NCBI GenBank assembly: GCA_945865325.1
Contig: CAMBFA010000013.1
Coordinates: forward strand, 1-39,442
Direction: 5' to 3'
From: Candidatus Kuenenia stuttgartensis
GTDB taxonomy: Bacteria > Planctomycetota > Planctomycetia > Pirellulales > UBA1268
Length of the DNA: 39,442 nt
Shown here: positions 1 through 39,442 of the stretch, one piece after another
Layout: every line of letters starts with the position of its first letter
Position numbering within the stretch: the first letter of the stretch is position 1
Position numbers and translations under genes: made by a program
Notes under the pieces: generated by a model
The model's database searches: none
The model's input: only the letters and a program-made list of their open reading frames with translations
Told to the model about the DNA's origin: nothing

Positions 1-1268
1 CGGGCCTTGAGCTCGACCAGCGCCGTGACATGCTTCCCCGACTCCGCCGCCGCGATCAGCGCCCGCGAGATCGGTGAATCGCCGGAGGTGCGGTAGAGCG
101 TCTGCTTGATGGCGAGGACGCGGGGATCGGCGGCGGCGCGGGTGACGAACTCGACCACCGGGTCGAACGATTCATAGGGATGATGGAGGAGGATATCGTG
201 CGAGGCGATCTCGGCGAACAGGTCGTCTCCGCGGCGCAAGCCGCGCGGCATCCGCGGCGTGAGCGGCGGATCGTGGAGGAGCGGGTAGCCGGGGAGCTTG
301 TGGAGCTCCCACAGACAGGTGAGGTCGAGCGGACCCTCGATCCGGTAGACCTCGCCGTAGCTTTCGCCACGCCCGTCGTGGAGCTCCTCGTCCTCGATGA
401 TCGTCCGCGCCACCGAATCGTCGGCCGAACGCGCCGAGACCTCGATCCGCACCGCCTGCCCGCGCTGACGGGCCTTGAGCCGCTCCTCGATGAGCTTCAG
501 CATGTCGTCTGACTCCTGCTCGAGGAGCTCGAGATCGCTGTCGCGCGTGATTCGGAAGGTCGTCCAAGAGAGAACGGTGAACCCACCGAAGAGCTGCGAC
601 AAGCGGGCCGCAACGAGATCCTCGAGGAGGACGAAGCGGTGCTGGCCGGGGATGTCACAGCCGACATTCACAAACCGCGGCAGCACCTGCGGCACCTGGA
701 CAACGGCAAACAGCCGCTTGGGCCCGAGCCCCTTCACCTGTTCGAGTTGGGCGCCGATGTAGAGCCCGCGGTTGTGGTAACGCGGCGAGGGATGGGCGGG
801 ATCGACGGCCATCGGCGTGAGGATTGGCAGCGCCCGCTCGGTGAAGAACCGGTCAACACGCGTTAACTGCTGCTCGTCAAGGTCGCCGTAGCGCACAAGC
901 TTGAAGCCCTCGGCCACCATCGCCGGGGCGATACTCTCCGCGAGGCAACGGTATTGCCGGGCGACGAGATCCTGGGTGCGGTCAGCGATATGGCGGAGCT
1001 GTTCCAGCGGCCCGGTGCCGTCAGGGGCCGTGTCCTGCGGGGCGCTCTCGCCAAACGCCTGTTCGCGCACCCCCGACACGCGGACCATGAAAAACTCGTC
1101 GAGGTTCGAGCTGAAGATGGCGAGGAACTTCAGCCGTTCCATGAGCGGGTTGGCGGTATTCTCGGCCTCCTCGAGGACGCGGAGATTGAAGTCGAGCCAG
1201 CTCAACTCCCGGTTGATGAAGCAGTCGGGGGTGTCGGTGATGCCAGCCGGGTCGTCGGAGTTGGTCAT
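1..1268 (-). CDS. ppk1: Polyphosphate kinase 1, N-terminal part (gene runs off the left edge)
   Basis: Reverse-strand translation from CAT at 1266-1268 reads [66 protein letters not shown]..., the PPK1 N-terminal signature, continuing to ...[43 protein letters not shown]. Not in the ORF track because it is open at the edge. Confidence 0.95.
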   Translation of the reverse strand, partial: [422 protein letters not shown]

Positions 1269-1489
1269 GGTGGGAGGATTGCTCCGGTCTGGTGGCGTCG
1301 TCCGTTTGGAACGAAAAAAAAGTGATACACAATGATCCTGTCCGCCGAAAGGGTGGCGGCGTGACAGGCATGGATCCTGGCGCGAGTTTACCCACCCTGA
1401 CCAATCGCTTCCCGATCCTCGCCCCATCCTCACAAAGACCGCTGCCCCACCGGAAACGGCCCGGGGCCCTGACGCCGATACCGATTGCC

Positions 1490-2458
1490 ATGCCGCCAAA
1501 CGCCCCTCCCGATCCGTCGTCGGAGCCTCCCGGGGAGGAAGCCCTTCATTCCCGGCCGGGAACTCGGGGGTGGTGCGTCGCCGAGGCCTGTCGACTCGAG
1601 GCGACCGCCCAGAAGCCGGGGAATGTCCACCCGGGGGCATCGTTTCCCGATCTCAACCATGCTGAGTTGGTCGCCGCCGGGCGGGCGATCGCGCCGGCGA
1701 TCGAGGCCGCGCCGTCGCAGCCCCTGGGGCAAACGATCCTCGCGGCGGTGTCGGCGTCGCGCCGCGTGACGCGATCGAATGCCAATCTCGGCATCATCCT
1801 CGCCGTTGCACCGCTGGCGAGCGTGCCCGGTGCGGAGGCTGGCCGACCGTTCCGCCCCGACGCCGTCGCCGCGGTCCTTGCCCGGCTGACGCCGCGGGAT
1901 GCCGCCGACACCTGGGAGGCGATCACGCTGGCGGCCCCGGGGGGGATGGGGCGGCGCGGCCGCTGGGATCTGGCGGAAGCGGCACCGGACGATCTTCTTG
2001 CGGCGATGGCCGCGGCAGCGCCCCACGACCGGATCGCCCGGCTGTGGACCGAAGGCTGGGGGCCGCTGGAGGAGGGATTGGTCGCCGATCTTCTCACGCA
2101 ATTCGGCACGGGCCGGCCGCTCGGCGAGGGCATCGTGCGCGCCTTCCTGTTGCAGCTGGCCCGTGAGCCCGACACGCTCATCGCCCGCCGCCACGGCCCT
2201 GATGTTGCAGCGGAGGTTTCGCGCCGGGCTGCGGCGGTCGTCGGCCGACCGGGGGAATCGTGGCGGGAGGCCGCCGCGGACCTCGATCGATCGCTGCGGC
2301 ACCCCCGGCGCATCAATCCCGGCACGACGGCCGACCTGTGCGCCGCCGCGCTGTACATTCTTCTCCGTGACGGACGACTCCCGATCGGCGACATGAGGCT
2401 CCGCGAAGCCGGCTCGGCGACAGGCCACGATCGACTTTCCCACAACGCGCGCGGGTGA
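1490..2458 (+). CDS. Triphosphoribosyl-dephospho-CoA synthase-like protein (CitG/MdcB family; Orf5-type of methylotroph H4MPT gene sets)
   Basis: ORF 1292..2458; homology-like region begins VAEACRLEATAQKPGNVHPGASFPDLNHAELVAAGRAIAPAI, typical of the CitG family. Start chosen at ATG 1490; ATG 1371 is also possible. Confidence 0.8.
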   Translation: MPPNAPPDPSSEPPGEEALHSRPGTRGWCVAEACRLEATAQKPGNVHPGASFPDLNHAELVAAGRAIAPAIEAAPSQPLGQTILAAVSASRRVTRSNANLGIILAVAPLASVPGAEAGRPFRPDAVAAVLARLTPRDAADTWEAITLAAPGGMGRRGRWDLAEAAPDDLLAAMAAAAPHDRIARLWTEGWGPLEEGLVADLLTQFGTGRPLGEGIVRAFLLQLAREPDTLIARRHGPDVAAEVSRRAAAVVGRPGESWREAAADLDRSLRHPRRINPGTTADLCAAALYILLRDGRLPIGDMRLREAGSATGHDRLSHNARG

Positions 2459-2465
2459 ACGCAGC

Positions 2466-2969
2466 ATGGAACGCTTTTCTGTCCGGCTCCGTAAGGGGGT
2501 GCATGTTTTCTGCGCCGGGCATTTCATCACCCTCACCGACACCCTCTGCGAACCCCTTCATGGCCACAATTGGACCGTGGCGGTGGAGGTTGACGGCACC
2601 CCTGATGCCCACGGAATGGTGGTTGACTTTATCCTTCTGCGTGACACGCTCACCCGGATCATCGCCCGCCTCGACCACCGCATGCTCCTGCCGACCCGCA
2701 ATCGATTCCTGGAGGTGAGCGAAGCGATCGGGCCGGGCGGGCTTCCCGAGATGACCGTTCGCTTCCAACAACGCCGCTGGGTGTTCCCCGCCGACGAGTG
2801 CGTCCTCCTGCCGCTGGCCAATACCACCGCCGAGTGGATCGCCGCGTGGATCGGCGACGAACTGACCGCGGCCCTGACGGCGGCACCCACGCCACTTCCC
2901 GGGAAGATCGTCGTCGCCGTCGACGAGTGCGCTGGGCAGGAGGGCGTGTGGGAGTGGACGGGCCCGTGA
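2466..2969 (+). CDS. 6-pyruvoyl-tetrahydropterin synthase / QueD family protein
   Basis: MERFSVRLRKGVHVFCAGHFI...CEPLHGHNWTVAVEVDG...GMVVDFILLRDTL...LDHRMLL...NTTAEWIAAWI: PTPS motifs (HGHNW, GMVVDF, LDH). Starts 8 bp after the CitG-like stop. Confidence 0.85.
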   Translation: MERFSVRLRKGVHVFCAGHFITLTDTLCEPLHGHNWTVAVEVDGTPDAHGMVVDFILLRDTLTRIIARLDHRMLLPTRNRFLEVSEAIGPGGLPEMTVRFQQRRWVFPADECVLLPLANTTAEWIAAWIGDELTAALTAAPTPLPGKIVVAVDECAGQEGVWEWTGP

Positions 2970-3011
2970 TCGGCGCTGAGTCGCGTCAGCCGGCGATTCG
3001 CGGCGGCCGAA

Positions 3012-3680
3012 TCATCCCTCTGCCACGACGAGCTTCGTTGCGGCCTCGGTCGAGACCGTGATGGTCTGCTCGCCGATCCTCACGCTCATCAAGCCGGCGT
3101 TGTCGGGGGGCCGTACGACCTCCCCCTCGACGCCGAGAACGAGCCCCGAGTCGGTGAGCGAGCGGAGGAATCCGGCCGACTGATCGAGGACGCGCGTCAG
3201 CCGGAACCGCCCGCCGGCCGCGCTGTCGGCCAGAACCCTCGCCGGGGGTTGCCCATCATCCGGATCGGCACCGTCGGCGGGGGGGATCGGGTCGCCGTGG
3301 GGATCGACATCGGGATGGCCGAGAAAGGCATCGATCCGATCGACGAGCAGATCGCTGACGGCGTGCTCGAGATGCTCGGCCTCGTCGTGGACCTCATCCC
3401 AACTCATGTCGAGCGTCCGCAGCAGGAACAACTCGAGGAGCCGGTGGCGACGGATGACGCGCAGCGCCAACACCCTTCCCGCCTTCGTCAGCGCCACTCC
3501 TTCATAGGGACGGTGCGTTGCCAGACGGGCCGCGTCGAGGGTCTTGAGCATGCTCGTCACCGTGCCCGGCGAGACCTCGAGCGCCGTGGCGACCTGACCG
3601 GTCGTCACCGGACTCCCCGACTGGGCGGTGGCGATGAGGTGGATCGTCTTCACATAGTTCTCGACGGTCAGGCTGGCCAC
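3012..3680 (-). CDS. DtxR/MntR-family metal-dependent transcriptional regulator
   Basis: MASLTVENYVKTIHLIATAQSGSPVTTGQVATALEVSPGTVTSMLKTLDAARLATHRPYEGVALTKAGRVLALRVIRRHRLLELFLLRTLDMSWDEVHDEAEHLEHAVSD: DtxR-type wHTH and dimerisation domain plus C-terminal FeoA/SH3-like region. Confidence 0.92.
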   Translation of the reverse strand: MASLTVENYVKTIHLIATAQSGSPVTTGQVATALEVSPGTVTSMLKTLDAARLATHRPYEGVALTKAGRVLALRVIRRHRLLELFLLRTLDMSWDEVHDEAEHLEHAVSDLLVDRIDAFLGHPDVDPHGDPIPPADGADPDDGQPPARVLADSAAGGRFRLTRVLDQSAGFLRSLTDSGLVLGVEGEVVRPPDNAGLMSVRIGEQTITVSTEAATKLVVAEG

Positions 3681-3888
3681 GAGCGTGTTCCCGCTGGGAG
3701 AGAGGAAGGCCCGTCACGGGCCGCGCGGACGCCATCCTGACCGCGATCGACAGCCCCGGGATTGCCCGTCGCGACGACCGGCGACATTATGTCCGCTGCG
3801 ACGTGCCTGCGGCTGAGAACGCAATCACGATCGTGATCAGGCACGACGACACCGGCCAAGGAATGGCCCTTCATCGAGGGCTGATTCC

Positions 3889-4893
3889 ATGCCGACAGGA
3901 CTGAACGCACGGGCCGCCGGGATCGTTGCGGCGGGGCTCGCCGACGCCGGGCGGCTGGGGGTGGTCGATCACCGGACCGGCGCCGGGGTGCAGATTGTCG
4001 ACGCCGGGGTGAAGGCTGCCGGTGGCGACGAGGCCGGGCTGCTCCTCGCCCACGCGGCGCTGGCCGGGCTCGGCGAGGTGTGGCTGGAGGCGCGGGGCAC
4101 GCCCCCCCTCCACCGTCGCATCCACCCCGCCTCCGATCCCTGGCAGGGGCGCTGTCCCTGGCCGATCGTCGCCGTGGAGAGCCTGGCGCCGATCGCCGCC
4201 TGCCTCGCCTCGCAGTACGCCGGGTGGAAGGTGTCGGAAGGGAAATACTTCGCCATGGCGAGCGGCCCGTTGCGGGCGGCGATCGGTCGCGAGGATCTGT
4301 ATGACGACATCGGCCTTCGCGAGCGTGCCGACGTCGCGGTGGGCATCCTCGAATCATCAAAGCTTCCACCTGACGACGTCTGCCTGCGGCTGGCCACCGA
4401 GGCGGGCGTTCCCCCCGATCGCCTCCTCCTGCTCGTCGCGCGCACCGCGAGCTCCGCCGGGACGCTCCAAGTTGTCGCCCGGTCACTCGAAACCGCGCTC
4501 CACAAGCTCCACGATCTCCACTTCGACCTCTCCCGGATCCGCGCCGGCCTCGGCCGGGCGCCGTTGCCGCCGGTGCCCGCCCCGCCCGACGACCTCGAGG
4601 CGATCGGGCGCACCAACGACGCCATCCTTTATGGTGGCCAGGTGGTGCTTGAGGTGACCGGGCCCGACGCCGGCCTCGACGATGTTGCCGGCGCGATGGT
4701 TAGCGGGGCATCGGCCTCGCATGGCCGACCGTTCCGAGACTTGTTCGAGGCGGCGGGCTACGACTTCTACAAGCTCGATCCCGCCCTCTTCGCGCCGGCC
4801 GTCGTCGAACTGGTCAACCTCGACACCGGCGTCCGCCACCGGGCTGGCTCGATCATGGCGGATGTGGTGCGGACGTCGTTCGGCGGGGCGTGA
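3889..4893 (+). CDS. mch: Methenyltetrahydromethanopterin cyclohydrolase
   Basis: SQYAGWKVSEGKYFAMASGPLRA, LARTASSAGTLQVVARSLETALHKLHDLHFD, GRTNDAILYGGQVVLEV, DFYKLDPALFAPAVVELVNLDTG: characteristic Mch motifs. Confidence 0.95.
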   Translation: MPTGLNARAAGIVAAGLADAGRLGVVDHRTGAGVQIVDAGVKAAGGDEAGLLLAHAALAGLGEVWLEARGTPPLHRRIHPASDPWQGRCPWPIVAVESLAPIAACLASQYAGWKVSEGKYFAMASGPLRAAIGREDLYDDIGLRERADVAVGILESSKLPPDDVCLRLATEAGVPPDRLLLLVARTASSAGTLQVVARSLETALHKLHDLHFDLSRIRAGLGRAPLPPVPAPPDDLEAIGRTNDAILYGGQVVLEVTGPDAGLDDVAGAMVSGASASHGRPFRDLFEAAGYDFYKLDPALFAPAVVELVNLDTGVRHRAGSIMADVVRTSFGGA

Positions 4894-4909
4894 GCCGGAG
4901 GCCGATGGA

Positions 4910-5848
4910 ATGCGACTGGTGGTGATCGGTTCCCCGGGGGCCTGGCATGTCGGGCGGATCCGCGCGGTGGCGCTGGCGCGCGGCCACGATGTCTCGGTGG
5001 TGGAATGGCGTCAACTCGGGGCGTTCGTCGCGAGGGCTGGGGCGGGAGCGGAGCGGGCGACGTCGCTCCCCGAGCCATGCCGGACGGACATCTTCCTTCC
5101 CGACACGATCGACGCCGCCGACGCCGTCATCGTCCGCGGGATGCCAGCCGGCCGGCTCGAGGAGGTGATTCTGCGGATGGATCTCCTCGGCCGGCTCGCC
5201 GAGCGCGGCACGCCGGTGATCAACAGCCCCCGGGCCCTCGAGACGGCGATCGATAAATACCTCTCCCTGGCCCGGCTCGCGGCGGCCGGGATCCGGGTTC
5301 CGCGGACGATCGTGGCCCAAGACCCAGATGGCATCCGCCGCGCCTGGGAGACACTCGGCGGCGACGCCGTCGTGAAGCCACTGTTTGGGTCGTGCGGACG
5401 GGGGATCGAACGGATCGACTCCGAGGCGCTTCTCCGCCCGCTCCTGACCGCCGCCGCCGAAGCCCCGGAAGGGGCGGCCACCTACCTCCAGGAATACATT
5501 CCGCACGCCGGCTGGGACGCACGGATCCTGCTGGTCGGGGAGGAGGTGTTCTCGATCCGGCGCCGGTCGGCGACCGACTGGCGGACGAACCTCGCGCGGG
5601 GCGGGATCGGAGAGCCCTTCGAGCCCCCCCCGGGCTGGGTCGATCTCGCCCGCCGGACCTCGGCCCTTCTGGGGGTGGAGGTGGCCGGGGTCGATCTCGT
5701 TCCGGACGCCGGCGGGGATCCCCTCGTGCTCGAGGTGAACGCCGTCCCGGGATGGCGGGGACTTGCCTCGGTCACCGGCCTCGACCCGACCCCGGCCGTC
5801 GTCCGGTGGGCCGAGCGCAGAGCCCATCGCCATGCCCCACCGGCCTGA
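4910..5848 (+). CDS. RimK-like ATP-grasp ligase
   Basis: MRLVVIGSPGAWHVGRIRAVALARGHDVSVVEW...DKYLSLARLAAAGIRVPRTIV...GGDAVVKPLFGSCGRGI...YLQEYIPHAGWDARILLVG...VDLVPDAGGDPLVLEVNAVPGWRGL: RimK-type ATP-grasp. ATG at 4910, 16 bp after the mch stop. Confidence 0.88.
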   Translation: MRLVVIGSPGAWHVGRIRAVALARGHDVSVVEWRQLGAFVARAGAGAERATSLPEPCRTDIFLPDTIDAADAVIVRGMPAGRLEEVILRMDLLGRLAERGTPVINSPRALETAIDKYLSLARLAAAGIRVPRTIVAQDPDGIRRAWETLGGDAVVKPLFGSCGRGIERIDSEALLRPLLTAAAEAPEGAATYLQEYIPHAGWDARILLVGEEVFSIRRRSATDWRTNLARGGIGEPFEPPPGWVDLARRTSALLGVEVAGVDLVPDAGGDPLVLEVNAVPGWRGLASVTGLDPTPAVVRWAERRAHRHAPPA

Positions 5849-6120
5849 AGGCTGGACTTGAGCCCCTTTTCCTCGGCCTCACAACCAGGACAGTTGGGAA
5901 ATGCGACTCAGGCGAGCTGCCTCTTTTTGTGGCATCTCATCCACTGCCTCTCCGATGCGCAGCGCTGCGCAGAAATGTCTCGGCCTCGGCCCATTTGGCG
6001 CAAGTCGTTTCCCTGCTGTCACTTGCTGCTGCGACTTGACCGCAGCGCCAGCATGACGTCACCGGTTGGCCCACGGAGGGCCCAGCCGGCCCGTCCGCGC
6101 GTTCCGCAGGGTCACCGAAC

Positions 6121-6576
6121 ATGGCAAGCAGGTCCGAAGCCCAGTCCACCGTCCCAGAGTCCATCGATCCCCAGGCGACTTCCGTTCTCCAGGTTGCCGA
6201 GCGGCTGCACGCCATGGGACCAGACTGGGTCGTCTTCTTCCGCGAGGTGCTGGGGGTCGAGGGGATCGTGCGCCGCTCCTTCCCCAGCGCCACGTCCCTC
6301 TCCCACTTCGAGTGCTCGCCGCACTACGCCCGGATCCGGGAGATGCTCGACGACCTCCGCAACCGGCAGCGCGAGCGCCCCACCAGCCGGGAGGCCCAGC
6401 GGGTGGTGACGGTGCGGATGCCCCGCTCCCTCCATGAATCGCTCAAGGCGGAGGCGGACGACATGCGCGTCAGCATCAACACCCTCTGCATCTCCAAACT
6501 GCTCAAGATCCTCGACGAGGACGATCGGAAGGACCTGGCGCCCGACCGGGGCGCCTCGGAAGAGATGGCCGGCTGA
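6121..6576 (+). CDS. Small protein with C-terminal ribbon-helix-helix / HicB-like DNA-binding segment
   Basis: ...RVVTVRMPRSLHESLKAEADDMRVSINTLCISKLLKILD resembles an RHH (HicB/Arc-type) motif. The N-terminal ~90 aa is not recognised. Confidence 0.6.
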   Translation: MASRSEAQSTVPESIDPQATSVLQVAERLHAMGPDWVVFFREVLGVEGIVRRSFPSATSLSHFECSPHYARIREMLDDLRNRQRERPTSREAQRVVTVRMPRSLHESLKAEADDMRVSINTLCISKLLKILDEDDRKDLAPDRGASEEMAG

Positions 6577-6601
6577 TGGCCGGCCGGCGGGGAGCGGGGC
6601 C

Positions 6602-7053
6602 GGGGAGAGGGACGGGGCGGACCTGTAAGCCGGGTTTTGTTCCGCACCGCCGGAGGCGGCGCGGTGATGACCATTTCTCTAGGACGCCGGTTACCCGGCG
6701 CCTCTGGCAGCCGACCCGGGGGTGGGACGGAACGGGCCGTTCCGTGGCGACCTTGCGGCCGACTCCCCCCTGCTTGGCCTTGCTCCCGATGGGGTTTACC
6801 GAGCCGGACCGGTCACCCGGTCCGCTGGTGAGCTCTTACCTCACCGTTTCACCCTTACCGGCGAGTTTCCCCGCCGGCGGTCTGTTTTCTGTGGCACTTT
6901 CCCTGACCTCACGGCCGGTGGGCGTTACCCACCATCGCACCCTGCGGAGCCCGGACTTTCCTCCCGTCGGGGCGTTCCCATGCGGCAACCCTTCCGAGCG
7001 CCACGTGGACTCTCCCGACCGGCGGCCATCCGTTCCGCCCCGTTCCCTCTCCC
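6602..7053 (-). ncRNA. rnpB: RNase P RNA (bacterial type A)
   Basis: Minus strand carries GAGGAAAGTCCGGGCTCCG (plus strand cggagcccggactttcctc near 6946) and the 3' AAAACCCGGCTTAC (plus strand gtaagccgggtttt near 6625). Ends pair as P1: 6602-6620 ggggagagggacggggcgg with 7035-7053 ccgccccgttccctctccc. Confidence 0.93.
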
Positions 7054-7189
7054 GGGACCCGTCCCCCAACCATACCACCCCGGAGGGTCGGAGACTTTTT
7101 GACCATCCGTCCGGAGGGGCGTAGATTTTGGAGTCGTCGGCCCGCCCTGCGGCGCGAACCACCGCCGAAGAAGGAACGTATCCAGACCC

Positions 7190-7654
7190 ATGTACGGCGA
7201 ACTGATCCCCCAAGGGGGCGGAGATCCGATTCCGTTGTTCAAGCCGGTCCTCGTCGTGGGGCGGCGTGAAAGCGCGGACATCGTCCTCCGTTTCCCGAAC
7301 GTGTCCGGATCCCATTGCGAGCTGACGCTCGTCGATGGCTATTGGTTCATCAAGGATCTCGCCAGCAGCAACGGCACGAAGGTCAACGGGGTGCGCGTCA
7401 GCGAGAAGCGGCTCGATCCGGGCGACAAGCTCACCGTGGCCCGCCACCACTTCGAAATCGCCTACGAGCCCTCGAAGAATGGCGCCGTGGCGGCGCCGGC
7501 AGACAGTGTCCCGGTGAATCTCTGGGGGAAGAGCCTCCTGGAGAGCGCGGGGCTCGAAACGCGCCGCAGCGCGCCCACCTTCTCCTCGGCCCCCGGGCCC
7601 GCCGCCCGCCGCCCCGACCCGCCCTCCGCGGGGAAGCGTGGGGATCGCCCCTGA
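7190..7654 (+). CDS. FHA domain-containing protein
   Basis: VLVVGRRESADIVLRFPNVSGSHCELTLVDGYWFIKDLASSNGTKVNGVRV: canonical FHA (GR, SxxHxxL, SSNGTxVNG). Confidence 0.92.
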   Translation: MYGELIPQGGGDPIPLFKPVLVVGRRESADIVLRFPNVSGSHCELTLVDGYWFIKDLASSNGTKVNGVRVSEKRLDPGDKLTVARHHFEIAYEPSKNGAVAAPADSVPVNLWGKSLLESAGLETRRSAPTFSSAPGPAARRPDPPSAGKRGDRP

Positions 7655-7662
7655 TCGGCTGC

Positions 7663-8826
7663 ATGGCGAAACCCCGCAAGATACGGATCGACTTCCGCAA
7701 GAATCGCTCCGTCAGGCGGCGCGATGGCAACCTGACGCGATCGCTCGGTGACGATCCCGACGGCCTCGCCGACATGGCGACCTCCGAGCGCCTCTCCGGC
7801 AAGGGGGATCTCACGCGCAAGCGGACGGTCATCGAGCCGGGCACCGACGTCGCCATCGACAGCTGGCGCGGGCAGGTGCTCCATGTCCACGGGCTGGAGA
7901 GCTTCGTCCGCCGCGACGACGGCCATGTCGTCCGCTGCACCACCCGTCGGGTCCTGCGGACGATGGCAATCGACCAGCGGCATCCAGTGGTCGCCGGCGA
8001 CCGGGTCACGGTGCGCCAGGCGGCGGTCACCGATCTCTCCGCCCACGCGCTCCCGACGACAGCCCCCGACGGCATCCGGCAGGACGCGACGATCCATTCC
8101 GTCGATCCGCGGCGCAACGAACTGGCGCGGAACAGCCGCGGACGCCGTCATGTGATCGTCGCCAATGTTGATCAGGTGGTGATCGTCGGCAGCGCCGCCC
8201 AGCCGCACCTCAAGCCGGGGCTCATCGACCGGATGCTCGTCGCCGCGGAGTGCGCCGGCATCCGCCCCTTGATCTGCCTCAACAAGGCCGATCTCGTCCC
8301 CACGGCCAGCCTCGTCCCGCTCGCGGGCGTCTACGCGCGGATGGGATACCGGGTCGTGCTCTGCTCGACCGTCACCGGAATGGGGCTCGAGCGGCTCCGC
8401 GCCGAGCTCCGCGGCGTCGTCAGTGCCATCGTCGGCCAGAGCGGCGTCGGCAAGTCGTCGCTGCTCAATCGGCTCGAGCCCGATCTCGCCCTCCCCGTCT
8501 CGGAGGTGAGCCGCGACAACGACAAAGGGCGCCACACGACGACGACGGCGCGGCTCATCCCCCACCGGCTCGGCGGGGCGTTCGTCGACACCCCGGGCGT
8601 TCGGCAGTTCCAGCTATGGGACATCGTGCCAGCCGAGGTGCCGGCGGCCTTCCGCGATCTCCGCCCCCTGGCCAATCTCTGCCGCTTCCCAGACTGCACC
8701 CACAGCCACGAAGCCGACTGCGCGGTGAAAGACGGGGTCGCCGATGGCCTCCTCGACACGCGCCGCTGGGAGAGCTGTTGCTACCTGGCCACCAACCTGG
8801 GTGAAGACCCCGAGGACGACCAATGA
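7663..8826 (+). CDS. rsgA: Ribosome small subunit-dependent GTPase A
   Basis: ARNSRGRRHVIVANVDQVVIVGSA, LICLNKADL, IVGQSGVGKSSLLNRL, KGRHTTTTARL, DTPGVRQF, CRFPDCTHSHEADCAVKDGV: circularly permuted GTPase with Zn-binding C-terminus. ATG at 7663 in frame with ORF 7315..8826. Confidence 0.96.
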   Translation: MAKPRKIRIDFRKNRSVRRRDGNLTRSLGDDPDGLADMATSERLSGKGDLTRKRTVIEPGTDVAIDSWRGQVLHVHGLESFVRRDDGHVVRCTTRRVLRTMAIDQRHPVVAGDRVTVRQAAVTDLSAHALPTTAPDGIRQDATIHSVDPRRNELARNSRGRRHVIVANVDQVVIVGSAAQPHLKPGLIDRMLVAAECAGIRPLICLNKADLVPTASLVPLAGVYARMGYRVVLCSTVTGMGLERLRAELRGVVSAIVGQSGVGKSSLLNRLEPDLALPVSEVSRDNDKGRHTTTTARLIPHRLGGAFVDTPGVRQFQLWDIVPAEVPAAFRDLRPLANLCRFPDCTHSHEADCAVKDGVADGLLDTRRWESCCYLATNLGEDPEDDQ

Positions 8827-10151
8827 CGACAACGGTCCGCAGCAAGAGTGTGCAGAGTGAACGGGCAGTCGTCGTCGGCGTGCTCCTTCACGCCCCTGTC
8901 GACGCCCACGACCCGCTCGATGAGATCCGTGGCCTAGCGGAATCAGCCGGGGCGGAGGTCGTCGCCGAGATGACGCAGCGGCGTGAGAGCCCCGATCAGA
9001 CGACCTATCTCGGCAAGGGGAAGGTGACGGAACTGGCCGGGCTCGTCGCCCACCACGACGCCGACGTCGTGATCTTCGACAACGACCTCTCGCCGGCCCA
9101 GATCCGCAACCTCGAGGAGGAGTTGAAGACGAAGGTTCTTGACCGCTCCGAGGTGATCCTCGACATCTTCGCCGCGCGGGCCCGGACCTACGAGTCCCGC
9201 CTGGCGGTGGAGCTGGCGCAGCTGGAGTATTCGCTGCCGAGGCTCAAGCAGATGTGGACCCATCTGTCGCGTCTCAAGATGGGGATCGGCATGCGTGGGC
9301 CGGGCGAGAAACAGCTCGAGGTCGATCGCCGGCTCGTCGAGAAGCGGATCCACGATCTCCGCGCCGAAGTCGCCGAGATCCACGGCCGGAAAGAGCGGCA
9401 GGTGAAGGCCCGCCAGGACCACATGACCGTCTCCCTCGTCGGCTACACCAATGCCGGCAAGAGCACGCTGCTGAATCGGCTGACGGGCGCCGACGTCCTG
9501 GCGGCCGACAAGCTCTTCGCCACCCTCGATACGCGCACGCGCCGTTGGAAGCTCGACGGCTGGGGCCCGGTCCTCCTCTCCGACACCGTTGGCTTCATTC
9601 GCGATCTTCCCCACCGACTGATCGCCAGCTTCCGGGCGACGCTCGAGGAGACTCGCCAGGCCGATCTCCTCCTCCATGTCGCCGACGCCTCGAGCGATTT
9701 GGTCGACGCGCAGATCGCGGCCGTCCGCGGCGTGCTCGCCGATCTCGGCGTCGACGAGAAGGACACGCTCCTGGTGCTCAACAAGGTCGACGCCATCGCC
9801 GATCGCGAGCGCCTCGAAGCCCTCCTCGACCGCTACCCGCACGCCATCCGGATCTCGGCGCGGAGTGGACAGGGGATCGCAGACCTCCTCCGGGCGACAA
9901 GCGATTGCCTCGGCCGCAACTTCGGTGACGTCGACGTCCGCACCTCCGCCGGCAACGGCCGGCTCCTGGCCTGGCTGTCGGCGCATGGCGAGGTTCTCTC
10001 CCGCCACTTCGACGACCACTCCGTCACGGTCCACTGCCGGATCCCGGCGGCGATGCTCGGCCGCATCGACCCGGCCGAGGCCGATGTCACGCCCCACGCA
10101 GCGCCCACCGCTGCCACGCCGAATGCGACGTCGACGACCGAATCCTCCTGA
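8823..10151 (+). CDS. hflX: GTPase HflX
   Basis: TTYLGKGKVTELAGLV, DNDLSPAQIRNLEEELKTKVLDRSEVILDIFAARARTYESRLAVELAQLEYSLPRL, GPGEKQLEVDRR, VSLVGYTNAGKSTLLNRLTG. Overlaps the rsgA stop by 4 bp (ATGA). Confidence 0.97.
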   Translation: MTTTVRSKSVQSERAVVVGVLLHAPVDAHDPLDEIRGLAESAGAEVVAEMTQRRESPDQTTYLGKGKVTELAGLVAHHDADVVIFDNDLSPAQIRNLEEELKTKVLDRSEVILDIFAARARTYESRLAVELAQLEYSLPRLKQMWTHLSRLKMGIGMRGPGEKQLEVDRRLVEKRIHDLRAEVAEIHGRKERQVKARQDHMTVSLVGYTNAGKSTLLNRLTGADVLAADKLFATLDTRTRRWKLDGWGPVLLSDTVGFIRDLPHRLIASFRATLEETRQADLLLHVADASSDLVDAQIAAVRGVLADLGVDEKDTLLVLNKVDAIADRERLEALLDRYPHAIRISARSGQGIADLLRATSDCLGRNFGDVDVRTSAGNGRLLAWLSAHGEVLSRHFDDHSVTVHCRIPAAMLGRIDPAEADVTPHAAPTAATPNATSTTESS

Positions 10152-10174
10152 GCCGTCTGTGAACAAGGTCCTCG

Positions 10175-11050
10175 ATGGCCTTCGTCCGCATGAGACTCCC
10201 CCGAGGGCGCTCCCCGCCGATGCCGACTCTGGTCCCCTCCCCTGACGCCCTCCGCTCCCGTCCCGCGATCCTCCGGCCGCGCCGGTCGCTCACCGGCCTG
10301 CGCATCCTCCTCACCGGCGGATCGTCGGGGGTGGGGCGGAGCCTGGCAGTCGAGCTTTCGCGGCGCGGGGCCGCCGTCTTCGCCACGGCCCGTCGCGAGC
10401 CCCTCCTCGCCACGCTCGCCGCCGCGCATCCGATCGTGGTCCTCGCCGGAGACATCACCGACGACGCTTTCCGTCAGCAGCTCGTGGCCGCCGCGGTGAA
10501 AAGCCTCGGCGGCCTCGACGTCGTGATCGCAGCGGCGGGGAGTGGCGCGATCGGCCGGTTTGCCGAGGCCGATCCGGCCACGCTGCGGCGCGTGATGGAG
10601 ATCGACTTCTTCGCCCCGGCGGAGCTCGTCCGGCTCGCGCTGCCGGTCTTGGCCCACGGTCGCGATCCGGCCGTCGTTCTCGTCGGCTCGATCCTCGGCC
10701 TCCACCCCATCCCCCTCCATGCCGACTACTGCGCCGCAAAGGCAGCCGTCCATTCCCTCGCCGGCACGCTCCGCGCTGAGCTCGCCCCCACCGGCATCGA
10801 CGTGCTCCTCGCCACGCTCGGGCCGACGGCGTCGGAGTTCTGGGACAGCCTTCTGGTGGGCGATCGCCCCGCCTGGTCGCGCGGCCGGCAGCTCGACGCC
10901 GCCACCACCGCCCACGCGATCATCGCCGCGCTCCACCGCCGTCGGGCGACGGTCTATCCTGGTTGGTCGGCGAAGGGCTTCGCCCTCGCCGCCCGCTTCT
11001 GCCCGCGTCTCATCGACCGGATCGTCCGCCGCCGGATGGCGAAGGGGTGA
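10175..11050 (+). CDS. Short-chain dehydrogenase/reductase (SDR) family oxidoreductase
   Basis: LTGLRILLTGGSSGVGRSLAVELSRRGAAVFATAR (Rossmann motif) and HADYCAAKAAVHSLAGTLRAEL (YxxxK). Confidence 0.87.
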   Translation: MAFVRMRLPRGRSPPMPTLVPSPDALRSRPAILRPRRSLTGLRILLTGGSSGVGRSLAVELSRRGAAVFATARREPLLATLAAAHPIVVLAGDITDDAFRQQLVAAAVKSLGGLDVVIAAAGSGAIGRFAEADPATLRRVMEIDFFAPAELVRLALPVLAHGRDPAVVLVGSILGLHPIPLHADYCAAKAAVHSLAGTLRAELAPTGIDVLLATLGPTASEFWDSLLVGDRPAWSRGRQLDAATTAHAIIAALHRRRATVYPGWSAKGFALAARFCPRLIDRIVRRRMAKG

Positions 11051-11077
11051 GGGCCGCGGCAGCCGCCGGAAGCCGGC

Positions 11078-11980
11078 TTACGCCCCCTTCGCCCGCTCCA
11101 GTTCCATGCCGATGGCGAGAAGCTGCTCGGCGTCGAGGAGGGAGTCGTTGGCGGCGAACAGGCGGCGGATCGCTTCCTTGTGGATCTTCAGCTTCGTCCC
11201 ACCGACGCCGAGGGCGCCGTAGACGACCCGGCCGCCGTCATCGCGGGCTTTGTCACCGGCCGCGATCCCGGCGATCCCCGCCGGCGGCACGGCGTTGAGA
11301 TCGATAAGCACGCGTGCCCCGGTCGCCGCGGCCCTGCCCTGCTCGTCGAGGAGCGTGATGCCGGCCGCACCGCAGGCGACGACGAGCTCCGCTCTGGCCA
11401 GCGCCGCGGCGAGGTCTGGCTCGGTGCCAGTAGCCCCTCGGGCCTCGATCGGACGAAGCGTCGCTCCGGGCACCTCAGCCCGGACGCGCTCGCACACCGC
11501 GCCCGCCCGTTCGAGGGAGCGTGACACGAGCGTGACGGCGACGCCAAGGCCAGCCAGGAGCCGGGCCACCCGCTGCCCGACAGGACCGGTCCCCCCGAGC
11601 ACCACTACCTCGATGCCCGCACCTGGACGGTCAAGGGGGAGATGACGGGCCGCGGCGACAACCGCGGCCGCCGCGGTCGTGTTGGCGCCGGAGGGATCGA
11701 GAAGGACGCTGACACGCACCGGGCCGAAGAACGTCTTCTTGATCTTCGCAAACACCCCCTCCGCCGCCGCCACATCGCTGCCGCCGACGAAAATCGCCGT
11801 CGAGGCGAGATCCGCGCCGCCGCGCGTGAACATCGCGCCATGGACGAGCGGCACGACCGTGTCGACCGTTACACCACCATGGCGGAGGAGGATGTCAGCC
11901 CCGGCATCGACCGCGACGACGGCGTCGAACGTGCTGGCTTGAGGATCGGTGTCGAGTTGGAGGAGGATCCGGGCGGGCAT
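11078..11980 (-). CDS. mtdB: NAD(P)-dependent methylene-tetrahydromethanopterin dehydrogenase
   Basis: MPARILLQLDTDPQASTFDAVVAVDAGADILLRHGGVTVDTVVPLVHGAMFTRGGADLASTAIFVGGSDVAAAE...VVVLGGTGPVGQRVARLLAGLG...DLNAVPPAGI...YGALGVGGTKLKIHKEAI: Mtd family. MtdA versus MtdB not distinguishable by eye. Confidence 0.88.
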   Translation of the reverse strand: MPARILLQLDTDPQASTFDAVVAVDAGADILLRHGGVTVDTVVPLVHGAMFTRGGADLASTAIFVGGSDVAAAEGVFAKIKKTFFGPVRVSVLLDPSGANTTAAAAVVAAARHLPLDRPGAGIEVVVLGGTGPVGQRVARLLAGLGVAVTLVSRSLERAGAVCERVRAEVPGATLRPIEARGATGTEPDLAAALARAELVVACGAAGITLLDEQGRAAATGARVLIDLNAVPPAGIAGIAAGDKARDDGGRVVYGALGVGGTKLKIHKEAIRRLFAANDSLLDAEQLLAIGMELERAKGA

Positions 11981-12131
11981 GGCGAGCGACTCCTTCGGAA
12001 ACCCAATTGAGGCGAGAAGCAGGTGCAGAGAGAATCGAGCGGCAGCGACGGCCGCAGCCAAAACGACGCCGCCCGTGGCGCGGGAGACCGCGCCACGGGC
12101 GAACAGATCGATACCGATTCCAAACCAGGGC

Positions 12132-12626
12132 TCAGAAGCCGCGGAAGGGATGGACCTCGTCGCGCTTGGCGACCATCTCGGCGGCCGAAGGCTTGCCGTG
12201 CATGGCATTGGCGATCGCCATCTTCGTGGCGTTGTAGTTGTACGTGTAGATCTTCTTGTCGTCGGCGGCCTGCCAGTGGATGAAGACACCGCAGACGATG
12301 ACGAGGTTTTCGGCATCCCGCTCGGGGATCACGCCGTCAGCCACGCTGTCGGCAACAGCCTTGGCGACCGCAGCCTGGGCGGGTCCGAACATCTGCACCG
12401 CCTGCTTCGCTCCCTTGATCGTGACCTTCGTGATCATGACCGTGGCCGGCTTGACGGCGACATTCGGCGTCAGCACCGCGAGGAGGTTGGAGTGACCCTC
12501 GCTCTGCCGGGCCAGCGCGTTGGCAAAGGCCGCACCCACCGGACCATCCTTGCTGCCGATCAGCAGATCGATGTGGGCGATCTCGTTGCCCTCACCGTCG
12601 AGTGCCTCACCAATAAACATCGACAT
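12132..12626 (-). CDS. fae: Formaldehyde-activating enzyme
   Basis: MSMFIGEALDGEGNEIAHIDLLIGSKDGPVGAAFANALARQSEGHSNLLAVLTPNVAVKPATVMITKVTIKGAKQAVQMFGPAQAAVAKAVADSV...: very well conserved Fae sequence. GAGGAG ribosome-binding site upstream of ATG. Confidence 0.97.
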   Translation of the reverse strand: MSMFIGEALDGEGNEIAHIDLLIGSKDGPVGAAFANALARQSEGHSNLLAVLTPNVAVKPATVMITKVTIKGAKQAVQMFGPAQAAVAKAVADSVADGVIPERDAENLVIVCGVFIHWQAADDKKIYTYNYNATKMAIANAMHGKPSAAEMVAKRDEVHPFRGF

Positions 12627-12915
12627 CTCTATCTCCTCGTGAAGTGAATCCCCTTCCCTGACTGGGAAGGAGTGGACCAGATCCGGCGACTGAGCCCGGC
12701 TCCGGTATTTTCAAGTGCGGTCAGCGACGTGCCGGTCGTGCCCCTGAAGCCCGACTCGGATTCTCGGACCACCCGCGGGGAGTCCGAGCACGACCGACCG
12801 AGCAAGACACCGACCGCAGGCCCCCCCGACGCCCTTCCCGTAGGCAGGTCCGCTGGGATCGGGAGAATACCATGTCCCCCGACACCGGCAACAACGTCCC
12901 CTCCCGGAGCCCCGG

Positions 12916-14172
12916 ATGCCGCCGGAACACGCCCTTCCTCCTCCACCTGGCCACGGGGCGGGGGAGAAAACTGGCCCGGGTCGTTGTGCGCTCTCAGCCC
13001 GAGCGTCGCTTCTGGTGCTCGGGGCCAGCGCCCGCGCTTGGGCGACGTCGGTGAGCCGCACGGGGCTCGTCGTCCGGGCCGCCGACCTGTTCGCCGACCG
13101 CGATCTGGTCGCGATCGCGGCCGCCGTCGCCATCCCGCCGGAGCGCTACCCCGAGGCGCTTGCCGAGGCGGCCGAGGGCTTCCCACCCGGTCCGTGGTGC
13201 TACACCGGCGCCCTCGAAAACCATCCCGGGCTTGTCGATGCGATCGCCGCCACGCGGCCGCTGGCCGGCAACGGTGGGGAGGCGATCCGGCGCGTCCGCG
13301 CGCCGCAGCATCTGGGGGCGGTGCTGGCCGATGCGGGGATCGGCTTTCCGCGGACGCTCGACAACCCGGCGGCCGTCCCGTGCGATGGCCGCTGGCTGCG
13401 GAAGCCGCGTGCCAGCGGCGGCGGACGGGGAATTGTTCCCTGGACACGCCCCGAGGGCGGCGGCGCAGCGTCGCCCCCGGTGCAGGGGTGCGTCTGGCAG
13501 GAGCTCTGCCCCGGGCTGCCGGTGGCCGGGGTGTTTGTCGTCACGAACCGCGGAGCGCGTCTGGTCGGTGCGAGTCGGCAGTTGATCGGTATCACGGCTT
13601 GGCAGGCCCATCCCTACGCCTACTGCGGATCGGTCGATGTCGACCCGCTGACCCTCCCCGGCCATCTCGGCGACCAGTGGGATCGGATCGGCGCGCTCCT
13701 GGCGGGATCGTTCGGCCTCTGCGGGGTCGTCGGCGTCGATGCGATCGTGACGCCGTCGGGCCGACTGGTCGTGATCGAGATCAATCCGCGACCGACCGCA
13801 TCGATGGAATTGGTCGATCGCCGCACGGGGCTCGCGCTCGCCGCGGATCACCTCGCGGCCTGCGGGATCGTCACCGCTCCCCCCCGCCCCGCCCGCGCCG
13901 GGGGCCGCTGGGCCAAGGGCATTCTGCGGGCCGCGGCGACGCTCACCGTCGACGCGCAACTCGGCGATCGCTTCGACCTCCTCTCGGAGGCGTGGAGCCG
14001 CGCCGATGGCTGGCCGGCGCTCGCCGATCTCCCCCGCTGCGGCACCGTGGTGCCATCCGGTGCGCCGTGCATCACGCTGTTTGCGGTCGCCGACACCGGC
14101 CGCAAAGCGCGACAGCGCCTCGAACAACGGATGGAAACCGTCCGGCAGGCCATCGGGCGGCCCGGGCCGTGA
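12916..14172 (+). CDS. ATP-grasp domain protein (Orf17-like / carbamoyl-phosphate-synthase-like ligase)
   Basis: SLLVLGASARAWATSVSRTGLVVRAADLFADRDL..., LRKPRASGGGRGIVPW, WQELCPGLPVAGVFVV, VGVDAIVTPSGRLVVIEINPRPTASMEL. Exact start uncertain. Confidence 0.82.
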   Translation: MPPEHALPPPPGHGAGEKTGPGRCALSARASLLVLGASARAWATSVSRTGLVVRAADLFADRDLVAIAAAVAIPPERYPEALAEAAEGFPPGPWCYTGALENHPGLVDAIAATRPLAGNGGEAIRRVRAPQHLGAVLADAGIGFPRTLDNPAAVPCDGRWLRKPRASGGGRGIVPWTRPEGGGAASPPVQGCVWQELCPGLPVAGVFVVTNRGARLVGASRQLIGITAWQAHPYAYCGSVDVDPLTLPGHLGDQWDRIGALLAGSFGLCGVVGVDAIVTPSGRLVVIEINPRPTASMELVDRRTGLALAADHLAACGIVTAPPRPARAGGRWAKGILRAAATLTVDAQLGDRFDLLSEAWSRADGWPALADLPRCGTVVPSGAPCITLFAVADTGRKARQRLEQRMETVRQAIGRPGP

Positions 14173-14192
14173 AGCCCGCCGCCAACGCCCTC

Positions 14193-14228
14193 CCGGATCA
14201 GCCGGATCAGCCGGATCAGCCGGATCAG
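14193..14228. repeat. Four exact tandem copies of the 9-bp unit CCGGATCAG
   Basis: ccggatcag x4 read directly. The last unit contains the rimI stop codon (TCA on plus strand at 14225-14227). Confidence 0.97.
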
Positions 14229-14731
14229 CCGGCCATCCGCCGCGGCATTGCGACCGTGGCAGCCTCGTGCGACTGGTACTGCATGAGGTAGGCGTCCTCG
14301 GTCGAGTCCTCGTAGAAGTCCTTGAGGACGGAGATCGCCCGGTAACCGAGCGACCGGAAGAAGAGCTGTGCGGGGAGATTCCGCTCGCGGACCTCGAGGA
14401 GGATCCGGTCGCGACGCTCGAGGCTCAATTTGGCGAACAGCTTCCCCATCATCTGCGTCCCGATCGCTAACCGCCGGTGGGAGCGGCGAACCGCGAAATT
14501 GAGGACTTGGAGGCGCGTCCGGTGGAGCTCGTAGATCATGAACGCGACGACGGAGTCCCCGACTTCGGCGACCATCCCGATGCAGTTCCGCTGCCGGAGA
14601 CAACGGGTGAAGTCCTCGTCCGACCAGGGAAACTCGAAAGCCTCCTGCTCGATCGAAAGCACTTCGGGCATGTCGCGGCGGATCATCCAGCGCAGTTGAA
14701 TCCGGAGTCGGTCGGCTTCCGTGGTCGCCAC
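14225..14731 (-). CDS. rimI: GNAT-family acetyltransferase, RimI-like
   Basis: LRIQLRWMIRRDMPEVLSIEQEAFEFPWSDEDFTRCLRQRNCIGMVAEVGDSVVAFMIYELHRTRLQVLNFAVRRSHRRLAIGTQMMGKL: RimI-type GNAT. Confidence 0.84.
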   Translation of the reverse strand: MATTEADRLRIQLRWMIRRDMPEVLSIEQEAFEFPWSDEDFTRCLRQRNCIGMVAEVGDSVVAFMIYELHRTRLQVLNFAVRRSHRRLAIGTQMMGKLFAKLSLERRDRILLEVRERNLPAQLFFRSLGYRAISVLKDFYEDSTEDAYLMQYQSHEAATVAMPRRMAG

Positions 14732-14982
14732 GTGTCGTCACTCCATCGAGTCGGGGGTCAAGGTGGGGGCGAACCGTAGCAACTGCACCCGGGCGAGCCA
14801 AGAGAACTCCCGCCACGAATGGAGCCCCCTTGTGGAGACCTGTTGGCGAAACCGTCTTGACCCTCATCCGGCGATCCTCCTACCCTCCCCCCGCCTTCGC
14901 CCGGACCCGGCGTCCGGAGCGGATGGAGGCGGCTGTCATGGACCGCCGGCTTTCGACATGACCCCGGGGATGACGGCGTGCC

Positions 14983-16809
14983 ATGCAGACCACTCGACAC
15001 TCCTCGCCCGCTCTGAGTCCCCCTCTCCGGGCGGCCGCCGACCGGTCCCGCCGACGGCCGGCGTTCCTGATCCTCACGGTGCTGTCCGCCCTCGTCGGCT
15101 GCGCCGGACCGGCGATCCGCAGCCAGAGCCCCGAGGTGGCAGCGCTGATCGGAATGGAATCCGATATTCGTCTTGTCGGCGACTATGCGGCGCCCTGGGG
15201 CACCCACCCGCAGCGCATCGAGCGGGCCGCGCTGGTCACCGGCCTTCCGGGGACGGGAAGCGATCCGCCGCCGGGCACCCAGCGGGCGCTCATCATGGCC
15301 GACATGCAGGCCCGCGGGGTCGCCGAGCCGAACAAACTCCTCGCCTCCCCGACGACCTCGCTCGTTTGGGTCCACGGCTATCTTCCCCCCGGCATCCGCA
15401 AGGGGGACCGCTTCGACGTCATGGTCGAGGTTCCGGCCGACAACGAGACGACGAGCCTCAACGCCGGCTGGTTAATGGAGACCCGTCTGGCGGAAATGGC
15501 GATCCTCGGGCAGCGAGTCCGTGACGGCCACGTGCTGGGGATCGCCGAGGGGCCACTCCTGGTCGATCCGGTGTCAGGGGGAACGCTCGACTCGAAGTCG
15601 AAGCTCCGCGCCCGCGTCCCCGGCGGAGGGGTCTCCCTGACGACGCGCTCGATCGGCCTGATCATCGCCCCGGAACACCGCTCAATCGCCCTCTCCAAGC
15701 GCGTCGGCGACACGATCAACCGCCGTTTTCACGCCGTCATCAAGGGAACGAAGCGCGGGGTCGCGACCCCGAAGACGGAACGCTTCATCGACCTCGAGAT
15801 CGCGCCGGCCTACGAGCACAATCTCGGCCGCTACATCCGCGTCCTCCGGGCGATCGCGGTCGTCGAGCCGCCAGCCGGCCGGCACGCACGGATGGAGCTC
15901 CTCGCCCGGCAGCTCGCCGATCCGGTCACCGCCCCCTCCGCCGCGCTCAAGCTCGAGGCGATCGGCCGCGATGCCCTCCCGATCCTGAAGAGGGGGCTGG
16001 AGTCGTCCGACGCCGAGGTCCGCTTCGCCGCCGCCGAAGCGCTCGCCTATCTCGGCGAGTCCAACGCGGCCCCCCATCTCGCCGAGGCCGCCCTCCATCT
16101 CCGCAGCGCCCGCCCCGCGGCCCTCGCCGCCCTCCAGGTGCTCGACGATGCCAATGGAATCGACGCCCTCCAGTCGCTCCTCACCAGCTCGAGCGCCGAG
16201 ACACGCTACGGGGCATTCCGTGCCCTCTGGAAGATCGACCCCACCGCGCCGCTCATCCGCGGCGAGCGCCTCGGCGATGCCTGCTCGCTCCATGTCGTCG
16301 ATGTCGCCGGGCTGCCGCTGGTCCACTGCACGCGGAGCACCCGGCCGGAGATCGTTCTGTTTGGGACGGAGCACGCGATCGACTCCGGCCTCCGTGCCGA
16401 GGCGGGAAGCTCGATCGTTGTCGTGGTCGAGGCGGGCAGGGCGACGATCAACCGCTTCGTGGCCGGCGAGGCGGACCAGGTCGTCGAAGTCGACGCTCGG
16501 GTCGAGCCGGTCGCCCGGGCGATCATCCAGGTCGGCGGCACCTACCCCGACGTCGTTCAGTTTCTCCAGCAGGCCAGCGCCGGCCGCTGCCTCTCCAGCC
16601 GTCTCGCCTTCGACGCAGTGCCGAACGAATTCGACGGCCGGACCTCGATCCACGACGAGGCGTCGGCCCGCGACCGTGACGCCGGTGACGAAGCGGGCGA
16701 CGAGCCGGTCGAGGAAGCAGCTGATCGCGATGCCGACACCGCCCGGCGCGGCCCGGGCCGGGGGGCCGACGTCGCTGCCGGGGAGGGCCACGCCGGCACC
16801 TCGTCATGA
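14983..16809 (+). CDS. Lipoprotein with split FlgI (flagellar P-ring)-like regions and central HEAT-like repeats
   Basis: Signal and lipobox (SALVGCAGP). N-terminal ALVTGLPGTGSDPPPGTQRALIMADMQARG...SLVWVHGYLPPGIRKGDRFDVMVEVPADNETTSLNAGWLMETRL resembles FlgI. Middle LKRGLESSDAEVRFAAAEALAYLGESNAAPHLAEAAL is HEAT-like. C-terminal IIQVGGTYPDVVQFLQQASAGRCLSSRLAFDAVP resembles the FlgI C-terminus. Confidence 0.78.
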   Translation: MQTTRHSSPALSPPLRAAADRSRRRPAFLILTVLSALVGCAGPAIRSQSPEVAALIGMESDIRLVGDYAAPWGTHPQRIERAALVTGLPGTGSDPPPGTQRALIMADMQARGVAEPNKLLASPTTSLVWVHGYLPPGIRKGDRFDVMVEVPADNETTSLNAGWLMETRLAEMAILGQRVRDGHVLGIAEGPLLVDPVSGGTLDSKSKLRARVPGGGVSLTTRSIGLIIAPEHRSIALSKRVGDTINRRFHAVIKGTKRGVATPKTERFIDLEIAPAYEHNLGRYIRVLRAIAVVEPPAGRHARMELLARQLADPVTAPSAALKLEAIGRDALPILKRGLESSDAEVRFAAAEALAYLGESNAAPHLAEAALHLRSARPAALAALQVLDDANGIDALQSLLTSSSAETRYGAFRALWKIDPTAPLIRGERLGDACSLHVVDVAGLPLVHCTRSTRPEIVLFGTEHAIDSGLRAEAGSSIVVVVEAGRATINRFVAGEADQVVEVDARVEPVARAIIQVGGTYPDVVQFLQQASAGRCLSSRLAFDAVPNEFDGRTSIHDEASARDRDAGDEAGDEPVEEAADRDADTARRGPGRGADVAAGEGHAGTSS

Positions 16810-19800
16810 CACGGCTTAAGGCGCTTGAACTCTTCGGCTTCAAGAGCTTCGCCGACCGGACACGCTTCGAGTTCCCCGACGGCATCACTGTCGTCGTCGG
16901 ACCGAACGGCTCGGGGAAGTCGAACGTCGTCGATGCCATCAAATGGGTCCTCGGCGAGCAGTCGGTGCGCAGCCTCCGCGGCCGCGAGATGACCGACGTG
17001 ATCTTCGCCGGATCGGTCTCCCGCAAGCCGCTCAACAGCGCCGAGACATCGCTCGTCTTCGACAACAGCGCCCGGCTCCTCCCCGTCGAGGCCGATGAGG
17101 TCCAGATCGGCCGCCGCGTCTATCGCAGCGGCGAGAGTGAGTATCTCATCAACGGCGAGGTCTGCCGGCTGCGCGACATCCGCGATCTCTTCAGCGGCAC
17201 CGGCGCCGCCACCGAGGCCTACAGCGTCATCGAGCAAGGGCGCGTCGACGCCCTCCTCATGGCCTCCGGCAAGGATCGCCGCGCGGTTTTCGAGGAGGCG
17301 GCGGGGATCACGAAGTTCCGTGCCAGGCGTACCGAGTCGCTGCGGCGACTGGAGCGGGCCGAGCAGAACCGGCAGCGACTGGCCGACATCGTCGGCGAGG
17401 TGGCAGCACGCCTCGAGACGGTCCGCCACCAGGCCGCGCGGGCGCGCCGCTGGCGGCAGATGACCGACCGTCTGCGTCGGCTCCGGCTCGTCGCCGCCCG
17501 TCAGGATCTCGCCGAGGTCGACGGCGCGGTCGCCGCGGTGGAATCGACCCTGGCCCGGCTCCATGCCAACCTCGAGGCAACGGAGACTGCTGCCACCGAG
17601 GCGGCCGCCGAGGCTTCCGCCCGTGGGCTCGAGGATCAGGAACTGGTGCCGCAGGTGACGCAGTTGCGGGGCGTGGTCACCGCCGAACGGGAGCGGGCTG
17701 CCGCCGCAGAGGCCCGCCGCCAACCGCTCCTCGAGCGGATGGGGGAATGGGAGGGGGAACTGGCGCGGATCGACCAGGAAGGGCGCACCAGCGCCGCACT
17801 TCTTTGCAGCGCGGTCGACGCCGCCACCGCCGCCGCGACGAGCTCGTCGGCCCTCATCGCCGAGCGGGGGGCTCTCGAGGAACGGCTCACGGCATGCCAG
17901 CAAGCCGCTGCCGGATCGCATTCCGATGTCGAGCAGGCCCGCGCCCGCGTCGAACACCTCGCCACGCGGCTGGAAGACCTCGCTGCCCAGCGACAGCGCC
18001 TTCTCCTCGAGGCCGATCGGGCCGATGGCCGGCAGGAGGAAGCGCGCCGTCAGGCCGCCGATGCCCGTCTCCGCATCGACACCGCGCGGCGGCGGATGGA
18101 CACCACCGCCGAGGCCCTCGCGGCCCGGGAGGGAAACCTCCAGGCCCTCGTCCAACGGCTCGAAGCCACCGGCCGCGATATCGGCGCCGCCGAGGAGAGC
18201 GTCCGCGAGCGCACCGTCGCGCTCGAATCGGGGTGGCGCGAACTGGCCGGTTGGCAAGCGAAACTCGAGGCCTGCCGGGAACGCCGTGGGCTTCTCGAGG
18301 AATTCGCCGGACGGCACGAGGGGGTGGCAGAGGCGGCCCGACGCCTCCTTGTCGCTGCGGCCGCCGACGCCGAGGGGAGCGCCGTCCGCGGGATCGTCGG
18401 TGAGATGATCGACGCGCCGATGGAATGGGCGAGCCTGGTTGATGTGGCGCTGGGAGTCACGGCGCAGGACATCGCCGTGACGTCGCTCGACCGCTTCGCC
18501 GGGTGGTTGCAGCCGTGGGCCGGCACGGAAGCAGGCAAAGGGGCGCTCGCCACCGGAGGGCGGATCGGCATCGTCGCCCCGGGCCCAATCCTCACCGCCG
18601 ACGATCCCGATCTGGCGGCCGACGGGGGCGTCGTCGGTCGGCTCGACCGACTGATCGCCTCCGCCGCTGCCACCGCCGCCGACACGCCCGCTGCATGGCT
18701 CCTCGGCCAGACCTGGGTCGTGGCGACGTTCGACGATGCCCGCCGCTTGGCCGCGGCCCATTCGACGCTCCACTTCGTCGCCCGCGACGGTCAAAGCTGC
18801 CGGGGCGGCCGTTACGAAGTGGGGAGTGTCGCAGGGGCCATGGGGCTGGTCGCCCGTCGGGCCGAGCTCAAGTCCCTCAATCTGCGGCACGACGAGCTCG
18901 TGCGCCGCAGCGATGACCACGCCACAATGGTCGCCGACCTCCAAGCCGGACTCGCGGCGGCCGGTCAGGCGGTCCGCCAGCTGCAATCCCGCCGCCAGCA
19001 CGACGCCGAGAGCGTGGCCGCCGCCAAGGGCGACGCCGCCCGCCTCGCCCGCGAGCAAGAGTCGGCCCGCGAGGCCCTCACCGCGGCGGAAGAGGCCGTC
19101 GCCGCCATGGAACATCGCTCCGGCGAGGCGGAGCGCCTCCGCGACGAGATCACCACCCGTCTGGTGGTCACCGAAGCGGACTTGGCCGAGCTCCGCCGCG
19201 AGCGGACGAGGATGGAGCAGTCGATCCTCGACATCGACCGCTCCCGCGGATCGCTCACCGAGGAGATCCACCGCCTGCGGATCGAGCTGGCCACGGGCCG
19301 GGAGCGGCTCGACCGGGCGGAGCACGACGCTGCCGCACGGGCCGCGCAGGTCGCGGAGCGCCGGGCGGCACGCCTCTTGATCCACGCCCGGCATGACGCG
19401 ATCCGCGACCGGCTCCACACCACCGAGCTCGACGTCCTCCGGGCCGGGAGCCTGCTGGCGGAGGCGACCTGGGCCGCCGAACATGCGGAGGCCTCGCTCG
19501 GCTCCCTCGTGGCCCGCCAGGAGACGATCCGGGCCGCCGCGCTGGCCGCCATCGACACCGCGACCAGCACCCGCGCCGCCGCCGGCCGACTCGGCGACCA
19601 GATCCACGCCCGTGAGCTCGAAGCGGGCGAGGCGAGGCATCGGCGCGTGCGGATCGTGGAGCGGATCCGCGACGAATACGATATCGACATCGAGGCGGCG
19701 GGGAGCAGCGAATCAACGGAGGGCCCCGGGGCCACGGAGCCTATCGCCGAGGAGGAGATCCCCTCCGATCGGCCGGCGCTCGACGGCGCTATCGATGAGC

Positions 19801-20453
19801 TGAAGCGGAAGCTCGCCTCGATGACAACCGTCAATCTCGAGGCGCTCACCGAATCGGAGCAACTCGCCGAACGGCTGGCCGGACTCGAGGCCCAGCTTGC
19901 CGACGTCACCAACGCCAAGCTGGCGATCGAGCAGCTCATCGCCCGAATCGACGAAGATAGCCGCCGACTCCTCGCCGAGACGATCGAGACGGTCCGCGGT
20001 CACTTCCGGACCCTCTTTGAGCGCGTCTTCGGCGGCGGACAGGCCGACATCATCCTCGAGCCCGGGGTCGATGTCCTCGAGACGTCGGTGGAGATCGTCG
20101 CCCGTCCGCCCGGCAAGGAGCCGCGGAGCATCTCCCTCCTCTCCGGCGGTGAGAAGACGATGACGTGCGTCGCCCTCCTCTTGGCCATCTTCCGTTCCCG
20201 CCCCAGCCCCTTCTGCGTCCTCGATGAGGTCGACGCCGCCCTCGACGACGCCAACGTCGACCGGTTCGTGGGGGTGCTGCGGGAGTTCAAGAACACCCAG
20301 ATCATCGTCGTCACCCACCGCAAGGCGACGATGGCCGCCGCCAACACGCTGTACGGCGTCACGATGGAGGAATCGGGGGTGTCGAAGCGGGTGTCGGTGC
20401 GGTTTGAGTCGACGGCGGCGACCGCTCCGGCTCCGCTGCGGGCCGCGGCGTGA
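16806..20453 (+). CDS. smc: Chromosome segregation protein SMC
   Basis: [70 protein letters not shown] ... [46 protein letters not shown]; 1215 aa with coiled coils and hinge. Confidence 0.98.
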   Translation: [1215 protein letters not shown]

Positions 20454-20467
20454 CGCCCCTCGGGAAA

Positions 20468-20489
20468 CAGGGGCGGCGCCCTTGTTTTT
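20468..20489 (+). terminator. Rho-independent terminator-like hairpin after smc
   Basis: CAGGGGC-GGC-GCCCTTG followed by TTTTT, 15 bp after the smc stop; one G-T wobble in the stem. Confidence 0.7.
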
Positions 20490-20889
20490 CACGCTTCTGG
20501 AGGGGGCCGTTGCAGTCGGACCACCCGTTCCCACCGCTGCCGTCGCGAAGAACGGCTCAAGTCGCACCACGTGTCCATTCGATCTTTGCTTAGGTCGGTC
20601 ATACCGCGGCCGCATTACCGGTTCGTCCGGAACGCGATCCGCGGGTTTGGAGCAGGGGGGGATACCTGCGAGTCGTGGCTTTCTCGAGGAGCGCCCGTGA
20701 AGGGTGTGCCTGCGGAGGAATGTCCTCTTCCAGCCCCCCCGCGCTTCATGCCGGCCATCGTGGGGCGCGACGACGCGGTCGTTCCCACGGCGACGGTTCC
20801 GCGTCGGGGGGGCTGTGTCCCGCGCTCTTTGGGAGCGGGCTGGCCAGAGACGTTCCGGACACAAAAAAAGTGCACATGGAGTTCACGTG

Positions 20890-21462
20890 ATGAAGGTTTT
20901 CACGACAGGCCAGGTCGCCAAAATCTGCAAGGTAGCGCCGCGGACTGTGAGCAAGTGGTTCGATTCCGGTCGCCTTCGAGGCTACCGGATCCCGGGGAGT
21001 CAGGATCGCCGCATTCCCCGGGAGTATCTGATCAAGTTCCTCAAAGAACACGGCATGCCGCTGGGCGATCTCGAGGACGAGGCGATGGCGAAGGTTCTCC
21101 TCGTGGGGCAGGATCAGGTGCTCATCGAGAATCTGAAGAAGCAACTACCGCTCGAGCGGTCGTTCAAGATCCAGATTGCGGCCAGCGGTTTCGAGGCCGG
21201 CATCCAGGCCGAGAGCTTCCACCCCGATTGCATCGTGGTCGACTACTCGATCGGCCGGATCGACGCCCAGCAGATCTGCCAGAATCTGCGGCGTAATTCC
21301 GAGTACGCGGAGACGATCGTGATTGCCCTGCTCCCCGACGACGGGTCGCAGATCACGGTCGACCGGGCCCATGTCAACGAGAGCTTCAAGAAGCCGTTCG
21401 ACGTGGCCCTTCTCGCCGAACGCCTCCGCACGCTGATCGGTGCCCGCAAGGAACTGGTCTAA
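20890..21462 (+). CDS. MerR/excisionase-type HTH domain fused to a receiver-like domain
   Basis: MKVFTTGQVAKICKVAPRTVSKWFDSGRLRGYRIPGSQDRRIPREYLIKFLKEHGM (HTH_17-like), then VLLVGQDQVLIENLKKQL...SFHPDCIVVDYSIGRIDAQQICQNLRR...VNESFKKPFDVALLAERL (receiver-like, conserved D and KP). Confidence 0.85.
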   Translation: MKVFTTGQVAKICKVAPRTVSKWFDSGRLRGYRIPGSQDRRIPREYLIKFLKEHGMPLGDLEDEAMAKVLLVGQDQVLIENLKKQLPLERSFKIQIAASGFEAGIQAESFHPDCIVVDYSIGRIDAQQICQNLRRNSEYAETIVIALLPDDGSQITVDRAHVNESFKKPFDVALLAERLRTLIGARKELV

Positions 21463-21489
21463 CTGCGGACTCGCGTCCGAACTCCATCA

Positions 21490-21529
21490 CCGCAGGCCGG
21501 TGTGCCAAGGGGGGCACTCCGGCCTGCGG
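21490..21529 (+). terminator. Strong hairpin, terminator-like, between the HTH-receiver gene and moaC
   Basis: CCGCAGGCCGG-T-GTGCC-AAGGGG-GGCAC-T-CCGGCCTGCGG: 11 + 5 bp stem with one T-T mismatch, followed by tcgttt (weak U tract). Confidence 0.65.
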
Positions 21530-21598
21530 TCGTTTCGGTGCCGGCTGACCGTGGACAAACGCCCTCCGCAGCCTGCTTTTCCCTGGTATCCTCCCGGC

Positions 21599-22075
21599 AT
21601 GGACACCCACCCGCTCCGCATGATCGACGTCGGCGACAAGCCGATCTCCCCCCGGACGGCCCGCGCCTCCGGCCGGCTCCTCGCTCATCCCGACACCGTG
21701 CGGCGGATCCGCGCGGGGGATCTCGAGAAGGGGGATGCCATCGCCGCCGCGCGACTGGCGGGGATCTTGGCCGCGAAGAAGACGGCCGAGATCGTGCCGC
21801 TGTGCCATCCACTCCCGCTCGACTCGGTCGCCGTGACCATCGACTTCGACGACCCGGAGGGGGTGTCGATCGGCGCCACCGTCCGCTCGACCGGCCGCAC
21901 CGGGGTGGAGATGGAGGCCCTCGTGGCGGTCACCGCCGCCGCGCTGACCCTCTACGACATGACGAAGTCGATCGACCCGGGGATGACGATCGACCAGATC
22001 CGCCTCGACGAGAAGACCGGCGGCACGCGCGGCGACTGGCGGCGCGGCGAGGGACGGATCCGGCCGCAGCCTTAA
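21599..22075 (+). CDS. moaC: Cyclic pyranopterin monophosphate synthase MoaC
   Basis: MIDVGDKPISPRTARASG...IAAARLAGILAAKKTAEIVPLCHPLPLDSVAVTIDF...TGRTGVEMEALVAVTAAALTLYDMTKSIDPGM: MoaC hallmark. ATG 21599 in frame. Confidence 0.97.
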   Translation: MDTHPLRMIDVGDKPISPRTARASGRLLAHPDTVRRIRAGDLEKGDAIAAARLAGILAAKKTAEIVPLCHPLPLDSVAVTIDFDDPEGVSIGATVRSTGRTGVEMEALVAVTAAALTLYDMTKSIDPGMTIDQIRLDEKTGGTRGDWRRGEGRIRPQP

Positions 22076-22100
22076 AGGCCCCCGCCCCCCCGGCCGCACA

Positions 22101-22712
22101 TCAGCGGCCGCGCGGCTCGACGACAGCCTCGGCCGGACGCTCGCCCACCGGGGCTCCGCCCGGGCCCGCAGCCCTTGGGGCCACGATCCCCTGCCCGCCA
22201 GCCATCATCCGCGCCGCGGCTCGGTCGCTGGCCGCGGCTCGGTCGCTGGCCGCGGCTCGGTCGCTGGCGAGGATCGGCTCGAGCTCGTCGACGAAATCTC
22301 GGGCATCCTTGAACTCCCGGTAAACGCTCGCGAAGCGCACATAGGCCACCTGGTCGACACCGCGGAGGAGCTCCATGACCCGCTCCCCGATCGCCCGGCT
22401 GGGGACCTCGCTTTCGTAGTTGTCATAGCACTCCGACTCGATCTCCGACACGAGGGCCTCGATGTCGTGCTCGGTGATCGGCCGTTTCCCGCAGGCGATA
22501 TTCAGCCCGGAGCGGATCTTGTCGCGGTCGAAGGGCTCGCGGACGCCCCCTTTCTTGACCACGGAGAGGGCCTGACGTTCGACCCGCTCGTAGGTCGTGA
22601 ACCGCCGCCGGCAGGAGAGGCATTCGCGCCGCCGACGAATATTGGCACCGTCATCGATCGACCGGGAATCGATGACCCGGTCGTTATCGACTCGGCAGAA
22701 GGGACAGCGCAT
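22101..22712 (-). CDS. nrdR: Transcriptional repressor NrdR with repeat-bearing C-terminal extension
   Basis: [45 protein letters not shown]...[28 protein letters not shown]...: Zn-ribbon plus ATP-cone. C-terminus continues [25 protein letters not shown]... Confidence 0.97.
22213..22266. repeat. Three exact 18-bp tandem repeats (GCCGCGGCTCGGTCGCTG) inside nrdR
   Basis: Read directly; encodes (ASDRAA)x3 on the minus strand. Confidence 0.98.
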
Positions 22713-22733
22713 CAGCAGAATCCTCCGTAACGG

Positions 22734-24368
22734 TCAGGCTGACTGCGTCGATTCACCGTCGACATCCCCGTCCGTCTCTCCACCCGCTGCCGGATCGGCT
22801 CCGCCCAGATTCCTCGCCGGTCCGGTGAGCTTCCAGTCACGGCGCTGGCGCGAGCTGGGGATGTCCATCGCCTTGCGGTATTTCGTCACCGTGCGGCGGG
22901 CGACCGTGATCCCCTGCTTCGCCAGCCCGATGACGAGATCGTCGTCGCTGAAGGGGGCATCCTTGGGCTCGGCCTGAATGATCTCCTGGAGCTTGATCCG
23001 CACTGCGTCCCAGGCCACTTCCTCGCCATCGGCACTGACGGTGCCACCGACAAAGAACCGCCGCAAGGCCCACAGGCCACGCGGCGTTTGCAGCCACTTG
23101 TCGTCGACGGCGCGGCTCACGGTCGTCACGTGCATCCCGATCCGGTCGGCGATCTGCTGCATCTTGAGCGGCTCGATCGCCTCCGGCCCGTCGGTGAGGA
23201 AGCGCGTCTGGTGGTCGACGATCGCCTGGGACGTCCGCAGGAGCGTGCTGCGGCGCTGCTCGATCGCCTCGATGAGCCACTGGGCCGAATTGATTTTCCG
23301 CTTGATGTACTCGCGCGTCTCCGGCGGCGTGGCCGGGTCGGAAAGCATCTCGCGGTACAGCGGGCTGATCCGCAGATTCGGCAGATCGACCTCCTCGAGG
23401 CGCACTTTCCAGGTACCGTCCTGCTGCAGCTCGACATGGACGTCGGGCTTGACCACCGGCACGTACGGAACCGTGAAGCGGGCCCCCGGCTTCGGCTGGA
23501 GCGAATGGAGATCGTGACGGAGCCCCTCGATCTCCTCGATCGTGAACCCGGTCTTCCTGGAGATCAGCGGCAGGCGATTGGCGCCGAGGTCCTCGAGGTG
23601 GTCTGAAACGAGCCTCCGGAGTTGGCGAGCGTGGGGTGTCTCGGGGCGGATCTGGAGGAGAAGGCATTCCCGCAAGTCGCGGGCCCCCACGCCGGCCGGC
23701 TCCATTCCCTGGACCACCGACAGCGCCGTGTGGAGCTGGCCGAGCTGGGCCTGCCAGAGGGGGGAATCGGGTGTGGCCTCGACGTCGACGAGGTCCTCCA
23801 GCGGCATCGGCAGGTAGCCGTTGGGATCGAGGTTGTAAATCACCTTCTCCGCGGCCTCCCGCACCTCCGGACCGAGCTCGTCGTTGGAAAGCTGCTCGTG
23901 GAGATGGTGGAAGAGCGTCTCGGGGCGCTCCTCCATGTTGGCCATCGCGTCGAGGTAGCGGTCGGAGGCCTCGTCGATCCGGGAGGCGGAAGGGCGGCTG
24001 CGGTCGTCGTCCGACTCGGGGTAGTCGCTCGACCAGTCGTAGGAGCGCTCGAAATCGGCCTGGTTGGCATGGTCCTGATCGACGACGAGCGGCCGTTCGG
24101 CGGCCGTCCGTTCAGGAGCCGGATCGGCGGCATCGACCGTCGTGGCGAGGGCGCGGGCTTCGCCTTCCGGGCTGTCCCCAACGGCGGCATCGCCAATTGA
24201 ATCGTCGACCTCGAGGGTCTCGTTGTTCTGGATCTCCTGCTCGATCCGCTCCTCGAGCGCCATCGTCGGCAGCTGCAGGATCTCCATCGACTGGATCATG
24301 CGTGGCGCAAGCACCTGCTTCTGCGCCAACCGCATTTCCTGGCCGAACGACATCCGCATGGCACGCAT
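22734..24368 (-). CDS. rpoN: RNA polymerase sigma-54 factor
   Basis: MSFGQEMRLAQKQVLAPRMIQSMEILQLPTMALEERIEQEIQNNETLE ... VTTVSRAVDDKWLQTPRGLWALRRFF ... ITVARRTVTKYRKAMDIPSSRQRRDWK (RpoN box). Confidence 0.97.
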   Translation of the reverse strand: MRAMRMSFGQEMRLAQKQVLAPRMIQSMEILQLPTMALEERIEQEIQNNETLEVDDSIGDAAVGDSPEGEARALATTVDAADPAPERTAAERPLVVDQDHANQADFERSYDWSSDYPESDDDRSRPSASRIDEASDRYLDAMANMEERPETLFHHLHEQLSNDELGPEVREAAEKVIYNLDPNGYLPMPLEDLVDVEATPDSPLWQAQLGQLHTALSVVQGMEPAGVGARDLRECLLLQIRPETPHARQLRRLVSDHLEDLGANRLPLISRKTGFTIEEIEGLRHDLHSLQPKPGARFTVPYVPVVKPDVHVELQQDGTWKVRLEEVDLPNLRISPLYREMLSDPATPPETREYIKRKINSAQWLIEAIEQRRSTLLRTSQAIVDHQTRFLTDGPEAIEPLKMQQIADRIGMHVTTVSRAVDDKWLQTPRGLWALRRFFVGGTVSADGEEVAWDAVRIKLQEIIQAEPKDAPFSDDDLVIGLAKQGITVARRTVTKYRKAMDIPSSRQRRDWKLTGPARNLGGADPAAGGETDGDVDGESTQSA

Positions 24369-24484
24369 CCTTCAACAGTCACCGCACCGGAATCCTTACC
24401 CCCGCCAGGATACCCGTTTCCAAGGGAAGCGTTCGGGAAGCTGCTGCCGCCCGAAATCAACACGCCCGCCCCCTCCCTGGCCCT

Positions 24485-25084
24485 TCACATCCGCCGCCGC
24501 CCGGCGAGCGCGTCGGTGAGCATGTCGCGGTTGGCTTGCTCGAGCGCCGCACCGACGGTCAGGCCGCGGGCCAGGCGGGTGATCTCGACAGCCAGGCCAG
24601 TGAGGCGCTGAACGACGATCAGCGCCGTTGCATCCCCCTCGACGTTCGGGGTGGTCGCCATGATCACCTCGCGCACCCCCCCCTGCTGGACGCGGGCCAC
24701 GAGCTTGTCGATCGTGAGTGTCTCCGGGCCGGTCCCCTCCAACGGGGCCACCCGCCCCTGGAGAACGTGATACAGCCCCCGATAGGAACCGGTCTGCTCA
24801 AGGGCGAGGAGATCGCGGACCTGCTCGACGACGCACAGCGTCGTCCGGTCGCGGCGGGCATCGCGACAGATGCCACATTCCTCCCCCTCCGCGAGATTGA
24901 AGCAGGTGCGGCAGGGACGAAGATTCTCCTTGACGGCGCGGAGGGCGGCGGAGAACGCCAGCGCCTCTTCGCGCGGCATCCGCAGCACATGGTAAGCGAG
25001 TCGCTCCGCCGACTTCCGGCCGATGCCGGGGAGCTCGGCGAAGCAGTCGATGAGCGTGGCGATGACGCCGCGTTCTTCGGGCAT
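24485..25084 (-). CDS. recR: Recombination mediator protein RecR
   Basis: LIDCFAELPGIGRKSAERLAYHVLRMP...CRTCFNLAEGEECGICRDARRDRTTLCVVEQVRDLLALEQTGSYRGLYHVLQGRVAPLEG: RecR. Confidence 0.98.
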   Translation of the reverse strand: MPEERGVIATLIDCFAELPGIGRKSAERLAYHVLRMPREEALAFSAALRAVKENLRPCRTCFNLAEGEECGICRDARRDRTTLCVVEQVRDLLALEQTGSYRGLYHVLQGRVAPLEGTGPETLTIDKLVARVQQGGVREVIMATTPNVEGDATALIVVQRLTGLAVEITRLARGLTVGAALEQANRDMLTDALAGRRRM

Positions 25085-25113
25085 GGGGGTTCCTCCGTGA
25101 AGCTGATCCGGGG

Positions 25114-27090
25114 TCAGCCGACGTCGTTGCCGTCGGCGGCGTGGTCGATTGTGTCATCATCGGGGAGCGGCGGCTCGCCAGCGCCAAGCTCGAGGGCCTC
25201 GACCGGCGTCGGCTCGACCACTGGAGCCCGAACGCGGCCTTGCTCCACCTTGCGGATCGCTGCGTCGAACAGGCTCCGGGCCTGCATGACGAGCGGATGA
25301 TCGAGGGTCTCCCGGAGGAGCGCCGCCTGCGATCGCCCCGCAGCCGGCGGCGGCGCGGCCGGTTCGTCGGCCACACGCTCGGCCCCCCCTGCCGCGGACG
25401 ATCCTCTGGCCAGTGGCTTCACGGCCACCTTCGGCTCTTGTCTGATACGGTGCCGCAGCGGCCGGCCAGCCCCCGCCGAGAGAGCCCGATTCAGGGCCGC
25501 AACCATCTCGGGCCTGGAGAGGAAGGCGACGGCGGTCGTCGCCTCGGCTGGAAAACTGACGTCGAGGACATCGTCGACCCATGCCACCCGGCCGGCCATG
25601 GCAACGAAATCGGCGGCCAACCCACCGACCGCCTCGCCGCACGCCTCCCAGGCCGCCAGCGGATCGCTCGGCAGCGCCGGCGGTGGCGGAGCCGGAGTGG
25701 TCTGCGTCGGCACTCGCTCGCCGGCCGCCGTGGGCAGCGCCTGGCGAGGCTGCGGCGGGGCGACTGGCTCGACCGCGACGGCGGGAGCATCAGCCCCGCC
25801 GGTCAGGTCGGTCGTTTTTTTTTGGCGCGTCTCCGCCGCCACCGGGGGATTCGCGATGGTGGGCCGGGGCAGCGCGGAAGGGGCCACCCGTGGCGGCGGT
25901 GGCGCCGTGGCGGCCTGCTGGGCAATCCGCTCCACGGCGGAGGCGAGTTGGTCGAGATCGTCCAGCCGCGCGAGGCGCACGACCGCCATCTCGGCGAGCA
26001 CCCCGGCATGACCGCTCGTCCGCATCCGCGACAGCGACTGATCGAGGATCTGGAGCATCGCCAGGATTGTCTCGGTACCGAGCAGCCGGCCGGTGGCGGC
26101 CAGGTCGATCCCCACTCCATCCCCCTGGAGGAGCAGCGCCGGGCCGCAGCCGACACTCGCCACGAGGCAATCGCGGAGAGCCGCGAGAAGCTGCTCGAGG
26201 ACGCCACCGGGATCGGCGCCGCCGGCGAGGCTCGCGTCGAGGGCAGCCAGCGCTGCGGCGGGATCGCGGCCGGCAATCGCCCCGACCAGCGCGCCGATCC
26301 GCTCCTCGCGGCCGGTGCCGATGACGGCATGGACATCGTCGACACTGATCGCGCCGGCGCTCGAACCGAGGAGTTGCTCGAGGAGCGACTGGCTGTCGCG
26401 CATGCTGCCGGCGGCACGGCGGGCGATCAATTCGAGGGCGCCGTCGGTGACCGTCGCCCCCTCGGCGGTGACGATCTGACCGAGGCGGCGGGCGATCGCC
26501 GGGGCATCGACGGTGACGAAGTCGAACCGCTGGCAGCGGGAGAGGATCGTGATCGGGAGCTTTTCTGGCTCGGTCGTGCAAAGGACGAACTTCACGTGCC
26601 CCGGCGGTTCCTCGAGGGTCTTCAACAGCGCGTTGAAGGCCTCCCGCGTGAGCATGTGGACTTCGTCAATGATGTAGATTTTGAATCGTCCGCGGGCGGG
26701 GCGGACGGCGACGTTTTGCCGCAGGGTGCGGATCTCGTCGATGCCGCGGTTGCTGGCGGCGTCGATCTCCACGACATCGACATCCTGCCCTGCGGAGATC
26801 GCGCTACAGTTGTCGCAGTGATTGCACGGCTCCGCCGCGGGCCCGGTCGCGCATTCGAGGGCCTTGGCGAAGATCCGCGCGGCGCTCGTCTTGCCCACAC
26901 CGCGGGCGCCGGTGAAAAGATAGGCGTGGCCGATGCGCCTCGATTCGATCGCCCCGGAGAGACCGCGAGCAACGTGCTCTTGGCCGACCAGCTCGTCGAA
27001 GCGCTGCGGCCGGTAGCGGCGGGCGACGACCCGGTAGGCCTCCGCGGGAGCGCCGCCGAACGGGGTGGTGGAGTCAGCGGGTGCGGCCAT
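25114..27090 (-). CDS. dnaX: DNA polymerase III subunit gamma/tau
   Basis: YRVVARRYRPQRFDELVGQEHVARGLSGAIESRRIGHAYLFTGARGVGKTSAARIFAKALEC...CNHCDNCSAI...DAASNRGIDEIRTLRQNV...: DnaX AAA+ domain. Confidence 0.98.
   Translation of the reverse strand: MAAPADSTTPFGGAPAEAYRVVARRYRPQRFDELVGQEHVARGLSGAIESRRIGHAYLFTGARGVGKTSAARIFAKALECATGPAAEPCNHCDNCSAISAGQDVDVVEIDAASNRGIDEIRTLRQNVAVRPARGRFKIYIIDEVHMLTREAFNALLKTLEEPPGHVKFVLCTTEPEKLPITILSRCQRFDFVTVDAPAIARRLGQIVTAEGATVTDGALELIARRAAGSMRDSQSLLEQLLGSSAGAISVDDVHAVIGTGREERIGALVGAIAGRDPAAALAALDASLAGGADPGGVLEQLLAALRDCLVASVGCGPALLLQGDGVGIDLAATGRLLGTETILAMLQILDQSLSRMRTSGHAGVLAEMAVVRLARLDDLDQLASAVERIAQQAATAPPPPRVAPSALPRPTIANPPVAAETRQKKTTDLTGGADAPAVAVEPVAPPQPRQALPTAAGERVPTQTTPAPPPPALPSDPLAAWEACGEAVGGLAADFVAMAGRVAWVDDVLDVSFPAEATTAVAFLSRPEMVAALNRALSAGAGRPLRHRIRQEPKVAVKPLARGSSAAGGAERVADEPAAPPPAAGRSQAALLRETLDHPLVMQARSLFDAAIRKVEQGRVRAPVVEPTPVEALELGAGEPPLPDDDTIDHAADGNDVG
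25779..25834 (-). promoter_or_regulatory. Candidate dnaX recoding element (SD-like GGAG, A9 slippery run, downstream stem-loop)
   Basis: Minus strand: GGAG (25834-25831), 7-nt spacer, A9 (25823-25815, in frame CAA AAA AAA ACG), 13 nt, then CGGCGGG-(9 nt)-CCCGCCG (25801-25779). Stops in the -1 frame at 25790-25792 and in the +1 frame at 25803-25805. Confidence 0.8.
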
Positions 27091-27096
27091 GGGATC

Positions 27097-27206
27097 GGAC
27101 GCCGATGAGAGGCCCTCCGCACAAAGGGACGACTGCTTATGGCTGCTGCGGTTAGGCCCTGACCAGATTCACAGGCCCCCATCGCAGGGGCCTCTCATCG
27201 GAGTCC
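27097..27206 (-). ncRNA. ffs: Bacterial small SRP RNA (4.5S type)
   Basis: Minus strand GGACTCCGATGAGAGGCC...CTGTGAATCTGGTCAGGGCCTAACCGCAGCAGCCATAAGCAG...GGCCTCTCATCGGCGTCC: 13-bp perfect terminal helix (27102-27114 with 27189-27201) plus outer GGAC/GTCC, and the GGTCAGG...AGCAGCC domain IV signature. Confidence 0.87.
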
Positions 27207-27365
27207 GCTCCGGCCCTGCTATTGTGGCGTCGCGCCCCCAACCGGTCAAAGCCGGTCGATTTCCCGGCCCCGTTGGCCGACACTCGCCGCGCGAGCCTTG
27301 CCCCGGCAGCCGTCGCACGACGGCCTCTGGCCGGGAGACGGCTTCATCGGCCACACTGGGCCCCC

Positions 27366-29924
27366 ATGGCAAGTCCGATGATGCAACAGTTCGAGGCGGC
27401 GAAGGCACGCTGCCCCGGGGCGCTGGTTCTGTTTCGGATGGGGGACTTCTACGAGCTGTTCGGCGACGACGCCCGTGAGGCCGCCACGCTCCTCGATCTC
27501 ACACTCACCAGCCGCGACAAGGGGCCCGACGCCATGCCGATGGCCGGGTTTCCCTACCATCAGCTCGACCCGCAACTGGTCAAGCTTGTTGCCGCCGGCC
27601 GCCGCGTCGCCATCTGCGAACAGATCGACGACCCAAAAACAACGAAAGGACTTCTGCGCCGAGAAGTGACCCGGATCGTCACCCCCGGCATCGCCGCCGA
27701 CGAAACCCTCCTCGACCCTGCCCGCCGCAACTGGCTCCTCGCCCTCGCACCCGGCCCTTCGCCCCGGCTCCAGCGCGACGACCGCGACGAAGCGACCGAT
27801 GCCGCGGCCGGATCGATCCCCGTCGGCCTGGCCTGGATCGACGTCGCCGCCGGCACCTTCGAAGCCGCGGTCGTGCCCGCCGAGGATGTCCCCGATCTCG
27901 TGCTCCGCCTCGAGCCGGCCGAATGCTTGTGTGCCATGAAGGACCGCGGCGCCGTCGCAGCCCTCCTTCGGCCCACCGGCAGGTCAGGCGCCATCACCGC
28001 GCGCCCCGATTGGTGGTTTGAGGAGGGAAGCGCCCGCAGCGCGATCGATCGGGCCGTCGGGGGGGCGCGCCTCGAAGGGCTCGGCTTCGACCTCCCCGGT
28101 GATCTCCCCGGCATCGGCGCCGCCGGCGGGATCATTCATTACCTCGACGAGAACGAGCCGACGGCGATCGCGCGGATCACGACGCTCGCTGCCTGGCGAC
28201 GCGGCGCGCGGATGGAGATCGACGAAGCCTCGCGGCGCAGCCTGGAGCTCGTCCGCACCACCGGCACCACCGGCAACCGGCGGAGCGGCTCCCTGGCCGG
28301 GGTCCTCGACCGCACCCGTTCGCCGATGGGAGCGCGCCTCCTTACCGACTGGCTCTCCGCGCCGCTGGTGGAGAAGGGGGCGATCGACGAACGCCTCGAC
28401 GCCACCGCTGCGCTCGTCGCCCACCCCCCCCTTGCCGACCGGCTCGGCAGCCTGCTGACCGGGATCGGCGACATCGAGCGCCTCATCGGCCGCGTCATGT
28501 CGGGTCGCGCTGGCCCTCGTGACCTCGAACGGATCGGCCGGGCCACTGCCATCCTCCCCGAAGTGATCGCGACGCTCGCGTCCAGCCCCGGCCTCCTCGG
28601 CGAGCTGGCCGCCGGCCTCGATCCGCTCGACGATGTCTCGGCGCGGATCGGCGCGGCGCTCCGCGAAGGCTGCCCGGTGTTTGCCCGCGACGGCGGCTTC
28701 ATCCGCCCGGGCTGCGATCCGAAGCTCGACGAGCTCGCCGAGATGGCCAGCGGCGGCAAGGCTTGGATCACGCGTTACCAGGCCGACGAGATCGCCCGGA
28801 CCGGCATTCCATCGCTCAAAGTCGGCTTCAATCGGGTGTTCGGATTTTTCCTCGAGGTGGGGCGCAACCACGCCTCCAAGGTGCCCGCCGACTATATCCG
28901 CAAGCAGACGGTGAAAAACGCCGAGCGCTACACAACGCCGGAGCTCGACCAGCGCCAGCGGCAGGTGCTCGGGGCCGAGGACGAAGCCCTCCGCCGCGAG
29001 CTCGAGCTCCTCGAGGCGCTGCGAGTCTTCGTCGCTGCCCAGCGCGGGCGCCTTGACCGCGCGGCCGCGATCCTCGCCCAGATCGACGTCCTCGTAAGCC
29101 TCGCCGAGGTCGCGCGGTCGCGGGGCTGGGTCCGCCCCGAGATCAGCAGCGACGGCGTTCTGGGAATCGAAGCCGGGCGGCATCCGGTCCTCGAGGAGCT
29201 CCTCCCCGCCGGCACGCTCGTCGCCAACGATCTGTTTCTCGCTGCCCGCCTCTCCGAGGAGTCCCCCGGCACTGCCGGCTTCCCCTCGATGCTCCTCGTC
29301 ACCGGCCCCAACATGGGCGGCAAGAGCACGTTCATCCGTCAGGCAGCGCTCCTGGTGGTGATGGCGCAGGCCGGAAGCTTTGTCCCCGCGCGCCGCGCCC
29401 GGATCGGCGTTGTCGACCGGCTCTTCGCCCGAATCGGCGCCGGCGACGACCTCGCCACAGGCGCCAGCACGTTCTTGGTTGAGATGGCCCAGACGGCGCG
29501 GATCCTCAACCGTTCCACGCCGCGGAGCCTCGTGATCCTCGACGAGGTCGGCCGCGGCACGAGTACGTTCGACGGCCTCGCCATCGCCCAGGCCGTCGTC
29601 GAATGGCTCCACGGTGTCCCCGGTTGCCGGACGCTGTTCGCCACGCACTACCTCCAGCTCGCCGCGCTGGACAAGCTCCCCGGCGTCGCCAACGTGCAGG
29701 TGCTCGTCAAGCAACACAACGACCAACTCGTGTTCCTCCATCAGGTCGCCCCCGGCGCTGCCGACAAGAGCTGGGGGGTCCACGTGGCCCGGCTCGCCGG
29801 TGTCCCCGCCGCCGTCGTCGAACGGGCCCGCGACCTCCTCCTCGCCTTCGAATCCTCGGCCGCCCCCCCCGCTGCCAAGCCGCGCCGCAAAGGGGAGACG
29901 GCGCAGAAGTCGCTCTTCGACTGA
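27366..29924 (+). CDS. mutS: DNA mismatch repair protein MutS
   Basis: MMQQFEAAKARCPGALVLFRMGDFYELFGDDAREAATLLDLTLTSRDKG...MPMAGFPYH ... LLVTGPNMGGKSTFIRQAALLVVMAQAGSFVPA ... STFLVEMAQTARILN...LVILDEVGRGTSTFDGLAIAQAVVEW. Confidence 0.98.
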   Translation: MASPMMQQFEAAKARCPGALVLFRMGDFYELFGDDAREAATLLDLTLTSRDKGPDAMPMAGFPYHQLDPQLVKLVAAGRRVAICEQIDDPKTTKGLLRREVTRIVTPGIAADETLLDPARRNWLLALAPGPSPRLQRDDRDEATDAAAGSIPVGLAWIDVAAGTFEAAVVPAEDVPDLVLRLEPAECLCAMKDRGAVAALLRPTGRSGAITARPDWWFEEGSARSAIDRAVGGARLEGLGFDLPGDLPGIGAAGGIIHYLDENEPTAIARITTLAAWRRGARMEIDEASRRSLELVRTTGTTGNRRSGSLAGVLDRTRSPMGARLLTDWLSAPLVEKGAIDERLDATAALVAHPPLADRLGSLLTGIGDIERLIGRVMSGRAGPRDLERIGRATAILPEVIATLASSPGLLGELAAGLDPLDDVSARIGAALREGCPVFARDGGFIRPGCDPKLDELAEMASGGKAWITRYQADEIARTGIPSLKVGFNRVFGFFLEVGRNHASKVPADYIRKQTVKNAERYTTPELDQRQRQVLGAEDEALRRELELLEALRVFVAAQRGRLDRAAAILAQIDVLVSLAEVARSRGWVRPEISSDGVLGIEAGRHPVLEELLPAGTLVANDLFLAARLSEESPGTAGFPSMLLVTGPNMGGKSTFIRQAALLVVMAQAGSFVPARRARIGVVDRLFARIGAGDDLATGASTFLVEMAQTARILNRSTPRSLVILDEVGRGTSTFDGLAIAQAVVEWLHGVPGCRTLFATHYLQLAALDKLPGVANVQVLVKQHNDQLVFLHQVAPGAADKSWGVHVARLAGVPAAVVERARDLLLAFESSAAPPAAKPRRKGETAQKSLFD

Positions 29925-30096
29925 CCGTCGTGCCGCACGTTGTCGATCGATCGCCATACCAGCGGTGCCCACCGCAACTTTTCCTTCAGCCGACAGTTCA
30001 ATGGCCGGGGATCGGGGCGGCAGGGTGGCTGTCGGCGTTTCCGTTCCCCGCCAACGTTACGATCTTTTTTCCCCCCGTCTCTTCAGAGGGCTCCTC

Positions 30097-30765
30097 ATGC
30101 ACCGCACGATTCTCGCCGTCGCCAGTCTGGCGGCCGCGCTCCTGGCCGCGCTTCCGGTCTCCGAGGCCTCCGCCCAGCCCCCCGGCGGCCGCGGTCGCGG
30201 CATGGGGATGGGGGGGATGATGTCGCAGGCTTCGCTCCTCCGGCAGGAGGCCGTCCAGGCCGATCTCGGCCTCGCGGCTGATCTGAAGAAGAAGATCGCC
30301 GCCGAGCTTCCCGAACGGGCGCCCGGTGGCGGCGGTGGGGGCGGTAACCCTCGCGACATGACCGACGAGCAGCGGCAGAAATGGATGGAGGAGCGTCGGG
30401 CCCGCAATACCGAAGACGACAAAAAGATCGCCGGCCTCCTCGATGCCAAACAGCTCGCCCGCCTCAAGCAGATCCGCGTCCAGGCCCTCGGCGCCGGCGC
30501 CCTCATGGACGACACGCTGGCCAAGGAGCTCTCGATCACCGACGACCAAGTCGCGAAGTTCCAGTCGGCGATGCAGGAGATGCGTCAGGGGGGGGGCGGC
30601 GGCAACCCCGGCGAGATGCGAGCAAAGATGACCGCCAAGGCGATGGAGATCCTCTCGGCGGATCAGAAGGCGAAGCTCGAAGCGCTGAAGGGCCCCGCCT
30701 TCGACATCTCGAAGCTCCAGATGCGTGGACCGGGGGGGGGTGGCCGCCCCGGTGCCGGCACCTGA
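30097..30765 (+). CDS. Secreted Gly/Met-rich hypothetical protein (Spy/CpxP-like helical arrangement)
   Basis: Signal peptide MHRTILAVASLAAALLAALPVSEASAQP; repeated L(S/G)(I/L)...Q-helices and ...MEILSADQKAKLEALKG; Gly-rich linkers. ATG at 30097. Confidence 0.72.
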   Translation: MHRTILAVASLAAALLAALPVSEASAQPPGGRGRGMGMGGMMSQASLLRQEAVQADLGLAADLKKKIAAELPERAPGGGGGGGNPRDMTDEQRQKWMEERRARNTEDDKKIAGLLDAKQLARLKQIRVQALGAGALMDDTLAKELSITDDQVAKFQSAMQEMRQGGGGGNPGEMRAKMTAKAMEILSADQKAKLEALKGPAFDISKLQMRGPGGGGRPGAGT

Positions 30766-30800
30766 TCAGACTCTTCGAGCGTTGTCTCCCGAACCATCAT

Positions 30801-30836
30801 CGCCCCGGCGGGGAATCCCGCCGGGGCGGTTTTGTT
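30801..30836 (+). terminator. Rho-independent terminator
   Basis: CGCCCCGGCGGG-GAAT-CCCGCCGGGGCG (12-bp perfect stem) followed by GTTTTGTT. Confidence 0.9.
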
Positions 30837-30852
30837 AAGCCGGTGGGGGTTC

Positions 30853-33123
30853 TCAACACTGCTTGAGCTTCTCCTTCGCCATGCCGGCGGCGACGAGCTC
30901 GGGCTTCGGGAGGATGCCCCGCACGCCGGCGGTGTCAGCCTCGACCGTCACCGACACGCTCTTGTAGGCCGGCGTCCGCGAGAGCGGATCGGCCGCCTTC
31001 GGTACGAGGACGTTGCTCTCCGGGTAATACATCGCCACGCTCCCCGGCCGGATCTCTGGGAAGGCCGAGACATACACCCCGCGCATCTCGCCGACAGAGC
31101 TCCGAATCCGGCAGCGGGCCCCGGCGGTCAGCCCGTGGCGGGCGATGTCGTCGGGATGGATGAGAACGAGATCGCGCCGCGTCTGGTTGCGGTAGAGATC
31201 CTCCTCCTCGTAGACGACTGTGTTGAATTGCCCCTCGCTGCGGATCGTCATCAATTGGAGGGTGGTCGGCGCTGCCGGGAGCTCGTGGATGAAGAGCGTC
31301 GCCTTGCCGTCGGCGGTGGGAAACTTCGACGTTGAGATCGCCCGCCCGGGAATCGAAAACTCCTGCTTCGTCTCATGAATAGTGGCCATCGCCTCGAGCC
31401 CCGGCACGATGCGCGAGATCGCCTGCCGGATCGTGTTCGTGTGGGACATCTCGCGCCAAGTCAGCACCTGTCCGCCGCTCCCCGACACCGTCTCCCCGAG
31501 GACGCGGATGGCGAGGTCGGCGATGATCTCCACCTCCGACCGTGGCCCCACATGGCGGCGCTGTCCGCCGGCGGAGAGGCGGATATAGCTAAACATGCTC
31601 TCCTGCGTGGAGGGCTCCGGCTCTTCGTCGCGGGCGAGCACGGGGAGAATGATCGTCTCCTCGGCGCCCAGGCCGCTGGCATGGCCGGTGTTGAGCGTCG
31701 TGCTCATCGTCACCACCGTCTCGCACTTCGACAGCGCCCGCTTGGCATAGGCCGCGTCAGGGCTTGCCCCCCACAGGTTGCCCCCGAGGCAAAACGCCAG
31801 CCGCATCTTCCCCTCATCGGCCGCATCGAGGCACTCGAGCGTGTCGAAGCCCTTCATTGTCGGCAGCTTCACGCCAAAGGTCTCTTCGAGCCGGCGGAAG
31901 ACCACCTCTTTGAGCTGCGGCGTTACGCCGACTGTCCCCAGCCCCTGAATGTTGGAATGCCCCCGGATCGGCTGCAGGCCGGCCCCCGGCTTGCCGATCA
32001 TCCCGCGCACCAGCGCCAGGGCCGCGATCGCCTGCACCGTCGCCCCGCCATGGAGATGGTGCGTCACTCCCATGGTCCAGGCAAACACGGCTCGCTCGCT
32101 GGCGGCGTACTGCGCCGCGATGTCGTCGATCTGCTCCTTGGTCACCCCCGACTTCTCTACGATCTCGTCCCAGGAGAGCCCGTCGAGGCGGGCCGCCAGC
32201 TCCGGCCAGCCGTGCGTATGGGCGGCCAAGTAGGCCTCGTCGGTCTTCCCCAGCTCGCGGACGCGCTTGAGCAAACCATACATCAGCGCGAGGTCGCCGC
32301 CGACGTGCGGCTGCACGTAGGTGCTGGCGATCTTCGTCCCGAAGACGAGGCTCCAGGGATCGCTCGGCACCGAAAAGTTGACCAGCCCCGTCTCGACGAT
32401 CGGGTTGATCACGACCACCTTCCCGCCGTTGCGGCGGACCTGCATGAAAGTCCGCATCATCCGCGGATGGTTGCTGGCCGGATTGCCCCCAATGAGAAAC
32501 ACGATGTCGGCACGCTCGAGATCCTCGAGCTTCACCGTCCCCGCCCCCGTTCCCAGCACGCTCGCCATCCCCACGCCGCTGGCCTGATGGCAGTAAAAGG
32601 AGCAGTTGTTGACGTGATTGGTGCCATACAGGCGGGCGAAGAGCTGGAGGAGGAAGCCCGCCTCATTGCTCGAGCGGCCGCTGAAATAGAAGAACGTCTC
32701 TTCGGGAGAGGAGCCTTTCATCCGCTTGGCGATCCGCCCCAGCGCGTCGTCCCAGCTGATCGGCTGGTAGTACTGCGCCCCCTTCTCGAGCACCACCGGC
32801 TCCACCAGCCGCCCCGAATGCTCCAGCTGGTAGGGGGAGAACTGCTGCAGCTGCGCAATGGAGTAAGTGGAGAAGAAGTCGCGCTTCACCCCCCCCTGCA
32901 TGTCGGCCACCATCGCCTGGAACGACTTCTTGCAAACCTCGGGGAAATGCCCCGCCTCGTTCACCATTCCCCCTGACTGCCCTCCCATCCCCAGCGCGCA
33001 GGTCTTGCAAGCGTTTTTGGAGCGCATCGCCTGCCAGAGCTTCCACAAGCCCCCCGCCTCACGCGACTTCTTCAACGTGTAGAGGATCGCCCGCCAGCCA
33101 CCACCCGTTTTCACCCGGCCCAT
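30853..33123 (-). CDS. FdhF/YdeP-family molybdopterin oxidoreductase (formate dehydrogenase alpha-like)
   Basis: ACKTCALGMGGQSGGMVNE...KPLSW-like QPISWDDALGRIAKRM...FYFSGRSSNEAGFLLQLFARLYGTNHVNNCSFYCHQASGVGMASVLGTGAGTVKLEDLERADIVFLIGGNPASNHPRMM. Start 33123 chosen because AGGAAA lies about 8 nt upstream; the ORF extends to 33192. Confidence 0.88.
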   Translation of the reverse strand: MGRVKTGGGWRAILYTLKKSREAGGLWKLWQAMRSKNACKTCALGMGGQSGGMVNEAGHFPEVCKKSFQAMVADMQGGVKRDFFSTYSIAQLQQFSPYQLEHSGRLVEPVVLEKGAQYYQPISWDDALGRIAKRMKGSSPEETFFYFSGRSSNEAGFLLQLFARLYGTNHVNNCSFYCHQASGVGMASVLGTGAGTVKLEDLERADIVFLIGGNPASNHPRMMRTFMQVRRNGGKVVVINPIVETGLVNFSVPSDPWSLVFGTKIASTYVQPHVGGDLALMYGLLKRVRELGKTDEAYLAAHTHGWPELAARLDGLSWDEIVEKSGVTKEQIDDIAAQYAASERAVFAWTMGVTHHLHGGATVQAIAALALVRGMIGKPGAGLQPIRGHSNIQGLGTVGVTPQLKEVVFRRLEETFGVKLPTMKGFDTLECLDAADEGKMRLAFCLGGNLWGASPDAAYAKRALSKCETVVTMSTTLNTGHASGLGAEETIILPVLARDEEPEPSTQESMFSYIRLSAGGQRRHVGPRSEVEIIADLAIRVLGETVSGSGGQVLTWREMSHTNTIRQAISRIVPGLEAMATIHETKQEFSIPGRAISTSKFPTADGKATLFIHELPAAPTTLQLMTIRSEGQFNTVVYEEEDLYRNQTRRDLVLIHPDDIARHGLTAGARCRIRSSVGEMRGVYVSAFPEIRPGSVAMYYPESNVLVPKAADPLSRTPAYKSVSVTVEADTAGVRGILPKPELVAAGMAKEKLKQC

Positions 33124-33260
33124 GTTCAATTTCCTGCGGTGTGCAAGCATCAGCGTGAAGCCGGGCCGTCGATCCGGGCCGGGCAACCACACGCCAACAG
33201 TGCTTCAGGGTCCTGTAGTCCGTCAACGTTTGATTCAGAGCTTGCGACAGCCCACGACAA

Positions 33261-34115
33261 TCACTTCCGAGCCGGCAGCACCTGGATCTCGACCCGGCGA
33301 AACTCGATCGGATGGCTCTCCGACTGGAGCGAGATCGTGCCCCCGTCGAGGAGGAGCTTGCCGTCACGCTTCGCGATCAGCCCCTTGGAATGCGGGTCGT
33401 TGGGATCGAGCTGCGCCCCTTCGTACTCGAGCACCGGCTCCCCGTTGACCAGATGCCGGATGACCTTGTCGCCGTCGACTTCCACCTCCACCGCCACCCA
33501 CTGGTCGCCCCGGTAGGTCTGCGACTTCGAGGTCGTGCAGTGGGGGGTGAAGAGCTTGCCGTTCATGACGACGTTCGTGCCGGGGGTGCAGAGGTTCGCC
33601 GTCGTCCGCTCCCCCTCGGGGGCCCCTCCCAGAAACTGGACCTCGATCGACGCCGGGAAATCCTGGTCGAGCGTCATTCCCTTTGGGTCCTCACCATGGA
33701 GCATCACGCCGGAGTTGCGGATCGCCCAGCCCGGCCCCCCCGGGCACTGCTCGCCGGTGAAGCGGTAGTCGATCCGGAGCTTGTATCGGGAAAATGGCTC
33801 GGCGAAGAACAGGTGGCCGAACTTCTCCCCGAAGGTCGGATACTTGGCCGGGTCGTAGACGACCTTGAGGACGCCATCCTCGACGCGGAAGGTGTCGCCG
33901 TAGTTGTCGCCGAGGGCTTCGCCGCGGATCTTCGGCGTCCAGCCTGTCAGGTCCTTGCCGTTGAACAGCGGCCGCCAAGCCGGCTCCGCGGCGTGGGTGA
34001 TGCCCGGGGCGACCGCCGCGGCCCCCGCTCCGAGCGCCAAGATCACCACCATCCAGCGGATGAGATTCACTCCCGCCATCCGGCGAAGCAGCGGAGACCG
34101 ACACGAAGACGACAT
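33261..34115 (-). CDS. DUF1080 domain protein (3-keto-disaccharide hydrolase / LamG-like), secreted
   Basis: WRPLFNGKDLTGWTPKIRGEALGDNYGDTFRVEDGVLKVVYD...HLFFAEPFSRYKLRIDYRF...AIRNSGVMLHGEDP: DUF1080 hallmark, preceded by a signal sequence. Confidence 0.92.
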   Translation of the reverse strand: MSSSCRSPLLRRMAGVNLIRWMVVILALGAGAAAVAPGITHAAEPAWRPLFNGKDLTGWTPKIRGEALGDNYGDTFRVEDGVLKVVYDPAKYPTFGEKFGHLFFAEPFSRYKLRIDYRFTGEQCPGGPGWAIRNSGVMLHGEDPKGMTLDQDFPASIEVQFLGGAPEGERTTANLCTPGTNVVMNGKLFTPHCTTSKSQTYRGDQWVAVEVEVDGDKVIRHLVNGEPVLEYEGAQLDPNDPHSKGLIAKRDGKLLLDGGTISLQSESHPIEFRRVEIQVLPARK

Positions 34116-34235
34116 TTTCAGGCTCCAGACGAGACAAGAGCAACCGGGGCGCGAACCCCACGACCCACCCCATCAGCATACCCGGCCGCCGCAGGAACAG
34201 GGCACCGCCGCGGCCCCACGCCCCATCCGGGGCGT

Positions 34236-35510
34236 TCATGGCCCGAGGAGCGCCAGCGGTATGACGGCGACTCCGTCGGGGCGCCGGTAGGCCCGCGGGC
34301 CGGTCGAGAGAACGACCGTATCGACAACGTTTTCCTCAAGCTCCCGTTGCAGCCAGAGGAGATGCTTCACGTCGGCGTCGTCGACGGCCCCGCCGAGCTT
34401 CACTTCGATGGCCAGCACCCTCCCGTCGGCTCGCTCCACGATGAGGTCAATTTCCCGCTCGCCGCCAAAGGTTCGCAGGTGCCCAACGCGAGCCTCGGCT
34501 GCCTGGGCATAGACCCGCACGGACAACGCGGCGAGCGATTCGAAGAGTGCGCCCACGAGCGGACCCTTCCCGGGCTTAGAGGCACTCTCGCCCCCCAGAA
34601 GCGTCTCGGCCGTTGCTCCGAGGAGCCGCGCGGCCAGCGCCGGATCGGCGAGGTGGTGTTTGGAAGGATGGGTGAGCCTCGCCAGCGGGTTGCGGCTCGG
34701 GGCCCACGCCGGCACCGGATCGACAATCCAGAGGCGTTCGAGCACGTCGCGGTAGGGAGCCGTGGCTCCCTTGCTCGGTTTGACACCCTCGCCGCCGGTG
34801 GCGGCGTCCCGGATAGTCTCGTACGCAGCGGTGGTGGACGTCGCCGCTGCATAAGCGCGCAGCCACCGTCGGACGAGCTCCGGCCGGCGCACCCGCAGGC
34901 CCAGCTCCTCCAGATCAGCGTCCACAATCCGCGCCAGGTAGCCGTCCAGGTGGGTCCGGAGGGGACGGCCCGACAGTCCCCGAAACGCTGGGAATCCCGA
35001 GTTGACGATCTCATCGACATAGTCGCACAGACCGACGTCAGTGGATCCGTCGATGGCCGGCCGCCCCCCTGCCAAGAGCATGGCGAGGCTCACCGTGGCC
35101 TTCTCCCGGCGACGCTCGAAGAAGGAGAGCGGCCGCATCCGGAGCGTCACGATCCGGCCGGCCCCAGAATGGGTCGCTGCAGCGCCGGGCGTCGCGGAGC
35201 CGGTCAACAAAAAACTGCCTGGGTCGGCGCCGTCGTCGACCGCCCGTTTCACGGCATCCCACACTGGCGGGTACCGCTGCCACTGGTCGATGAGGACCGG
35301 CAGCGGGCCAGCCAGGGAGAGGTGCGGATCCGCGGCGACGACGGAACGCTGGGCAGGAACATCAAGACGCCGGACGGTGGCCGCAAACCGCGCGGCAGAG
35401 GCCGTTTTCCCGACCCCTTTGGGCCCCTCCAAGGCAATCGCAGGAACGGCAACGAGCAGCGCTGCCAGCTCGTCGTCCAAAACCCTTTCAATATAAGGCT
35501 TTTTCTCCAT
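34236..35510 (-). CDS. AAA+ ATPase with DUF4143-type C-terminus
   Basis: IALEGPKGVGKTASAARFAATVRRLD...VLIDQWQRYPPVWDAVKRAVDDGADPGSFLLTGSATP...; C-terminal GGEREIDLIVERADGRVLAIEVKLG (PD-(D/E)xK-like). Confidence 0.88.
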   Translation of the reverse strand: MEKKPYIERVLDDELAALLVAVPAIALEGPKGVGKTASAARFAATVRRLDVPAQRSVVAADPHLSLAGPLPVLIDQWQRYPPVWDAVKRAVDDGADPGSFLLTGSATPGAAATHSGAGRIVTLRMRPLSFFERRREKATVSLAMLLAGGRPAIDGSTDVGLCDYVDEIVNSGFPAFRGLSGRPLRTHLDGYLARIVDADLEELGLRVRRPELVRRWLRAYAAATSTTAAYETIRDAATGGEGVKPSKGATAPYRDVLERLWIVDPVPAWAPSRNPLARLTHPSKHHLADPALAARLLGATAETLLGGESASKPGKGPLVGALFESLAALSVRVYAQAAEARVGHLRTFGGEREIDLIVERADGRVLAIEVKLGGAVDDADVKHLLWLQRELEENVVDTVVLSTGPRAYRRPDGVAVIPLALLGP

Positions 35511-35594
35511 GAAAAGCCATTCTACCGCACTTTCTATCGTACCTCTAGTGGTCGTTTCATCGGGTTCCTAGTGGGCTTTTTCTCGGTTCTTCTT

Positions 35595-35622
35595 GGGGGG
35601 GAAGGGGGGGTTTTTCCGGGGG
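35595..35622 (+). other. G-tract cluster with G-quadruplex potential
   Basis: GGGGGGG-AA-GGGGGGG-TTTTTCC-GGGGG on the plus strand, in the intergenic gap. Confidence 0.55.
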
Positions 35623-35681
35623 CCTGATTCGGCAGGCAGCCCCCCGCTCGGTCTTGCTCGAGCCACGGAAGTCCTGCCCCA

Positions 35682-37181
35682 TCACCGCCGCGTCGGCGGG
35701 GCGAGGCTGACGGTGACGGTCTTCGTCTCGAGGTAGGGGTCGAGGCCCCGCTCCCCCAGTTCGCGGCCGAAGCCCGATTGCTTGAAGCCGCCGAACGGGG
35801 CGGCGGCGTCGAAGACGTCGTAGCAGTTCACCCACACCGTCCCCGCCCGGAGGCGGCGGGCGACGTCGTGCGCCCGGGCCACGTCGCGCGTCCACACCGC
35901 CGCGGCGAGGCCGAAGTCGGTGGCGTTGGCGCGGCGAACGAGCTCGTCGGTATCTTTGAAGCGGAGCACCGAAAGGACGGGGCCGAAGATCTCCTCGCGG
36001 GCGATCGACATCGTGTCGCTGACATTCGTAAACACCGTCGGCTCGATGAAGAAGCCCTTCGTGCCGTGCCGCTTCCCGCCGGTGGCACACGTCGCCCCCT
36101 CGCGCTTCCCCGCTTCGATGTAGCCGAGGATCTTGTCGAACTGCGCCTGGTCGACCTGCGGCCCCTGCTCGGTGTCGGGATGAAACGGATCACCGACGCG
36201 CCGCTGCCGCGACAGCTCCACGACGCGTTCCACGAAGGCGTCGTGGATCGAGTCCTCGACGAACAGCCGCGACCCGGCGCAGCAGCACTGCCCTTGATTG
36301 AGATGGATCCCCAGATGGGCCCCCGCCACGGCCGCATCGAGATCGGCATCGGCGAAGACGATGTTGGGGCTCTTTCCCCCGAGCTCAAACGTCAGCCGCT
36401 TGAGGCTCGTTGCCGCCTGCCGCATGATGATCCGCGCCGTCTCGCCGGAGCCGGTGAAGGCGATCTTGTCGATGCCCGGATGGTTGACCAGCGCCGCGCC
36501 GGCCGTCGGTCCGTAGCCGGGCACAACATTGATCACGCCGTCGGGGATCCCCGCTTTCTGCGCCAGCCGGGCCAGGCGCAGGCAGGTCAGCGGCGTCTGC
36601 TCGGCCGGCTTCATGACGATCGTGCAGCCGGCGGCCAACGCCGGCCCCCACTTCCAGGCCACCATCAGGATCGGGAAGTTCCACGGGATCACCTGCCCCA
36701 CGACCCCCACCGGCTCGCGGCGCGTGTAGCAGTGGTAGTTGCCGTTGATCGGGATCGTCGCGCCCTGGATCTTGTCGGCCCAGCCGGCGTAGTAGCGGAG
36801 GCATTGCACAGCCAGCGGGATGTCGATGGCCCGTGCGTCGGCCACCGGCTTGCCGTTGTCGAGAGACTCCAGCGCCGCGAGGTCATCGATCTCGGCCTCG
36901 ATCAGGTCGCACAGCCGGTGCATGAGCCGGCCGCGCTCGCGGGCATCCAGCCGCGGCCAGGGGCCGGCGTCGAAGGCGGCCCGGGCGGCCTTCACGGCCG
37001 CGTCGATGTCGGCGGCATCCCCTTCGGCAACGTCGGCGATCGGCTCTTCGGTGGCCGGATTGACGGTGGCGAAGGTCCGGCCGCTGCGGGCGGGAACCCA
37101 CTGCCCGGCGATGAACAGCTGCGACTGGCGAATCCTCGCTGGCCCGGAGGGCCGATGAGCGGGGGGCGTGGCGGTGGCCAT
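35682..37181 (-). CDS. Aldehyde dehydrogenase family protein
   Basis: [35 protein letters not shown]...[35 protein letters not shown]...FTGSGETAR...[16 protein letters not shown]...[18 protein letters not shown]. Confidence 0.95.
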
Positions 37182-37265
37182 GGGTCGATCTCCTCCGGCT
37201 GGATTTCCTGGAAAGTTGCCCCCGTCAGGCTACCTGCTATAGGATCAGGGGGACAATATTCGGGG

Positions 37266-37281
37266 TGGCATGCGTCATGCT
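37266..37281 (+). promoter_or_regulatory. Candidate sigma-54 -24/-12 promoter
   Basis: TGGCATGCGTCATGCT: GG (37267-68), exactly 10 nt, GC (37279-80); close to TGGCAC-N5-TTGCW. About 85 bp upstream of ATG 37365. Confidence 0.45.
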
Positions 37282-37364
37282 GCCGGTACAGGCTCTCCTC
37301 GGCCAGTGTGCCGGGGGAATCGTTTCCAGATCGAATCCAGATCGTTTCCAGGAGAATCAAACTG

Positions 37365-37931
37365 ATGCGTAAAGCTTTCTTGATGGCGGTGGCGCTGGTG
37401 CTCGGCGTCGCCGTGACGGCTTCGGCCGAGGTGACCAGCGGCCCGCAGGCCGGTGATTCGGTCGGCGCGTTCACGGTGACAAAGGTCGCCGGCAACGCCG
37501 ACGACGGTGTCGAGGCGGGCAAGAGCCTCTGCTACCGCTGCAAGATGGGCGCCCGCCCGGTGGTGATGGTGTTTGCCCGCACGGCCGACCCGAAGCTCGC
37601 CAAGCTGCTGAAGAAGATCGAGGAAGAGGTCGAGGAGCACCAGTCGGAGAAGCTCACGAGCTTCGTCAACATGATCGGTGGCGATGCCGAGAGCCTGAAG
37701 AAGGCGGCAGCCGAGTTCGTGAAGACGAACGATCTCAAGCGGATCGCTTTCGTTGTCCCCGATGACACGAAGAACGGCCCCGAGGACTTCAAGATCTCCT
37801 CCGACGCCGATCTGACGGTCGTCTGCTACAAGAACGGCAAGGTTCAGACCAACCACGCCTTCTCGAAGGGTCAGCTCGACGACGCCAGCATCGACGCGGT
37901 CGTGAAGGCCTCGTGCGCCCTGGTCGAGTGA
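37365..37931 (+). CDS. Secreted thioredoxin-like-fold protein with CxxC (CYRCKMG)
   Basis: Signal MRKAFLMAVALVLGVAVTASA; GDSVGAFTVTKVAGNADDGVEAGKSLCYRCKMGARPVVMVFARTADPKLAKLLKKIEEE...; SD aggaga before ATG. Confidence 0.78.
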   Translation: MRKAFLMAVALVLGVAVTASAEVTSGPQAGDSVGAFTVTKVAGNADDGVEAGKSLCYRCKMGARPVVMVFARTADPKLAKLLKKIEEEVEEHQSEKLTSFVNMIGGDAESLKKAAAEFVKTNDLKRIAFVVPDDTKNGPEDFKISSDADLTVVCYKNGKVQTNHAFSKGQLDDASIDAVVKASCALVE

Positions 37932-37978
37932 GGCAGCTTTGCCTCGGCTGATCGATCGAGTCAGCCGCGAATCCAAGG

Positions 37979-38012
37979 ACGGCCCGGGAGACCTTCTCCC
38001 GGGCCGTTTTTT
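37979..38012 (+). terminator. Rho-independent terminator
   Basis: ACGGCCCGGGAGA-CCT-TCTCCCGGGCCGT followed by a T run (TTTTTTT counting the stem T). Confidence 0.93.
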
Positions 38013-38058
38013 TGCGCGCCAGGCCTGCCGCCCAGGCTTTTTTCCCACCCCTCCCCCC

Positions 38059-38087
38059 CATGACGCATCCCCGATCGGCGGGTATAG
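38059..38087 (+). promoter_or_regulatory. Candidate housekeeping promoter for tRNA-Met
   Basis: ATGACG (38059-38064), 17-bp spacer, TATAGT (38082-38087). Confidence 0.55.
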
Positions 38088-38132
38088 TTGGGACAGGTTC
38101 CCTCCGGGCGAGTTCCGGGGTGGGTTCCGCAG

Positions 38133-38206
38133 GGCAGCGTAGCTCAGTTGGTTAGAGCACCGGCTTCATAAGCCGGGTGTCGCCGGTTCAAGTCCGGCCG
38201 CTGCTA
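38133..38206 (+). tRNA. tRNA-Met (anticodon CAT; elongator-type, tRNA-Ile2 not excluded)
   Basis: GGCAGCG TA GCTCAGTTGGTTAGAGC A CCGGC TTCATAA GCCGG GTGTC GCCGG TTCAAGT CCGGC CGCTGCT A: full cloverleaf; CCA not encoded; first acceptor pair is G-U. Confidence 0.95.
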
Positions 38207-38209
38207 GTT

Positions 38210-39340
38210 TCAGGATAAAACGGTCTGTTTCCTGTCAGCCGGCCGGAGGAACGTCTCCGTCGTCGGGGAAAACGACAACAGCGATCCCATCACGAGGCCT
38301 GCCGCCAGGCCGCCGATGTGGCAGGCGTTGTCGATGTTCGGAATGAAAAAGCCGAGCGCTAGGTTGATCACGACCGTCAGGCCGATGCCGGTGGTCAAGT
38401 GACGGCGCACGACCGGGGGGAGGCGACCCCACGCGCGGATGCCCGTCGCCAGCAACACGCCGGCGAGCCCAAGCACGCCTCCGCTGGCGCCGATGCTCTG
38501 ACGCGGTTCGGCGACCAAGCTGGCGACAGAACCGGCCACCCCGCAGCCCAGGAACAGGAGCACCATCCTTCCCGGCCCGAACAGATTGGCTACCTGCAAT
38601 CCGAGGATCTGAAACAACAACACGTTCATGCCCAGATGCATGAAATTGGCATGGAGGAAGATCGGCGTCACGAGGCGCCAAATCTCCCCCGCGAAGATCC
38701 GCTCATTGACCTTGGCGAAGAGTTCCACGAGGCGCTCGTTGCCGATGGCCAGACCGACCAGCGATGGCCCGAGGAGCGCCAGCATGACGCCGACCATGGT
38801 CCATGTGACACGGTGATTCCCCCCCCCCAGGTGCGTTGCAAGGAGCCTGTCATCCCGGCCGGGGACCGCCTCCACCAGCGCGTCGGACCGGCCCAGCTGT
38901 TGCAGGCGCTGGCGCCGACGAACGGTTTGCACAAGCGGAACGACGAGATTCATCACAAGGACAACGATGATGAACAGGAGGACTTGGAACTCGCCGTTCT
39001 CCATTCCATCAGCCCACCATTTCCGCACACTCGAGCCGATGAAGATAAGAAAGGGCAGCCCGAAGAACATCGCTCCGATCGTGAGGGCGCGCCCATTGCG
39101 CCGCAACCAATACTCCTGCCGTTCGGCTAGGGCACGGGCAATCTCGGGAACGGCATGGAGGTCGATCGGATTGCCAGGTTGGAGGCCATCGATCTCGTCG
39201 ATCGGCGAGAGTTTGTCGGTCGCGGCGAGCGTCACGAGGTCGGCGAGCGAGCCGACCTGATACACGATCTTCCCTCCGCGGATGACACGGATAGGGAGGG
39301 AAATCTCCGGGTTCGGACGGGCACCTTGGTCATCGGCCAT
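38210..39340 (-). CDS. Rhomboid-family intramembrane serine protease
   Basis: ITPIFLHANFMHLGMNVLLFQILG-like VTPIFLHANFMHLGMNVLLFQI, SIGASGGVLGLAGVLLA (GxSG), NACHIGGLAAGLVMG. ATG at 39340 preceded by GAGAGGAGC. Confidence 0.93.
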   Translation of the reverse strand: MADDQGARPNPEISLPIRVIRGGKIVYQVGSLADLVTLAATDKLSPIDEIDGLQPGNPIDLHAVPEIARALAERQEYWLRRNGRALTIGAMFFGLPFLIFIGSSVRKWWADGMENGEFQVLLFIIVVLVMNLVVPLVQTVRRRQRLQQLGRSDALVEAVPGRDDRLLATHLGGGNHRVTWTMVGVMLALLGPSLVGLAIGNERLVELFAKVNERIFAGEIWRLVTPIFLHANFMHLGMNVLLFQILGLQVANLFGPGRMVLLFLGCGVAGSVASLVAEPRQSIGASGGVLGLAGVLLATGIRAWGRLPPVVRRHLTTGIGLTVVINLALGFFIPNIDNACHIGGLAAGLVMGSLLSFSPTTETFLRPADRKQTVLS

Positions 39341-39442
39341 GGCTGCTCCTCTCGTGAACTCCGACGCGGATGCGGAATCGCCGCCACCGTCTCGTAACCA
39401 ATCGCCATTCATTTCGCGATGACGCGGTGATTTCCCCATCAC

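Follow-up and report, generated by a model that had tools for sequence, protein, structure and literature searches.

A candidate programmed transcriptional slippage site in dnaX and its conservation across Planctomycetia

dnaX and its A9 run

The window, meaning the whole 39,442-nucleotide stretch analysed here, is contig 13 (CAMBFA010000013.1) of a 4.42-Mb draft genome of Candidatus Kuenenia stuttgartensis. It carries dnaX on the minus strand, with a divergent mutS before it and recR and rpoN after it. The tau subunit is encoded by a single uninterrupted ORF of 658 amino acids (68 kDa), in which the clamp-loader ATPase, the lid, and domain III are all present. Domain III ends at about residue 388, roughly 35 codons ahead of a run of nine A residues (A9). 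The run starts at codon 423 of the 658, within a linker rich in proline and alanine. The features of the site are as follows.

27090-25114, minus strand: dnaX, tau subunit of the DNA polymerase III clamp loader, 658 aa (TIGR02397, 415 bits; PF13177, PF22608, PF12169)
25927..26346, minus strand: domain III (PF12169), the last folded domain common to tau and gamma
25831..25834, minus strand: GGAG, a Shine-Dalgarno-like sequence 7 nucleotides upstream of the run
25823-25815, minus strand: A9 run, the proposed transcriptional slippage site, in the frame CAA AAA AAA ACG (codons 423-426)

25803..25805, minus strand: TGA reached when one A is lost (or two are gained), for a gamma of 428-429 aa with the C-terminus RPT
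25795..25801, minus strand: 5' arm (CGGCGGG) of a 7-bp stem, starting after 13 nucleotides downstream of the A9
25790..25792, minus strand: TGA reached when one A is gained (or two are lost), for a gamma of 432-433 aa with the C-terminus NDRPDRRG
25779..25785, minus strand: 3' arm (CCCGCCG) of the 7-bp stem, separated from the 5' arm by a 9-nucleotide loop

The computed product is 428 aa with 8 A, 658 aa with 9 A, and 433 aa with 10 A. The two off-frame stops lie 3 and 8 codons from the run, and the -1 stop falls inside the loop of the 7-bp stem. The heptamer A AAA AAA is in frame, but it is contained in any A9 run, and the A AAA AAG form is absent. A preliminary description of this sequence had listed the in-frame A9, the GGAG, the stem, and products of 433, 428, and 658 aa; each was found where it had been placed and at the length given. 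The same description called the run conspicuous. Its presence exceeds chance: only seven A9 runs exist in the whole 4.42 Mb with both strands counted, and among confidently identified genes dnaX alone carries one on its sense strand.

The ybaB/ebfC gene usually found between dnaX and recR is missing at this junction (25114-25084). YbaB (PF02575) had no match in 36 searched genomes of the window's family (f1). In the order's other families, 21 of 23 genomes have the gene, just downstream of dnaX where compared. Its absence from f1 looks like a family-wide loss, as judged from these searches. Elsewhere in the window, the segments 1292-4893 and 12916-14172 hold genes of methanopterin-linked C1 metabolism, namely a CitG-like protein, methenyl-H4MPT cyclohydrolase (MCH), and an ATP-grasp protein. 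Two ORFs lack a Pfam match and have a third-position GC below that of their neighbours: one of 771 aa (33312-35627; 0.69) and one of 257 aa (37275-38048; 0.60).

Conservation of the run and of the off-frame stops

The dnaX genes of 199 planctomycete genomes were collected from whole-genome searches that covered relatives, the class, and the phylum, and each ORF was analysed. Conservation was counted over members with complete ORFs, of which 131 belong to Planctomycetia. In 102 of these 131 genes, the linker that follows domain III contains 9 or 10 A in a row. By rank, the run is found in 10 of 10 members of the genus, 18 of 19 in the family (the remaining gene has A8), 28 of 39 in the order, and 46 of 63 other members of the class. 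In the phylum's other classes, only scattered genes carry it in the linker (5 of 63). Outside the window's own family, A10 is about as common as A9.

With the genes aligned at the run, members of the family share flanking sequence, GCGCG before the run and CGACCGACCTGA after it. Outside the family, in the order and the class, every flanking column is at background identity; the run is therefore the only element conserved class-wide. Each of the three codon phases is represented among the runs (57, 42, and 8 genes), which indicates that the nucleotide run is kept rather than one peptide motif.

The stops downstream of the run were scored with one gene per genus (83 genes) and a limit of 8 codons. 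A stop within this limit is present in the -1 frame of 70 genes, in the +1 frame of 72, and in both frames of 60. Synonymous redrawing of the downstream codons gave means of 28, 27, and 9 genes, respectively, and the maxima among 200 redraws were 39, 37, and 19. Other positions within the same 83 genes gave 18, 20, and 5. The constraint on stops is equal in the -1 and +1 frames. Ribosomal -1 frameshifting requires a stop in the -1 frame alone, while slippage that adds or removes A residues requires both. Equal constraint on the two frames is thus what slippage predicts. Constraint on both off-frame stops can serve as a comparative test for truncating slippage, which was called difficult by Baranov et al. 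(2005).

The run and the stops also change together. Among Planctomycetia genes, 89 of 101 with the run have both stops no more than 15 codons away, versus 3 of 29 without it. The run-less genes were scored at the fixed codon 420, and codons 395-440 agree (mean fraction 0.057). A tree was built from the DnaX N-domain with the linker excluded. On this tree, where 101 of 130 genes have the run, the run state changes about 16 times within the class; the tree is unrooted, and gains and losses are not separated in this number. In phylogenetically independent pairs, the run and the stops change in the same direction about 12 times to 0 (median sign-test p 0.0005). The run and its stops go together, as is expected of a functional cassette that is lost as a unit.

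In the remaining 29 of the 131 genes, no run reaches 9 A, and most of these genes lack a lysine pair in the linker. Three of these genes, all in family f21 (L097, L102, and L108), retain KKK with the run broken. Lysines without an A-run had been named in the preliminary description as evidence against recoding. Such genes do occur, but in the two that were scored at the KKK remnant the off-frame stops are far away (80-211 codons in L097 and 29-114 codons in L102), which reads as loss of the entire cassette. In-frame A AAA AAA/G or U-rich heptamers were searched for in codons 380-520, and among the run-less genes they were found only in L127, and also in the A8 gene L025. On this result, no substitute frameshift site is evident in the run-less lineages.

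Since 29 of 131 genes do without the run, a recoded gamma is not indispensable in Planctomycetia. Caulobacter makes gamma by proteolysis (PMC5009743). The run-less lineages may obtain gamma by another route, such as proteolysis of this kind, or may have no gamma.

Probable transcriptional slippage and the alternatives

The A9 run in dnaX very probably serves programmed transcriptional slippage of the kind described in Thermus thermophilus, with gamma as the outcome. RNA polymerase would realign at the run (T9 in the template), and the resulting dnaX mRNAs would carry 9, 8, 10, 11, or other numbers of A. Those with 9+3n A would be translated into tau (658 aa, 68 kDa). All others would meet a stop in 3-8 codons and give a gamma-like protein of 428-433 aa (45 kDa). 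This protein would retain the ATPase, the lid, and domain III, lack the C-terminal tau domains, and enter the clamp loader. These steps are predicted for the cell from comparison of genes, as are an efficiency of slippage, an amount of gamma, and any benefit it may bring.

Ribosomes in an E. coli cell-free system slide robustly on A11 but little on A9 or A10 (PMC4363877), whereas A9 is the length at which slippage takes place in T. thermophilus (PMC1088944). Taken together, the two reports fit slippage by RNA polymerase. The window genome contains both tRNA-Lys(UUU) and tRNA-Lys(CUU). Possession of both tRNA-Lys species by Thermus was given in a 2016 recoding review as a likely reason for its use of RNA polymerase slippage (PMC5009743), and the two species in the window genome fit slippage in the same way.

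The first alternative is programmed -1 ribosomal frameshifting of the E. coli type on A AAA AAA, helped by the GGAG and the stem-loop, with a 433-aa gamma as the product. The local arrangement agrees with it: the heptamer is in frame, the GGAG is 7 nucleotides upstream, the 7-bp stem is 13 nucleotides downstream, and the -1 stop is in the loop. A Shine-Dalgarno-like tetramer is present in 10 of 10 genus members versus 2.4 expected, and the local fold at the window site is better than most shuffles (z -2.35). The stem, however, is present in only 3 of the 10 genus members, which are the window genome and its two nearest relatives (97-99% identity). Perfect stems of 7 bp or more are also seen in 5% of 45-nucleotide stretches of the window dnaX, a GC-rich gene. 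With this frequency, and with the stem not kept in the genus, its presence does not exceed chance as an evolutionary signal. Across the 83 genus representatives, the Shine-Dalgarno-like motif is not enriched (10 observed versus 11 expected), nor is downstream structure (mean z -0.2). Frameshifting of this type also does not need the +1 stop, which is as constrained as the -1 stop. It would be served equally or better by 7 A or by A AAA AAG, yet the run length is fixed at 9-10, and the presence of two tRNA-Lys species likewise speaks against it. Frameshifting of the E. coli type is a very unlikely explanation of the site.

The preliminary description had seen features of both mechanisms in the window. 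This view is not supported: the E. coli-like enhancers are local, and what is conserved is the A9-10 run with stops in both off frames. Its suggested check of relatives for the A-run, the two off-frame stops, and the stem showed the run and both stops to be conserved, but not the stem. Its central proposal, a recoding or slippage cassette giving gamma, is strongly supported by the comparison, as the run and both stops are conserved. A hybrid of ribosomal frameshifting and slippage was rejected as the general explanation, since the stem and the Shine-Dalgarno-like motif are not conserved across genera. With GGAG present throughout the genus and the window fold at z -2.35, a ribosomal contribution local to the genus is possible.

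The second alternative is sliding of ribosomes on the A-run without stimulators (Koutmou-type), with termination in either off frame. Such sliding has been observed on poly-A lysine codons in the E. coli system (PMC4363877), and it would account for stops in both frames. The same study obtained little truncated product at A9 or A10 and needed A11, while the planctomycete runs are almost all A9 or A10. Sliding as the source of the second product is very improbable.

The last alternative, that the run is a mutational accident or is kept merely for two or three linker lysines and gives no second product, can draw on the KK encoded by every run-bearing gene and the KKK of the three f21 genes, but it is hardly credible, because AAG is commoner than AAA among lysine codons elsewhere in the compared genes (1095 versus 712), most run-less relatives lack any KK, and the off-frame stops come and vanish with the run. 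Conservation of a lysine motif was rejected on the first two of these points.

With slippage as the reading of the site, its history in the class can be considered. A slight preference is given to a cassette that was ancestral to Planctomycetia, served as the class's normal source of gamma, persisted while its surroundings changed, and was lost together with both stops up to about a dozen separate times; the choice between A9 and A10 may set the tau:gamma ratio. If this history is correct, the run-less lineages are natural experiments on the purpose of gamma. If slippage itself is correct, Planctomycetia are a large group in which the two products of one gene hinge on stuttering by RNA polymerase. 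Comparisons between lineages that kept or lost the run, and between A9 and A10, bear on the long dispute over whether gamma matters in cells.

Relation to known dnaX systems

Programmed transcriptional slippage in the T. thermophilus dnaX was reported by Larsen et al. (2000; described in PMC1088944 and PMC5009743). As taken from these papers, Thermus dnaX shares with the window gene a sense-strand A9, a zero-frame tau, near stops in both other frames, and two tRNA-Lys species. The window gene differs in belonging to Planctomycetia, in having its conservation measured over many families, in the near-equal frequency of A10 and A9 outside its own family, and in being known from sequence. No report of recoding in Planctomycetota dnaX was found in the literature searched, which was limited to open-licence papers. 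The planctomycete case would share its mechanism with T. thermophilus and appears new as a lineage-wide instance; its class-wide extent is well supported by comparison.

The E. coli dnaX resembles the window gene in the gene itself, in the position of the site after domain III, in product length (431 aa in E. coli and 433 aa here), and in the Shine-Dalgarno-like motif and stem present in the window. The window gene lacks A AAA AAG, its stimulators are not conserved beyond the genus, and it has a near stop in the +1 frame as well. For dnaX of E. coli K-12, the distances are 1 codon to the -1 stop and 11 codons to the +1 stop, although a single gene is no test.

Two-ORF dnaX genes with A10 were described in Chlorobi and others (Antonov et al. 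2013, PMC3711429). In these genes an A-run is likewise proposed to drive transcriptional realignment, but gamma is the zero-frame product and tau needs the shift, whereas tau is zero-frame in the window. One gene from another class of the phylum (L248, genome G171) has A10 at codon 395, and reading without a shift ends after 401 aa. Gain of a single A would extend the product to 567 aa and add a tau-like tail. This gene looks like the reversed two-ORF form, with an assembly error being possible.

Runs of A9-10 with off-frame stops within 10 codons were also seen in the dnaX genes L322, L325, L326, L340, L310, and L318. They come from single Verrucomicrobia, Bacteroidetes, Ignavibacteria, Omnitrophota, and Phycisphaerae genomes and are candidate slippage cassettes outside Planctomycetia. 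Such scattered runs with near stops in other phyla and classes suggest that this kind of cassette is wider than Thermus.

Three further genes have A10 with near stops in both frames at a later position. Two are deltaproteobacterial (L311 and L319, codons 540-542) and one is planctomycete (L224, codon 540). The run is about 120 codons later in these dnaX genes and would give a longer "gamma".
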